59,315 nucleotides of DNA from Pseudomonadota bacterium (GTDB lineage Bacteria > Pseudomonadota > Alphaproteobacteria > Rhizobiales > Pleomorphomonadaceae). Positions 1 to 59,315 of the stretch are shown piece after piece (the first letter of the stretch is position 1; the number at the start of each line of letters is the position of its first letter). The position numbers and the translations under genes were made by a program. The notes under the pieces were generated by a model. That model was not told where the DNA came from. It did no database searches and saw only the letters and a program-made list of their open reading frames with translations. The DNA is taken from positions 1 to 59,315 of the forward strand of contig JAGSYU010000015.1 in the NCBI GenBank assembly GCA_018262575.1, given 5' to 3'.

Positions 1-746
1 AAGGCCCGGGCCTTGTCCGGTTCGCCATCCTCGATCTCAAGGGCGCGGGCGGTGAGCAGCACGGCCCGGAGCCGGGCGGTGTCGCCCTTGCCGATCAGAC
101 GGCCGGCGACGTTCTGGTCGAGCACGGCCAGCGCCTCGCCCCAGTTCCGGTCGGCGGAGAGGTAGTCCATCATGGCGGCGCCCGCCCACGGCAGCGCCGG
201 GTTTTCCTTCTGCGCTTCGGCAGCGAACTGGCGAGCCGCCGCCGCCTCACCAGCGCGCGTCGCCTCGATGTAGAGGCCACGCAAGCCAAGAAGACGCGTC
301 TCCGGTGTCTTCAACATGCGGGTAAAGGCCTGCCGAGCGGCGTCGCTCCGGCCTTCGAGCTGGGCGGCCTGGGCGGCGAGCAGCAGCCCCAGCGGTTCGC
401 CTTCGAGAAAGCGGTTGGCCTCGGCGGCCTCGCGCTGGGCGAGGCGATAGTCGCCCGAGCCGACGGCAATCATGCCGCGCGACAGGGCGCGATAGCCGCG
501 GTCGCGGCGGCGGCCGGCGAAATAGCTGCGAAGACCGCGCGGGGCGCGCCACAGGCCGGAGACGATCTTCCAGGCAACCAGCAGCACAACGGCGGCGACC
601 AGCAGCGCGACGATGACGACGCGCAGCGGCGGCGCCGCCGCTCCACCCGGCCAACTGACCGAAACGGCGACCGGCACCCCACCCATCCAATCGAAGGCGA
701 GGACGGCGAGAAACAGCGCGGCGACCGACAGGAGAATGCGGAACAT
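1..746 (-). CDS. hemY: HemY-family tetratricopeptide membrane protein (partial)
   Basis: Only the N-terminal 248 codons are present; the gene runs off the left edge of the window. The product begins MFRILLSVAALFLAV, a membrane segment, followed by a second hydrophobic stretch near residues 42-63, then Ala/Arg-rich helical repeats of the TPR type (about residues 95-248). This two-helix plus TPR layout is that of the proteobacterial HemY N-terminal family, found downstream of hemD and of unknown biochemical role; it is not the protoporphyrinogen oxidase that shares the name in Gram-positives. It starts 25 bases after the stop of the upstream HemD-Mic60 gene and is probably in its operon. Confidence 0.85.
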   Translation of the reverse strand, partial: MFRILLSVAALFLAVLAFDWMGGVPVAVSVSWPGGAAAPPLRVVIVALLVAAVVLLVAWKIVSGLWRAPRGLRSYFAGRRRDRGYRALSRGMIAVGSGDYRLAQREAAEANRFLEGEPLGLLLAAQAAQLEGRSDAARQAFTRMLKTPETRLLGLRGLYIEATRAGEAAAARQFAAEAQKENPALPWAGAAMMDYLSADRNWGEALAVLDQNVAGRLIGKGDTARLRAVLLTARALEIEDGEPDKARA

Positions 747-770
747 CTCGGAGCCTTTCCGGAGCGGGTA

Positions 771-2843
771 TCAGTCGGCGGCAGGTACCGACAGGCGGTC
801 GACGATGCGAGCGGACAGCGCCTTTATGCCGGCGTCGGCGCGGACGCGGGCGTCGAGGTCGGCAAGCCACGCCTCGGCCGGCGGACGGGCCCAGGCTGGC
901 AAGCTGTCGGCCGCTGCCCGGGCGGCGGCGGCATCGCCGCGCTGAAGCGCCGCGCGCATCGCCTCGATGGCGCTCGACGCCGGATCGGCGGTGGCCGGAC
1001 CGGTCTCGCGATAGTTGACGAGCGATTTGGCGCTATCGACGAGGCCGTCCATCCAGCCGGTGCCGACCTCAACCGGCCGGCGGGCCAGCATGGAGTCCAC
1101 CGGCAACGTGGCCAGCAACTGGTCGCGGGTGGGTACGCCCTTGTCGGCGACCGCCCTGAGGTCCTCGAGGCCGGGCAGGTCGGGTGCGGCGGCGGCGACC
1201 ACGGCGATGTCGGTGGCAAATGGCAGGCCTGCGTCGATCTTGCCGGATAGCGAGGTGAGGGCGAGCGACAGGGCGGCGATCTCGCCGCCCTTCGGTGCAT
1301 TGGCGAGGCGCTCCTCGACGGCAGCAAGCCGGGCCGCTGCGTCGGCGTTGTCTGCCTTCAGCGCGTCGGTCGCCGACGTCAGGTCGGCAAGCCGGCCTTC
1401 GAGGGCGGCAATCGCCGCGGGATCAATGGTTGGCCGGGCGGCGGCGGCCTTCTCGTCGGCATCCAGGCGAGCGGCGAGGTCGTCGATGCGGGTGCCGAGC
1501 GGGGCGAGGTCAACGACGGGCGCCTCACGCCCCTCGAGGGTGGCGAGGCGGTTGGTGAGCGTTTCGGTCGCCGCCTGTCCCGCGGCAAGGCGATCGGCGA
1601 CCTCACCAAGGCGCGCCTCCAGCGTTGCCGGGTCGATACCGGCCGCGTCCGGCCGGTCGCCGGATTGCGGCAGCACGGCGAGCAGGAGAACGGCAGCTAT
1701 ACTGCCGCCGACGAGGCCGGCGCCGAGTAGGGGTAGCAATGCCCTGAGCTGGCTGGGGCGGTCGGTGCGTGGTGCAGTGCCGCCAGGTGCCGCTGTGTTG
1801 GTGGCAGCGTCGGTCTGCTCCATCACCGGGCTATCCGGTCCCGGCGGGTCACCGAAGGGGGGCTGTTCGTCGGGAGGCGCGATCGGCGGTATGTCCGGAC
1901 CCGGCGGCTCGGTGATCGGCTTTTCCGGCCCAGGCGGTTCGGGGGCTGGCGGCTCGCGTGGTGGGACCGGTGATTCGGCGGGTTTTGCCACCTCGCTCGC
2001 CTCGAGGTCGATGATCGGTGCCTTCGGGCGGTTGCGCCTGGCAGCGTCCTTGCGGTGGTCTTCGGATGTCATGGTCTCAAGTCCCTCCGCTTCATGCTCG
2101 CCGCCGACAGTTTCGCCCAGCCGGGCGGCAAGCGCAACGCTGGCTTCAACGAGAGCCGGGCCGGTCGGTTCCGCCGCCACGATCAGTTCGGTGACGCGGC
2201 CGCTGAGCGGTGCTGCCGCGGCCTCCGACAGCGCCGCAACGCCAAGGTGGGCGAGGCGGGGCGTCCAGTCCAGGGCGGTGAGGAGATCGACGAAGGCCTG
2301 CGCCGAGCGCCGCGACGCAACGATCAGTCCCTTGATGCGCCCGTCGGTAAAGGCGGCGGTGACTTCGGGAGCGAGGCCCTGTCGCGGTTCGGCGCGGTAA
2401 AGTTCGGCCTCGGCCACCGCGACATCGAGCCCGGCGAGTCGACCGGCGATGTCGCCGGCCTTGTCGCGGCCGCCAGCATGGACCAGGCGATGGAAGCCGG
2501 TCCGGGCGATGAGGTCGACGAGATCGTCGGCGTTGCCGTCGGCCGAGCGGACGTCGACGAAACCGGCGGCGCGGGCGTCGTGAGCGGTGCCGGCACCGAC
2601 GGCGATCACCGGTAGCCGCGTGAGGGCTTCGATGCCTTTGGCGCCCCTCAGGATCGCCACCGTCTGGCGCGAGGTGAGAACGAGTGCCTCGGCGTCGGGA
2701 TCGGCCGCCCGGACCCGGCCGGCCGGGTCGTCCACCGGTTCGATGGTCAGCATGGGTTCGGCGAGCGCCGTCACGCCGCGCGCGGCGAGCGCTGTCACCA
2801 TGTCGCTCGCCTGCGGTTCGGGACGGAGGACGAGAAGGACCAT
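771..2843 (-). CDS. hemD: Uroporphyrinogen-III synthase fused to Mic60/mitofilin-like protein
   Basis: One uninterrupted 690-codon frame joins two proteins that are usually separate. Residues 1 to about 245 are a HemD domain (ring closure and D-ring inversion of hydroxymethylbilane, cytosolic). After a linker the sequence becomes a proline-rich acidic segment with repeated PPGP motifs (about 290-340), a single membrane helix (about 367-391), a long Ala/Glu coiled coil (about 405-535) and a C-terminal mitofilin-type helical domain (about 540-690). Alphaproteobacterial Mic60, which shapes inner-membrane invaginations, is known to lie beside haem genes. Met258 (start at 2072) is preceded by GGAGGG ten bases upstream, so the Mic60 half may also be made alone (433 residues). 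Upstream hemC ends 4 bases before this start. Confidence 0.88.
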   Translation of the reverse strand: MVLLVLRPEPQASDMVTALAARGVTALAEPMLTIEPVDDPAGRVRAADPDAEALVLTSRQTVAILRGAKGIEALTRLPVIAVGAGTAHDARAAGFVDVRSADGNADDLVDLIARTGFHRLVHAGGRDKAGDIAGRLAGLDVAVAEAELYRAEPRQGLAPEVTAAFTDGRIKGLIVASRRSAQAFVDLLTALDWTPRLAHLGVAALSEAAAAPLSGRVTELIVAAEPTGPALVEASVALAARLGETVGGEHEAEGLETMTSEDHRKDAARRNRPKAPIIDLEASEVAKPAESPVPPREPPAPEPPGPEKPITEPPGPDIPPIAPPDEQPPFGDPPGPDSPVMEQTDAATNTAAPGGTAPRTDRPSQLRALLPLLGAGLVGGSIAAVLLLAVLPQSGDRPDAAGIDPATLEARLGEVADRLAAGQAATETLTNRLATLEGREAPVVDLAPLGTRIDDLAARLDADEKAAAARPTIDPAAIAALEGRLADLTSATDALKADNADAAARLAAVEERLANAPKGGEIAALSLALTSLSGKIDAGLPFATDIAVVAAAAPDLPGLEDLRAVADKGVPTRDQLLATLPVDSMLARRPVEVGTGWMDGLVDSAKSLVNYRETGPATADPASSAIEAMRAALQRGDAAAARAAADSLPAWARPPAEAWLADLDARVRADAGIKALSARIVDRLSVPAAD
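2083..2088 (-). promoter_or_regulatory. Internal Shine-Dalgarno before Met258 of the HemD-Mic60 ORF
   Basis: On the minus strand GGAGGG lies ten bases before an in-frame ATG at 2072-2070. The residues that follow (MTSEDHRKDAARRN) look like a normal N-terminus of the stand-alone mitofilin-like protein. This would allow internal initiation, giving the membrane protein without the HemD domain. The motif is visible; its use is inferred. Confidence 0.5.
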
Positions 2844-2846
2844 GGT

Positions 2847-3767
2847 TCAGCTCCCGCCGAAGAAGCCGGGACCGGCCAGCGCGGCGAGACGGGTACCGAG
2901 CCGGTCGCCGACGCCCTCGGGGTCGGCGCCGCTCTCCCGTCCCTCATGAGCAACGCGGCCGTCCGGCGTCAGGATCAGGCCGTGGAGATCGACATGGTGT
3001 TCGGTCGCCACGGCATAGCCGGCGATGGGCGTGCGGCAGGAGCCGTCGAGCCGGGCGAGATAGGCTCGCTCACAGGCGAGTGCCAGCGCCGTCGGCGCGT
3101 GGTGGATCGGTGCCAGGAGGTCGGCGATCCTGGCGTCGTCCGCGCGGGTCTCGATGCCGATCGCCCCCTGGCCGACGGCCGGCGGGAAGGCGTCGATGTC
3201 GAGGATCTCGGTGGCGACTTCCAGCATGCCGAGCCGCTTCAGGCCGGCCACGGCGAGCAATGTCGCGTCGGCGACGCCTTCGCCAAGCTTGCGGAGCCGC
3301 GTCTGGACGTTGCCACGATAGGGGATGACGACGACGTCGGGCCGTAGGCGGCGGACGATCGCCGCCCGTCTCAACGAGGCGGTGCCGACCACGGCGCCAT
3401 CCGGCAGGTCGGACAGCGAGCGGTATTTCAGCGACACGAAGGCGTCGCGGGCGTCCTCGCGTTCGAGGAAATGGCCGAGCACCAGGCCATCGGGCAGCGC
3501 CGTCGGCATGTCCTTGGAGGAATGGACGGCGATGTCGAGTGCACCGTTCAAAAGCCCGGCTTCGATCTCCTCGGTGAACAGGCCCTTGCCGCCCACCTCG
3601 GCGAGCGGCCGGTCCTGGATGCGGTCGCCGGCCGTGCTGATCGGCACGATCTCGACCTCCGGCGCCGACGCGCCCCAGGCGGCGATCAACCGGTCGCGCA
3701 CCTCGTGGGCCTGGGCGAGGGCGAGCGGGCTGCCGCGGGTGCCGAGACGGATGGGTTTTGGTTGCAC
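2847..3767 (-). CDS. hemC: Porphobilinogen deaminase (hydroxymethylbilane synthase)
   Basis: A 306-residue protein that polymerises four porphobilinogens into hydroxymethylbilane, the substrate of the HemD domain encoded next. Family motifs are clear: [13 protein letters not shown] near the N-terminus, HSSKDMP, GTASLRR, and [10 protein letters not shown], in which Cys244 binds the dipyrromethane cofactor. The start chosen is GTG at 3767, just before [12 protein letters not shown], with GGGGAG seven bases upstream; the frame stays open much further upstream but that part is antisense to tsaD and would add about 420 unrelated residues. It is transcribed divergently from tsaD and heads the hemC-hemD/mic60-hemY run. 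Confidence 0.95.
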
Positions 3768-3959
3768 CGGTTCGCTCCCCGTGTGATAGAGCCGTGAAAC
3801 GAAGGCATCGGCCGGCCAACGGTCGTAGACGGCGGCGAATCGCCCCGAATGTCTCGCCTTGCCATGGCAACACTTGGACCATGGGACGCCGCGAGGCAAC
3901 GTGTTCTTGGGTCTCGCCTTTCCAGGCGGACCGACCCCGGCAAAGATGGATTGACCAGG
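3768..3959. promoter_or_regulatory. Divergent hemC / tsaD promoter region
   Basis: A 192-base gap between two divergent gene starts, so promoters for both must lie here. It contains the 12-base palindrome TTGCCATGGCAA at 3859-3870. I cannot assign a regulator or convincing -35/-10 pairs. Confidence 0.45.
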
Positions 3960-5057
3960 ATGGACGACCTCAGGGATATCGTCGTTCTCGGCCTCGAAAG
4001 CTCCTGCGACGAGACCGCTGCTGCCGTCGTGCGGCGGCGCGCCGACGGCAGCGGTGACATTGTCTCCAACGTTGTCTTCTCGCAGATCGAGGAACATGCA
4101 GCCTTCGGCGGCGTGGTGCCGGAGATCGCCGCTCGCGCCCATGTCGAGGTGATGGATGGCCTCGTCAAGGCGGCGCTCGCCGAGGCGGGGCTCTCGCTTG
4201 TCGATGTCGACGCAGTGGCGGCAACGGCTGGCCCTGGCCTTATCGGTGGCGTGCTGGTCGGCCTCACCACCGCCAAGGCGCTGGCCTATGCGGCACGCAA
4301 GCCGCTGATCGCCGTCAACCATCTTGAGGGACACGCGCTCACCGCGCGCCTCACCCACGGCGTCGAGTTTCCCTACCTGCTGCTCCTGGTCTCCGGTGGT
4401 CACAGCCAGATCCTGAGAGTTGATGGCGTCGGCCGCTACACCCGCATTGGCACCACCATCGACGACGCGCTCGGCGAGGCCTTCGACAAGACGGCCAAGC
4501 TGCTGCAGCTCGGCTATCCCGGTGGACCGGCGGTGGAAAAGATGGCGGCCGAAGGTAATCCCGGTCGTGTCGCGCTGCCCCGGCCGCTCCTTGGCCGCGA
4601 CGAACCCAACTTCTCCTTTTCCGGCCTCAAGACGGCGGTGCGCCATGAGGCGGAGGCGCTGGCGCCGCTGTCGCGGCAGGACGTTGCCGACATTTGCGCG
4701 TCCTTCCAGGCGGCGGTCTCCGACGTGGTGGCCGACCGCGTTCGCCTTGCCGTCGGGCGCTTTGCCGGAACGCTTGCCGACGGGCGTGAGCCGGTGTTGG
4801 TGGTGGCCGGCGGCGTTGCCGCCAACAAGGCGATCCGCAGCCGGCTCGAGACGGTGATGGCTGGCCTCAACGGTCGCCTCGTCGTGCCGCCCGGCAACCT
4901 CTGTACCGACAACGGCGCCATGATCGCCTGGGCCGGCGCCGAGCGGCTGGTGCTGGGTCTCACCGACGGCTTCGAGGTGGCGGCCCGGCCGCGCTGGCCG
5001 CTCGACGATATCGCCGTGCCGCTCGTCGGCCACGGCCGACTGGGGGCAAAGGCATGA
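3960..5057 (+). CDS. tsaD: tRNA N6-adenosine threonylcarbamoyltransferase
   Basis: A 365-residue Kae1/TsaD protein that transfers the threonylcarbamoyl group to A37 of ANN-decoding tRNAs, together with TsaB and TsaE. The N-terminal [16 protein letters not shown] motif starts the ASKHA fold; the iron ligands are the HxxxH pair His121/His125 in VNHLEGH, and the C-terminal [10 protein letters not shown] motif is present. The start is ATG 3960 because family homology begins at once after it; the frame is open 37 codons further upstream, but without homology. It overlaps gpsA by four bases (ATGA), indicating translational coupling. Confidence 0.95.
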
Positions 5058-6037
5058 GTGACTCCATCGGCGTCTATGGTGCCGGCGCCTGGGGCTCGGC
5101 GTTGGCGCTGACGGCGGCGCGGGCCGGGGCCAAGGTCATTCTCTGTGGCCGGAACGCCGAGGAGGCGGAGACACTGAACGCCACGCGGCGAAGTCCGCAT
5201 CTGCCGGGTGCGATCTTCCCGGCGGCGGTGACGGCGCGCGCCGATCCCGCCTCGCTGGCCGGTATCGATCTGCTGCTGCTCGCCACGCCCGCCCAGGCCT
5301 GCCGCTCGGCAGCGGCGGCACTTGCCGGTGTGGTCGGGCTTGAAACGGTGATCGTCTCCTGCGCCAAGGGCATCGAGCAGACCACTGGCGCACGTCCGTC
5401 CCAAGCGATCGCCGCGGCCCTGCCCGGCCGGCGGGTCGCCGTGCTGTCGGGGCCGGGCTTTGCCGACGACGTGGCGCGCGGCCTGCCGACGGCGGTTACC
5501 GTCGCCGCGGATGATGCGGTGCTTGCCGACGCCATCGCCCGCCGGCTGGCTGGCCCGACTTTCCGGCCCTATGCTGCCACTGACGTTGCCGGTGTCGAAC
5601 TGGGCGGTGCGCTGAAGAACGTGCTGGCCATCGCCGCCGGCATTGTGTCCGGCCGCGCGCTCGGTGCTTCGGCGCAGGCAGCGGTCATCACGCGTGGCTT
5701 TGTCGAGATGCGCCGGCTTGCCGCCGCCTTCGGCGCGGAGGCGGAGACGTTGATGGGACTCTCCGGTTTTGGCGACCTGATGCTGACCTGCTCGTCTGTC
5801 CAGTCGCGCAACTATTCCTTCGGCCTCGGCATCGGCCGTGGAGAATCGACGGCGAGTTTCGGCAAGCTTGCCGAGGGCGCCGCCACCGTCGGCATCGCCG
5901 TTCAGAAGGCGACCGAGTTCTCCGTCGAGGTGCCTATCATGGCGGCGGTGGCCGAAGTGCTGGCAGGCTGTCTCTCCGTTGACGAAGCCATCGATCGGCT
6001 GATGGCTCGACCGCTCAAGCGGGAAAACGTCATCTGA
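5054..6037 (+). CDS. gpsA: NAD(P)-dependent glycerol-3-phosphate dehydrogenase
   Basis: A 327-residue soluble enzyme reducing dihydroxyacetone phosphate to sn-glycerol-3-phosphate for phospholipid synthesis. The Rossmann motif GAGAWG is at residues 9-14; the catalytic lysine is Lys188 in [12 protein letters not shown]; the C-terminal helical domain carries the family's [12 protein letters not shown]. It starts inside the tsaD stop codon. In many Rhizobiales, as I recall, YciI and EVE genes follow gpsA; here those genes sit near 35 kb instead. Confidence 0.95.
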
Positions 6038-6048
6038 ACTCGGCCGGC

Positions 6049-6065
6049 CGTTGCATTTTGCAACG
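6049..6065. terminator. Stem-loop after gpsA
   Basis: CGTTGCA / TGCAACG form a perfect 7-bp stem with a 3-base loop, 11 bases past the gpsA stop. There is no downstream T run, so it could be a terminator or an operator. Confidence 0.4.
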
Positions 6066-6092
6066 CAGACCGGGCTGCACTGCCGAGACAAT

Positions 6093-6134
6093 CAACATAT
6101 AGGCGGCTTATTGCCTAATCTATACCGTATGTTG
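6093..6134. repeat. Nested inverted repeats in the gpsA/ferredoxin-reductase gap
   Basis: Outer arms CAACATA (6093-6099) and TATGTTG (6128-6134) enclose inner arms TAGGC (6100-6104) and GCCTA (6113-6117). The segment is AT-rich compared with its surroundings. It lies between converging genes, so a bidirectional terminator is the simplest reading. Confidence 0.4.
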
Positions 6135-6294
6135 AAGTCGGCAAAATTGCGGCCGGAAACCGAATCGCAACCTTGATCGACGAAACTTCGGGGCGTCGGC
6201 ATCAGGTCGCGCGTAGCCGGCCGGTCCGGATGGACACCGGGTCCGCCCTCGTAATGTTCTTGCGTCGAGGGTGGCCCGAGCCCCGTCTCTCTGA

Positions 6295-7506
6295 TTACAC
6301 CAGCAGTTCCTTGAGCGGCTTCGTCTCGACGTCGGCTCGTGAAACGCGCCTGCCGGCTTCCAGAAGCTTCTTGGCGGTGACGAAGGCGGCTGGGTAGTTG
6401 AGGGCATCGACGGCGATCATCACTCCGCCCGAAAAGTACCAGACGGCATGGCTGCCGGGGCGCGGTCCCTCTGTCGCCAACGTTGTGTCGTAGCCATGGT
6501 GAAGGCCGGCAATTTGCAGCTTGGCATCATACTGGTCCGACCAGAACCACGGCTGCGGCATGTAGGCACCACCACCGCCGATCAGCGTCGCCGCCGCCGC
6601 TTCCCCCTGATCAAAGGCGTTCTGTACCGATTCGAGGCGGATCAGGCGGTCACCATAGGGAAAGCGTGCGCAGTCGCCGATGGCCAGGATGCCGGGGTCG
6701 GAGGTGCGGGAAAACTCGTCGACAAGAATGCCGTCGTCGACGGTGAGGCCGGCCATTTCGGCCAAGCCGGCGTTCGGCGCAACCCCGATGCCAACGACGG
6801 CGAGATCGGCGGCGATCGTTCGGCCGTCGGCAAGCTCGGCGCCGGTGAGACGGCCATCGGCCCCGACAAGGCGGGCGATGGCGGTGCCTTCCAGAATGTC
6901 GACGCCGTGGCTCCGGTGCAGGTCGCGGACGAGGTCGGCTGTTCCAGCGGCGGCGACGCGTTTTAGAATGCGGTCGGCGAGTTCCACGACGGTGACCTCA
7001 AGACCGCGCGTTCTCGCCACCGCCGCCGTCTCGAGGCCGACGTAGCCACCGCCAATGACGATCAGCCGGCGTCCGGGCTGGAAGTCGGCCATCAGCGCGT
7101 CGGCGTCGGCCTTGCCGCGCAAGGTGAAGACGCCCTGGAGATCGCCGCCGATCGTCGCCGGCAGGCGGCGTGGCGTGGCGCCAGTGGCGAGGACCAGGGT
7201 CGCGTAGGGAAGATCCAGGCCGTCGTCGAGGCGAACGGTTCGCCGTGTCCGGTCGACCGCAACGGCGCGCCGGCTGGTCAGCACGGTGACGGCGTTGGTC
7301 TCGTACCAGGCCGGCGGCTTCAGCAGCAGCCGGTCGAAGGTTGCCTCGCCGACAAGGTATTTCTTGGAGAGCGGCGGCCGCTGGTAGGGCAACACCGGCT
7401 CGTCGCCGATGATCGTCACCGGCCTGTCCGAGCCGAGGGTCCTGAGCTTGCCGGCGAAGGCCGCCGCCGCCTGGCCGGCGCCGATGATGACGATGGGGTC
7501 GTGCAT
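6295..7506 (-). CDS. FAD-dependent ferredoxin/rubredoxin reductase-like oxidoreductase
   Basis: A 403-residue pyridine-nucleotide-disulphide oxidoreductase of the class I ferredoxin reductase type (rhodocoxin, putidaredoxin or rubredoxin reductase relatives). It has the N-terminal FAD-binding GAGQAA motif (residues 9-14), the PYQRPPLSKKYL segment, a second dinucleotide motif IGGGYVGLE in mid-protein for NAD(P)H, the GDCARFP FAD motif, and a C-terminal reductase domain with WFWSDQYD. It would pass electrons from NAD(P)H to a small iron-sulphur protein, but no ferredoxin, P450 or dioxygenase gene is adjacent, so its partner is unknown. It is a single-gene unit. Confidence 0.88.
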   Translation of the reverse strand: MHDPIVIIGAGQAAAAFAGKLRTLGSDRPVTIIGDEPVLPYQRPPLSKKYLVGEATFDRLLLKPPAWYETNAVTVLTSRRAVAVDRTRRTVRLDDGLDLPYATLVLATGATPRRLPATIGGDLQGVFTLRGKADADALMADFQPGRRLIVIGGGYVGLETAAVARTRGLEVTVVELADRILKRVAAAGTADLVRDLHRSHGVDILEGTAIARLVGADGRLTGAELADGRTIAADLAVVGIGVAPNAGLAEMAGLTVDDGILVDEFSRTSDPGILAIGDCARFPYGDRLIRLESVQNAFDQGEAAAATLIGGGGAYMPQPWFWSDQYDAKLQIAGLHHGYDTTLATEGPRPGSHAVWYFSGGVMIAVDALNYPAAFVTAKKLLEAGRRVSRADVETKPLKELLV

Positions 7507-7831
7507 GGTTTTTCTCGCTTCAACGGGCCGAAAGATAGGCTCTCCGGCAAGCTATACCGGGATCGGGTGGAGCGCGGAAGCACTGGCCGCTGGCGGCGCG
7601 TGCCGGTCCTTCCGTCTTTGGTCGCAACCGGCCGGAACACTGGCCATAACGCCGCTTTCCTAGCGGATCGGGGCTTGTCACCCGCTTTGAACCGTCACAA
7701 CATGCAGGCCGGCCGCGCCTCGAAAGCAAGAAAAGGCAACCGACCTCCGGCGGGAGGCGGGAAGGGCCGGAGGAAACGTGGAGCCGCGCGGCCGGGAAGC
7801 GCCCGGAGCCGGCGGATTGGGAGTGACCCTT
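7507..7831. other. Gene-free stretch between the flavoprotein and the aldolase-like gene
   Basis: This 325-base gap separates divergent genes. It has a short hairpin CCGCT-TTCCT-AGCGG (7652-7666), a weak promoter-like pair TTGTCA (7675-7680) and CAACAT (7698-7703) with 17-base spacing reading right, and another hairpin CCTCC-GGCG-GGAGG (7744-7757). I see no convincing coding sequence; frames open here lack family-like composition. Confidence 0.4.
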
Positions 7832-8860
7832 ATGTTCCGTCTCGACGAAAAGCTGGCCCGCATCCGGGCGGGGGCCTACACGCGCGCTGACTTCATCATC
7901 GCCGATGCCAAGGACCCGGATATGGGGCCGTCGATCCCCGGCGCTGGCCCGCTCAGAGCCAAGGACGGCACGCTCGGCCGCTTTCAGACGCGACCGGAGT
8001 TCTTGAAAAACGTTCGCGACATCGTCGAGCAGGATATCGTCGACATCATGCTGACGTCGGCGTCCAGCTTCGAGCTTCTGACCGAGCAGGGCGTCTACAA
8101 GGGCTCGAAGGTCAAGCCGGTCATCCGCGCCAACGACACCACCGACATCTGGTTTGTACGCGGCGGCGTCTATCCGAAGAAGCCGTCGCGGCCGTTCCGC
8201 ACCGCGTCGCTGTCCAGGGTCACCACCGGCACCGTCGATCCGGCCCCGGGCGCGCCGCTCGTCGGCACCGACCTCGGCCTCTACTCGATCACCTTCAACA
8301 ATGATCTCGAGCACGACTACGCCTCGCTCGAGGCCTTCGCCGAGTTCCGCTACGAGGCATCGCTCAACGGCTTCAAGTACTTCCTCGAAGTGTTCAATCC
8401 CAACGTCGACACCGGCATCGATGCCGATCTCGTTCCGCACTACATCAATGACTGCATCGCTCGTTGCCTGGCCGGCGTGACCCGGGCCGACCGGCCGGAG
8501 TTCCTGAAGATCGCCTACAACGGTCCGAAGGCGATGGAGGAGCTTGCGTCCTACGATCCGACCATCATCGTTGGTGTGCTCGGCGGTGGCGCCGGTACGA
8601 CGCGTGACTGCTACGAGCTGATCTTCCAGTCCGAGAAATACGGCGCCCGCGTCGCGCTGTTCGGCCGCAAGATCAATCTCGCCGAGGACCCGCTCAGCAT
8701 GGTCCGGCATATGCGGGCCGTGGCGAACGGCGACCTGTCGCCGGCCGAGGCGGTGAAATCCTATCACGGCGATCTCGCCAAGGCTGGCATCACGCCAAGC
8801 CGCGCGCTATCCGCCGATCTGGAAGTCACCGAGAAGCCGCTCAAGGCCGGGCTCGCCTGA
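7832..8860 (+). CDS. TIM-barrel aldolase-like protein of the sugar locus
   Basis: A 342-residue protein. I see no exact named family, but the fold signals are those of class I aldolases of the FbaB/LacD/DeoC type: a buried lysine strand FLKIAYNGP followed by a strand-glycine-rich turn VGVLGGGAGTTRD and the phosphate-site-like VALFGRKIN near the C-terminus. It would cleave a sugar phosphate in the cytosol; substrate unknown. The start is ATG 7832, with GGGAG nine bases upstream; an in-frame start 18 codons earlier gives a low-complexity head. It ends two bases before the PfkB kinase gene, so kinase and aldolase are one operon, which supports a phosphorylate-then-split route. Confidence 0.6.
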   Translation: MFRLDEKLARIRAGAYTRADFIIADAKDPDMGPSIPGAGPLRAKDGTLGRFQTRPEFLKNVRDIVEQDIVDIMLTSASSFELLTEQGVYKGSKVKPVIRANDTTDIWFVRGGVYPKKPSRPFRTASLSRVTTGTVDPAPGAPLVGTDLGLYSITFNNDLEHDYASLEAFAEFRYEASLNGFKYFLEVFNPNVDTGIDADLVPHYINDCIARCLAGVTRADRPEFLKIAYNGPKAMEELASYDPTIIVGVLGGGAGTTRDCYELIFQSEKYGARVALFGRKINLAEDPLSMVRHMRAVANGDLSPAEAVKSYHGDLAKAGITPSRALSADLEVTEKPLKAGLA

Positions 8861-8862
8861 TC

Positions 8863-9879
8863 GTGGCGGCGGCAAGACGCGGCATTGTCACCGGGGGGAC
8901 CTGGTGCGTCGACAACAACCGCCTGATCAGCTTCTGGCCGGAGGAGGATGGCATTGCCGAAATCCTCTCCCAGGAGTTGGCCGGGGGTGGTTCGGGTTGC
9001 AATCTCGCGGTTGATGTCCGCCATCTCGATCCGACGATGCCGGTGGAAACCATAGCCATCGTCGGTGACGACGAAGGCGGCCGTTTCCTCCGCGGTATCG
9101 CCGAGGAGGCGGGTATTGACCATCGGCAGATGCATGTCGACGGTTCGCTGCCGACGCAGTTCACCGACGCCTACGCTTCGTCGGTGACGCATCGCCGCAC
9201 CCACATCTTTGCCAAGGCGGTGGCGGCGGCGCTTACCCCCGACCACTTCGACTTGGCGGCGACGACCGGACGCATCCTGCACCTCGGACTGCCGGGCTTT
9301 CACAAGCAGCTCGACAGCCCCTGGGCGGATGGCGACAACGGCTGGGTGACGGTGCTGAAGGCGGCACGCGCCCTTGGCCTCAAGACCAACATCGAGCTGG
9401 CCAGCCTCGCGCCGCAGGTACTCACCGACGCGGTGATGCCCTGCCTCGGCCATCTCGACTATATCGTCGTCAACGACGCCGAGATCGGGGCGCTGGCCGA
9501 CCTTCCCACCGTCTGCCATGGCGTGACTGACGCCGGCCTCTGCGAGGCGGCGGCACGGGCGGTGCTCGATCGTGGTGCCATGGACCTGGTGGTCGTGCAC
9601 TGGCCGAAGCTCGCCATCGCCGTCAGCCGCGACGGCGCGGTGGCGAAAAAGGCCTCGGTGGCCATCCCCCCGGAGCTGGTGGTCGGCGCCAACGGGGCCG
9701 GCGACGCCTTCGCCGCCGGTGTGATCTACGGCATCCACGAGGGCTGGCCGCTCGAGACGGCGCTGGCGCTGGCGCATGCCACGGCTGCCTGCTCGCTGCG
9801 CTCGGTCACCACCTCCGGCTCGGTGGTTGGCTGGCAGGAGACGCTGAGGCTGGCGGACACGTGGGGTTGGCGGACTTGA
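8863..9879 (+). CDS. PfkB-family carbohydrate kinase
   Basis: A 338-residue ribokinase/PfkB kinase with GTG start. It has the N-terminal GGTWCVDN strand, a GGGSGCNLA substrate/dimer motif near residue 42, and the C-terminal catalytic signature GANGAGDAFAAG with the proton-abstracting Asp281; the usual Thr of the DTxGAGD signature is Asn here. It should phosphorylate a sugar or keto-sugar. It follows the aldolase-like gene by two bases, and the pair resembles the kinase-aldolase couples of ketose, tagatose or inositol catabolism. The substrate cannot be read from the sequence. Confidence 0.85.
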   Translation: MAAARRGIVTGGTWCVDNNRLISFWPEEDGIAEILSQELAGGGSGCNLAVDVRHLDPTMPVETIAIVGDDEGGRFLRGIAEEAGIDHRQMHVDGSLPTQFTDAYASSVTHRRTHIFAKAVAAALTPDHFDLAATTGRILHLGLPGFHKQLDSPWADGDNGWVTVLKAARALGLKTNIELASLAPQVLTDAVMPCLGHLDYIVVNDAEIGALADLPTVCHGVTDAGLCEAAARAVLDRGAMDLVVVHWPKLAIAVSRDGAVAKKASVAIPPELVVGANGAGDAFAAGVIYGIHEGWPLETALALAHATAACSLRSVTTSGSVVGWQETLRLADTWGWRT

Positions 9880-9888
9880 AAACGGCTT

Positions 9889-9912
9889 CCCCGGCGGGGT
9901 GATCCGCCGGGG
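9889..9912. terminator. Bidirectional terminator between converging sugar genes
   Basis: CCCCGGCGG and CCGCCGGGG form a perfect 9-bp stem with the 6-base loop GGTGAT. A second arm, the reverse complement of GGTGATCC, lies at 9937-9944 and gives an alternative larger fold. It sits just past the PfkB stop and just before the FGGY kinase stop on the other strand. Confidence 0.7.
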
Positions 9913-9939
9913 CTCATCGGGCTTGGGATCCCCCGCGGA

Positions 9940-11412
9940 TCACCAGCCGGAAAAGGCTGCTCGCGCCGTGTTGAACGGCTTCAGCGCGGCGTAGAGCGCG
10001 CGATACTCGCCGTAGAGAAAATCCATCCGCTGGCGCCGCGACGGATCGGGTTCGAACAGGCGGTCGGTGACGACCAGACGGCCAGCCGCTTCGCCGATCG
10101 ACGAAAAGCAGCCGGCGCCAACGCCCGCCAGGATCGCCGCCCCCAGAACACCGGCGTCGAGGGCTCGGAGACGACGGATCGGCCGCCCCAGCATGTCGGC
10201 GCGGATCTGGCACCAGGGGTCGGAGGCCGCGCCGCCACCGGCCATCGCAAAACTCGTCGCCGGTCGCCCGGCCGACGCTTCCAGCGCCTCCAGCAGCCAT
10301 CGCACCGACGATGCCACCCCCTCGAAGACGGCCCGCGTCAGCTCGGCCGGTCCCATCGAGCCGTCGAGGCCAATGAAGGCGCCGCGGGCCCCGATGTCCC
10401 AGATCGGCGCCCGCTCGCCCTGAAGATGCGGCAGGAACAGCGGCGTCGGCTGGTGCGGGTTGCTGGCGGCGACCAGCGCAGAGAGTTCGGATGGCGCGCG
10501 TCCCGTGAGGTTGGCCACCCAGGCGAGCGAGGCGCCACCGGCCTGCGTCGGGCCGGCGTGGAGCGTGATGTCTTCGCAAGTCGGGAAGGCGACGACACCG
10601 GCGGCGGGATGACGCGTGCTCGACACCAGGCCGACGATCTCCGACGTGCCGGAGAGATACATGCAGTCTCCGTCGGCGAGGACGCCGGTGCCGATGAGCC
10701 CGGCCCAGGCGTCCATGGCACCGGTGACCATCGGTGTGCCGGCGAGCGGCAGCCCTGGCAGAATGCGGCCGGCCGATTGCGTGAAGCCCCGAAGTGGCGG
10801 CAGCCGATCGGCGACGCCGGGCACCAGATCGAGAAGGCGAGGGACGTAGGCGAGCGACTGGTCGATGACGCCGAAGGCGGCCATCGGATCGGCGGTGGCT
10901 TCGCCCGTGAGCTTCAGGATGCAGTAATCCTTGGGTGCCAACAGCCAGCGGGTCCGCGCCCAGACGTCGGGGTGGTGTCGCGTCAGCCAGAGGGCGCGGG
11001 CGAGCGGATGGCTGGCGTCGATCGGCAGCGGCGCTCCCCACCAGCCGATGCGCTCTTCGGCGGAAACCAGTGCGTCGAGTTCAGCCGCTTCCGCGCCGGC
11101 ACGGCCGTCCTGCCAGGTGATGGCTGGCATCAGCGGCACACCGTCGTCGCCCACGAAGACGTGGGTGTTGACCTGGCTGGTCAGGCCGACGGCGGCGATG
11201 GCGCCTTGCGGCAAGCCATCCGACAGTCGGGTGAGCGCCGCCGTGACGCGATCTATCCAGTCGGTCGGAGCCTGCTCGGCGAGCCCGGGCGTTGGCCGCG
11301 CCATTGGATAGGGATCGGCAAAGGCTCGCAGCCCTGCGCCGCTCTCGTCGAACAGCGTGGCCTTGACCGAGGTGGTGCCGACGTCGATGCCGATGAGAAG
11401 GGACGTTTTCAT
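9940..11412 (-). CDS. FGGY-family carbohydrate kinase (xylulokinase-like)
   Basis: A 490-residue kinase of the FGGY type, closest in layout to xylulokinase (COG1070). The N-terminal phosphate loop IGIDVGTTSVKATLFD, the WQDGRA segment, the catalytic-Asp motif TGAMDAWAG (about residue 240), and the C-terminal adenosine motif MAGGGAASDPWCQIRADMLG are all present. ATG 11412 was chosen because IGIDVGTT follows within seven residues; further upstream codons lack homology. It is divergent from the ABC transporter genes and shares their promoter region. The locus therefore carries two sugar kinases of unrelated folds, which may act on different intermediates. Confidence 0.88.
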   Translation of the reverse strand: MKTSLLIGIDVGTTSVKATLFDESGAGLRAFADPYPMARPTPGLAEQAPTDWIDRVTAALTRLSDGLPQGAIAAVGLTSQVNTHVFVGDDGVPLMPAITWQDGRAGAEAAELDALVSAEERIGWWGAPLPIDASHPLARALWLTRHHPDVWARTRWLLAPKDYCILKLTGEATADPMAAFGVIDQSLAYVPRLLDLVPGVADRLPPLRGFTQSAGRILPGLPLAGTPMVTGAMDAWAGLIGTGVLADGDCMYLSGTSEIVGLVSSTRHPAAGVVAFPTCEDITLHAGPTQAGGASLAWVANLTGRAPSELSALVAASNPHQPTPLFLPHLQGERAPIWDIGARGAFIGLDGSMGPAELTRAVFEGVASSVRWLLEALEASAGRPATSFAMAGGGAASDPWCQIRADMLGRPIRRLRALDAGVLGAAILAGVGAGCFSSIGEAAGRLVVTDRLFEPDPSRRQRMDFLYGEYRALYAALKPFNTARAAFSGW

Positions 11413-11615
11413 GGAGAGACCTGCGGAGGGAATATGCGGCGCCGAGATCATCACGCCGGCCGGCGCGTGTCTATCCAGAAGGTCCCGCAACAGAGTGCGA
11501 TTCGCCGGCTTCGTGTTGAACGGCGCTCCGCTGGCTGATAACTGTTTTCCGGCCGGCGGGGAGAAGGAGGACGCGCGCTTCCGACGACCGGCCTCAGAGA
11601 AAACGGGGAACTCAC
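11413..11615. promoter_or_regulatory. Divergent promoter region of FGGY kinase and ABC transporter
   Basis: A 203-base gap between divergent starts. It contains a CGCCGGCCGGCG palindrome near 11455-11466 and a purine-rich ribosome site (GGGGAA) before the binding-protein gene. No regulator gene is adjacent and I cannot name an operator. Confidence 0.4.
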
Positions 11616-12548
11616 ATGACATCTTCGCTTCGCACGCGGCTTTCCACCGCCGCGCTGTTTCTTTCTGCCGTGTTGGCGGCCGGCACCGCTGGGGCGGCTG
11701 GCAAGATCGCGGTGATCACGCCCTATCTCGCCCAGCCGGGCACCCAGTTCTACGTCGAGGCCTTCCAGGAAGCCGCCAAGGACAAGGCGTGGGATGTCAA
11801 CGTCATCGATACCAAGGGTGACGTTGCCGCCGTTATCGCCCGTCTTGAGGACGCGGCGACGCAGAAGGTCGACGCGGTGGTGATCAACGTCGATCCGGCG
11901 CAGGTCGAGGCGGGTCTCGCCGCCGTCAAGGATGCCGGCATCCCGGTGGTCGGCATGGACGCTGGCGCCAGCCCCTATCTCGTCACCAACGTCACCTCCA
12001 ACGGCTACGCCATGGCCGCCGACACTGCCGCCTACGTGGCCAACCGCATTGGTGGCAAGGGCAACGTCGTCATGTTCGTGTTCGACGCCTTCCCGCCGGT
12101 GCAGGTGCGCGGCGTGATCGCCGACGCTGTCTTCGGCAACAATCCCGACATCAAGGTGCTCGACCGCGTGACGCCGGACGTTTCCGACGGTGGCATCGCC
12201 GACAGTCGCGCCAAGATGGAGGCGCTTCTCGCGGCCCATCCCGACAAGGGCTCGATCTCGGCCGTCTGGGCGGCCTGGGACCAGCCGGCGCTCGGCGCGT
12301 TGCAGGCGATCGAGGCGGCTGGCCGCCAGAACGAGGGCATCGTCATTACCGGCATCGACGCCAACCCGCAGGCCCGCGAGGCGATTGCCGCCGGTGGCAA
12401 CTTCGAGGCATCGATGGCGCAGGACTTCCACGGCATCGGCAAGGCAGCCGCCGAGGCCGTTGCCCAGACGCTGGCCGGCAAGCCGCCGAAGTCGTCGGTT
12501 ATCTACGTGCCGACCAAGCTGATCACCGTCGACAACGTCAAGGATTGA
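11616..12548 (+). CDS. Ribose-type sugar ABC transporter, periplasmic binding protein
   Basis: A 310-residue RbsB-like (peripla_BP_4) protein. A typical signal peptide (residues 1 to about 28, ending AGTAGAA) is followed by KIAVITPYLAQPGTQFYVEAF, the first strand of the fold, DxxGD-type loop DTKGDVAAV, VVINVDPAQV, and the C-terminal GIDANPQA hinge. It would deliver a monosaccharide or small polyol to the membrane components encoded next. Preceded by GGGGAA at a good distance from ATG 11616. A stem-loop separates it from the ATPase gene, the usual place for keeping binding-protein expression high. Confidence 0.92.
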   Translation: MTSSLRTRLSTAALFLSAVLAAGTAGAAGKIAVITPYLAQPGTQFYVEAFQEAAKDKAWDVNVIDTKGDVAAVIARLEDAATQKVDAVVINVDPAQVEAGLAAVKDAGIPVVGMDAGASPYLVTNVTSNGYAMAADTAAYVANRIGGKGNVVMFVFDAFPPVQVRGVIADAVFGNNPDIKVLDRVTPDVSDGGIADSRAKMEALLAAHPDKGSISAVWAAWDQPALGALQAIEAAGRQNEGIVITGIDANPQAREAIAAGGNFEASMAQDFHGIGKAAAEAVAQTLAGKPPKSSVIYVPTKLITVDNVKD

Positions 12549-12568
12549 CGTCTTCTGCAACACCGGAC

Positions 12569-12601
12569 GGGCGGCATTTGCCGCCCTCCCGAACGGGTTT
12601 T
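12569..12601 (+). terminator. Intercistronic stem-loops between binding protein and ATPase
   Basis: GGGCGGC-ATTT-GCCGCCC (12569-12586) is a perfect 7-bp hairpin. It is followed at once by a small CCCG-AA-CGGG hairpin (12588-12597) and TTTT, ending five bases before the ATPase start codon. This looks like an attenuator or mRNA-stabilising element that favours the binding protein; the second hairpin sits on the ribosome site region of the ATPase gene. Confidence 0.6.
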
Positions 12602-12605
12602 CCCC

Positions 12606-14135
12606 ATGACGCTGCTTTCGATCCGCGGACTCGACAAGAGCTTTGCCGGCGCCCGGGCGTTGTCCGGCGCCTCGCTTGAGGTACGGGCCGGCGAGGTGCA
12701 TGCCCTGATGGGCGAGAATGGCGCCGGCAAGTCGACGCTGATCAAGGTACTGGCCGGCGTGGTGAAGCCCGACGCCGGCACCGTCGAGATCGACGGTGAG
12801 TCCGTGACCATCGCCTCGCCGGCCGACGCGCTCCGTCTCGGCCTGCGCTTCATCCACCAGGAACTGTCGGTGGTGCCGCATCTGTCGGTCGCCGAAAACA
12901 TCTTCCTTGGTCGCGACTATCCGCGCCGCTGGGGCGTGATGATCGACTGGGACGGCCTCAACCGTGCCGCTTCCGCCGTGCTCGCCGGGCTGGGTGTCGA
13001 CCACATCCGACCGGCGCGCAAGATGGCCCGCCTCACGGTCGGCGACCAGATGCTGGTAAAGATCGCCACCGCCTTTCAGGACATCAGCCTCGGCGATGGC
13101 GCGCCGGCTCTCCTTTACGTGATGGACGAGCCGACGGCGGCGCTGTCGGCCGAGGAATCGCGGCGCCTGTTCGCCGTGATCCGCCGGCTGCGCGAGGCCG
13201 GCGCCGGCATCATCTACGTGTCGCATCGGCTCGACGAGGTGATGGAACTTGCCGATCGCCTTACCGTGCTGCGCGATGGCGCGACGGTGGCGACCCGCGA
13301 CATTGCCGGGCTTCAGAAGCTCGAGGTGATCGAGCTGATGATCGGCCGCCGGTTCGCCGAAGGCTACCCGCCCCGTCTGGCGCCGGTGTCGGCCGAGGTG
13401 GCGCTCGGCGTCGAGCATCTTTCCACAGCTTATCTACAGGATGTCTCCTTCGACGTGCGCAAGGGCGAGATCCTCGGCCTTGCCGGCCTTGAGGGCGCCG
13501 GTCAGAGCGAGGTCATCCGGGCGATCGTCGGCGCCGATGGCGGCCATGATGGCGCCGTCAGTCTGGCCGGACGACCGGTGAGGATCGACGAGCCGGTGTC
13601 GGCCTGGCAGAAGGGCCTTGCCTTTCTGCCGCGCGAACGGCGCCAGGAAGGACTGGTGTCCTCGGCGTCGATCGCCGGCAACGTGTCGCTGCCGCATCTC
13701 GATGATCTCGTTCGGTTCGGCCTTGTCCTCGACCGGGCGGCGGAGGCGGAGCAGGCCGTGGAACTCGGCCGACAGGTGAAGCTCAAGGCCAAGGGGCCGC
13801 GACAGAAGGTTCGCGAACTCTCCGGTGGCAACCAGCAAAAGGTGGTGTTTGCCCGGGCAATCGCCGGCAAGCCGGAGGTGCTGCTGCTCGATGAGCCGAC
13901 GCGCGGCGTCGACGTCGGCGCCCGCTTCGACATCCATGCGTTGCTGCGCCAACTGACGGCCGAAGGTAAAGCGGTGGTGCTCGCCTCCTCCGACCTGCCG
14001 GAGCTCGTCTACATGGCCGATCGCGTCATCGTCTTTCGGGACGGCAAGGTGGCGACCATCGTTTCCACCGAGGGCCTCGATCAGGCTGGACTCGCCGCCC
14101 TCTGCTTCGGCGCGCCCGCCGCGCCCTCTGCCTGA
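12606..14135 (+). CDS. Ribose-type sugar ABC transporter, ATP-binding protein
   Basis: A 509-residue RbsA/MglA-type protein with two nucleotide-binding domains. The first has Walker A GENGAGKST (36-44), a divergent signature LTVGDQ, and Walker B with MDEPTAALS. The second has the degenerate P-loop GLEGAGQSE usual for this family, the signature LSGGNQQKV and LLLDEPTRGVDVG. It energises the permease encoded 11 bases downstream. No ribosome site is obvious apart from the hairpin-TTTT region, which may couple or attenuate its translation. Confidence 0.93.
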   Translation: MTLLSIRGLDKSFAGARALSGASLEVRAGEVHALMGENGAGKSTLIKVLAGVVKPDAGTVEIDGESVTIASPADALRLGLRFIHQELSVVPHLSVAENIFLGRDYPRRWGVMIDWDGLNRAASAVLAGLGVDHIRPARKMARLTVGDQMLVKIATAFQDISLGDGAPALLYVMDEPTAALSAEESRRLFAVIRRLREAGAGIIYVSHRLDEVMELADRLTVLRDGATVATRDIAGLQKLEVIELMIGRRFAEGYPPRLAPVSAEVALGVEHLSTAYLQDVSFDVRKGEILGLAGLEGAGQSEVIRAIVGADGGHDGAVSLAGRPVRIDEPVSAWQKGLAFLPRERRQEGLVSSASIAGNVSLPHLDDLVRFGLVLDRAAEAEQAVELGRQVKLKAKGPRQKVRELSGGNQQKVVFARAIAGKPEVLLLDEPTRGVDVGARFDIHALLRQLTAEGKAVVLASSDLPELVYMADRVIVFRDGKVATIVSTEGLDQAGLAALCFGAPAAPSA

Positions 14136-14146
14136 AGGAACACCTC

Positions 14147-15097
14147 GTGGCTTCCGCGCTCAAGACCTACGGCACGCTGATCGGCTTTGTCCTCGTCGTC
14201 GTCTTTTTCTGGATCGAGATCCCCGACACCTTCATGACGGCGAAGAACTGGCTGAACATCAGCCAGCAGGTGTCGATGCTGGCGGTCGTCGCCTTCACGA
14301 TGACCATCGTCATGGTGATGGGCGATTTCGACCTGTCCGTCGGCTCGATGGCATCGCTGGCCGGCATCGTGGCAGCGCTCGCCTTTCGCGACGGCCATGG
14401 CGTGTGGGTCGGTGTGGCGCTGGCGCTGATCGTCGGCCTTCTCGGCGGTCTCCTCAACGGCGCGCTCGTCGCGTATGTCGGCATCCTGCCCTTCGTGGCG
14501 ACGCTCGGCACGCTGACCGTCTATAGCGGCCTCGCCTTCCTGGTCTCGGGCGGCAAGACCATCTTCGGCCGCGACATTCCCCAGGCCTTTTCCGGCTTTG
14601 CTCGCTCGGGCATTTCGCTGACGGAGACGGTGACTCTTCCCAGTCTGACCATCGTCGCTGCGCTGGTGCTCGCCGCCGTCTGGTTCACACTAGAACAGAC
14701 GACCTTCGGCCGGCGCCTTTACGCCATCGGCGGCAACATGGAGGCAACGCGCCTCGCCGGCATCCGGGTCAGGCGGCTGCGCTTTTTCGCTTTTGGCCTC
14801 AGTGGCCTCGGCGCGGCGACGGCCGGCCTGATGTATGCCAGCCGGGTCGCCTCGGCCAACCCGACGCAGGGCTCCGGTCTGATGCTCGACGCCATCGCCG
14901 CGGTTTTTCTGGGCATGACCATGAGCGAGGAAGGCGAGCCGCACGTCGCGGCCACCTTGGTCGGCGTGCTGATCCTCGGTGTGCTCGGCAATGGCCTCAC
15001 CCAGATGAGCATCGACAGCTACGTGCGCGAGGTGCTGATCGGTTCGATCATCGTGCTCGCCGTGGCCGCTTCGTCGCTCGGCAAGGCAAAGGGGTGA
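14147..15097 (+). CDS. Ribose-type sugar ABC transporter, permease
   Basis: A 316-residue RbsC-like (BPD_transp_2) inner-membrane protein with about nine or ten hydrophobic segments. The family stretch MVMGDFDLSVGSMASLAG and the YAIGGNMEATRLAGI loop are typical. Start is GTG 14147 with GAAGGAA upstream. It is the only permease gene, so it presumably works as a homodimer. A 24-base perfect palindrome follows the stop. Confidence 0.92.
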   Translation: MASALKTYGTLIGFVLVVVFFWIEIPDTFMTAKNWLNISQQVSMLAVVAFTMTIVMVMGDFDLSVGSMASLAGIVAALAFRDGHGVWVGVALALIVGLLGGLLNGALVAYVGILPFVATLGTLTVYSGLAFLVSGGKTIFGRDIPQAFSGFARSGISLTETVTLPSLTIVAALVLAAVWFTLEQTTFGRRLYAIGGNMEATRLAGIRVRRLRFFAFGLSGLGAATAGLMYASRVASANPTQGSGLMLDAIAAVFLGMTMSEEGEPHVAATLVGVLILGVLGNGLTQMSIDSYVREVLIGSIIVLAVAASSLGKAKG

Positions 15098-15105
15098 TGG
15101 GGAAA

Positions 15106-15129
15106 CGCCGTCGGCCATGGCCGACGGCG
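15106..15129. terminator. Perfect palindrome between converging permease and isomerase genes
   Basis: Arms CGCCGTCGGCCA and TGGCCGACGGCG pair without a mismatch over 24 bases (12 bp each), preceded by AAA on the plus strand, which gives a short U run on the minus transcript. It serves as terminator for both converging transcripts. Confidence 0.7.
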
Positions 15130-15153
15130 CCGCGGATCATTCATTTCGGCTGG

Positions 15154-16416
15154 CTAGATCCGAATGCCCTCGTTCATCAGGCCGCGCACCAAGCTGCCGG
15201 AGGTTGGCAGCAGCGGGATCAGACAGGCCTGGACCGAGTGATAGATATCGGGTCGGCCGTAGAAGGGATTGGTGGCCGGCCGGTTCTCCGCGTCGAGTTG
15301 CGGGATGAAGGCGCCGGTTGTCCGATCGATCAAGTGGTCGCTGGTGAAATCCCAGATACGGCGGTACCAGGCCTCATAGAAGGGATCGCCGGTGATCGTT
15401 GCCAGGAAATGGGACGCGCCGATGCCCTCGCAGCAGGGCCACCAGAAGCGGTCGGGCACCGACGGTTTGCCGTCCCAGCCGACCGTGTAATAGAAGCCGC
15501 CGCGCTCCCTGTCCCAGCCCTCGTCGATGGCAAGCCGGAAGAGGTTTTGCGCCGCGTCCGGCAGCCAAGCGAGTTTGCGGCCGCCAAGCTCCCAGAGTTG
15601 CAGCAACAGGCGCGCCCATTCCAGCCAGTGGCCAGGCGTCGAGCCATAAGGTTTGAACATCGGGTTGCCGACATAGTCGAGCGTCACGTTCCATTTGCCG
15701 TCGAAATGCTCGGGCAGTCGCCAGCCGTTGCGCGAGGCGAAGCGGTCGATGATCAGTTCGGCAATGCTCTCGGCCTTCCGGAGATACTCTGTGTCGTTGG
15801 TTACCTCGAAGGCGGCCATCAGCGATTCGGTGAGGTGCATGTTGGAGTTCTGGCCGCGATAGTCACCGATCGGCTGCCAGTCGGTGGTGAACTCCTCGGC
15901 AACGGCACCCGGCTCCGTCTCCCAGAAACGCGCGACCAGGACGTCGGTGACGTCGGCGATCAGCCGGTCGGCGCCGGGATGGCCGGCCGCCTTGGCGGTG
16001 GCCGCGGCAAGGAGCACGTGGGCGTGGCCGTAGGCCTGCTTGGTGGGATCGGTCAGCGCGCCGTAGCCGACGCCCCAGTGATAGCCGCCGTTCACCGTGT
16101 CGCGGTGGCTGTTCCACAGGAAGTCCATGCCCTGGTCGACGACCGCCGCTGCGCCGGGCCGGCCCATCAGCGAGGCGATGCCGAAGGCGTGCACGAGACG
16201 GGTGGTGATGTGGAGGTTCCGGGCTGGCGGCTGGCCGTCGGCGCCCGGTGCCATCGGCCGCCCAGCCTCATCGAGCTCGAAATAGCCGCCCAGCGGGTTG
16301 CGGCAGCCTGCCTCGAAGAAAGAAAACAGGGCGTCGGCACGGCCAAGCAGCCATAGGCGGTGGGGCGCGCGCTCCACCCAGCGGCTGCGCGCGGCAACTT
16401 TCAGTTCCCTCAGCAT
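15154..16416 (-). CDS. AGE-family sugar isomerase, YihS-like (aldose-ketose isomerase)
   Basis: A 420-residue (alpha/alpha)6-barrel protein of the N-acylglucosamine 2-epimerase superfamily. It resembles the aldose-ketose isomerase branch that includes YihS (sulphoquinovose/mannose isomerase) more than renin-binding epimerases: TRLVHAFGIASLMGRPG (Arg73), RGQNSNMHLTES (His194), STPGHWLEWARLLL (His263, Glu266) and RPDIYHSVQAC (His393) match the positions of YihS catalytic Arg/His/Glu residues as I remember them. It likely interconverts an aldose and ketose in the cytosol. It lies 121 bases downstream of the GH36 gene on the same strand. Epimerase rather than isomerase activity cannot be excluded. 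Confidence 0.75.
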   Translation of the reverse strand: MLRELKVAARSRWVERAPHRLWLLGRADALFSFFEAGCRNPLGGYFELDEAGRPMAPGADGQPPARNLHITTRLVHAFGIASLMGRPGAAAVVDQGMDFLWNSHRDTVNGGYHWGVGYGALTDPTKQAYGHAHVLLAAATAKAAGHPGADRLIADVTDVLVARFWETEPGAVAEEFTTDWQPIGDYRGQNSNMHLTESLMAAFEVTNDTEYLRKAESIAELIIDRFASRNGWRLPEHFDGKWNVTLDYVGNPMFKPYGSTPGHWLEWARLLLQLWELGGRKLAWLPDAAQNLFRLAIDEGWDRERGGFYYTVGWDGKPSVPDRFWWPCCEGIGASHFLATITGDPFYEAWYRRIWDFTSDHLIDRTTGAFIPQLDAENRPATNPFYGRPDIYHSVQACLIPLLPTSGSLVRGLMNEGIRI

Positions 16417-16537
16417 GTCTTCTCCTCCCAGACGGCGGCGCTTCGGCCCTCCAGCCGTCTCTTTCTTTTTAGCACTGCCCGCCGTCGGGACAACTTGAGG
16501 AGATCACAGAGCTCGGCCTTTCGCTTGGAATGGTTGA

Positions 16538-18625
16538 TTACCCGGCCAGCCGCAGTTCAAGCAGAAGCGCGGTTTCCGGCCGCTGCATGGGCAGAGGCAG
16601 GCCGGCGCTGGCAAGGGCCGCCGCGCTGAAGGCCATATCGCCCGACAGCAGCTTCATCTGGCCGTCGCTCATCCGAATGAAGCCAGAGGGACAGTCGCCA
16701 TGGACGGCGGCGATCCGCCACAGTCGTTCGGGTGCCCCGGGCAGGCGCAGGACCAGCGGCTCGGGCTGCTCGGCGATCATGGCCGGCCCCTGCGCCACGA
16801 AGACGGCGGCGTGATCGGCAGTTCTCGCCCCCCAGACATAGCGGCCGTCGCGCGGGTCGAGGTTGAAGTTGGTGCCCGGTGCGTGCAGCAGCGGCCTGAG
16901 GCGCTTGTGGAGGGCAATGAAGCCGGCGAGCTCGGTGCGCTCGGTGACGCTCATGTCGAGCGGGTTCAGTTCTACGCCGAGGTGATAGGCGAGCGCCACC
17001 ATCGCGCGGAAGGTCAGCGACAGCGTCCGGCCGGTCTGGTGGCTGGGGTTGGCCGAGACGTGGGCGCCCATGATCTCCGGCGGCAGGAACAGGCTGGCGC
17101 CGCGCTGGATCTCCAGCCGATCGAGGGCGTCGGTGCAATCCGACGTCCAGACGCGCTGGGTATTGGCGAGCGCACCGTAATCGGTGCGGCCGCCGCCCGA
17201 GGCGCAACTCTCGATCTCGACCTGCGGGAAGGCGGCGCGGACGCGGGCCATCAGCGCGTGGACGGCGCGGGTCTGGGCGGTGGTCACCGCCCGGCCATCG
17301 GCCCCCCCGACCTGCGTGAGGTCGCGGTTCATGTCCCACTTGATGTAGGAGACGGCCAGCGAGGACAGCACGGCCGATATTTTTCCGAACAGGTACTCGG
17401 ACACCTGCGGCCGCGTCAGGTCGAGCACCTGCTGGTTACGCGAGCGAAGGAACGGGCGCCCCTCCACCTTGAGCGCCCAGTCGGGATGGGCGCGATAAAG
17501 ATCAGACTCCTCGTTGACCATCTCCGGCTCGAACCAGATGCCGAACTGCATGCCGAGGGAGGTGACGTGGTCGACGAGCGGCTTCAGGCCGTCCGGATAC
17601 TTGCGCGGGTCGACGGTCCAGTCGCCGAGCGAGGTGGTGTCGTCGTCGCGGCGGCCGAACCAGCCGTCGTCGAGGACAAAGCGTTCGATGCCGAGGGCCG
17701 CGGCGGCGTCGGCCTGCGCCTTCAGGGAATCGAGGCGATGGTCGAAATAGTTGCCTTCCCAGGTGTTGAGCGTCACCGGGCGCGGGCTCATGGCGCCACC
17801 CGGCCAGGACAGGACGTCCGAGCGGACGAAGGCATGCAGCGCCGCCGCGTCCTCGGCGGCATAGGCAACGGGGCTCTGATAGCTGTCGCCCTTGGACAGA
17901 CGGATCTCGCCCGGCTCGAACAGCGCGCCGAGATGGGCAAGGCGGCGGCCGTCGTCGAGCGTGTCGACGGCGAGAAGGTGGTTGCCGCTCCAGCCGAGAT
18001 GGAACGCGAAGCGGGCGGCACCGACGGTGATGCCGAGATAAGGTTGGCGGTCGTGGCTGGTGCGGCCGCGCCGGCTCTCCTGCAAAGTGAGGCCGGGGGC
18101 GAGGGGATGACGGCGGATCTGGAACTCCCGGCCCCACATGCCGGCAAAGCGCGTGGCGGTGGCGTCACCCGCCGGCAGCAGGAAGCTGCCGGCCATGCAG
18201 CGATCGAGCGTGTAAACGCCGTCGCTCACCGAGGTGAGGCGGGTGGAGAGGCCGAAGACACCGCTGTCGCTCGTCCGGATGGAGATCTCGATGTCGATGC
18301 CGGCGGTGGTGTCGCTGGCCGTGAGCACCGTGGTCGCGCCGTCACGGCGGGCGGTCCATCCGGAGACGTCGAGGAGAAAGTCGCGGCCGTCGCGGTGACC
18401 GGCGATGGCCGGCCAGCTGAAGGCGCCGAGGCCGGCCACCGGCAGCAGCACCGCCGAGGGGACGTCGACGTCCATGCCGTTGATCCGGCTTGACCGTGGC
18501 ACGTCCGGCCAGAAGCCGGGCGCCGCCGCGCCCCGGCCGAAGGCGAGGATCTCCGGCATGCCACGGTCGGGCAGGCCGATCGACAGCGACAGCGGACCGG
18601 CGGAAAGGGTGAGGGTGGACGGCAT
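16538..18625 (-). CDS. GH36 alpha-galactosidase
   Basis: A 695-residue glycoside hydrolase family 36 enzyme without signal peptide, so cytoplasmic. An N-terminal beta-sandwich (about 1-290) precedes the catalytic barrel beginning NTWEGNYFDH. The nucleophile is Asp431 in YIKWDMNRD and the acid/base is Asp496 in VWTSDCTDALDR; FVLDDGWFG and WFEPEMV are family motifs. It removes alpha-linked galactose (or a related sugar) from an imported oligosaccharide or glycoside. Start ATG 18625 was chosen because the beta-sandwich begins there; the frame is open for 41 more codons through a region with an operator-like dyad. It is followed by the isomerase gene. Confidence 0.9.
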   Translation of the reverse strand: MPSTLTLSAGPLSLSIGLPDRGMPEILAFGRGAAAPGFWPDVPRSSRINGMDVDVPSAVLLPVAGLGAFSWPAIAGHRDGRDFLLDVSGWTARRDGATTVLTASDTTAGIDIEISIRTSDSGVFGLSTRLTSVSDGVYTLDRCMAGSFLLPAGDATATRFAGMWGREFQIRRHPLAPGLTLQESRRGRTSHDRQPYLGITVGAARFAFHLGWSGNHLLAVDTLDDGRRLAHLGALFEPGEIRLSKGDSYQSPVAYAAEDAAALHAFVRSDVLSWPGGAMSPRPVTLNTWEGNYFDHRLDSLKAQADAAAALGIERFVLDDGWFGRRDDDTTSLGDWTVDPRKYPDGLKPLVDHVTSLGMQFGIWFEPEMVNEESDLYRAHPDWALKVEGRPFLRSRNQQVLDLTRPQVSEYLFGKISAVLSSLAVSYIKWDMNRDLTQVGGADGRAVTTAQTRAVHALMARVRAAFPQVEIESCASGGGRTDYGALANTQRVWTSDCTDALDRLEIQRGASLFLPPEIMGAHVSANPSHQTGRTLSLTFRAMVALAYHLGVELNPLDMSVTERTELAGFIALHKRLRPLLHAPGTNFNLDPRDGRYVWGARTADHAAVFVAQGPAMIAEQPEPLVLRLPGAPERLWRIAAVHGDCPSGFIRMSDGQMKLLSGDMAFSAAALASAGLPLPMQRPETALLLELRLAG

Positions 18626-18723
18626 GGACGGACCCCGGCTCGGTTGGTTCAGGAGGAAACAAGGGAGCGGCACAGGATTCCCCATGCCTCTCCGCTCATC
18701 GTCATCTTGCCGGTATAGTTCGT

Positions 18724-18745
18724 CCTCTGGCATGCATTCCAGAGG
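18724..18745. promoter_or_regulatory. Operator-like dyad upstream of the GH36 gene
   Basis: Arms CCTCTGG (18724-18730) and CCAGAGG (18739-18745) flank a centre containing ATGCAT, making a 22-base dyad symmetric apart from one base on each side of the core. It lies about 100 bases upstream of the GH36 start codon. The symmetry suits a LacI/GntR-type repressor site; no regulator gene is nearby. Confidence 0.4.
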
Positions 18746-18835
18746 CATTTCCGGGGAATCGTCGTTTTGAGGCGAGATTCCCTATGATCAGCACAAAATC
18801 CCTCGTCTTGTCGCATTTTGCGTGCCCAGGGGCGG

Positions 18836-19768
18836 TCAGGGCTTTGGCGCGAGTGCCTCGGTCAGCGTAGCGATATTGTGACGGATCATGTCGACATAGG
18901 TCGGAGCCGGGCCGTCCTTCTCCGACAGCGCGTCGGTGTAGAGTTCGCCGCCGACCACCGCCTTCGTCTCGGCGGCGATCTGATCGATCAGCCGGCGATC
19001 CTTGATGTTCTCGACGAAGATCGCCGGGATGGCATCCTCGCGAATCTGGCGGATGATACGGGCGACGTCGGCGGCCGAGGCCTCCGATTCCGTGCTGACG
19101 CCTTCCGGCGCGAGGAGGTCGAGGCCATAGGCGGCGCCGAAGTAGCCGAAGGCATCGTGGCTGGTGATGATCTTGCGTCGGTCGGCGGGGAGCGCCGCCA
19201 TGGCGGCACGCGCCTCGGCGTCGAGGCCCTCGAGATCGGCGATATAGGCGGCGGCGTTGGCATCGTAGATCGGCTTGCCCTCGGGGTCGGCGGCGTCAAG
19301 CCCGGCAGCGATGTTCTTCACGTAGACGATGGCATTGGCGACATCCTGCCAGGCGTGGGGATCGATGCCGTGATGGTCGGGGTGGCTGCCCGCCTCGGCG
19401 TGATCGTCGCCGTCCTCGGCTTCGGCCATCTCGCGCGGCGCGACGCCGCTTGAGGCTACCGTCACCGGCCCACCATAGCCTGAGGCCTCGGCGAGGCGGT
19501 CCATCCAGCCCTCGAAGCCGAGGCCGTTGACGATGAGCAGTTTGGTGGCGGCGACGGCTTTGATGTCGTCGGGCGTTGGTTCGTAGACATGGGCGTCGCC
19601 GTCGGGACCAACCAGTGTGGTGACGGCAACGCGGTCGCCGCCGACGCGGCCGGCCATGTCGCCGAGGATGGAAAAGGACGCGACCACCGGCAGGCGGTCG
19701 GCGGCAAAGGCCGGAGTTGCCGCCAGAACGGCGACGGTGAGGAGAAAGGCCAGAGGGAAACGGTTCAT
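18836..19768 (-). CDS. znuA: Zinc ABC transporter, periplasmic binding protein
   Basis: A 310-residue cluster A-I (ZnuA/TroA-type) metal-binding protein with signal peptide (residues 1-23). Metal ligands are His60 (GDAHVYEP), His138 (GIDPHAW), His204 (TSHDAFGYF) and Asp279. Between the first two lies an acidic, His-rich loop (about 116-134) typical of zinc rather than manganese carriers. No ZnuB or ZnuC gene is present in the window, so the permease and ATPase are encoded elsewhere. An 18-base palindrome resembling a Zur box sits 12 bases upstream of the start codon, indicating repression by zinc. Confidence 0.9.
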   Translation of the reverse strand: MNRFPLAFLLTVAVLAATPAFAADRLPVVASFSILGDMAGRVGGDRVAVTTLVGPDGDAHVYEPTPDDIKAVAATKLLIVNGLGFEGWMDRLAEASGYGGPVTVASSGVAPREMAEAEDGDDHAEAGSHPDHHGIDPHAWQDVANAIVYVKNIAAGLDAADPEGKPIYDANAAAYIADLEGLDAEARAAMAALPADRRKIITSHDAFGYFGAAYGLDLLAPEGVSTESEASAADVARIIRQIREDAIPAIFVENIKDRRLIDQIAAETKAVVGGELYTDALSEKDGPAPTYVDMIRHNIATLTEALAPKP

Positions 19769-19780
19769 CGTATTCTCTAT

Positions 19781-19798
19781 GTTATGTTATAACATAAC
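19781..19798. promoter_or_regulatory. Zur-box-like palindrome upstream of znuA
   Basis: GTTATGTTATAACATAAC is a perfect 18-base palindrome. It contains two overlapping 13-mers (19781-19793 and 19786-19798), each one mismatch from the Zur core GTTATAnTATAAC as I know it. It begins 12 bases upstream of the znuA start codon, so a bound repressor would cover the transcription start or leader. Confidence 0.7.
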
Positions 19799-19923
19799 GA
19801 TGGTTGGGCCAGGCGGGCGTGGTTGTCAAGAGGCAAGGCGCCGTCGCCCGCTTCGGCCGGGACAGTCGAAACAGACAAACAGGGTGAGAGCAACCGACCG
19901 GTCAACGTCCGCCGGGGTAGGTC

Positions 19924-20151
19924 TCATCCCTTCGCAATCGTGAAGCGGAGGATAGGCCCATCTGTTTCCTGGGCCACCAGTTGGTGCCCCTCTTGGCGAC
20001 AGAAATGCGGGATGTCGATCGCCGCCAGGGGATCGGTGGCCTCGACCACCAGGAGATCACCGGATGTCAACGCGCGGAGCGCCTTGCCGGTCTTCAGGAC
20101 CGGCAGCGGACAGTTTAGTCCCTTGAGGTCGAGAATGGGCGGCCCGGCCAT
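19924..20151 (-). CDS. tusA: TusA/SirA-family sulphur carrier protein
   Basis: A 75-residue protein with the TusA motif LDLKGLNCPLPVLKTG, in which Cys14 of the CPxP box carries persulphide sulphur. The family relays sulphur for tRNA 2-thiolation, molybdenum cofactor or oxidative sulphur pathways; no partner is next to it here. It begins two bases after the stop of a 56-residue membrane-protein gene, which follows the Sco gene by four bases, so the three are one transcript. Confidence 0.92.
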   Translation of the reverse strand: MAGPPILDLKGLNCPLPVLKTGKALRALTSGDLLVVEATDPLAAIDIPHFCRQEGHQLVAQETDGPILRFTIAKG

Positions 20152-20153
20152 GG

Positions 20154-20324
20154 TCAGGGCAGGGCGGTGCGGCAGAGGTCGACGAAGGCGCGGACGTTGT
20201 CCGACCCGACCGACAGCGCCACGCCGAGGGCGATGACGGCGAACGGCAGGGCAAGAGAGGCCAGATGGTCGGATAGCCGGCCGTTCTTTTCGCCGCCCTT
20301 GTCCGTGCCGCGTTGGTCGGTCAT
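20154..20324 (-). CDS. Small single-pass membrane protein between sco and tusA
   Basis: A 56-residue protein, MTDQRGTDKGGEKNGRLSDH followed by one hydrophobic helix (about residues 21-40) and a short tail with one cysteine (about residue 51). I do not recognise its family. The gene is supported by its tight fit: start four bases after the sco stop, stop two bases before tusA ATG. It may be a membrane anchor or accessory factor of the Sco protein, but no function can be assigned. Confidence 0.65.
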   Translation of the reverse strand: MTDQRGTDKGGEKNGRLSDHLASLALPFAVIALGVALSVGSDNVRAFVDLCRTALP

Positions 20325-20328
20325 CGGC

Positions 20329-20928
20329 TCAACTCCCGGAGATCAGCGTCTTCAGCTTCTGGAGTGCGGTATTCTGCTCTTCCATATAGGCGATGGTGCC
20401 GCGGAACTGGCCGTTGGCGTCGAACATGAAGCTCGAAGCCGTGTGGTCCATGCCATAGTCGCCGTCCTCGCCGGGCACCTTGCGCGCGTAGACGCGGAAG
20501 GCCTTGATGGCGGCGTCGACCTGGTCCCGGCTACCGGACAGGCCAAGCACGATGTCGCCGAAGGACGACAGATAGTCCTTCAGCACGGCCGGCGTATCGC
20601 GCTCGGGATCGACGGTGACGAACAGCAGGTCGACCTTGCCGGCGTCCGGCCCAAGCTGTTCCTTGAGGGCCGCGTATTCGCCCAGCGTGGTCGGGCAGAC
20701 GTCGGGGCAATGGGTATAGCCGAAGAAGATGACGTGCGGCCGCCCGGCGAAGGTCTTGTCAGTGACGGTGCGGCCGTTCATGTCGACAAGGCTGAAGGGG
20801 CCGCCGATGTCGCTTGCCGCCACGCTGGCGGCGTCCATGAACGGAAGCCGGCCGCCGAACACCAGCCAGCCGGTGGCCCCGAACAACACCGCCACCAAGA
20901 CCCAAACGATGATGCGCAGAGCTTTCAC
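20329..20928 (-). CDS. Sco-family copper chaperone / thioredoxin-fold protein
   Basis: A 199-residue SCO1/SenC protein: N-terminal membrane anchor (about 5-24) and a periplasmic thioredoxin fold. Copper ligands are Cys74 and Cys78 in CPDVCP plus His162 in MDHTASSF. Sco proteins supply copper to the CuA centre of cytochrome c oxidase or keep its cysteines reduced. GTG 20928 is chosen, three to four bases after GGGGGAAG; a TTG four codons upstream would consume that ribosome site. DsbB, another periplasmic thiol factor, is encoded just upstream on the same strand. Confidence 0.92.
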   Translation of the reverse strand: MKALRIIVWVLVAVLFGATGWLVFGGRLPFMDAASVAASDIGGPFSLVDMNGRTVTDKTFAGRPHVIFFGYTHCPDVCPTTLGEYAALKEQLGPDAGKVDLLFVTVDPERDTPAVLKDYLSSFGDIVLGLSGSRDQVDAAIKAFRVYARKVPGEDGDYGMDHTASSFMFDANGQFRGTIAYMEEQNTALQKLKTLISGS

Positions 20929-21036
20929 GTCTTCCCCCAACGTCGACAGTCGGCGCGGCGGGCGCCGGATCGGCTCGAGCCTAGCGAAGAACGAGGGCTG
21001 GCGAAACGGCCAATTTCACTGCCAGGGGGCAGCCTG

Positions 21037-21537
21037 TCAGATCAGCGCGTCGCGGCGAGCGACGATGCCGCGCCAGCTCATGATGCCGACGAACCACATC
21101 GACAGCGTGTCCCAGCCGGCAAAGGACAGACCGAACAGGCTGATCGGCGCGTCCGAGCAGGAGACGAGGCGGGTACGGCTGACCGCCGCCATCAGGTCGG
21201 CGGCGCTGTTGACCACGGTCGGCGTACCGCCGCAGTCGGACGGGCCTTCCCACAGCTTCCACTCGGCCCCGGTATGATAGCCGGCGAGGACCGAGCCAAC
21301 CAGGAAGATGGCGCCTCCAACGAAGTAGAGGAGGCGGGCAAGGCGCGGCATGCGGTGCGACAGGAGAAGGCCGGCAAACAGGACCGGCAGGCCAGCATAA
21401 TAGAAGAGACGCTCCTGAAGGCAGAGCTTGCACGGCAGATAGCCGCCGATGATCTCAAAGCCCCAGGCAGCGATGATGGCGAAAAGGCCGGCCAGCAAGG
21501 CAAGGCCGGGAGCACGAATGGCGGCGGGAGCGAACAT
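21037..21537 (-). CDS. dsbB: Disulphide bond formation protein B
   Basis: A 166-residue inner-membrane protein with four hydrophobic segments. The first redox pair is Cys36-Cys39 (LPCKLCLQER) and the second Cys102 and Cys127 in the second periplasmic loop. DsbB reoxidises DsbA with quinone. ATG 21537 was used because the first helix begins within ten residues; an in-frame start 20 codons upstream adds an unrelated head. No DsbA gene is present. Confidence 0.92.
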   Translation of the reverse strand: MFAPAAIRAPGLALLAGLFAIIAAWGFEIIGGYLPCKLCLQERLFYYAGLPVLFAGLLLSHRMPRLARLLYFVGGAIFLVGSVLAGYHTGAEWKLWEGPSDCGGTPTVVNSAADLMAAVSRTRLVSCSDAPISLFGLSFAGWDTLSMWFVGIMSWRGIVARRDALI

Positions 21538-21931
21538 GAAACACCTGATCGTCGAAGGCAGCGAGTCCGGCCTAACAGCTTGGGATGAGCCATGCAATCG
21601 GCGTTTGGACGGCTCCGTGGCGACCGCCGGTCAAAAAGCGCCCCCGGCCGCGCCTCGAAAGGCGCAACGCGGGCGGATACGAATTCCGGGGGGCTGGGGG
21701 GCTGGATTGAGCCGGAACCCGTCCGCGGCGTCATTGCCGGGGGACGAATGCATCCTGCCGGCCTCCCTTGGCGCCGCCAAGGCGGGAATGGGGCCAAACT
21801 GTGGACGCGATCAGAGCTTCGTGATTGGCAGACAGGCGTGCCGCGATCTTCCGGGTTCGCTCGACCCGCTTGCCTTTGTTCGTACGCCTGTGTTTAGCGC
21901 AAAACCACGGCACACGTTTACTCGACAGGCT
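21538..21931. other. Longest gene-free stretch, with three stem-loops
   Basis: This 394-base gap shows no credible protein. It contains GCGCCT-CGAA-AGGCGC (21650-21665), CCTTGGC-GCC-GCCAAGG (21766-21782) and CGGGT-TCGCTCG-ACCCG (21852-21868) followed by CTTGCCTTTGTT. It could hold a small RNA on the plus strand or only terminators and leader sequence for dsbB (minus strand). Confidence 0.35.
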
Positions 21932-22129
21932 CTAGAAGTCGGCGGCGATGCCTTTGACTTCCCAGTCGCCATAGCGGATCGGCTCGGGGCCGCTGCGGCC
22001 ACCGATCTCCTTCGGCCGGCCCTCGGCCGCCACTCGGCGGCGTTCGTCTGCCTCGGCAAGCGCACGGCGGGCGGCCGGTGACAGTTCTTTTGTGCGCACT
22101 GGCGCAGGATCGTTGGAAGTGTCGGTCAT
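21932..22129 (-). CDS. DUF1674 protein (SDHAF4-like succinate dehydrogenase assembly factor)
   Basis: A 65-residue protein whose C-terminal half, KEIGGRSGPEPIRYGDWEVK, is the DUF1674 signature ending in GIAADF. The mitochondrial member SDHAF4/Sdh8 binds the flavinylated SdhA subunit during complex II assembly; a similar role is expected here. ATG 22129 was chosen; an upstream in-frame ATG would add twelve residues. It is divergent from htpX. Confidence 0.9.
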   Translation of the reverse strand: MTDTSNDPAPVRTKELSPAARRALAEADERRRVAAEGRPKEIGGRSGPEPIRYGDWEVKGIAADF

Positions 22130-22172
22130 AGACGCATCCTTGATGGCGGGCGGACGGCATACCATCTTGTTC

Positions 22173-22192
22173 TTCTGAAATCCGGTTCAGAA
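22173..22192. promoter_or_regulatory. Inverted repeat in the DUF1674/htpX divergent region
   Basis: TTCTGAA (22173-22179) and TTCAGAA (22186-22192) are perfect inverted arms around ATCCGG. The site is 25 bases upstream of the htpX start, in the 88-base divergent gap, so it could be an operator. No regulator is assigned. Confidence 0.35.
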
Positions 22193-22217
22193 TAACAGCC
22201 GGAGACCGGAAGGACAG

Positions 22218-23213
22218 ATGAATTTCTTCAAGACCTCCCTCCTCCTCGCCGCCATGACGGCGATCTTCATGGCGGCCGGCTACCTGATCGGCGGCCAAAG
22301 CGGCATGCTGATCGCCTTCGCTGTCGCGGCCGGCATGAATCTTCTCTCCTACTGGAACGCCGACAAGATGGTGCTGGCCATGCACCGCGCTCGCCGCGTC
22401 GATCGGGCGAGCGCGCCGGATTACTACGGCATCGTCGAGCGCCTCGCTGCCAACGCCGGCCTGCCGATGCCGGCCGTCTATGTCATCGACAATCCGCAGC
22501 CCAACGCTTTTGCCACCGGACGCGACCCGGCACACGCCGCCGTTGCCGCCACCACCGGCCTGCTGCAGATGCTCGACCGTGAGGAGATCGCCGGCGTCAT
22601 GGCGCACGAACTCGCTCACGTGCAGAACCGCGACACGCTGATCATGACGGTGACGGCGACCATTGCCGGCGCCATCTCCATGCTGGCCAACTTCGGCCTG
22701 TTCTTTGGTTCGATGAACCGCGACAGCGAGAACCGCAGCCCGCTCGGCGGTATCGGTGTCCTGCTTGCCGCCATCGTTGCGCCGCTCGCCGCCATGCTGG
22801 TGCAGATGGCCATTTCGCGGACTCGCGAATACTCGGCCGACCGGCGCGGCGCCGAGATATCCGGCAATCCGCTGGCGCTTGCCTCGGCCCTCGACAAGAT
22901 CGCCGGGGCTGCCGATCGCGTGCCGAACATGACAGCGGAGCAAAATCCTGCTACGGCGCATCTGTTCATCATCAATCCGCTGTCTGGCGCCAGGATGGAC
23001 AACCTGTTTTCGACCAACCTGTTTTCGACCCACCCGGACACCGGCAACCGCATCCGCGCCCTGATGGCGATGGCGGATGGCGGCGGCTTCGGGCGGCGCA
23101 GCCCCGAACCCGCGGCGGCCGGTCCCTGGACCGCGCCACGCAGTTCCGGGAGCGGCCCCTGGGGCGGGAGCAGGCCTGCCGGACGGCCATCGAACCGTGG
23201 ACCGTGGGGATGA
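22218..23213 (+). CDS. htpX: Membrane zinc protease HtpX
   Basis: A 331-residue M48B metalloprotease of the inner membrane that degrades damaged membrane proteins. Two N-terminal helices (about 5-25 and 28-46), zinc site HELAH at 130-134, two more helices, and Glu205 in [10 protein letters not shown] as third ligand. The segment NLFST is duplicated in tandem (263-267 and 268-272) by a perfect 15-base repeat just before the conserved STHP motif. The C-terminal tail is Gly/Pro/Arg/Ser-rich and low-complexity. It overlaps rsmB by the ATGA arrangement. Confidence 0.94.
23001..23030 (+). repeat. Tandem 15-base repeat inside htpX
   Basis: AACCTGTTTTCGACC occurs twice without a mismatch at 23001-23015 and 23016-23030, inserting five residues (NLFST) in frame. 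Relatives that I recall have a single copy. Confidence 0.9.
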
Positions 23214-24649
23214 CTGTAGACAAGGGTGGCCGCAAGGGCGGTGGGAACGCCGGCAACGCATCACGGCCGGCGCGCGCCCATGATGGCCCAAAGAGCGCCT
23301 TCAAGGGCGCTCGCCCGCCTCAGGGTGGCCGACGGCCGCCACGACCGCAGGGCATCGAGGCACGCGCTGTTGCCGCCGAGCTGGTGGCTGGCGTTCAGAA
23401 GGGCCGGCTCCTCGACGTTCTGCTCGACCAGGGAGCGGCGGCCGAGCGCTACCAGCGGCTCGATCCGCGCGATCGCGGTCTCGCCCGCGCCATCGTTGGT
23501 TACGCGCTGCGCCGTCACGGCCAGATCGACGATGCAGTTGGTCGCTTCCTGATGCGACCGCTGCCCGATGACGCCGGCTCGCTCAAGGCGGTGATCGCCG
23601 TTTCCGCCGCTCAGATCCTGTTCATGGACGTCGCCGACCACGCCGCCGTGGCACTCGGCGTCGAGCTTTGCGGCCTCGACAAGGCGGCCGCGCCCTTCAA
23701 GGGCGTCGTCAATGCCGTCCTGCGCCGTGTCTCCGAGAACAAGGTGGCCATCCTCGCCGAGCAGGACGCCGTCGCCCTCAATACGCCCGTCTGGCTGATG
23801 GAGCGCTGGAGCGCCAACTATGGCGCCGATGTCGCCCGCGATATCGCCGCCATGCATGCCCTCGAGCCGACGCTCGACCTCACCGTGAAGTCCGACCCCG
23901 ACGGCTGGGCCGCCCGGCTTGGCGGCCTCAAGCTGCCAAACGGCTCGGTGCGGGTTGCCGTCACCGGCGCCATCGAGAAGATCGATGGCTATGAGGAAGG
24001 TGGCTGGTGGGTGCAGGACGCCGCTGCCACGCTGCCGGTCCATCTGCTCGGCGATGTCGCCGGCAAGAAGGTCGTTGATCTCTGCGCCGCTCCCGGTGGG
24101 AAAACTGCCCAGCTGGCGGCGCTTGGCGCCGACGTCACCGCCATCGACGTCTCCTACCATCGACTGCAGCGCCTCGAGCGCAACCTGCGCCGGCTCGGCC
24201 TCAAGGCGGATCTCATCAAGGCCGACGCCGCCGAGTGGCTAGGCGGCACCTTCGACATGGTGCTGCTCGACGCGCCCTGCACGGCGACCGGCACGCTGCG
24301 CCGCCACCCCGACGGCGCGGTGGGCAAGAAACCGGCCGATGTCGCCACGATGGCCGCATTGCAGCGTCGCCTGGTCGACCAGGCGATCCGCATGCTGAGG
24401 CCGGGCGGCCTTCTGGTCTTTTCCACCTGCTCGCTGGAGCCGGAGGAGGGGCCTGATCAGATCCGCCGCCTGAGGCTGATCGAGGCGCCGCTGGATGTCG
24501 TGCCGGTGACGGCGGACGAGGTGTTCGGCCTCGCCGAGATCGTTACGCCCGAGGGCTTCGTCCGGACGTTGCCGTCGCATCTCAAGCTCGAGGATATCAG
24601 GCTTTCCGGCCTCGACGGCTTCTTTGCCGCCCGCCTGCGCCGCCAGTGA
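23210..24649 (+). CDS. rsmB: 16S rRNA (cytosine-967-C5)-methyltransferase
   Basis: A 479-residue RsmB/Fmu protein: a basic Gly/Arg/Pro-rich head (about 1-48), an NusB-like RNA-binding domain (about 50-190), then a Rossmann methyltransferase domain with SAM motif [15 protein letters not shown]. Catalytic cysteines are Cys357 ([15 protein letters not shown]) and Cys407 ([10 protein letters not shown]). ATG 23210 overlaps the htpX stop; a GTG two codons earlier is possible. The methyltransferase is followed by a heparinase-like gene and purH, a gene order common in Rhizobiales. Confidence 0.94.
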
Positions 24650-24721
24650 TTGCGGGGAGTCTGCTGGCTCTCCGTCAAAATTGATCGATGCCGCACACCA
24701 GTTGGTAACCAAGCCGGGCGT

Positions 24722-24760
24722 CTCATCTCGTGATGAGCGCCTCCGGTTCGTCCGGAGGCG
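24722..24760 (+). ncRNA. Two abutting stem-loops upstream of the heparinase-like gene
   Basis: CTCATC-TCGT-GATGAG (24722-24737) is followed without a gap by a 9-bp stem CGCCTCCGG / CCGGAGGCG with loop TTCGT (24738-24760). They lie 39 bases upstream of the next start codon and have no U tract. They may be a leader element, a processing site or a terminator of rsmB mRNA. I match them to no riboswitch class that I know. Confidence 0.45.
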
Positions 24761-24799
24761 TGGGTGATTCCTGCTCCAGCACCGAAAGGGGGCCTGACG

Positions 24800-26545
24800 A
24801 TGCGCGCACAAGTCGCCGGCACGGCCCGGCTGGTGCTGTTCGCCGGTGAATTGGCCCTGCGCCGCGCCGTGCTGGCACTCGAACGCGGTCCCTTCTCGCG
24901 CTGGCGTTGGCCGGGCTCGACGCCTGAACGGCTGGTCATCGCCCCGCAGGACATTCGCACCACCGACCCGACCATCGCCGCCGATATCTACGCCGGTCTC
25001 TATGCCTTCGCTGGCAAGATGGTGGAGACGGGGGGGCGTTCGCCCTTCGACATGCCATCGCCATCACCGGAATGGACGCGGGCGTTGCATGGATTCTCCT
25101 GGCTGAGACACCTTCGAGCGGCCGAGAACGCCCTTGCTCGCCAGAATGCCCGCGCTCTGGTCGCCGACTGGATCGCCCAGGAAACACATGCGCCGGCGGA
25201 GGCCTACGAGACCGAAAACATGGCCCGACGAGTGATCGCCTGGATCACCCAGTCGCCGCTCATTCTGAAAGACGCCGACCGCGCCTTCTACCGCCGCTTC
25301 TTGCGGTCGCTGGTCCGGCAGGTGCGCCGGTTGCGTGGCCGCCAGAGTGATGCCGTCGATGGCTACCCGCGCCTTCTCGCCGCCGTGGCCGTCGGTGTCT
25401 TTGCGCTGTCCGCCGACAACCAGGGCCGGCTCGCTCGCCAGGCCGGCTTACGTCTCGAGCAGGAGCTCCGCCGCCAGATCCTGCCCGATGGCGGCCACAT
25501 CAGCCGCGACCCCTCGGTGATCGCCGACCTCCTGACCGATCTGTTGCCGCTGCGCCAGGCCTATTCCAACCGCGGCGTCAATCCGCCACAGGCTTTGCTC
25601 GTCGCCATCGACCGCATGATGCCGATGCTGCGCTTCTTCCGCCATTCGGATGGCAGCCTGCCGCATTTCAACGGCATGAGCGTCAGTCACGCCGGCCAGC
25701 TCGCGACGCTCAACGCCTATGATGACACCCACGGCCGGCCGGTGGAGAACGCCAGCCATTCCGGTTACCAGCGGCTCGAGGCCGGCGGAACGGTGATCCT
25801 GATGGACGCCGGACCCATCCCGCCGGTTGGCGTCAGTCAGAAAGCGCACGCCGGCTGTCTTTCCTTCGAGATGTCGAGCGGTTCCAACCGGTTCATCGTC
25901 AACTGCGGCGCGGCCGACGACCCGCGCTGGCATTCGGCCGCCCGCTCGACGCCGGCTCATTCGACGCTGTCCTTGGAGGATATCTCGTCTGGCGCTTTCC
26001 TCGATACGCCGCGCCTTGTCCGTCGGCTAGGATCGGTGATGATCGATGGCCCGCGCGTGGTGCCGGTAGCCCGCGAGGACCGCGACGACGTCATCGTCCT
26101 GGCAGCGAGCCACGACGGCTATGCCGGCCGATTTGGCGCCATCCATGAGCGGCGGCTCGTCCTGCGCATCGACGGCGGCGAGATCGTCGGCTCCGACCGA
26201 CTGACCTTTGTTGGCCGCAAGCCGCGCCATGACCGCTTCGCCATCCGCTTCCATCTGCACCCGGTGATCCGGGCGAGCCGCACCGCTGGCGGTGACGTGC
26301 TGCTTGTCGCGCCCGACGGCGAGGCCTGGACCTTCACCTGCGGCCTGATCGCTCCGGAGCTGGAGGATAGCGTGTTTCTGTCCGACACGCTCGGCCGCCG
26401 CAAGAGCCTGCAGATCGTGCTGCCGGGACGGGCGCGGGTGACGCCGGAGGTGGCCTGGGCGTTGACCCGCACCGCCGAGGGCCAGCGCGGTCGGTCGCGT
26501 GGCCGCGATGCGAGACCCGGTCCAGATCTGTTCGCCGGCAGCTGA
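24800..26545 (+). CDS. Heparinase II/III-like family protein
   Basis: A 581-residue protein with an alpha-helical toroid N-terminal half (about 60-300) and a beta-sandwich heparinase II/III-like C-terminal half (about 310-560), including [23 protein letters not shown], and [15 protein letters not shown] with conserved His. The family are polysaccharide lyases, but this rsmB-purH-linked subgroup has no established substrate that I know. No clear signal peptide: the first 25 residues are moderately hydrophobic but Arg-rich. ATG 24800 is preceded by GGGGG; an in-frame ATG 12 codons earlier is less likely. Confidence 0.8.
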
Positions 26546-26661
26546 CGGCCGCTTTGCGGCGGAGAAAGCGGCGATTGCCGACCCAAATCGATTGGGCGCG
26601 GGTTCCGTGCGGCGGCCATTCGTGCTATCGCGCCGGCATCCCCACACCCGGAGACACCCCC

Positions 26662-28251
<1,590 letters not shown>

Positions 28252-28305
28252 GAGGCAATCCGCCGCTCCGACAGGTCTTCGACAGGTTTACCGACCCATG
28301 GTGCG

Positions 28306-28338
28306 CGGGCCGACACGATCAACGTGCCGGCCCGTTTT
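28306..28338 (+). terminator. Intrinsic terminator after purH
   Basis: CGGGCCG, one mismatch, CACG, loop ATCAA, CGTG, one mismatch, CGGCCCG, then TTTT at 28335-28338. A GC-rich stem of 11 pairs followed by a T run is a classic Rho-independent terminator. It also separates purH from the PepSY gene. Confidence 0.88.
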
Positions 28339-28352
28339 CCAAGGAATCCCGT

Positions 28353-28640
28353 ATGAAGACCTCCCTGATTGCCGCCGCCTTCGTTCTCGTCCTCACTCCG
28401 ATGGCCGCTCTTGCCGACGACGAGAATGCCAAGTGCACCGACGCCGCCAAGGATACCTGGCTCACCGTCGACGCCATCAAGGCCAAGGCCGAGGCCGCCG
28501 GCTACAGCAACATCAAGAAAGTGAAAGTTGAAGGGACCTGCTACGAGGTCTACGCCTTCGACAAGGATGGCAAGAAGGCCGAGGTGTTGTTCAACCCGTC
28601 GACCGGCGAGAAGGCCGGTGACGAAGCGAACGAGGACTGA
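28353..28640 (+). CDS. Periplasmic PepSY-domain protein
   Basis: A 95-residue protein: a signal peptide (residues 1-21, ending ALA) and a single PepSY-like domain with [17 protein letters not shown] and [20 protein letters not shown], including a Cys pair (about 27 and 63) that could form a disulphide. PepSY domains are often linked to redox or iron systems and to sensor kinases. The next gene, a cytochrome b561, begins four bases after its stop. Confidence 0.85.
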
Positions 28641-28644
28641 CACC

Positions 28645-29193
28645 ATGGCCTCGACGTCCGCTGGCGGCAGCACGCCGCCGCGGACGATCCGGGTCTGGGA
28701 TCCGATCGTCCGCCTGTTTCACTGGACTGTGGTCGCCGCTGTCCTCCTCAATCTCTTTATCCTCAAGCCGGGGCGGATCTACCATCGCTATGCCGGCTAC
28801 GTGGTGATCGGTGCCGTGCTGATCCGGCTCATCTGGGGCTTTGTGGGTAGCCATCACGCCCGCTTCTCGGCGTTCTTCCCGACTCCGACGCGCCTGGTTC
28901 CCTATCTCAAAGCAGCCGTCCGCGGCCGAGAGCCACGCCATGTTGGACACAATCCGGCTGCCGCGGTGATGATGCTGGCCCTGATGGGCCTGCTGCTGGC
29001 GACCGGTATCACCGGCTGGATGATGACGCTCGACGCCTTCTGGGGGGAAGACTGGCTTGAGGAGTTGCATGGTGGCCTTGCCAACGCCATCATGGTGCTG
29101 GCGCTGGTCCATGTGGCTGCTGCCATCGTTGAAAGCCTGCGCCACCGCGAAAATCTGGTCTGGTCGATGGTCACGGGCAGAAAGCGTGCCTGA
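28645..29193 (+). CDS. Cytochrome b561-family membrane protein
   Basis: A 182-residue inner-membrane di-haem cytochrome of the bacterial b561/Ni-Fe hydrogenase b type with four helices. Candidate haem ligands are His26 (RLFHWTV), His47 (YHRYAG), His142 (ELHGGLAN) and His156 (LVHVAAA). It would shuttle electrons between quinone and a periplasmic acceptor. ATG 28645 follows the PepSY stop; the frame is open upstream only within the PepSY gene. Its stop overlaps the start of the response regulator (TGATG). Confidence 0.9.
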
Positions 29194-29894
29194 TGCGTCT
29201 TCTCCTCGTCGAGGATAGTGTCCGCCTTGCCGCGCTGCTCGGGGAAGCCGTGCGCGAGGCGGGCTGGCGCCTCGATGCGGCGACGACTCTGACCGATGCG
29301 GAAGCGGCCATCGCCGCCACCGACTACGATCTGGTGCTGCTCGATCTCGGTTTGCCGGATGGTGACGGGCTCGACCTGCTGCGAGCCATCCGTCGCGCCG
29401 CCGACGTGACGCCGGTGCTGATCATCACCGCTCGCGGCACGGTCGAAGAGCGCATCGCCGGCCTCGATGCCGGTGCCGACGATTATCTGGTCAAGCCCTT
29501 TCATCATCGTGAGTTCCTGGCCCGCTGCCGGGCCATGCTGCGGCGGTCGCCAACGGCGTTGCAGCCGGTGCTGGTGGCCGGCCATCTTGCCTATGATCCT
29601 GCCACCGCCTTGCTGACCGCCGGCAATGAGGCGGTTGCCCTGCCGCCACGCGAGCGGGCGCTCTGCGAGGCACTGATGCGCGACGTTGGTCGCCTGGTGC
29701 CGCGTCGTCGGCTCGAAACGACGCTGTCGGACTACGACAGCGAGCTCACCGCCAACGCTCTCGATCTTGCGGTTTCCCGCCTGCGCAAGCGGCTCGAAGG
29801 CGTTGCAAGCGGCGTCGAGATCGCCACGGTGCGTGGCCTCGGCTACCTGATGCGGGAGTGTCTGCCCGACGGTTCTGGCGAGGAGATGCCATGA
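29193..29894 (+). CDS. OmpR-family response regulator
   Basis: A 233-residue two-component regulator. The receiver domain has the acidic pair Glu7/Asp8, phospho-acceptor Asp51 in LVLLDLGLPDGDG, Thr in IITARG and Lys in YLVKPF; the C-terminal winged helix (about 125-222) has LPPRERALCEALMRD and RLRKRLEG. It overlaps the kinase start by four bases (ATGA). It probably controls the PepSY-b561 operon itself and perhaps the downstream mbfA. Confidence 0.93.
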   Translation: MRLLLVEDSVRLAALLGEAVREAGWRLDAATTLTDAEAAIAATDYDLVLLDLGLPDGDGLDLLRAIRRAADVTPVLIITARGTVEERIAGLDAGADDYLVKPFHHREFLARCRAMLRRSPTALQPVLVAGHLAYDPATALLTAGNEAVALPPRERALCEALMRDVGRLVPRRRLETTLSDYDSELTANALDLAVSRLRKRLEGVASGVEIATVRGLGYLMRECLPDGSGEEMP

Positions 29895-31291
29895 GTGGGC
29901 GTCGCCGCAAGCGACTGGCCGGGCTGGTCGCCCGCCGCATCCTCGCCTTCGCGCTGTTGGCCATGCTGCTGCAGGTGGCAATGGTTTTTGCCCGCTACTG
30001 GTTCGATGATGAGGAACTCGGCTATATCCTGATTGAACGGGAGACTGAGGCGATCGCGGCCCTCGTCCACAGGGCGTCCGGCGTCCTGACGCTCGATCCC
30101 GAAGCCCCGGTCTTCAACCGCTATGTGGGTGTTGTCGACGAGGCCGACGACAGGGGGCTCAGGGACGACGACGCCGATCTTGCCGACCACCTGCCGCCGG
30201 CCACCTTTGTACGCATCCGCACTGTCGATGGCCGTATCGTCTATTCCAATTGCGGTGAGGAGTGCGAGGAGCATTTCCTTCCTCCGCCCGGCGATGCGCC
30301 GGATTTCTGGCAGCGGACCATCGAACCCGGGAAGCCGCTCAGCATTGCCGGCGGCCGCGCCTTTGTCATCGGCGGCGAACGAGTGCTGGTCGACATTGCG
30401 GTTCTGCACGATCCCGATGATTTCCTTGCCTCGATCCTGACGCACGAAATGGTCGACCACATGCTGGTGCCGATGGGGCTGATGCTGGTGCTGACGATCG
30501 GCGCCAGCATCCTGTCGATCGGTGCGGCGCTCCGGCCTGTTTCGGCTGCGGCACGAGCGGCTGATGCCATCGATCCCCGCGCGCCGACGCCCCTGTCGAT
30601 CGATGCCGCCATGCCCGAGGAAATTGCCGGCTTCGTTGAGGCGATCAATCGGCTGTTCGCCCGGACCGCCGAGATGGTGTCGGCGCAAAAGGTGTTCTCG
30701 GCCGCGGTCGCCCATGAGATCCGGACACCGCTTGCCGTGCTGCGGCTCGAACTCGACCGGATCGCCGATCCCCGCGCCCGCCGGGCCCAGGCCGACATCG
30801 ACCGTCTGTCACACATTCTCGAGCAGCTGACGGCTCTTGCGCGTCTCGACGTCGTCGACGAAGCTGCGTTTGTCGAGACCGACCTCGCGGCTCTGGCCGC
30901 CGACGTCGTCGCCGACATGGCGCCTCTCGTCATCGATCGAGGTTCGACGATCGCCTTTGAGGGGGATGGGCCGACGGGGGTGATATCGGTACCTTCGCTG
31001 ATACAGAATGTCGTGAGAAACCTGATAGAAAACTGCCTCAAGCACGCTGGCCGCGGCGTCGATATCGTCGTCGCGGTTGACGAGGGTGGTAGTTTGACTG
31101 TCTCCGACAACGGCTCAGGTTTTGTCCCTAACGAGGTGCAGGGCGAATTCGGTCGCGTGAAAGCGTCGGGGTCGCTCGGCCTCGGCCTAACCATCGTCGA
31201 ACGGATCGCTGCACTGCACGGTGCCGCGCTTTCGATTCGCTCCGCTCCGGGTGAGGGGTGCAGCGTCCACTTCGTCTTTGCCCATCTATGA
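29891..31291 (+). CDS. Sensor histidine kinase with Cys-Cys-His periplasmic motif
   Basis: A 466-residue HisKA kinase. Membrane helices at about 16-36 and 194-215 enclose a periplasmic domain of about 155 residues, which contains SNCGEECEEHF with Cys121, Cys125 and His128 (Cx3CxxH), a possible metal or haem site. A HAMP-like segment follows, then the phospho-acceptor His275 in VAHEIRTPLAVL, the N box NLIENCLKHA and G1 box VSDNGSGF. ATG 29891 overlaps the regulator stop. The mbfA gene begins seven bases after its stop, with GAGGA just before it. Confidence 0.92.
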   Translation: MSGRRRKRLAGLVARRILAFALLAMLLQVAMVFARYWFDDEELGYILIERETEAIAALVHRASGVLTLDPEAPVFNRYVGVVDEADDRGLRDDDADLADHLPPATFVRIRTVDGRIVYSNCGEECEEHFLPPPGDAPDFWQRTIEPGKPLSIAGGRAFVIGGERVLVDIAVLHDPDDFLASILTHEMVDHMLVPMGLMLVLTIGASILSIGAALRPVSAAARAADAIDPRAPTPLSIDAAMPEEIAGFVEAINRLFARTAEMVSAQKVFSAAVAHEIRTPLAVLRLELDRIADPRARRAQADIDRLSHILEQLTALARLDVVDEAAFVETDLAALAADVVADMAPLVIDRGSTIAFEGDGPTGVISVPSLIQNVVRNLIENCLKHAGRGVDIVVAVDEGGSLTVSDNGSGFVPNEVQGEFGRVKASGSLGLGLTIVERIAALHGAALSIRSAPGEGCSVHFVFAHL

Positions 31292-31298
31292 GGAAACG

Positions 31299-32276
31299 AT
31301 GTTCAACTCACTTGGCAATCGCCGTCGATTTTCCGACCTCAACGAGCAAGAGATCCTGGCGCTGGCCATCTCCAGCGAGGAGGACGATGCCCGCATTTAT
31401 GCAAGCTATGCCGAAAAGCTGCGCAAGGACTACCCGGCGACGGCGGCCATGTTCGACGAGATGGTCAAGGACGAGGATGGCCATCGCCGCTTCCTGATCG
31501 CCGAACACCAGCGGCTGTTCGGGCCGGTGATCCCGCTGATCCGTCGCGAACACGTGGCCGGCTACTACGCCCGCCAGCCGGTATGGCTGATCGAAAACCT
31601 CGGCGTCGAGCGCATCCGGGAGGAAGCGGCGCGCATGGAGGCGCAAGCCTATGCCTTCTATCTGGAGGCGGCCAAGCGCGTCTCGGACGCTGGCGCCCGC
31701 CGCCTGCTCGGCGACCTTGCCGAGCAGGAACGCCACCACATGGAAGGTGCCGAGACCGCTCGGGAGGAGAACGTCGGGCCGTCGGCCCAAGAAGAAGAGG
31801 CGATGGTTGCCCGCCGCCAATTCATCCTCACCTACGTGCAGCCGGGTCTCGCCGGGCTGATGGATGGCTCGGTGTCGACGCTGGCCCCGATCTTCGCCAC
31901 CGCCTTCGCCACGCAGGATTCATGGACCACGTTCCAGGTGGCGCTCGCCGCCTCGGTTGGCGCCGGCATTTCCATGGGCTTCACCGAGGCCGCCCACGAT
32001 GACGGTGTCATTTCCGGTCGCGGCTCGCCGATCAAGCGCGGCCTTGCCTCCGGCGTCATGACAGCGCTTGGTGGCCTTGGTCATGCGCTGCCGTATCTGG
32101 TGCCGAATTTCCATCTGGCGACAGCGATTGCGCTGGCCATCGTCTTCGTCGAACTGTGGGCCATCGCCGGCATCCAGAGCCGCTACATGGAGACGCCGTT
32201 CTTCCGGGCGGTGATCCAAGTGGTGATCGGCGGCGCGCTGGTGCTCGCCGCCGGCATTCTGATCGGCGGCGGCTGA
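31299..32276 (+). CDS. mbfA: Membrane-bound ferritin-like iron exporter
   Basis: A 325-residue MbfA: an N-terminal ferritin-like di-iron domain (about 1-165) with Glu/His motifs EEDDARIY, DEDGHRRF and EQERHHMEG, and a C-terminal VIT1/CCC1-type membrane domain with about five helices, starting at QPGLAGLMDGSVSTLAP. In Agrobacterium and Bradyrhizobium the protein exports iron and protects against peroxide, and is repressed by Irr. Here there is no room for a promoter: the start lies seven bases after the kinase stop, with ribosome site GAGGAA overlapping that stop. Transcription is thus either from the two-component operon or from within the kinase gene. Confidence 0.92.
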   Translation: MFNSLGNRRRFSDLNEQEILALAISSEEDDARIYASYAEKLRKDYPATAAMFDEMVKDEDGHRRFLIAEHQRLFGPVIPLIRREHVAGYYARQPVWLIENLGVERIREEAARMEAQAYAFYLEAAKRVSDAGARRLLGDLAEQERHHMEGAETAREENVGPSAQEEEAMVARRQFILTYVQPGLAGLMDGSVSTLAPIFATAFATQDSWTTFQVALAASVGAGISMGFTEAAHDDGVISGRGSPIKRGLASGVMTALGGLGHALPYLVPNFHLATAIALAIVFVELWAIAGIQSRYMETPFFRAVIQVVIGGALVLAAGILIGGG

Positions 32277-32281
32277 CCAAC

Positions 32282-32303
32282 CGCCGTCGCTGTTCAAACG
32301 GCG
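32282..32303. terminator. Stem-loop between converging mbfA and acs
   Basis: CGCCGT (32282-32287) and ACGGCG (32298-32303) can pair around a 10-base loop in the 29-base gap between the two stops. It lacks a clear T run. Confidence 0.45.
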
Positions 32304-32305
32304 CC

Positions 32306-34249
<1,944 letters not shown>

Positions 34250-34330
34250 CTAAAACCCTCCTTCGCGCAGGGCCCTCCTCGGCCCCACGCCAACCGGCTT
34301 CAGTATGGTCCGTCAAAACACGTAAATCCA

Positions 34331-34346
34331 TTAGCCGCCCGGCTAA
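34331..34346 (-). terminator. Stem-loop between methyltransferase gene and acs
   Basis: TTAGCCG and CGGCTAA pair perfectly around two bases. On the minus strand it lies 28 bases past the methyltransferase stop and is followed by a T-rich stretch, so it probably ends the YciI-EVE-methyltransferase transcript before acs. Confidence 0.5.
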
Positions 34347-34374
34347 GTGGCGGCGTTCTCGCGTCATCCCGGGG

Positions 34375-35028
34375 TCAGGCGAAACGCCAGACGCGGGTGG
34401 TCCTGACGTCGCGATCCTCGATGGCGCGCGGCACCGGCACCTCATAGCTGGCAAGCGGCGCGATGCCGGCGGCCGGCAGGTAGGCGCGGCCGGGGTCGCC
34501 GAACAGCACGGCGGCGCCTCGCGCCTGTGCGGCGCGCAGGAAGGGCTCGACGCGAACGGCCATCGGCCGCTCGTAGAAGACGTCGCCGGCCAGTACGAGG
34601 TCAAAGCCGTCGGCGCCGCGATCGAGGTAGTCGATGTCCGGTGCCTCTACGGCGACGCCGTTGTTGCCAGCGTTGATCAGGATGGCGGCGCGGGCGTAGG
34701 GATCGATATCGGTGGCGACGACGTCGCGGGCGCCGGCCAGCCCGGCGGCGATGGCGACAATGCCTGAGCCGGCGGCGAAGTCGAGCACGCGGGCGCCGCG
34801 CACGATCTCCGGATGATCGAGCACGTGGCGGGCGAGCGCCTGCCCGCCAGCCCAGGCGAAGGCCCAGAAGGGGGGAGGCAGGCCAACCCGGCCGAGATCC
34901 GCTTCGGTCGCCTGCCAGAGATCCATCGCCTCGTCGGCGAGCTGCAGACGGATTTCCGGCACCAGCGGTGGCGCTTGCAGCCGAGTCTCGCGCAGAATGA
35001 AGGCACGCTGTCGCGAGAGGTCGCTCAC
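34375..35028 (-). CDS. METTL20/ETFB-type protein lysine methyltransferase
   Basis: A 217-residue class I SAM methyltransferase that matches the layout of METTL20 (ETFBKMT): PPFWAFAWAGGQALARHVLDH, SAM motif VLDFAAGSGIVAIAA, TDIDPYA, and post-motif LAGDVFYERP then FGDPGRAYLP. Human and Agrobacterium members methylate lysines in the beta subunit of electron transfer flavoprotein, so this is the likely target. Often annotated as a nicotinamide N-methyltransferase-like protein, which I consider misleading. The GTG start (35028) overlaps the EVE stop as GTGA, giving translational coupling. Confidence 0.8.
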   Translation of the reverse strand: MSDLSRQRAFILRETRLQAPPLVPEIRLQLADEAMDLWQATEADLGRVGLPPPFWAFAWAGGQALARHVLDHPEIVRGARVLDFAAGSGIVAIAAGLAGARDVVATDIDPYARAAILINAGNNGVAVEAPDIDYLDRGADGFDLVLAGDVFYERPMAVRVEPFLRAAQARGAAVLFGDPGRAYLPAAGIAPLASYEVPVPRAIEDRDVRTTRVWRFA

Positions 35029-35438
35029 CGTTCGGCCATGGCGAGGACGATCTCCCATTCCTCGTCGGTCACCGGTTGCACCGATAGACGCATCGAGGTG
35101 ACCAGACTCATCTTGGAAAGCGACGGTTCGGTCTTGATCTCGGCGAGCGTGACGGGGCGCTTGAGGTCGCGGACCGCCCGCACGTCGACGCAGTCCCAGC
35201 GCGGATCGGCGCTGGTGCTGTCGGGATGGGACAGCGCCACCACCTCACAGATGCCGACGACGGCCAGGCCTTCGTTGGAGTGGTAGTAAAACCCTTGGTC
35301 GCCCACCTGCATCGTCCGCATGTTGTTGCGGGCAAGATAGTTGCGCACGCCGTCCCATTCGGTACCGGCAGCGCCCTTTGCCTTGAGGTCGGCGAAGGAG
35401 AATTTGGAGGGTTCAGACTTGAACAGCCAGTGGGCCAT
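35025..35438 (-). CDS. EVE-domain protein
   Basis: A 137-residue EVE (PUA-like) protein: MAHWLFKSEPSKFSFADL, WDGVRNYLARNNMRTMQVGD, FYYHSN and the C-terminal SLQPVT-like strand. EVE domains bind modified bases in nucleic acid; the widespread stand-alone bacterial form has no settled role. ATG 35438 is chosen because the conserved WLFKSEP follows directly. It lies 32 bases after the YciI gene and overlaps the methyltransferase gene. Confidence 0.92.
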   Translation of the reverse strand: MAHWLFKSEPSKFSFADLKAKGAAGTEWDGVRNYLARNNMRTMQVGDQGFYYHSNEGLAVVGICEVVALSHPDSTSADPRWDCVDVRAVRDLKRPVTLAEIKTEPSLSKMSLVTSMRLSVQPVTDEEWEIVLAMAER

Positions 35439-35470
35439 GGAGGCTCCTTCGTCGCGACGTGACAGCGGCG

Positions 35471-35755
35471 TCAGCCGGGCGCGCCGATTACCCATTTCCA
35501 TGGCTTGATGTCGACGCTCTCGAACAGACCGGCGCGGGCGTAGGGGTCCTCGGCCAGCACTGTCTGCAACGTCTTGAGATCGACGGCCTCGGTGATCAAC
35601 AGCGAGCCGATCATATTACCGCTCTCGTCGAGATAGGGCCCGCCCACCAGAATGGTGTCGGCGTTGGCCTTGACATAGTCCAGATGGGCGGCGCGGTTGG
35701 CCTGCCGGACGGGAAGGTGGCCCGCCTTGTCGATGCAACTGACGACATAATGCAT
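35471..35755 (-). CDS. YciI-family protein
   Basis: A 94-residue protein with the YciI ferredoxin-like fold, including AHLDYVKANADTILVGGPY and LAEDPYARAGLFESVDIKPW, which carries the conserved Asp and the DPY motif. Function of this subgroup is unknown. In many Rhizobiales YciI and EVE genes follow gpsA, so this pair has moved together. Confidence 0.92.
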   Translation of the reverse strand: MHYVVSCIDKAGHLPVRQANRAAHLDYVKANADTILVGGPYLDESGNMIGSLLITEAVDLKTLQTVLAEDPYARAGLFESVDIKPWKWVIGAPG

Positions 35756-35920
35756 GGTTCGCCTCGAATACCGACGATGGAATGAGGCGGACCGTAGAGC
35801 ATTTCCCGGTCGGAGGGAACCATCTGATCGGCAAGGAGATGATCGGGACTGAAGCTGCTGAACCTGTTGCCCGAATGACCGAAACTCCGGCTAGCCGTTC
35901 GGGGGCGGCCAGACGAACGC

Positions 35921-35956
35921 AACTGGCCCCGGCGAGTCGGATTGCCGGGGCCAGTT
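35921..35956. terminator. Long perfect stem-loop downstream of the small secreted protein gene
   Basis: AACTGGCCCCGGC (35921-35933) and its exact complement (35944-35956) form a 13-bp stem with a 10-base loop. It lies 68 bases past the stop of the minus-strand gene at 36024. No T run follows on either strand, but the stem is very stable. The rest of the 268-base gap 35756-36023 shows nothing else that I can support. Confidence 0.55.
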
Positions 35957-36023
35957 GGGGAGGCTATTGGGCCGTTCATGTGCCCCGTTTCGTCGCTTGC
36001 GTTCCGGCGACCGGGGCAAGGTG

Positions 36024-36344
36024 TCAGATGGCAATGAGCCCCGGGACGGCTGAGGTGGCCGGCGTGCCGAGGGCGTTGTGATAAGCTGCACCGATGCCAC
36101 TGAAGATGCCGGGGGCGAACACGTCGATCACTTCGGTGCGGAGACGGGCGGCGTAATCGCCGGCAACCGACAGGAAGGTGAGGGGCGGGAAGACGAAGGT
36201 CCGCTCGGCGGAGCTGACCGTCGGCGCCTGTATGGCGGCGATCATCACCGACTTCGGAACATTCATGTTGAAGGCGAAGGCGCCGGTGGAGGAGGCGGCG
36301 ACAAGCAGTGAGGCGGCTGCCGCGGCGACGAGAAGGCTTTTCAT
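36024..36344 (-). CDS. Small secreted protein of unknown function
   Basis: A 106-residue protein with a clear signal peptide (MKSLLVAAAAASLLVAASST, cleavage near AFA, residues 22-24). The mature part, about 80 residues, begins FNMNVPKSVMIAAIQAP and has no cysteine or repeat that I can see. I do not recognise the family. It stands alone between long non-coding stretches and probably has its own promoter in the AT-rich region upstream. Confidence 0.6.
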   Translation of the reverse strand: MKSLLVAAAAASLLVAASSTGAFAFNMNVPKSVMIAAIQAPTVSSAERTFVFPPLTFLSVAGDYAARLRTEVIDVFAPGIFSGIGAAYHNALGTPATSAVPGLIAI

Positions 36345-36657
36345 CTTGCAGGACTCCGGAACGCGATTGCCTACCTTCTAGCAGCGCCGATTGAAGGCCC
36401 GGTTCCGAGATGAACGGCAATTCTCGCCTTTTCGGCAGGCTTTCGTTAACCCGTCATCTGTCCCCTTTTACCAATCGTTCACCATGCCGGCGCCGCATTT
36501 ACAGTGCTTTGGCTAAAAAGGCGCTTCTCCAGGATTTTCGCGGTGAACAGCCGTTAGGAATTATGAATATTTCAATCGCATTAAATATTACTACGTATGA
36601 AGCTCCCCTAGGGAGCAGTGGTAAGGTTTTGTTGATGCTGTCGAGAGAATTCTCCAC
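36345..36657. other. AT-rich gene-free stretch upstream of the deformylase-like gene
   Basis: This 313-base divergent gap is markedly richer in A and T than the rest of the window, especially 36520-36660. It contains the hairpin GCTCCC-CTA-GGGAGC (36602-36616). An 83-codon plus-strand frame (36410-36661) exists, but its composition is not protein-like and I do not call it. Promoters for both flanking genes must be here. Confidence 0.45.
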
Positions 36658-37182
36658 ATGAAGTCGCCAAGGCTACTGACATATCCCGACCCGCGGCTCC
36701 GGGCGGTCGCCGAGTTGGTGACAATCTTCAACGATGACCTTGCCGCGCTTGCCGCCGATCTCGTCGCTGCCGTCGAGGCGGCCCCGGCTGTCGGCCTTGC
36801 GGCGCCGCACATCGGCATCCTTCGCCGGGTCATCGCGGTGCGGTCACCGGGCGGGGCGACGATCCGTCTCTATGTCAACCCGGTGATTGAATGGACTTCG
36901 GCCGATACCATGGTCAATGAGGAGGGGTCTGTCGCCATGCCCGGCGTCAGCGCCGAGGTCGAGCGGCCGCGGGCGGTGCGCGTCGGTTATGTCGGCCTCG
37001 ACGGTGCTCTTGCCGTTGAGGAAGCGGAGGGCTTTCCCGCGGCGGTGTTGCAGCACGAGATCGATCAACTCGACGGCGTGTTCTGGATCGACCGGTTGTC
37101 GCGCCTCAGAAGGGAGCGACTGATCAAGCGATTTCAGAAGCTCGGCGGCAGATCCGCTCCCTCCGCCATCTTGTCGCCGTGA
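36658..37182 (+). CDS. Peptide-deformylase-like protein with substituted active site
   Basis: A 174-residue protein of clear deformylase fold, but all three catalytic motifs differ. Motif I GxGLAAPQ reads VGLAAPHIG (His51 for Gln); motif II EGCLS reads EGSVA (Ser91 for the Cys metal ligand); motif III HEIDH reads HEIDQ (His133 and Glu134 kept, Gln137 for the second His). It therefore probably cannot bind the iron as normal deformylases do. It is either a non-catalytic relative or has a different chemistry. It is not next to fmt, the usual partner of def. The start ATG 36658 is followed at once by the family's SPRLLTYPDPRLR. Confidence 0.85.
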   Translation: MKSPRLLTYPDPRLRAVAELVTIFNDDLAALAADLVAAVEAAPAVGLAAPHIGILRRVIAVRSPGGATIRLYVNPVIEWTSADTMVNEEGSVAMPGVSAEVERPRAVRVGYVGLDGALAVEEAEGFPAAVLQHEIDQLDGVFWIDRLSRLRRERLIKRFQKLGGRSAPSAILSP

Positions 37183-37237
37183 GATTCTCCCATTCGTTGC
37201 TAAACTGCATCCGCGAACCGCTTTTTCCTGGAGAGCC

Positions 37238-38029
37238 ATGCTGATCGATCGTCAACACGCCATCCTCGACCTTGCCCGAGAGGTCGGCCGCGTCCTGGTC
37301 GACGACCTTGCGGCGCGCTTCGAGGTGTCGCCGCAGACCATCCGCAAGGACCTCAACGAACTGTGCGATCGCCGCCTGCTGGCCCGCGTGCATGGCGGCG
37401 CCGTGCTGGCCTCGACGGTGAAGAACGTCGGCTATGAGGCGCGGCGCCAGATTGCTGCTGCCGAAAAGCGGGCGATTGGCGAGGCCGCTGCCGCCCTGAT
37501 CCCCAACGACGCCTCGCTGTTCATCAACATCGGCACCACCACCGAGGCGGTGGCGCAGGCGCTTTTGCAGCATTCCGGATTGATGGTGATCACCAACAAC
37601 ATCAACGTCGCCAACCTGATGCGCGCCTACTCAGGCATCGAAGTGATCATCGCCGGTGGCCAGGTGCGCCACGCCGATGGCGGCATCATCGGCGAGGCGG
37701 CCGTGGATTTCATCCGCCAGTTCAAGGTGGATTTTGCCATCGTCGGCACCTCGGCGATCGACGAGGACGGTACGCTCTACGATTATGACTTCCGCGAGGT
37801 GAAGGTGGCGCAGGCGATCATCGCCAACGCCCGGCGGGTCATTCTGGTGGCTGACGAGACCAAGTTCGAGCGTACGGCACCGGTCCGGATCGGTTCGGTC
37901 GCCCAGGCGGACGTGTTTGTCACCGACCGCTGCTCCCGCGATGGTGTGCGGCGTCTGTGCGCCGAGGCGGAGGTGGACCTGGTCGAGACCGCCTCTTGTC
38001 ATGGCGGGCATGCAGGCGAGGCTGTATAA
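37238..38029 (+). CDS. DeoR/GlpR-family transcriptional repressor
   Basis: A 263-residue regulator. The N-terminal DeoR helix-turn-helix (about 5-57) contains LAARFEVSPQTIRKDLNEL and LLARVHGGA; the C-terminal sugar-phosphate-sensing domain has INIGTTTEAVAQAL and VADETKFERTAPVRIG. The wording is close to GlpR, the glycerol-3-phosphate repressor. No glycerol genes are adjacent, so its targets lie elsewhere or include itself. A role in the sugar locus at 8-19 kb is possible but unsupported by position. Confidence 0.88.
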   Translation: MLIDRQHAILDLAREVGRVLVDDLAARFEVSPQTIRKDLNELCDRRLLARVHGGAVLASTVKNVGYEARRQIAAAEKRAIGEAAAALIPNDASLFINIGTTTEAVAQALLQHSGLMVITNNINVANLMRAYSGIEVIIAGGQVRHADGGIIGEAAVDFIRQFKVDFAIVGTSAIDEDGTLYDYDFREVKVAQAIIANARRVILVADETKFERTAPVRIGSVAQADVFVTDRCSRDGVRRLCAEAEVDLVETASCHGGHAGEAV

Positions 38030-38160
38030 TTTCAATGGCCGCCGACGTATGCTTCTATGCACCATCGTGTCGGTCTGGTATCCACATGACATGTTGGAAT
38101 CCAAAGGGTAAGAGGGCATTTTGGGAAGCCGGGCAAGCCGGCGCCGCGCTATGGCCGCGT

Positions 38161-38188
38161 AGCGGGAATTTTGTTTCTCGCCCGCTGT
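38161..38188 (+). repeat. Hairpin in the opgG upstream region
   Basis: AGCGGG and CCCGCT can pair around an AT-rich loop (about 38160-38186). It lies 75 bases before the opgG start and could be a terminator of the repressor gene or part of the opgG leader. Confidence 0.35.
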
Positions 38189-38260
38189 TCCCCGCCCATG
38201 TGAAGCCGCCGGTCGGCAATGACGAGTGGAGCCGCTGTGGACTTTTCTGTCGGGAATCCC

Positions 38261-39820
38261 ATGATTGATCGCCGTGATTTTCTGACGCGGGCGCTGACGG
38301 CGGTTGGCGCCGTTGTGGTGGCGACCGGCGTACCGGCCGCGGCGCGAGCGGCGACACAGCAGCATCAGTTCGCCGTCACCGGGCCGTTCACTCGGTCGAC
38401 GGTGTCCGAGATCGCCCGTGCCCTCGCCAAGAAGGCTTATGAGGCGCCGGATACCAGCCTGCCGCCCATCCTCGAGAACCTCACCTACGATCAGTATCGC
38501 GATATCCGCTTCCGTCCCGAGGCGGGCATCTGGGCCGATAAGGGCTTGCCCTACCAGATGCAGCTTTTCCACCGCGGCTCCTATTTCAAGGAGCCGGTGG
38601 AGATGGCGCTGGTCGAGAACGGTCAGGCGACCCACCTTTCCTACGATCCCAGTCTCTTCAACTACGGGCCGCTGGTGCCGCAGCCGATTCCGGCCGAGGA
38701 CATCGGATTCTCCGGCTTTCGCATGCACGCGCCTATCAACAAGCCTGACGTGTTTGACGAGGTTCTGGTTTTCCAGGGGGCGAGCTATTTCCGCTCGCTG
38801 GGCAAGGACGAGGTCTACGGCCTGTCGGCGCGCGGCCTCGCCCTCAAGACTGCCGATCCCGAAGGTGAGGAATTCCCGCTGTTCCGCGCCTTCTGGGTAG
38901 AGACGCCGACGGCCGGTTCGGATACCTGCGTCGTCAACGCGCTGCTCGACAGCCCGTCGGTGGCGGGTGCCTATCGCTTCACCATCCGGCCCGGCCAGCC
39001 AACCACCATCGACGTCGAAGCGCAGCTGTTCCCGCGCGCCGACCTTGAGAAGGTCGGTCTGGCACCTGGCACGTCGATGTTCTTCTTTTCGGCCAACGGC
39101 CGCACCGACATCGACGACTTCCGGCCGGAGGTGCACGATTCGGACGGCCTGTTGATGGTCACCGGCCGCGGTGACCGCTGGTGGCGCCCGCTCGCCAATC
39201 CCAAGGAACTGCAGATATCCGCCTTCCAGGACCGCAGCCCGCGCGGCTTCGGCCTCATCCAGCGCAATCGCAACTTCCCGTCCTACCAAGACCTTGAAGC
39301 CGCCTATCAGCGGCGGCCGTCGCTGTGGATCGAGCCGGTGGGCGACTGGGGTGCCGGCGCGGTGACGTTGGTCGAAATTCCCACCAATGCGGAGATCCAC
39401 GACAACATCGTTGCCTACTGGGCGCCGCAGGACAAGATTCCGGCCGGTTCCGAGTTCTTCTTTGCCTATCGCCTGTTCTGGGGCGGCGATCCTGTGCTCG
39501 CCCCGAGCGCCGCCTATGTTACCGCTACGCGATCGGGCCGGGCGGGTATCGGCGGGCCGACGCCGGTGCGTCTGTTCGTCGTCGAATACGGCTTCTTCGA
39601 GGGCGTCGACGCCACCAAGCTCGGGGCCGCCAAGGTATCGGTGCAGGCCTCAAAGGGCACGGTGAAGAACGTCGTCGTCGCCGCCAATCCGGAGACCGGC
39701 GGTATGCGTCTGTCCTTCGAGCTCGACCCGCAGAACGAGACCCTGATCGAACTGACGGCGGCGCTCACCTTCGAGGCGGGGCAAACGGCGGAGACGTGGG
39801 CCTTCCGATGGACATCGTAG
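38261..39820 (+). CDS. opgG: Periplasmic glucan biosynthesis protein OpgG/MdoG
   Basis: A 519-residue protein for osmoregulated periplasmic glucan, acting on the glucan backbone after OpgH. The N-terminus [19 protein letters not shown] is a twin-arginine signal, cleaved near AARA; the family body begins [21 protein letters not shown] and has [12 protein letters not shown] and [14 protein letters not shown] 38261 is chosen to place the RR motif at residues 4-5. Tat export is typical of OpgD in E. coli, so the call could equally be OpgD. It overlaps opgH by 13 bases. Confidence 0.92.
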
Positions 39821-41994
39821 TTCGCGACGTTGCCGTCAGCGGGCGGTATGCGTCCGGCATGCCGCCGGAGCAGCCAGCTGACATGCCGGCCCAGGACCTT
39901 AAGCGCTTCCGCCGCAAGGGCCGGCGTCGTCTGGTCAATCCCAGCAGTCGGTCGTCGTTCCTGAAGCGCTTTGCGGTCATCGGCGGCACGGCGGCGCTTT
40001 TGGGCTATGCTGTCAACGAGATGTACGCGGTGCTGGCGCTCGGCGATCTCACGCCGGTCGAACGCGTCGTGCTTGGCTTGTTCACCATCACCTTTGCCTG
40101 GATTGCGCTGTCATCGGTTGCCTCCGTCTTTGGCTTCCTGAAATTGGTCGGCCGGCGATTCGCGCAGCCGGCGCCATGGTCGGAAGAGCCGCTCAGCAAA
40201 CGCACGGCGATGCTGATGCCGACCTACAATGAGGACCCCTCGCGCATTTTCGCCGCCATCGAAGCGATGGCTCGCGACGTCGAAGCGCTCGGCCAGAGCC
40301 ACGCCTTCGATTGGTTCGTGCTGGCCGACACCACCGATCCGGAAGTCGTGCTTCAGGAGGAGGCGGCGTTGCTTGCCGCTCGCGACCGCATTGGCGGCTT
40401 CACCCGGGTCTATTATCGGCGACGGCGCAACAACACCGCCAAGAAGGCCGGCAACGTCGCCGACTTCTGCAAGCGGTGGGCGAGCGCCTACGACCATCTT
40501 CTGGTGCTGGACGCTGATAGCCTGATGGAAGGGCGAACCATCGTCGAGCTGGCGCGGCGCATTGAAGCCGACCCCGACGCCGGGCTCATCCAGACCATCC
40601 CGGCGCTGGTCAACGGCACCACGGTGATGGCGCGGCTGCAGCAGTTTGCCGGCCGGGTCTACGGACCGGTGGTCGGCACCGGTCTGTCCTGGTGGGTGCA
40701 GAAGGAAGGTAACTTCTGGGGCCACAATGCCATCATCCGCACCGAGGCCTTCCTGAAATCGGCCGGCCTGCCCGAACTCTCCGGCAAGCCGCCGTTCGGC
40801 GGCCACATCATGAGCCATGACTTCGTGGAGGCGGCGCTGATTCGCCGCGCCGGCTGGAATGTCATCATCGCCGACGACCTCTCTGGGTCCTATGAGGAGA
40901 GTCCGCCGTCGCTGGTTGATCTTGCCATCCGCGACCGCCGCTGGTGCCAGGGCAACCTGCAGCACTTGAAGGTGATTGGCGGGCGGGGGCTGCATTGGGT
41001 GTCGCGTTCACACATCCTCACCGGCATCATGAGCTACCTCGCCTCGCCGCTGTGGCTGCTGTTGATCCTGTCCGGTCTGGCGCTGACGCTGCAGGCCCAC
41101 TACATCCGGCCGGAATACTTCAAGGATGAGTTCCAGCTGTTTCCGTCCTGGCCGCGCATCGATGCCGAGCGGGCGCTTGCCCTGTTTGCGCTCACCATGG
41201 CTGTGCTGTTCCTGCCAAAGGTGCTCGGCCTCATCGCTTTCTGCTTCAACTCGCGCGATCGCAAGGCGGCCGGCGGCTTCCTCGGCCTTATCCTGTCCTT
41301 CATTTTCGAGATGGTGGTATCGGCGCTGGTTGCACCGATCATGATGCTGATCCAGACCGGTGCCGTCGCGGAAATCGTCATGCATCGCGACGCTGGCTGG
41401 AAGCCGCAGCGGCGCGACGATGGTGGTTTGCCGATCGGTGACCTGATTGTTCGCCATCGCTGGCACGTTCTGGCCGGTCTTGCCTTGGCCTGGGCGGCGA
41501 TTGCCGACAGCTGGGTGCTGTTTGCCTGGTTGTCACCGGCCATTCTCGGCATGGTCTTCGCCGTGCCGATCTCCGGCCTCACCGGTTCCACCGCCGTCGG
41601 CCGCTTCGTGAAGTGGCTGGGTCTGCTCAGGACGCCCGAGGAGCGCCACCGGCCGGGCATCCAGGCTCGCCTGGATGAGGCCCAGCCGGCCTATGTCGAG
41701 GCTGTCGCCGCCGCGCCCGGTCTCGTCGACATCGTCGCCGATCCCGAACTCCTGATGCAGCATCTGGCGCTGATCGACCGCATGGCGCCCCGGTCGCCGG
41801 GCCGCGTCGATCCGGTGTCGGCGCTGGCACTGGCCAAGGTTGGCGAGGCCGAGACCATCGAGGAGGGAGTCTCCTTCCTTGACGCCAAGGAGAAGGCGAC
41901 GCTGATTGCCACGCCGCGTATCCTCGACGCGCTGGCGCAGAAGCCGCTCGACCGTCGGGCCATGGCGGCTGAGGCGGCGGCACGCTCTGCCTGA
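39808..41994 (+). CDS. opgH: Glucans biosynthesis glucosyltransferase OpgH/MdoH
   Basis: A 728-residue inner-membrane GT2 enzyme making the beta-glucan backbone from UDP-glucose. Helices at about 55-110, then the cytoplasmic catalytic domain: [19 protein letters not shown], the later Asp in SHDFVEAAL and the RRWCQGN motif (the QxxRW equivalent), followed by several C-terminal helices. ATG 39808 lies inside the end of opgG; the frame remains open far upstream within opgG, where it has no homology. Confidence 0.94.
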
Positions 41995-42266
41995 ACAGGG
42001 GCGAGCCCGCCGCCATGCACCGCTGATGAAGCCGACATGCGCGCTCTGCATGGCCCATTCCATTTCCGACTGAGATGATCGGTGGTGATGGGCCGTAAGT
42101 AGCGGCGAAGTCTCACAAATCTAAATCGGTTTGATCGCTGCGAAGCCCAACCGACGCGCACCTCTTCCTCCCAAAGGACAAGGGCGAAAACCTTCGCCGG
42201 GATATGACATTAGCCGTCAAGCCTGCTAGGGAATCGACCAACGTAGTATCCCGTATGGAGCTTGCC

Positions 42267-45200
42267 GTGCCGATCACCAAGGTGCTTGTCGCCAACCGAT
42301 CCGAAATCGCCATCCGCGTTTTCCGCGCCGCCAACGAGCTCGGCCTCAAGACGGTGGCCGTCTTTGCCGAGGAGGACCGGCTGGCGCTGCACCGCTTCAA
42401 GGCCGACGAGGCCTATCAGATCGGCGCCGGCCTCGGACCGATCGAGGCCTATCTCAGCATTTCCGAGATCCTGCGCGTCGCCAAGGAATCCAAGGCCGAT
42501 GCGATCCATCCCGGCTACGGCCTGCTGTCGGAAAGCCCGGAGTTCGCCGAGGCCTGTCGTGACGCCGGCATCACTTTCATCGGCCCGTCGCCAGAGACCA
42601 TGCGGCAACTCGGCAACAAGGTGGCGGCACGCAATCTCGCCATCGAGGCCGGCGTGCCGGTGATGCCGGCCACCGATCCGCTGCCAGACGACATGGAGGT
42701 GGTGAAGGCGGAGGCCAAGCGCATCGGCTATCCGGTGATGCTGAAGGCGTCGTGGGGCGGCGGCGGCCGCGGCATGCGCGTCATCCGCGACGAGGCGACG
42801 CTGCTGCGCGAGACGGTGACCGCCAAGCGCGAGGCGATGGCCGCCTTCGGCAAGGACGAGATCTATCTCGAGAAGCTGGTGGAACGGGCCCGTCACGTCG
42901 AGGTGCAGATCCTCGGCGACACTCACGGCAACATTGTCCACCTGTTCGAACGCGACTGCTCGGTGCAGCGACGCCACCAGAAGGTGGTCGAGCGGGCGCC
43001 TGCCCCCTATCTCACCGACGCCCAGCGCGAGGAGATCACCGGCTACGGCGTCACCATCGCCAAGGCGGCCAACTATTACAGCGCCGGCACCGTCGAGTTC
43101 CTGATGGATGCCGACAGCGGCGCCTTCTTCTTCATCGAGGTCAACCCGCGCATCCAGGTCGAGCATACCGTCACCGAGGAGGTGACCGGCATCGACGTGG
43201 TGCGCGCCCAGATCCGCATTCTCGAAGGAGCCCGGATTGGTTCGCCCGAATCGGGTGTGCCTGTGCAGGAGGATATCCGCCTGCATGGTCATGCGCTGCA
43301 GTGCCGTGTCACCACCGAGGACCCGGAGCAGAACTTCATCCCCGACTACGGCCGGATCACCGCCTATCGCGGCGCCACCGGCTTCGGCATCCGCCTCGAC
43401 GGTGGCACCGCCTATGCCGGCGCGGTGATCACCCGTTTCTACGATCCGCTGCTCGAGAAGGTGACCGCCTGGGCCCCGACGCCAATCGAGGCGATCAACC
43501 GCATGATGCGGGCGCTGCGCGAGTTCCGCATTCGCGGCGTCGCGACCAACCTCACCTTCCTCGAGAGCATCATCTCGCACCCGAAGTTCCAGCAGAATCG
43601 CTACACCACGCGCTTCATCGACGAGACGCCGGAGCTGTTCCAACTGGTCAAGCGCCGCGACCGGGCGACCAAGCTCCTGACCTATATCGCCGACGTCACC
43701 GTCAACGGCCATCCGGAGACCCGCAGCCGCCCGCGGCCGGGCGAGGGGCCGAAGCCGATCGTGCCGGCCTTTTCCGGCGGCATCGAGCCCGGTACGCGCG
43801 ACCTGCTCACCTCGCGCGGGCCGGAGGCGCTCGCCAAGTGGATCCGCGAACAGGACAACGTGCTCGTCTCCGACACCACCATGCGCGACGGCCACCAGTC
43901 GCTGCTGGCGACGCGCATGCGCACCCATGACATGGCCAACATCGCCGAGGCCTATGCGCGCGGCCTGCCCGGCCTGTTCAGCCTCGAGTGCTGGGGCGGC
44001 GCCACCTTCGACGTCGCCATGCGCTTCCTGACCGAGGATCCGTGGGAGCGACTGGCCAAGATCCGCGACAAGGCGCCCAACATCCTGATGCAGATGCTGC
44101 TGCGCGGCTCGAACGGCGTCGGCTACAAGAACTATGCCGACAACGTCGTCCGTCACTTTGTGCAGCAGGCCGCCGCCAGCGGCGTCGACGTGTTCCGCGT
44201 GTTCGATTGCCTCAACTGGATCGACAACATGCGCGTTTCCATGGACGCCGTGCTCGACCAGGGCAAGGTGCTGGAAGCGGCCATCTGCTACACCGGCGAC
44301 ATCCTCGATCCCAACCGCGCCAAGTATGACCTCAAGTATTACGTTGGCATGACGCGCGAGCTGGAGCGGGCCGGCGCCCACATCATCGCCATCAAGGACA
44401 TGGCCGGCCTCCTGAAGCCGGCGGCGGCGCGCGTGCTGTTCCGGGCGATGCGGGAGACCACCGACCTGCCGTTGCATTTCCACACCCACGACACCTCCGG
44501 CATCTCCGCCGCCTCGGTGCTGGCGGCGGTGGAGGAGGGTGTCGACATCGTCGACGCCGCCATGGATGCCTTCTCCGGCAACACCTCACAGCCCTGCCTC
44601 GGCTCGATCGTGGCGGCGCTCGAGGGCGGACCGCGACCGACCGGCCTCGACCAGCAGGCGATCCGCCGCATCTCCTTCTATTGGGAAGCCGTGCGCAACC
44701 ACTACGCCGCCTTCGAGAATGACCTGAAGGGCCCGGCCTCGGAGGTCTATCTCCACGAGATGCCCGGTGGCCAGTTCACCAATCTCAAGGAACAGGCCCG
44801 CTCGCTGGGTCTTGAGACGCGCTGGCACGACGTGGCCAGGACATATGCCGACGTCAATCGCATGTTCGGCGACATCGTCAAGGTGACCCCGTCGTCGAAG
44901 GTGGTGGGCGACATGGCGCTGTTGATGGTGTCCTCGGCCCTCACGCCGGCCGATGTGCTCGACCCGGAGAAGGACGTCGCCTTCCCCGATTCGGTCGTTG
45001 AGATGTTCCACGGCGACCTCGGGCAGCCGCCGGGCGGCTGGCCGAAGGAGCTTCAGGCGAAGATCCTGAAGGGGGCTGAGCCGATCACCGTCCCACCGGG
45101 CTCGCTGCTGCCGCCGGTCGATCTGGAGGCGGCGCGCGTCGAACTGGCGGAGAAGCTATCTTCTGCGCCGACCGACCAGGACCTCGCCAGTTACCTCATG

Positions 45201-45707
45201 TATCCCAAGGTGTTTCTCGACTTCGCCAAGTCGCAGGAAACCTACGGGCCGACCTCCGTCTTGCCGACGCCTGTCTATTTCTATGGCATGCAGGCCGGTG
45301 ACGAGCTGACCATCGAGCTCGAGCGCGGCAAGTCGCTGGTGCTGATCTGCCAGGCGATCGGCGAGCCGGACAACGAGGGCATGGTCCGGGTGTTCTTCGA
45401 ACTCAACGGTCAGCCGCGCATGGTGCGCGTGCCCGACCGGTCGAATGCCGCCTCGGCGCGGACGCAACGGCGCAAGGCCGATGCTGGCGACCCTGGTCAC
45501 GTGGCGGCGCCGATGCCGGGCGTGGTGTCGACGCTGGCAGTGAAGCCGGGCCAGGTGGTGAAGGCCGGCGACGTGCTGCTCTCCATCGAGGCGATGAAGA
45601 TGGAGACGTCGATCCACGCCGAGCGCGATGGTACCATCACCGAGGTGCTCGTCGCGGCCGGTGCCCAGATCGACGCCAAGGACCTCCTGGTGGTGCTGGC
45701 GGGTTGA
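42267..45707 (+). CDS. pyc: Pyruvate carboxylase
   Basis: A 1146-residue single-chain enzyme converting pyruvate and bicarbonate to oxaloacetate. Order: biotin carboxylase (about 1-455, with KASWGGGGRGMR), carboxyltransferase (about 535-810, with DTTMRDGHQSLLATRMRT), then the biotin carrier domain with SIEAMKMETS, where Lys1111 is biotinylated. The start is GTG 42267, because GGAG lies six bases before it and PITKVLVANRSEIAIR follows; ATG 42255 and an earlier ATG are alternatives. It is monocistronic and converges with the inositol-phosphatase-family gene. Confidence 0.96.
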   Translation: MPITKVLVANRSEIAIRVFRAANELGLKTVAVFAEEDRLALHRFKADEAYQIGAGLGPIEAYLSISEILRVAKESKADAIHPGYGLLSESPEFAEACRDAGITFIGPSPETMRQLGNKVAARNLAIEAGVPVMPATDPLPDDMEVVKAEAKRIGYPVMLKASWGGGGRGMRVIRDEATLLRETVTAKREAMAAFGKDEIYLEKLVERARHVEVQILGDTHGNIVHLFERDCSVQRRHQKVVERAPAPYLTDAQREEITGYGVTIAKAANYYSAGTVEFLMDADSGAFFFIEVNPRIQVEHTVTEEVTGIDVVRAQIRILEGARIGSPESGVPVQEDIRLHGHALQCRVTTEDPEQNFIPDYGRITAYRGATGFGIRLDGGTAYAGAVITRFYDPLLEKVTAWAPTPIEAINRMMRALREFRIRGVATNLTFLESIISHPKFQQNRYTTRFIDETPELFQLVKRRDRATKLLTYIADVTVNGHPETRSRPRPGEGPKPIVPAFSGGIEPGTRDLLTSRGPEALAKWIREQDNVLVSDTTMRDGHQSLLATRMRTHDMANIAEAYARGLPGLFSLECWGGATFDVAMRFLTEDPWERLAKIRDKAPNILMQMLLRGSNGVGYKNYADNVVRHFVQQAAASGVDVFRVFDCLNWIDNMRVSMDAVLDQGKVLEAAICYTGDILDPNRAKYDLKYYVGMTRELERAGAHIIAIKDMAGLLKPAAARVLFRAMRETTDLPLHFHTHDTSGISAASVLAAVEEGVDIVDAAMDAFSGNTSQPCLGSIVAALEGGPRPTGLDQQAIRRISFYWEAVRNHYAAFENDLKGPASEVYLHEMPGGQFTNLKEQARSLGLETRWHDVARTYADVNRMFGDIVKVTPSSKVVGDMALLMVSSALTPADVLDPEKDVAFPDSVVEMFHGDLGQPPGGWPKELQAKILKGAEPITVPPGSLLPPVDLEAARVELAEKLSSAPTDQDLASYLMYPKVFLDFAKSQETYGPTSVLPTPVYFYGMQAGDELTIELERGKSLVLICQAIGEPDNEGMVRVFFELNGQPRMVRVPDRSNAASARTQRRKADAGDPGHVAAPMPGVVSTLAVKPGQVVKAGDVLLSIEAMKMETSIHAERDGTITEVLVAAGAQIDAKDLLVVLAG

Positions 45708-45710
45708 CGG

Positions 45711-45724
45711 GGGGCTTCAGCCCC
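45711..45724. terminator. Hairpin between converging pyc and IMPase genes
   Basis: GGGGC-TTCA-GCCCC or GGGGCT/AGCCCC pairs just after the pyc stop and overlapping the last codon region of the opposing gene. There is no T run on the plus strand. Confidence 0.45.
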
Positions 45725-46544
45725 GGAGCGCCGCCGCCAGCTCGTTCCAGCTCGCTTCATCCGGCGCCATCAACAGGCCGCCGGCCCGGAGATCGGGCCG
45801 GTAGGGCGAGCCGTCGAGCAGCGCGGAATGGCCGCCGGCTTCGCGATGGATCAGCCAGCCGGCGGCGTGGTCCCAGGGCGACAGCTTGTGATAGTAGCAG
45901 AAGTGGATGCGGCCATCGACGAGCAGCCGCATCTCCTGTCCGCCGCAGCGGTAATTCATGATGCCCCAGGTGCGGCCGAACCCGGACAGTAGCCGGGTGC
46001 GCTCCTCGGGCGAGGCATAATACCAGCCGGCGCAGCCCTGCATGTCGGACAGCGGGGTGGCCGGCGCCACCCGGAGCGGCCGGTCTGCCCGGCCGTTGCC
46101 GGTGAGAAAAGCGCCGCCGCCGGCAATCGCGCAGGCGGCATCGCCGCGCACCGGATCGTAGATGATGCCCCCTTTCACGTCGCCACGCTCGATGACGGAA
46201 ATGATCACCGCGAAGGCCGGAACGCCGTTGGCGTAGTTGAAGGTGCCGTCGATCGGGTCGACGACGACGGCACGCGGGGCCTCCATCAGTCGGTCGATCA
46301 GCGTCGGCTTCCGCTCCATGACCTCCTCGCCGACGAACAGGAAGTCGTCGCCCCAGGCGGCGCGGATGCGCTTTTCAATGAACTCTTCGGCGGCGACGTC
46401 CGCGACGGTGACGAAGTCGGAGGCGTGGGCCTTGGTCTTGATGTCGGCGGCGGTGAGCGTGGCAAAATGTGGCATGATCTCGGTGTCCGCCGCCGCCCGG
46501 GCGGTGGCGACGAGGAAATCGATGTCCTGGCGGGTGACGGTCAT
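45717..46544 (-). CDS. Inositol monophosphatase family protein
   Basis: A 275-residue Mg-dependent phosphatase of the IMPase superfamily. Metal-site motifs are GEE at 72-74, DPIDGT at 96-101 and PWDHAAGW (Asp225). Substrate may be inositol phosphate, a histidinol or other sugar phosphate; the WYYASPEE and CGGQEMRLLVDG segments resemble an alphaproteobacterial subgroup with no settled substrate. ATG 46544 is used because the first helix (VTRQDIDFLVATAR) starts there. Confidence 0.9.
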   Translation of the reverse strand: MTVTRQDIDFLVATARAAADTEIMPHFATLTAADIKTKAHASDFVTVADVAAEEFIEKRIRAAWGDDFLFVGEEVMERKPTLIDRLMEAPRAVVVDPIDGTFNYANGVPAFAVIISVIERGDVKGGIIYDPVRGDAACAIAGGGAFLTGNGRADRPLRVAPATPLSDMQGCAGWYYASPEERTRLLSGFGRTWGIMNYRCGGQEMRLLVDGRIHFCYYHKLSPWDHAAGWLIHREAGGHSALLDGSPYRPDLRAGGLLMAPDEASWNELAAALRG

Positions 46545-46668
46545 TTCGAACTCCGAGCTATCTGTCGCAGGAATGCACCCAATGAACGACGGGAGCAAGA
46601 CGGCAGGCTGCGGCCTTGCATTTCGTGTCGTTTCACCCACCTACTTCAAGGGATTGCGGAGAAACGTT

Positions 46669-47553
46669 GTGCGGGCTCTTGGCCACTATCTCGGCCCGTT
46701 CTGGCGGGCCGCCTTGACCTTTAACGCCGCCGATGGCTGGGCGATCGCCTCGCACGTGGCGCTATCGGCCCTGATGGCCATCTTCCCCTTTCTGATCTTC
46801 CTCACCGCCATCGCCGCCTTCTTCGACCTGTCTTCGCTGTCAGCCACGGTGGTGGCGCTGATCTTCGAAAGCGTACCGGCCGGCATTGCCGGTCCGATCG
46901 CCGGAGAGGTGAAGAACGTGCTGCTGGTGCCACGCGGCGATGTGCTCACCATCGGCGTGGCGCTGGCGTTATGGTTTGCCTCCTCAGGCGTCGAGGCGAT
47001 GCGCGTCGGCCTCAACCGTGCCTACGGTATGGTCGAGAATCGCAATTTCATCTGGCTCCGGCTTGAAAGCATCGGCTTCGTGCTGGTCGGTACGGTGACC
47101 TTCCTCACCATAGCCTTCCTCGTGGTGCTGGTGCCGGTGGCGTGGAAGGGGCTGGTCCATCTGATACCGGCGATCGAGGCCTTCGAGTGGTCACTCACGC
47201 TGCTGCGTTTCGGTCTGACGCTGGTGATCGCCGGCAGTGGCCTCCTGGTATCGCACCTGTGGCTGCCGGCTGGCCGCCGTGGTATCGCGGAGATCCTGCC
47301 AGGCATCGGCCTGACGCTCGCCGCGTGGATTGCCGGTGCCTACGGCTTTTCGCTTTATCTCGCTGATTTTGCCAACTACGCCTCGACTTACGCGGGCCTT
47401 GCCGGTGTGATGACGGCGATCGTTTTCCTCTACCTGATGGCCCTCATCCTGCTGTACGGCGCAACGCTCAATGCCGCCCTCAGCGAGCGGCGGCGGCGGC
47501 GCGCGACTGAAGCCGTTTCGTCGGAGGAACCATTGACATCCCCTCAACCATGA
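46669..47553 (+). CDS. YihY/UPF0761-type membrane protein
   Basis: A 294-residue inner-membrane protein with six hydrophobic segments and the family stretches HVALSALMAIFPFLIFL and SGVEAMRVGLNRAYG. The family is often mislabelled ribonuclease BN; it has no nuclease motif and its function is unknown. GTG 46669 is chosen for its ribosome site GGAG seven bases upstream and because the family homology starts there; upstream ATGs would add about 32 residues. It is divergent from the phosphatase gene. Confidence 0.88.
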   Translation: MRALGHYLGPFWRAALTFNAADGWAIASHVALSALMAIFPFLIFLTAIAAFFDLSSLSATVVALIFESVPAGIAGPIAGEVKNVLLVPRGDVLTIGVALALWFASSGVEAMRVGLNRAYGMVENRNFIWLRLESIGFVLVGTVTFLTIAFLVVLVPVAWKGLVHLIPAIEAFEWSLTLLRFGLTLVIAGSGLLVSHLWLPAGRRGIAEILPGIGLTLAAWIAGAYGFSLYLADFANYASTYAGLAGVMTAIVFLYLMALILLYGATLNAALSERRRRRATEAVSSEEPLTSPQP

Positions 47554-47666
47554 TGGAAGCCGTAGGCTGCGGTAACGTCGCCGGACCTGTCTGGCCGGCG
47601 GCCACCGATAGCCAACCCTCGAAGCATCCACCGGGCCTTCCCCGTCCGGACAACTGGGAGACAGCC

Positions 47667-47981
47667 ATGTACACGCTCGAAATCGCCGGCATCGCGATCG
47701 CCACCACCGACGCCGACGAGGCGGAAGCGCGCGAGATCTTCGAGAGCGAGGACTTCCTTGACGACGTCCGCGGCTTCACGAGCGCCGGCACCCCGATCTG
47801 GGACGGCGTTTCCGCCTTTGTCATTCGCTCGGCCACCGAGGACGAGATCGACGCCTTCGGCGAGATCGAAGACTTCGAGGAAGAGGAAATCGAGGGCGAG
47901 GAAGCCGACGAATTCGACGGCGACGGCGCCAACATCATGTTCCTCGTCGACATCGATCAGTTCGACGACGAGGGAGAATGA
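47667..47981 (+). CDS. Highly acidic small protein of unknown function
   Basis: A 104-residue protein whose last half is dominated by Glu and Asp (EDEIDAFGEIEDFEEEEI and DEFDGDG). The N-terminal half, MYTLEIAGIAIATTDADEAE, has a beta-strand pattern and ends FVIRSATEDEI. ATG 47667 is preceded by GGGAG six bases upstream. I do not recognise a family. It is located between a YihY gene and NAD-glutamate dehydrogenase. High acidity suggests a DNA-mimic or metal-binding role, but this is only composition. Confidence 0.7.
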   Translation: MYTLEIAGIAIATTDADEAEAREIFESEDFLDDVRGFTSAGTPIWDGVSAFVIRSATEDEIDAFGEIEDFEEEEIEGEEADEFDGDGANIMFLVDIDQFDDEGE

Positions 47982-48177
47982 GTCCGACTCCTGCGGACAC
48001 GGCCGGGGCCGTGTCCGCAACAGCGCGAATTGGAATTGCCACGCAGACCGGTTTGACTGGACACCTCGAACGTTCGGGCGGCGGCCTTGCCACCGTTTTT
48101 TCGGTTGAGCCTATTTCTGATCAACCGGAACGGCGCGGTGGCCGGCACCGGCCCGTCCGGGGCGGCGGGAGTTGTCG

Positions 48178-51100
48178 ATGAAGCGCGTGATGGAAGTGCT
48201 GAAGGAGGCGCGCCTCGACGAGGCGGCCGATCTCGCTGCGGGCGGCAGCAGGCCAGAACTTGCCGGTCTCCTGAAGTCGCTCTACGGCAAGGGTGCCGCC
48301 GAGGATGTGGTCGCCTATACGGCGAGCGAGCTGGTCGCCTTTGCCGAAGGGGCAATGGCGAGCCTGTCGCTCCGGGTGCCAGGCATCCATTCGATCCGCA
48401 TCCACAACCCCGTCTGGGATGATGACGCCAGTCACCGCAAGGCGGTGACGGTGGTCGACATCCTCAATGACAATATGCCATTCCTCGTCGAATCGGTGAT
48501 GCAGGAGCTGACCGGCGCTGGCATCGAGGTGCGCCTGATGGTGCATCCGATCCTCTCGGTGGTGCGGGGCATGAGCGGCCGCCTGCTGTCGATCGGCGAT
48601 GACCTGGACGCCAACCGCGAGAGCTTCATCCACATCCACATCGCCCGCCTGCCGGACGCCATCGCCGCCGCCCAACTGGAAACGCGGCTGGACGGCCTGT
48701 TGACCGAAGTACGTGCTGCCGTCGATGACTGGCCGCGCATGCAGGCGCTGGTCAAGTCGGTGATCAACGTTTATCGGCATACGCCACCACCTCTGCCGCC
48801 GGAGGCGGTGGCCGAAGCCGTCGAGTTTCTGAATTGGCTCAACGCCGACAACTTCACCTTCCTCGGCCTTCGTGAATACGCGGTTGGTGGTGAGGGGGCG
48901 GGCGACGAGGCTCCTTCGCACGGCTCCACCGGTGGTTACGGCCTGTTGCGCGATCCGGCGGTGCGGGTGCTGAGGCGCGGCCGCGAGATGGTGCAGGTGA
49001 CGCCGGAGATTACCGAGTTCCTGCGGCAGGCCGAACCGCTGATCGTCGCCAAGGCCAACGTCAAGGCGCGCGTCCACCGCCATGCCTATCTCGACTACAT
49101 CGGTATCAAGCGCTACGACGCTGGTGGCCGTCTGATCAGTGAGATCCGCCTGCTCGGCCTGTTCACCTCATCGGCCTACACCCGCTCGACCCACTCCATT
49201 CCCTACCTCCGTCGCAAGGTGGGGACGGTGATGGCCCGCGCCGGGTTTGATCCGGAAAGTCATTCGGGACGGGCGCTGCGCAATATCCTCGAGAGCTATC
49301 CGCGCGACGAGCTGTTCCAGATCGACCTCGACACGCTCCTGGAATTCTCGCTGGCCATCCTTGAACTCGGCGAGCGGCCGCGCATCCGCGTGCTGGCCCG
49401 GCGCGACAAGTTCGACCGCTTTGTCTCTCTGCTGGTCTATGTGCCGCGGGACCGCTACACCACCGACACCCGGCTGGCCATCGGCAGCTACCTCGCCAAC
49501 GCCTTCGCTGGTCGTGTTTCGTCGGTCTATCCGGCCTTTCCCGAGGGGCCGCTTGCCCGCGTCCATTACATCATCGGTCGCGACGAGGGGCCGACGCCTG
49601 CGGTTGCCCAGACGGAGTTGGAGGCGGCGGTTGCCCGCATCACCCGCACCTGGGGCGATGGATTCGCCGACGCCTGCCGGGCGAAGTTCGGTCCGGCACG
49701 CGGCCGTACGCTGATCGATCTCTACGGTCGTGCCTTCCCCGAGGCCTACCGGGCGAGCTACACCGCCGAGACGGCGGTGGCTGACGTGACTCTCCTTGAG
49801 CTGTTCGTTGGCGACCGTCGCGTGGCGGTCGACCTGATCGGCGGCAGCCTGCCGTCGCCGCGCATCTCCATGCGCCTGATGAGCCGCGGCGGACCGGTGC
49901 CGCTGTCGGCGCGCGTGCCGGTGCTGGAAGCCATGGGCTTTGTCGTCCTCGAGGAGAAGACCTTCGAGATCGAGCGCTCCGGCGAGACCATCGTGCTGCA
50001 CGACATGGCACTTCGTCGCGCCGACGGCGTCGATGTCGACCTGTCTCGCGATGGCGACCGGTTGAAGGCGCTGTTCATGGCGGTCTGGCTTGGCCGGGCC
50101 GACAGTGATCGTCTCAACGCGCTGACGCTGGTGGCCGGCCTTGGCTGGCGCGAAATCGCCATGCTCCGGGCGCTTGCCCGCTATCTCGGCCAGATTGGCC
50201 TCGCCCACGGCCACGCCTATGTCGCAGAGGCCTTGGTCCGCAACGCGGGTGTTGCCGGCCTCCTTATCGCTCTGTTCACCGCCCGTTTCGACCCGATGTT
50301 CACCGGCAACCGCGCTGTCCGGCTCGCCGAGTTGCACGGCGAGCTCGAGGCCGGGTTCAGGGACGTGCCGATCCTTGACGACGACCGCATCCTGCGGCGG
50401 CTCGCCAACCTCATCGAGGCGGCGACGCGTACCACCTTCTTCCAGATTGGCGCCGACGGTGGCCCGCATCCGGTGATGGCTTTCAAGTTCGACGCTGCGC
50501 GGATCGACGGCCTGCCGGCACCGCGCCCCTTCGCCGAAATCTGGCTGCACGCGCCTGACGTCGAGGGTGTCCATCTCCGCTTCGGCAAGGTGGCGCGCGG
50601 CGGTCTGCGCTGGTCGGACCGGCCGGAGGACTTCCGCACCGAGATCCTCGGCCTCGTCAAGGCACAGCAGGTGAAGAACGCGGTGATCGTGCCGGTCGGC
50701 GCCAAGGGCGGTTTCGTCGCCCGCCGCATCGGCACCGATCGGGCAGCGGCCGGTGTCGCCGCCTACGAGCGCTACGTCGGCACGCTGATCGACCTCACCG
50801 ACAATATCGTCGACGACGCCATCGTGCCTCCGATCGGTATCGTCCGCCACGACGGCGACGATCCCTATCTGGTGGTGGCGGCCGACAAGGGGACCGCCAG
50901 CTTCTCCGATATCGCCAACCGTATCGCGCTGTCCCGGCGCTTCTGGCTCGCCGATGCCTTCGCGTCCGGCGGGTCCGCCGGCTATGACCACAAGAAGATG
51001 GGGATCACGGCGCGCGGGGCCTTCGAAGCGGTCAAGCGGCATTTCCGCGAGCTCGACCTCGATGCCGAAGTCGATCCGTTTACCGCCGTTGGCGTCGGCG

Positions 51101-52917
51101 ACATGTCAGGCGATGTGTTCGGCAACTTCACGCTGCTGTCGCCGTCCCTGAGGCTCGTTGCCGCCTTCGACCATCGCCATATCTTCATCGATCCCGCCCC
51201 CGAACCCGAGGCGGCGCTTGCCGAGCGGCGGCGGCTGTTCGCGTTGCCGCGGTCGAGCTGGGCCGATTACGATCCGGCCAAGCTGTCGTCGGGCGGTGGT
51301 GTGTTCTCGCGGACGCTGAAGTCGGTCGCGCTTTCGAGCGAGGCGCGGGTGGCGCTCGGTATCGAGGCGGCGACGCTCAGTCCCGACGAACTCGTTGCCG
51401 CGCTATTGAGGGCGCCGGTCGACCTCCTGTTCTTCGGTGGCATCGGCACCTTCGTTGCCGGCGATGGCGAAAGCAACCTGGACGCTGGCGACCGCAGCAA
51501 TGACGGCATCCGCATCCGGGCGGGTGACCTCAGGGCGCGCGTGGTCGGCGAAGGCGCCAACCTCGGCATGACGCCGCGGGCGCGCGTCGACTTTGCCCGG
51601 CACGGTGGCCGCGTCAATTCCGATGCCATCGACAATGTCGGCGGCGTCGCCACGTCCGACGCCGAGGTTAATATCAAGATTGCTCTGGGACGGGCGATGA
51701 CGGCCGGCCGGCTGATGCTGTCCGACCGTGACGAGCTGCTTGCGTCCATGACCGGTGACGTCGCCGCCAGCGTGCTGAGGCTGTGCCGCCGGCAGGTGGT
51801 GGCGCTGTCGGTGACGCGGGCGCGCGGGTCCGGCGAGCTGCCGCGGCTGATGCGCCTGTCGTCCGTGCTGGCCGAGCGAGGCCTGCTCGATCCGCGCCGT
51901 GAAGGCCTGCCAGACGAGGCTGCGGCCGGCCGTCTCGCGGCGGCCGGGGAGACGCTGTCGCGGCCGGAGATCGCCATCCTGGTGGCCCATGCCAAGCTGA
52001 TGCTGGCTGATGAACTCCTCGCTGGCCAACTGATCGATGATCCGGCGCTGGTCGACTGGTTGACCCACGCCTTCCCGCCGGCCATGCGGACGCGCTTTGC
52101 CGAGGACATCGCCGCCCACCGCCTTGCCCGCGACATCCTCGCCACCCGCATCGCCGGTGCGGCGGTCGACGCGGCCGGGCCGACCTTTGTCAGCCGGCTC
52201 GGCGATGAAGCTGGCGTCAACGCCGAGGCGGCAGTCCGCTCGCTCGTCGTTGCCGCCGCCGCCTTTGGCACTGACGCCGTGGTGGCGGAGATCGATGCCC
52301 TTGAAGGCAAGGTTGCCGGTGCCGTCTGGGTGGAACTGCGCCGCCGTGTCGCCGATTTTCTCACCGACGCCGCCCTGTGGGTGGCCCAGAACGGCGCGCC
52401 GCAGGGTGACCTGGCCGCCGCCATCGAGCGGTTGGCGGCCGGTGTTCGCCACTTCCGCGAGAGCGCACCGGTTGGTGCGGCCAGCCCGGATCTGGTTGCG
52501 GCCGGCGTGCCCGGGCCGCTTGCGACCCGCCTGGCCGGCCTGCCGGACGAACTCGGCAGCCTTGACCTCATCGTCATCGGCGAGGCGGCGGGACGCTCTG
52601 TCGACGAGGTGCTGCCGGTGATGACGGCGATCGATGATGCGATCGCCGCCGATCTCGTCGCTCGCCTGTCGTCGCTGGTCCGGCCGGCTGATCTCTACGA
52701 GGGGCAGGCGGCCGAAATTGCTCGCCGCACCTTCGCTTCCGCCCGCCGCCGGATTGTCGCCCAGGCGATTGCCGAAGGCGGCGCCGATCTCTGGACGACG
52801 GCACGCGAGGCCCGCATTGGACGTCTGCGGCTGCTCGTCGGCGACCTGCTCGTTGGTCCGCCGACGGTGGCCAAGCTGACGGTGGCGGCCGGCCTCGTCG
52901 CCGAACTTACGGAGTGA
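48178..52917 (+). CDS. NAD-specific glutamate dehydrogenase, large type
   Basis: A 1579-residue NAD-GDH of the 180-kDa class. The large N-terminal part (about 1-700) holds ACT-like regulatory domains, followed by the catalytic core with KVARGGLRWSDRPEDFRTE and the catalytic Lys843 in PVGAKGGF, a Rossmann NAD region, and a helical C-terminal domain. It deaminates glutamate to 2-oxoglutarate for amino-acid catabolism. ATG 48178 has GGGAG six bases upstream; a TTG two codons earlier is less likely. Length fits the family. Confidence 0.95.
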   Translation: MKRVMEVLKEARLDEAADLAAGGSRPELAGLLKSLYGKGAAEDVVAYTASELVAFAEGAMASLSLRVPGIHSIRIHNPVWDDDASHRKAVTVVDILNDNMPFLVESVMQELTGAGIEVRLMVHPILSVVRGMSGRLLSIGDDLDANRESFIHIHIARLPDAIAAAQLETRLDGLLTEVRAAVDDWPRMQALVKSVINVYRHTPPPLPPEAVAEAVEFLNWLNADNFTFLGLREYAVGGEGAGDEAPSHGSTGGYGLLRDPAVRVLRRGREMVQVTPEITEFLRQAEPLIVAKANVKARVHRHAYLDYIGIKRYDAGGRLISEIRLLGLFTSSAYTRSTHSIPYLRRKVGTVMARAGFDPESHSGRALRNILESYPRDELFQIDLDTLLEFSLAILELGERPRIRVLARRDKFDRFVSLLVYVPRDRYTTDTRLAIGSYLANAFAGRVSSVYPAFPEGPLARVHYIIGRDEGPTPAVAQTELEAAVARITRTWGDGFADACRAKFGPARGRTLIDLYGRAFPEAYRASYTAETAVADVTLLELFVGDRRVAVDLIGGSLPSPRISMRLMSRGGPVPLSARVPVLEAMGFVVLEEKTFEIERSGETIVLHDMALRRADGVDVDLSRDGDRLKALFMAVWLGRADSDRLNALTLVAGLGWREIAMLRALARYLGQIGLAHGHAYVAEALVRNAGVAGLLIALFTARFDPMFTGNRAVRLAELHGELEAGFRDVPILDDDRILRRLANLIEAATRTTFFQIGADGGPHPVMAFKFDAARIDGLPAPRPFAEIWLHAPDVEGVHLRFGKVARGGLRWSDRPEDFRTEILGLVKAQQVKNAVIVPVGAKGGFVARRIGTDRAAAGVAAYERYVGTLIDLTDNIVDDAIVPPIGIVRHDGDDPYLVVAADKGTASFSDIANRIALSRRFWLADAFASGGSAGYDHKKMGITARGAFEAVKRHFRELDLDAEVDPFTAVGVGDMSGDVFGNFTLLSPSLRLVAAFDHRHIFIDPAPEPEAALAERRRLFALPRSSWADYDPAKLSSGGGVFSRTLKSVALSSEARVALGIEAATLSPDELVAALLRAPVDLLFFGGIGTFVAGDGESNLDAGDRSNDGIRIRAGDLRARVVGEGANLGMTPRARVDFARHGGRVNSDAIDNVGGVATSDAEVNIKIALGRAMTAGRLMLSDRDELLASMTGDVAASVLRLCRRQVVALSVTRARGSGELPRLMRLSSVLAERGLLDPRREGLPDEAAAGRLAAAGETLSRPEIAILVAHAKLMLADELLAGQLIDDPALVDWLTHAFPPAMRTRFAEDIAAHRLARDILATRIAGAAVDAAGPTFVSRLGDEAGVNAEAAVRSLVVAAAAFGTDAVVAEIDALEGKVAGAVWVELRRRVADFLTDAALWVAQNGAPQGDLAAAIERLAAGVRHFRESAPVGAASPDLVAAGVPGPLATRLAGLPDELGSLDLIVIGEAAGRSVDEVLPVMTAIDDAIAADLVARLSSLVRPADLYEGQAAEIARRTFASARRRIVAQAIAEGGADLWTTAREARIGRLRLLVGDLLVGPPTVAKLTVAAGLVAELTE

Positions 52918-52995
52918 CGGGCGTTTCCTCGTTGCATTCGGCGGCGGCCGGCGCAATCATGACAGTGGCATGATCATCGCGGTCCGGAGGCGCGC

Positions 52996-53403
52996 TTGAG
53001 CGGCGAGATCGACGAGGGAGCGGGCGAACCCGCAAATCTGATTGCGCTGGCGCGTGGGCTTCCGCCAGCGCCCGCCGAGTCTCGGCAGACGGCACGCGAC
53101 AAGCCCTATGTCGCCTTCGACCGACACGAGCTTTCCGAGATCCTGAAAGTTTACGGCCGCATGGTGGCGGCCGGCGAATGGCGCGACTACGCCATCGACC
53201 ATCTTGCCGATCGCGCCGTGTTCTCGATCTTCCGCCGCTCGTCCGAGGTGCCGCTCTACCGGGTGGAAAAGAACCCGAAGCTGGCCCGAAAGCAGGGCGC
53301 CTATTCGGTGATCGCCCAGACCGGCATGATCCTGAAGCGCGGCGGCGAGCTTGCTCGCGTGCTGCGCGTCATCGACAAGTCGTGGCTCTCCGTCGCCGAA
53401 TGA
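52996..53403 (+). CDS. DUF2794 family protein
   Basis: A 135-residue alphaproteobacterial protein with the DUF2794 core: VAFDRHELSEILKVYGRMVAAGEWRD-type start, then AIDHLADRAVFSIFRRSSEVPLYRVEKNPKL and GAYSVIAQTG. Function is unknown. TTG 52996 is the start, as GGAGG lies five bases upstream. It converges with the aldo/keto reductase gene after six bases. Confidence 0.85.
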   Translation: MSGEIDEGAGEPANLIALARGLPPAPAESRQTARDKPYVAFDRHELSEILKVYGRMVAAGEWRDYAIDHLADRAVFSIFRRSSEVPLYRVEKNPKLARKQGAYSVIAQTGMILKRGGELARVLRVIDKSWLSVAE

Positions 53404-53409
53404 TGCCTC

Positions 53410-54462
53410 TCACGGGCAGGGATTGCCGAAGCGCTGGTGCAGGTCGTCGATGGCTGCCTGCATGTCCGTCGTCCAAGTGAAATGCACCGCGGCGAGGTTG
53501 CTGTCGAGCTGATCCTCGGCGCTCGGTCCGATGATCACCGAGGCAACCGTCGGCTGGTTGATGGCGAAGGCGAGGGCGAAGGTGACCGGATCGGCGCCAA
53601 AGCGGCGGGCGAGATCGACATAGGCAGCAATCGCCGCGTCGGCATGCGGCTTCTCGTAGCGCTGCAGGCGGTTGAACAGCGCCTTGCGGCTGTTGGCCGG
53701 CAGCGCGCCGCTTCGATACTTGCCTGTGAGATAGCCCTGTGCCAGCGGCGAATAGGGAAGAAGGGCGATGTCCTCCCTGAGCGCAATCTCGGCGAGGCCC
53801 CCCTCCCAGGTGCGGTTGACGAGGCTGTAGGCGTTCTGCACCGAGATGGGGCGTGGCCCGATGCCCGTCTCGGCGGCGGCGAGGAAGCGCATCAGGCCGT
53901 AGGGGCTCTCGTTGGAGAGGCCGAAATGACGGATCTTGCCGGCAGCCACAAGTTCGGCGAAGACGGCGGCCGTTTCCTCGATTGCCGTCTCGTCGCTGGC
54001 CGGAGCGAAGGGCTTGAAGCGCGAGGGCACCGTGCCCCAATCGGAGACGACGCGGTCGGGCCAGTGGATCTGGTAGAGGTCGATACGGTCTGTCCTGAGC
54101 CGGCGAAGCGATTTTTCGACGGCTTCGAAGATCTGTGCCCGCGTCAGGCGGGTCGGCGAGCCGTCGTCGCGGAACCAGTCATTGCTGCTGCGCCCGCACA
54201 CCTTGGTGGCGAGGATAATGTCATTGCGTCGGCCGCGCGCGGCGAGCCAGTCGCCGACGATTGCCTCGGTCATCCCTTGCGTTTCGCGCCTCGGCGGCAC
54301 CGGGTACATCTCGGCGGCGTCGAGGAAGTCGATGCCGAAGCCGACGGCGCGGTCGAGAATGGCGAAGGCCTCGTCCCGGTCCGTCTGCTGGCCGTAGGTC
54401 ATGGTGCCGAGGCAGAGGGGCGTGACGAGGAGATCGGAGCGGCCGAGGCGGCGTTTCTGCAT
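53410..54462 (-). CDS. Aldo/keto reductase (Tas-like)
   Basis: A 350-residue (beta/alpha)8 NADPH-dependent reductase. Catalytic tetrad: Asp48, Tyr53, Lys87 (LATKVCGR) and His133 (YQIHWPD). The N-terminal RLGRSDLLVTPLCLGTMTYG matches the Tas/YajO branch. The physiological carbonyl substrate is not known. It ends seven bases from the DUF2794 stop and follows a DinB-family gene on the same strand. Confidence 0.92.
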   Translation of the reverse strand: MQKRRLGRSDLLVTPLCLGTMTYGQQTDRDEAFAILDRAVGFGIDFLDAAEMYPVPPRRETQGMTEAIVGDWLAARGRRNDIILATKVCGRSSNDWFRDDGSPTRLTRAQIFEAVEKSLRRLRTDRIDLYQIHWPDRVVSDWGTVPSRFKPFAPASDETAIEETAAVFAELVAAGKIRHFGLSNESPYGLMRFLAAAETGIGPRPISVQNAYSLVNRTWEGGLAEIALREDIALLPYSPLAQGYLTGKYRSGALPANSRKALFNRLQRYEKPHADAAIAAYVDLARRFGADPVTFALAFAINQPTVASVIIGPSAEDQLDSNLAAVHFTWTTDMQAAIDDLHQRFGNPCP

Positions 54463-54481
54463 GGAGGAGCCTTGCTTGGTG

Positions 54482-55015
54482 TCAGTCGGCGTCGGGGATG
54501 AGCGCCAGGAGATCCGTGACGCCGACGTCGATGCCGGCCTGGGTGAGCAGCGTGGTCACCTGACCGCGATGATGGGTCTGATGGTTGAAGACATGCGACA
54601 ACACCGATGACAGCACCTTGCGGTGCGCCGTGCCGTCGGTGCGGTGGTAGTCGAAGACGCCGCTGATATCGGCCTCGGTCAGGCCATCGACAAAGCCGAC
54701 TACCAGGCGGTCGATGCGCTCGCGGGTTGGCCGCAGGCGCGACAGGTCGTCGGCCACGATGAGGCGGATGCTGGTCGGTTGTGGCAGGCCGGAAAGATCG
54801 ATGCGGCCGGACAGCGGCGGATGGCCGGCGAGCCGGCCGAGCCAGATGAGATCGGCTGCGACAAGATGGTTCAGCGTGCCGAGGATCGAGCCGAAGAAGG
54901 CACCTCGGTCGCGGGAAAGCTCGTCGGTCGTCAGCCGCTCGGCGGCGTCGTAGACCTTGGTGTTCATCCAGGCATTGTAAGGCGCCATCAGGCGAAAATG
55001 GTCGAGACTGCTCAC
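54482..55015 (-). CDS. DinB-family protein
   Basis: A 177-residue four-helix DinB/YfiT-type protein. The metal triad is His50 (TLNHLVAAD), His145 and His149 (HVFNHQTHHRGQ). The family includes thiol-dependent transferases and damage-inducible proteins; its role here is unknown. GTG 55015 is chosen: GGAG lies seven bases upstream and HFRLMAPYNAWMN follows. It precedes the aldo/keto reductase gene by 19 bases, so the two may be cotranscribed. Confidence 0.85.
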   Translation of the reverse strand: MSSLDHFRLMAPYNAWMNTKVYDAAERLTTDELSRDRGAFFGSILGTLNHLVAADLIWLGRLAGHPPLSGRIDLSGLPQPTSIRLIVADDLSRLRPTRERIDRLVVGFVDGLTEADISGVFDYHRTDGTAHRKVLSSVLSHVFNHQTHHRGQVTTLLTQAGIDVGVTDLLALIPDAD

Positions 55016-55071
55016 AATGGATCTCCCCCAAACCATGGTTTACCCAGAATGCTCCCGCAAACTCCGTGCGG

Positions 55072-55701
55072 CTAGGTCTTGCTCTTGATCTGTTCGATCA
55101 GCGCCTCGACCGATGGTAGAATGCGGCCGACGATCACCTCGACACCGGCGGCGTTGGGATGCATGCGGTCAGCCTGATTGAGGGTGGCGTCACCGGCGAC
55201 GCCGTCGAGGAAGAAGGGATACAGGAGGGTGCCGTATTTCTTGGCAAGCGCCGGGAACATCGGGTCGAAGCGAGCCGCGTAGTCGGCGCCCAGGTTGGGC
55301 GCTGCCCGCATGCCGGCGAGCAGCACCGGCGCGCCGGTGTCGGCAAGGCGAGACATCAGGTCATCGAGGCTGTCGCGGACAAGCGCCGGGTCGTGGCCGC
55401 GCAGCATGTCGTTGGCGCCGAGCTCGACGATGACGCCGTCAGCGCCGTCGGCCAACGCCCAGTCGAGACGGGCAAGACCGTCGGCCGCCGTGTCGCCGGA
55501 GACGCCGGCGTTGATGATGTCGACGTCGTGGCCACGCTTGACGAGCGCCGCCTCCAGTCGGTCCGGGAAGGCTTCCTGGCCAAGGACGCCATAGCCGGCG
55601 CTGAGACTGTCGCCGAGCACGACGATACGCATGGGTTTGGCCTCCGCGCTGACGATGCCGGCGAGGAAGGCGAGGACGAGCGCAAATATCGGATGTCTCA
55701 C
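55072..55701 (-). CDS. tesA: SGNH-type arylesterase / acyl-CoA thioesterase I
   Basis: A 209-residue periplasmic SGNH hydrolase. Signal peptide (residues 1-20, with FALVLAFLAGIVS), then block I GDSLS with nucleophile Ser32, block III GAND with Asn97, and block V DRMH with Asp178 and His181. It hydrolyses short esters or thioesters. GTG 55701 gives the signal peptide; no better start exists upstream in frame. It is divergent from the ybbA-ybbP genes, the same pairing as in E. coli. Confidence 0.92.
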   Translation of the reverse strand: MRHPIFALVLAFLAGIVSAEAKPMRIVVLGDSLSAGYGVLGQEAFPDRLEAALVKRGHDVDIINAGVSGDTAADGLARLDWALADGADGVIVELGANDMLRGHDPALVRDSLDDLMSRLADTGAPVLLAGMRAAPNLGADYAARFDPMFPALAKKYGTLLYPFFLDGVAGDATLNQADRMHPNAAGVEVIVGRILPSVEALIEQIKSKT

Positions 55702-55822
55702 GGCCTTTTGACCCGGCTTGCAATGGTTTCTGAGCGGCCCATATGACAGGCTCGGGCTTTCTTCGGCAAGCCCTGCCGATTTCACGTGTGCCTGATCCCG
55801 CACGAACCCCGGAAGCCCATCC

Positions 55823-56518
55823 TTGCCCGATCCTGCCATTGCTCTCACCGACGTCGACCTCAGTCTCGGCAGCGGTGCCGCCCGCGTCCACATCCTGAAA
55901 CGCCTTGGCTTTTCCATCGAGGCCGGCAGCAGTGTCGGCATCGTTGGTCCGTCCGGCTCGGGCAAGTCGACGCTGTTGATGGTGCTTGCCGGCCTTGAAC
56001 GGGTGGATGGCGGCACCGTGGTCGTCGGCGGTGAGCGGCTTGACCGCATGGGCGAGGACGCGCTCGCCCGCTTCCGCGGCCGCTCGGTCGGCATCGTCTT
56101 CCAGTCCTTCCACCTGATGCCAACCATGACGGCGCTGGAGAATGTCGCCGTACCGCTGGAGCTGGCCGGCCGGCGAGATGCCTTCGAGCGGGCGCGGGCA
56201 GAACTTGAGTCCGTCGGCCTTGCGGATCGTCTCGGCCACCATCCGGCTGAACTGTCCGGCGGTGAGCAGCAACGCGTCGCCATCGCTCGGGCGCTCGCTC
56301 CGGAACCGTCGATCCTGATCGCCGACGAGCCGACCGGCAACCTCGACGCCGAGACCGGTCGCGACATTATCCGGCTGATGTTCGAGGCGCGGGCGCGGCG
56401 TGGGGCGACGCTGGTGCTGGTCACCCACGACCGGGCGCTGGCCGACGCCTGCGACCGCCGCATCGGCATGCGCTCCGGCGAGATCGTCGAAGACGTCCGC
56501 GCCGGGGTGGCGTCGTGA
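55823..56518 (+). CDS. ybbA: ABC transporter ATP-binding protein (YbbA-like, LolD family)
   Basis: A 231-residue ATPase: Walker A GPSGSGKST at 42-50, Q-loop FQSFHLM, signature LSGGEQQRVAIARAL, Walker B ILIADEPTGNLD, and H-loop VTHD. It powers the large FtsX-type permease encoded with an overlapping GTGA. TTG 55823 is used, with GGAAG upstream and the conserved ALTDVDLSL following. It is divergent from tesA. Confidence 0.92.
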   Translation: MPDPAIALTDVDLSLGSGAARVHILKRLGFSIEAGSSVGIVGPSGSGKSTLLMVLAGLERVDGGTVVVGGERLDRMGEDALARFRGRSVGIVFQSFHLMPTMTALENVAVPLELAGRRDAFERARAELESVGLADRLGHHPAELSGGEQQRVAIARALAPEPSILIADEPTGNLDAETGRDIIRLMFEARARRGATLVLVTHDRALADACDRRIGMRSGEIVEDVRAGVAS

Positions 56519-59085
56519 GCGGCGGGTCGCCGGGTTGGTCGGTCGCCGTCCGGCTCGCTGCCCGCGAGGCACGCGGCGGACTCTCGGGTTTCCGCATTTT
56601 CATAGCGGCCATTGCGCTCGGCGTCGCCGCGATCGCCGCCGTCGGTTCGACCAGCCGGGCGATCACCGAGGGGATCGCCTTGCAGGGCCGGGAAATCCTC
56701 GGTGGCGATATCGCGGTTCGATTCGGTGGCGAGGTGCCACCGGCGGACGTGCTCGCAGCGCTCGCCACCCGTGGACGGCTGTCGGCGGTGACGCTGGTCA
56801 ATTCGATGGCCCGGCGGGTCGATGGCGAGGGCCAGGCGCTCGTCCGCATCAAGGCAGTGGACGACACCTACCCATTGACCGGCGTGTTTCGCCTTGAAGG
56901 CGGGGTTAGCCTCGCCGATGCCCTCGCACCAGCGGCGGATGGAACGATCGGCGTCGTCGTCGAGCCGATCCTCGCCGACCGCCTCGACGTGACGGTCGGT
57001 GATCGCATCGCCATCGGCCGGGCGACCGCTGAAGTGCGCGGGCTGATCGAAAGCGAGCCCGACCAGGTCGGTACCGGGGTCGCCTATGGACCGCGCGTCA
57101 TGATGAGCCGGGCCGCACTGGCGGCGACCGATATCGTCCAACCCGGCAGTCTGGTCGCCAACACCGTCCGCCTCGCGCTGCCCGACGGGACGAGCGATGC
57201 TGCCGTCGCCGCCGTTACAGCCGAGATCAAGGCCGCCCAGTCCGACAGCGGGCGCCTGGTTTCCAGCCGGCTCGATGCGGCGCCGGGCCTTGAACGCAAT
57301 GTCAACCGCTTCTCGCAGTTTCTGACGCTGGTTGGCCTCACCGCACTGATCGTCGGTGGTGTGGGCGTTACCAATGCCGTCAAGGCGTTCATCGACCGCA
57401 AGCGCGACACCATCGCCACGTTGAAGGCGGTGGGCGCGCCGGGTGGTTTCATCGTGACCGTCTACCTGATCGAGATCGGCGTCCTCGCTGGCATCGGCGT
57501 GGTGCTCGGCCTTGCCCTCGGCCTGCTGCCGCCGTTCTTTGCCGGCGGCATGATCGCCGCAGCCCTCGACCTGTCGATCGAGATCGGCGTCTACCCGGGC
57601 GAGCTGTTGCTGGCCGCCGCCTACGGCTTCCTCACCGCCTTCGCCTTCGCCATCTGGGCGCTTGGCCGGGCGCATGACGTGCCGGTGAGCGCGCTGTTCC
57701 GCGACAAGGTGGCGCCGGAGCGGCGCCTGCCGCGCCGCGCCTATGTCGTGGCGACGGCAATCGCCGTCCTGCTGCTCGCCGCGCTTGCCGTCGCCACCGC
57801 CGCTGACCGCTTCGTGGCGGTGATCTTCATCCTGTCGATGGCGGCGATCTTCGTCGTCCTGACGGGGGTGGCCGGCGTGATTCGCCGTGTCGCCGGCCGC
57901 GTGCCGGCGGTCGGTTCGGCCGAGTTCCGCCTGGCATTGCGCAACATCCACCGGCGCGGCGGCCTGACGCTGTCGGTGGTGCTTTCCCTCGGCCTTGGCC
58001 TGACACTGATGGTGGCGCTGGCGCTGATCGACACCGGGCTCAGGCGCCAACTCACCTCGACGCTGCCGGAGAGGGCGCCGACCTTCTTTGTGCTCGACAT
58101 CCGCTCGAGCGAACTCGAGGCCTTTTCCGCCCTCGTGGAGGCGACGGCGCCCGGGACCGCTCTGCAGACCGTCCCGATGCTGCGCGGACGCATCACCGCG
58201 CTGAAGGGGACGCCGGTCGACAAGATCGATGCTCCCGAGGGTGCCCGCTGGGCGCTGTCGGGTGACCGCGGCATCACGCTGTCAGCGCAGCCGCCGGCCA
58301 ACTCGACGCTCGCCTCCGGCGCCTGGTGGCCGAAAGACTATGCCGGCGAGCCGCTGGTTTCCTTCGAGGACGAACTGGCGAGAGAGTTTGGCCTGTCGAT
58401 CGGCGACACGGTCACCGTCAGCGTGCTGGGCCGCGAGATCACCGCCCGCATCGCCAACACGCGCAAGGTCGAGTGGCAGTCGCTGTCCATCAACTTCGTC
58501 ATGGTGTTTTCGCCGAACACCTTCGCCGGTGCGCCCTATTCGGTGTTGTCGACGGCAGCCCTGCCGGCCGGCGACGACCCTGCTGCCGACCGGCAGAACG
58601 AGAAGCGGCTGATGAAAGCGGTGGTCGCCGCCTTCCCGACGGCGACCATGGTCCGCGTGAAGGACATGCTCGCCACCGTCAATGATCTGGTCGGTTCGCT
58701 GACGGTGGCGATCCGCGCCGCCGCGTCCATCGCGCTGGCCGCCTCGGTGCTGGTGCTGGCCGGTGCGCTCGCCTCGGGTCATCGCCAGCGCGTCTACGAC
58801 GCCGTTCTGCTCAAGACGTTCGGGGCGACGCGGGCCCGTGTTCTTTTTGCTTTCGCGCTGGAATACGCCGCGCTCGGCCTTCTCACCGCCGTCTTCGCGC
58901 TGCTTGCCGGCTCGGCGGCCGCCTGGGGCGTTCTCTCCGGCGTCATGGACGTGCCGCTTGATGTCAATCCATGGGTCGCACTCGGCGCGGTGGCCGTGGC
59001 GCTTGTGCTGACCATCGGTCTCGGCCTGCTCGGGACCTTCCGGGCCTTGTCGGCCAAGGCGGCGCCCGTGCTGCGGAATCTTTAA
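56515..59085 (+). CDS. ybbP: ABC transporter permease (YbbP-like, FtsX superfamily)
   Basis: An 856-residue membrane protein with ten predicted helices arranged as two FtsX domains separated by periplasmic MacB-like domains: helix near 25-45, FtsX helices about 265-420, helices about 415-475, second periplasmic region about 510-720, final helices about 735-850. It begins GTG 56515, overlapping the ATPase stop. With YbbA it probably extrudes or extracts an envelope lipid or hydrophobic substrate; the tesA linkage hints at acyl or lysophospholipid chemistry. Confidence 0.92.
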   Translation: MSGGSPGWSVAVRLAAREARGGLSGFRIFIAAIALGVAAIAAVGSTSRAITEGIALQGREILGGDIAVRFGGEVPPADVLAALATRGRLSAVTLVNSMARRVDGEGQALVRIKAVDDTYPLTGVFRLEGGVSLADALAPAADGTIGVVVEPILADRLDVTVGDRIAIGRATAEVRGLIESEPDQVGTGVAYGPRVMMSRAALAATDIVQPGSLVANTVRLALPDGTSDAAVAAVTAEIKAAQSDSGRLVSSRLDAAPGLERNVNRFSQFLTLVGLTALIVGGVGVTNAVKAFIDRKRDTIATLKAVGAPGGFIVTVYLIEIGVLAGIGVVLGLALGLLPPFFAGGMIAAALDLSIEIGVYPGELLLAAAYGFLTAFAFAIWALGRAHDVPVSALFRDKVAPERRLPRRAYVVATAIAVLLLAALAVATAADRFVAVIFILSMAAIFVVLTGVAGVIRRVAGRVPAVGSAEFRLALRNIHRRGGLTLSVVLSLGLGLTLMVALALIDTGLRRQLTSTLPERAPTFFVLDIRSSELEAFSALVEATAPGTALQTVPMLRGRITALKGTPVDKIDAPEGARWALSGDRGITLSAQPPANSTLASGAWWPKDYAGEPLVSFEDELAREFGLSIGDTVTVSVLGREITARIANTRKVEWQSLSINFVMVFSPNTFAGAPYSVLSTAALPAGDDPAADRQNEKRLMKAVVAAFPTATMVRVKDMLATVNDLVGSLTVAIRAAASIALAASVLVLAGALASGHRQRVYDAVLLKTFGATRARVLFAFALEYAALGLLTAVFALLAGSAAAWGVLSGVMDVPLDVNPWVALGAVAVALVLTIGLGLLGTFRALSAKAAPVLRNL

Positions 59086-59122
59086 ATCTTCGTCATGTTG
59101 GGCGAGGTGCTCTGCCGAGGTC

Positions 59123-59151
59123 TTGAGGTTTTATCGCCCCGCGCCCATATT
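59123..59151 (+). promoter_or_regulatory. Candidate promoter of the Bax-inhibitor-1 family gene
   Basis: TTGAGG (59123-59128) and CATATT (59146-59151) with 17-base spacing resemble a sigma-70 promoter. It lies about 70 bases upstream of the start codon, leaving room for a leader RNA. Confidence 0.4.
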
Positions 59152-59160
59152 GTCTCTTCG

Positions 59161-59221
59161 AGCGGGGGGAGGCTCGTCTTCCCCGCCACTTTGTATTTCC
59201 TAGAGAAGGAACGAGGCCCCA
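59161..59221 (+). ncRNA. Candidate structured leader (ybhL-leader position)
   Basis: GCGGGG (59162-59167) can pair with CCCCGC (59181-59186). The loop between them, GGCTCGT, is nearly complementary to ACGAGGCC next to the start codon (59211-59218), with one bulge, which would allow a structure that hides the start region. A putative alphaproteobacterial leader RNA upstream of ybhL-type (BI-1 family) genes has been described, and this gene is of that type. Agreement with that model is not checked here. Confidence 0.4.
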
Positions 59222-59315
59222 ATGGCATTCCCTGAACGCAACATCCCCTCGGGCTACGGTTCCCGGGCCTATTCCGCGGAGATCGATCAGGGTCTCCGCA
59301 GCTACATGCTGTCGG
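59222..59315 (+). CDS. Bax inhibitor-1 / YccA-YbhL family membrane protein (partial)
   Basis: Only the first 31 codons are present: MAFPERNIPSGYGSRAYSAE followed by IDQGLRSYMLS. This cytosolic head with the DQGLRxYM motif is characteristic of the alphaproteobacterial BI-1 family, whose seven-helix body would follow. The gene runs off the right edge. A purine-rich ribosome site AGAAGGA lies upstream. Confidence 0.8.
   Translation, partial: MAFPERNIPSGYGSRAYSAEIDQGLRSYMLS

Follow-up and report, generated by a model that had tools for sequence, protein, structure and literature searches.

Does the uroporphyrinogen-III synthase (HemD) of this bacterium really share one open frame with a Mic60/mitofilin-like membrane protein, and if so, which proteins does such a gene yield? 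The window, by which we mean the whole stretch of DNA analysed (59,315 nucleotides), carries near its beginning a long minus-strand frame in which the two appear to be joined. Sequence comparisons across the genus, the order and the class lead us to propose that this one gene probably has two products, a membrane-tethered HemD fusion and a free Mic60 made by internal initiation.

A single open frame for HemD and Mic60

The frame, its parts and its hem neighbours lie in the window as follows.

771 to 2843, minus strand: fused hemD-mic60 frame, 690 aa, with its ATG start at 2843 and the stop codon (773-771) included
2145 to 2804, minus strand: HemD domain (PF02602, HEM4), residues 14-233
2046 to 2123, minus strand: synonymously constrained stretch across the junction, codons 241-266 of the codon alignment
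2084 to 2088, minus strand: GGAGG, Shine-Dalgarno-like, 11 nt upstream of the internal ATG
2070 to 2072, minus strand: internal ATG, codon 258 (Met258), presumed start of a free Mic60 of 433 aa
1779 to 1976, minus strand: proline-rich linker, about residues 290-355, from the translation; low pLDDT in the model
1668 to 1739, minus strand: single membrane helix, about residues 369-392, by hydropathy
1293 to 1634, minus strand: helical, presumably coiled-coil region, about residues 404-517, from helices in the model and coiled-coil proteins among weak matches
774 to 1292, minus strand: mitofilin-family C-terminal domain, residues 518-690, by profile comparison
2847 to 3767, minus strand: hemC, upstream gene of the presumed operon
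3 to 746, minus strand: N-terminal part of hemY, downstream gene, truncated by the contig end

Translation of the minus strand reveals no stop codon between the domains, and the frame reads in the order HEM4, short linker, Met258, proline-rich stretch, one helix and helical C-terminal half. The original prediction of HemD and a Mic60/mitofilin protein in a single frame is borne out by the HEM4 match, the mitofilin profile match and the open junction, and all the parts that it described behind HemD (proline-rich linker, one membrane helix, helical or coiled-coil part and mitofilin-type C-terminus) are found in the 690-aa frame. A stop missed near 2073-2090 had been raised as a possible flaw. 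There is none, and the site is the old mic60 start, with its ATG at 2072 and its GGAGG at 2088-2084. The assembly is 86% complete and consists of 295 contigs, of which the window is one, so an assembly or sequencing error that conceals a stop or a frameshift deserves mention, but it has practically no chance of being the explanation: it is refuted by the same open frame in 10 other genomes, which include the single-contig genome G017 and named isolates such as P. oryzae DSM 16300 and P. koreensis DSM 23070. With the same architecture and an open junction in all 10 of these other genomes of the genus code, and so in 11 altogether, and separately in both Chthonobacter genomes, chance and artefact are excluded. 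The HemD-Mic60 fusion is real.

On the plus strand, tsaD and gpsA diverge head to head from the hem genes. At 3849-7506 of the window these two genes stand as described for the class, and the next identified gene is a reductase on the opposite strand (7506-6295); the accessible part of PMC7641849 describes YciI and EVE genes as frequent downstream of gpsA.

The HemD half

The HEM4 model (PF02602) matches residues 14-233 with an E value of 1.7e-29 and 103 bits against a cut-off of 27.5, in the expected context of hemC upstream and hemY downstream. Among NCBIfam models the best for the window's HemD is PRK09189, which scores 82.3 bits against an equivalog cut-off of 223, a threshold that two further HEM4-positive fusions from the class likewise do not reach (150.3 and 153 bits). 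A single HEM4 gene over the cut-off is present in 13 of the 14 genomes of the genus code, the fourteenth (G016) being cut at the locus, and the second HEM4 match in the window's own genome reaches 19.4 bits, below the cut-off. With one HEM4 gene over the cut-off in each of these 13 genomes, uroporphyrinogen-III synthase would be expected to come from the fusion or from a fragment of it. A membrane-tethered HemD is therefore plausible if the domain stays attached, although its release by proteolysis could be conceived. Hydropathy analysis reveals one strong hydrophobic stretch, at about residues 369-392, with three K/R residues in the 15 positions before its top-scoring 19 residues and one in the 15 positions after them. 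Under the positive-inside rule, this greater positive charge before the helix (three versus one) agrees with HemD lying inside.

The C-terminal half belongs to the mitofilin family

The Pfam Mitofilin model (PF09731) gave no direct match to the window protein or to five relatives scanned, and a scan of the window's whole genome with it found nothing. Within the class, PF09731 matched in 32 of 58 genomes searched, 26 of them over the cut-off, including seven fused frames. Two profiles were compared. The first (A3) was built from the C-terminal domain of the window protein and 12 relatives, and the second (A4) from eight C-terminal domains (those of the seven fused frames and one split protein), all eight of which match PF09731. 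Alignment of the two by hhalign gave a probability of 99.3% and an E value of 1.6e-20 over 175 columns. When the C-terminal profile was compared with the Protein Data Bank, its top match was 7pv1, in which MIC60 is joined to MIC19 (E 0.005); a profile of the entire Mic60 part matches 7pv1 with an E value of 0.057, ranked after coiled-coil proteins that match another region. The AlphaFold model has a mean pLDDT of 63, is good mainly in the C-terminal domain and places long helices after the membrane helix; Foldseek with this model returned no match at E 0.001. On profile comparison, the C-terminal half is a mitofilin-family protein, homologous to the mitofilin signature domain.

HemX was considered as another identity for this half and was rejected, as PF04375 (HemX) is found nowhere in the genome at E 0.001 and the mitofilin and HemX profiles (A4 versus A6) align weakly, with a probability of 17% and only 24 shared columns. 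The window protein also has no match at E 0.1 to NF005411, the HemD/HemX family. The stretch that they share is a short motif resembling LVxxRR.

Distribution of fused and split genes

The genus code of the window comprises 14 genomes, mostly of Pleomorphomonas with one of Oryzibacter. The fused frame is present in 11 of the 13 that could be assessed, the window's included, and none of these 11 has another HEM4 gene over the cut-off; the genes are split in the Oryzibacter genome (G011) and in one MAG (G018), while G016 is the genome cut at the locus. Both Chthonobacter genomes are fused, and the four other genera of the family, each represented by one genome, are split. The search of the order covered 121 genomes, of which 110 matched; 29 loci (L050-L078) were rescanned, 27 of them had a HemD frame and one of these 27 was fused (G045). 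In the class, 161 of 240 genomes searched matched, again including the window's, and we followed up 40 of them, those in which the HemD match listed falls inside an open frame of 487 aa or more. HemD and mitofilin share one frame in 35 of these, seven of which contributed rows to the second mitofilin profile, so that their match to it is built in. The fused frame of L097 extends past the contig end. The remaining long-frame loci are three pairs of split neighbours (L104, L120 and L130), a HemD with a 252-aa C-terminal extension that has a hydrophobic stretch and no detectable mitofilin domain (L131), and a locus without a mitofilin frame in the stretch examined (L129). All 20 comparison loci with short frames have split neighbours. 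Among the matches listed, no fewer than 35 of the 160 matched genomes of the class besides the window's thus have a fusion, which rules out an oddity of one genus. The original prediction had taken separate neighbouring genes as the norm; this is upheld in the order, with one fused locus in 27, but in the class fusion is not rare.

In the single-contig genome G164 the HemD-mitofilin locus occurs three times near the contig ends (contig C1, 148-5696 and 4596528-4599032), with two of the three copies inverted and side by side, perhaps an assembly artefact. A search of plasmids for named fusions returned 10 records, in all of which the match was to part of HemD and spanned less than 80% of the query.

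Number of fusion events

In a family tree built from hemC+hemY, with G045 as the root, the 11 fused Pleomorphomonas group in one clade (support 99), and the split G018 (100) and G011 (61) fall outside it. Chthonobacter (100) stands apart from Pleomorphomonas, beside the split G006 (71). This suggests two fusions within the family, on a tree in which some supports are low. A second tree, of HemD+mitofilin, has 72 labelled loci, 43 fused and 29 split, among them five of the 11 fused Pleomorphomonas. It implies at least 19 changes between the fused and the split state; with low support on many branches and loci chosen for being fused or split, this number is rough and does not distinguish gain from loss. 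Both states occur within single families, for example f1, f67 (L103/L136), f144 (L108/L137), f155 (L116/L138), f164 (L098/L139) and f176 (L114/L140).

Such frequent interchange, together with the families that hold both states, is what would be expected if the fusion were merely tolerated, with HemD clipped off or the two halves acting independently and the fused state coming and going without benefit. We consider this unlikely, since the fused state has been kept in 11 genomes despite a substantial synonymous divergence (mean 0.364). That hemD and mic60 have become joined more than once, with hemD in front, also suggests a link between them, although their neighbourhood in the operon could by itself explain it.

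The internal mic60 start is kept

In Pleomorphomonas and Chthonobacter, each of the 13 fused junctions that were read has GGAGG, exactly 11 nt and then ATG, a spacing on the long side. The split mic60 of L087 has the same GGAGG-11 nt-ATG arrangement, and its ATG overlaps the TGA stop of hemD; in the split Oryzibacter mic60 (L090) no GGAGG was found in the 26 nt before the ATG. The long spacing and the Oryzibacter gene both speak against an internal start.

A codon alignment of the 11 fused Pleomorphomonas genes, which differ synonymously by 0.364 on average for each comparable pair of codons, reveals what is conserved at this site. Codons 241-266 contain 43 synonymous differences where 389 are expected (observed/expected 0.111). 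So low a value was never reached in 20,000 random column sets; for codons 252-257 alone, 11 of 20,000 sets were as low. The bounds 241-266 were picked after the profile had been viewed and randomly scattered columns make a lenient null, so that ranking among contiguous windows is the fairer test. By that ranking the lowest windows of 11, 15, 20 and 26 codons (of 719, 717, 716 and 710, respectively) all fall within codons 241-266, which form the most constrained long stretch of the Pleomorphomonas gene at synonymous sites. Among windows of seven codons, three share the minimum of zero: two at the junction and one at codons 9-15, which lie near the gene's own start and are a positive control for the test. 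Uncommon codons are frozen at the junction, such as GGA (12% of Gly codons in these genes) and CTT (13% of Leu). Residues 250, 251 and 259 vary while the third bases of codons 251 and 259 are fixed, and in P. koreensis residues 253-257 change from EGLET to EDTST with both GGAGG and ATG kept. By these comparisons it is the nucleotides, not the residues, that are conserved at the internal start, and the constraint covers both the Shine-Dalgarno sequence and the start codon, as would be expected of an internal in-frame start. With the mic60 start kept under nucleotide-level constraint, a free Mic60 of 433 aa is predicted beside the 690-aa fusion.

The same conservation might be read in another way, in which the 690-aa protein is made alone and the kept Shine-Dalgarno sequence and ATG act as a pause that helps HemD to fold before the helix emerges. 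The constraint does reach upstream of the Shine-Dalgarno sequence: it begins about 35 nt before GGAGG, exceeding the needs of a ribosome-binding site. A pause, however, requires no ATG, yet Met258 is present in 13 of 13 fused junctions while its neighbours vary; the 11-nt spacing is identical to that of the mic60 start in the split L087; and the constraint persists into the first codons past the ATG. Fusions elsewhere do indicate that a single product may be workable. We compared 37 other frames in which HemD carries an extension, 36 of them from the class (including L131) and the other from G045. Thirty of these lack an in-frame linker ATG preceded by a Shine-Dalgarno match of at least 5 bases, and seven of the 37 have no linker Met at all, one of which (L107) has a GTG with a good Shine-Dalgarno sequence. 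The seven frames that do have such an ATG compare with 4.0 expected by synonymous shuffling. These other fusions thus mostly look single-product, and those of Pleomorphomonas and Chthonobacter dual-product. L102, with AAGGAG before an ATG (shuffling expectation 0.01), and L107, with AAGGAG before its GTG, may be further kept starts. In view of the junctions themselves, we regard a fusion without a second product in Pleomorphomonas as improbable.

A GC-rich hairpin can be drawn immediately upstream of the internal Shine-Dalgarno sequence (2096-2133 of the window). G-U changes preserve pairing of its stem in most Pleomorphomonas sequences, and the stem is broken in P. koreensis. Its z scores range from -0.73 to -2.51 in five sequences and reach +0.39 in P. 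koreensis, with no changes on both sides of the stem, and as a regulatory RNA element it is weak.

A proposed two-product gene

The production of a tethered HemD together with a free Mic60 is our best reading of both the open frame and the kept start. In this proposal, hemD and mic60 were initially overlapping or adjacent in a hemC-hemD-mic60-hemY operon, and a small change near the end of hemD would have brought it into frame with mic60 in the ancestor of the fused Pleomorphomonas; a separate small change would have joined the same two genes in Chthonobacter. Translation from the hemD start would give the 690-aa protein with its N-terminal uroporphyrinogen-III synthase, which the Mic60 helix may anchor to the inner membrane on its cytoplasmic side, while the helical part and the mitofilin domain would lie outside. 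Ribosomes would still initiate at the internal site and make the free 433-aa Mic60, and we propose that it is because they do so that the internal ribosome-binding site and ATG are under selection. One gene would thus provide a tethered HemD and an extra, free Mic60, which may co-assemble with the fusion.

Gene fusion is a classic hint that two proteins work together. In mitochondria, as far as the accessible parts of PMC9133952 and PMC12519212 describe, MICOS associates with ferrochelatase and supports haem synthesis; the association is described for the mouse, human and yeast enzymes, and in yeast without Mic60 haem synthesis is impaired upon ferrochelatase overexpression (PMC9133952). This association makes a functional tie between HemD and Mic60 plausible, although we infer the tie, as we do any benefit for haem synthesis. 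A broader idea, which we put forward tentatively and think doubtful, is that Mic60 has since ancient times scaffolded tetrapyrrole enzymes at the membrane, as a forerunner of the MICOS-ferrochelatase association. The repeated fusion across the class ancestral to mitochondria would then be its trace, and in Pleomorphomonas and Chthonobacter internal initiation within one gene would set how much Mic60 is enzyme-loaded relative to how much is free. If the joining of HemD and Mic60 recurs in Alphaproteobacteria, the tie between the cristae organiser and haem synthesis may predate mitochondria and could be tested in culturable bacteria. The kept internal start would also offer a natural series from split genes through a dual-product fusion to an apparently obligate one.

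Comparison with known systems

A literature search found no paper on a HemD-Mic60 fusion; most subscription journals lie outside its coverage, so absence from print is not established. The Mic60 proteins of Rhodobacter (Cereibacter) and Paracoccus have a membrane helix and a coiled coil. In the accessible parts of PMC12136173 and PMC8633786 they deform membranes in vitro and partially rescue yeast without Mic60; they have a C-terminal mitofilin domain, as here, but are treated there as free proteins. The operon described for Alphaproteobacteria in PMC7641849, hemC-hemD-IMMP/mitofilin-hemY head to head with tsaD-gpsA, has the same genes in the same order as the window, but with hemD and mic60 separate, and the accessible text mentions no fusion; it also calls HemX and mitofilin related. 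A parallel fusion of HemD with HemX is already known as a curated NCBIfam family, NF005411 (PRK06975.1), in which HemD likewise comes first with a membrane protein behind it in one frame; its second half, however, is HemX (PF04375), whereas that of the window protein is mitofilin-family. Three long-frame candidates were taken from outside the class (L179, L180 and L181), of which L179, from another class of the phylum, was scanned and is a HemD/HemX member of NF005411 (E 1.1e-262). In G397, where HemX lies in a 622-aa frame, the frames were read by eye as separate hemD and HemX and not as a fusion. Close counterparts are the 35 other fused loci of the class and G045, where a single frame likewise encodes HemD, a hydrophobic helix and a mitofilin domain. 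They differ at the junction, where a linker ATG with a Shine-Dalgarno sequence is present in 7 of the 37 other frames but in all 13 junctions of Pleomorphomonas and Chthonobacter.
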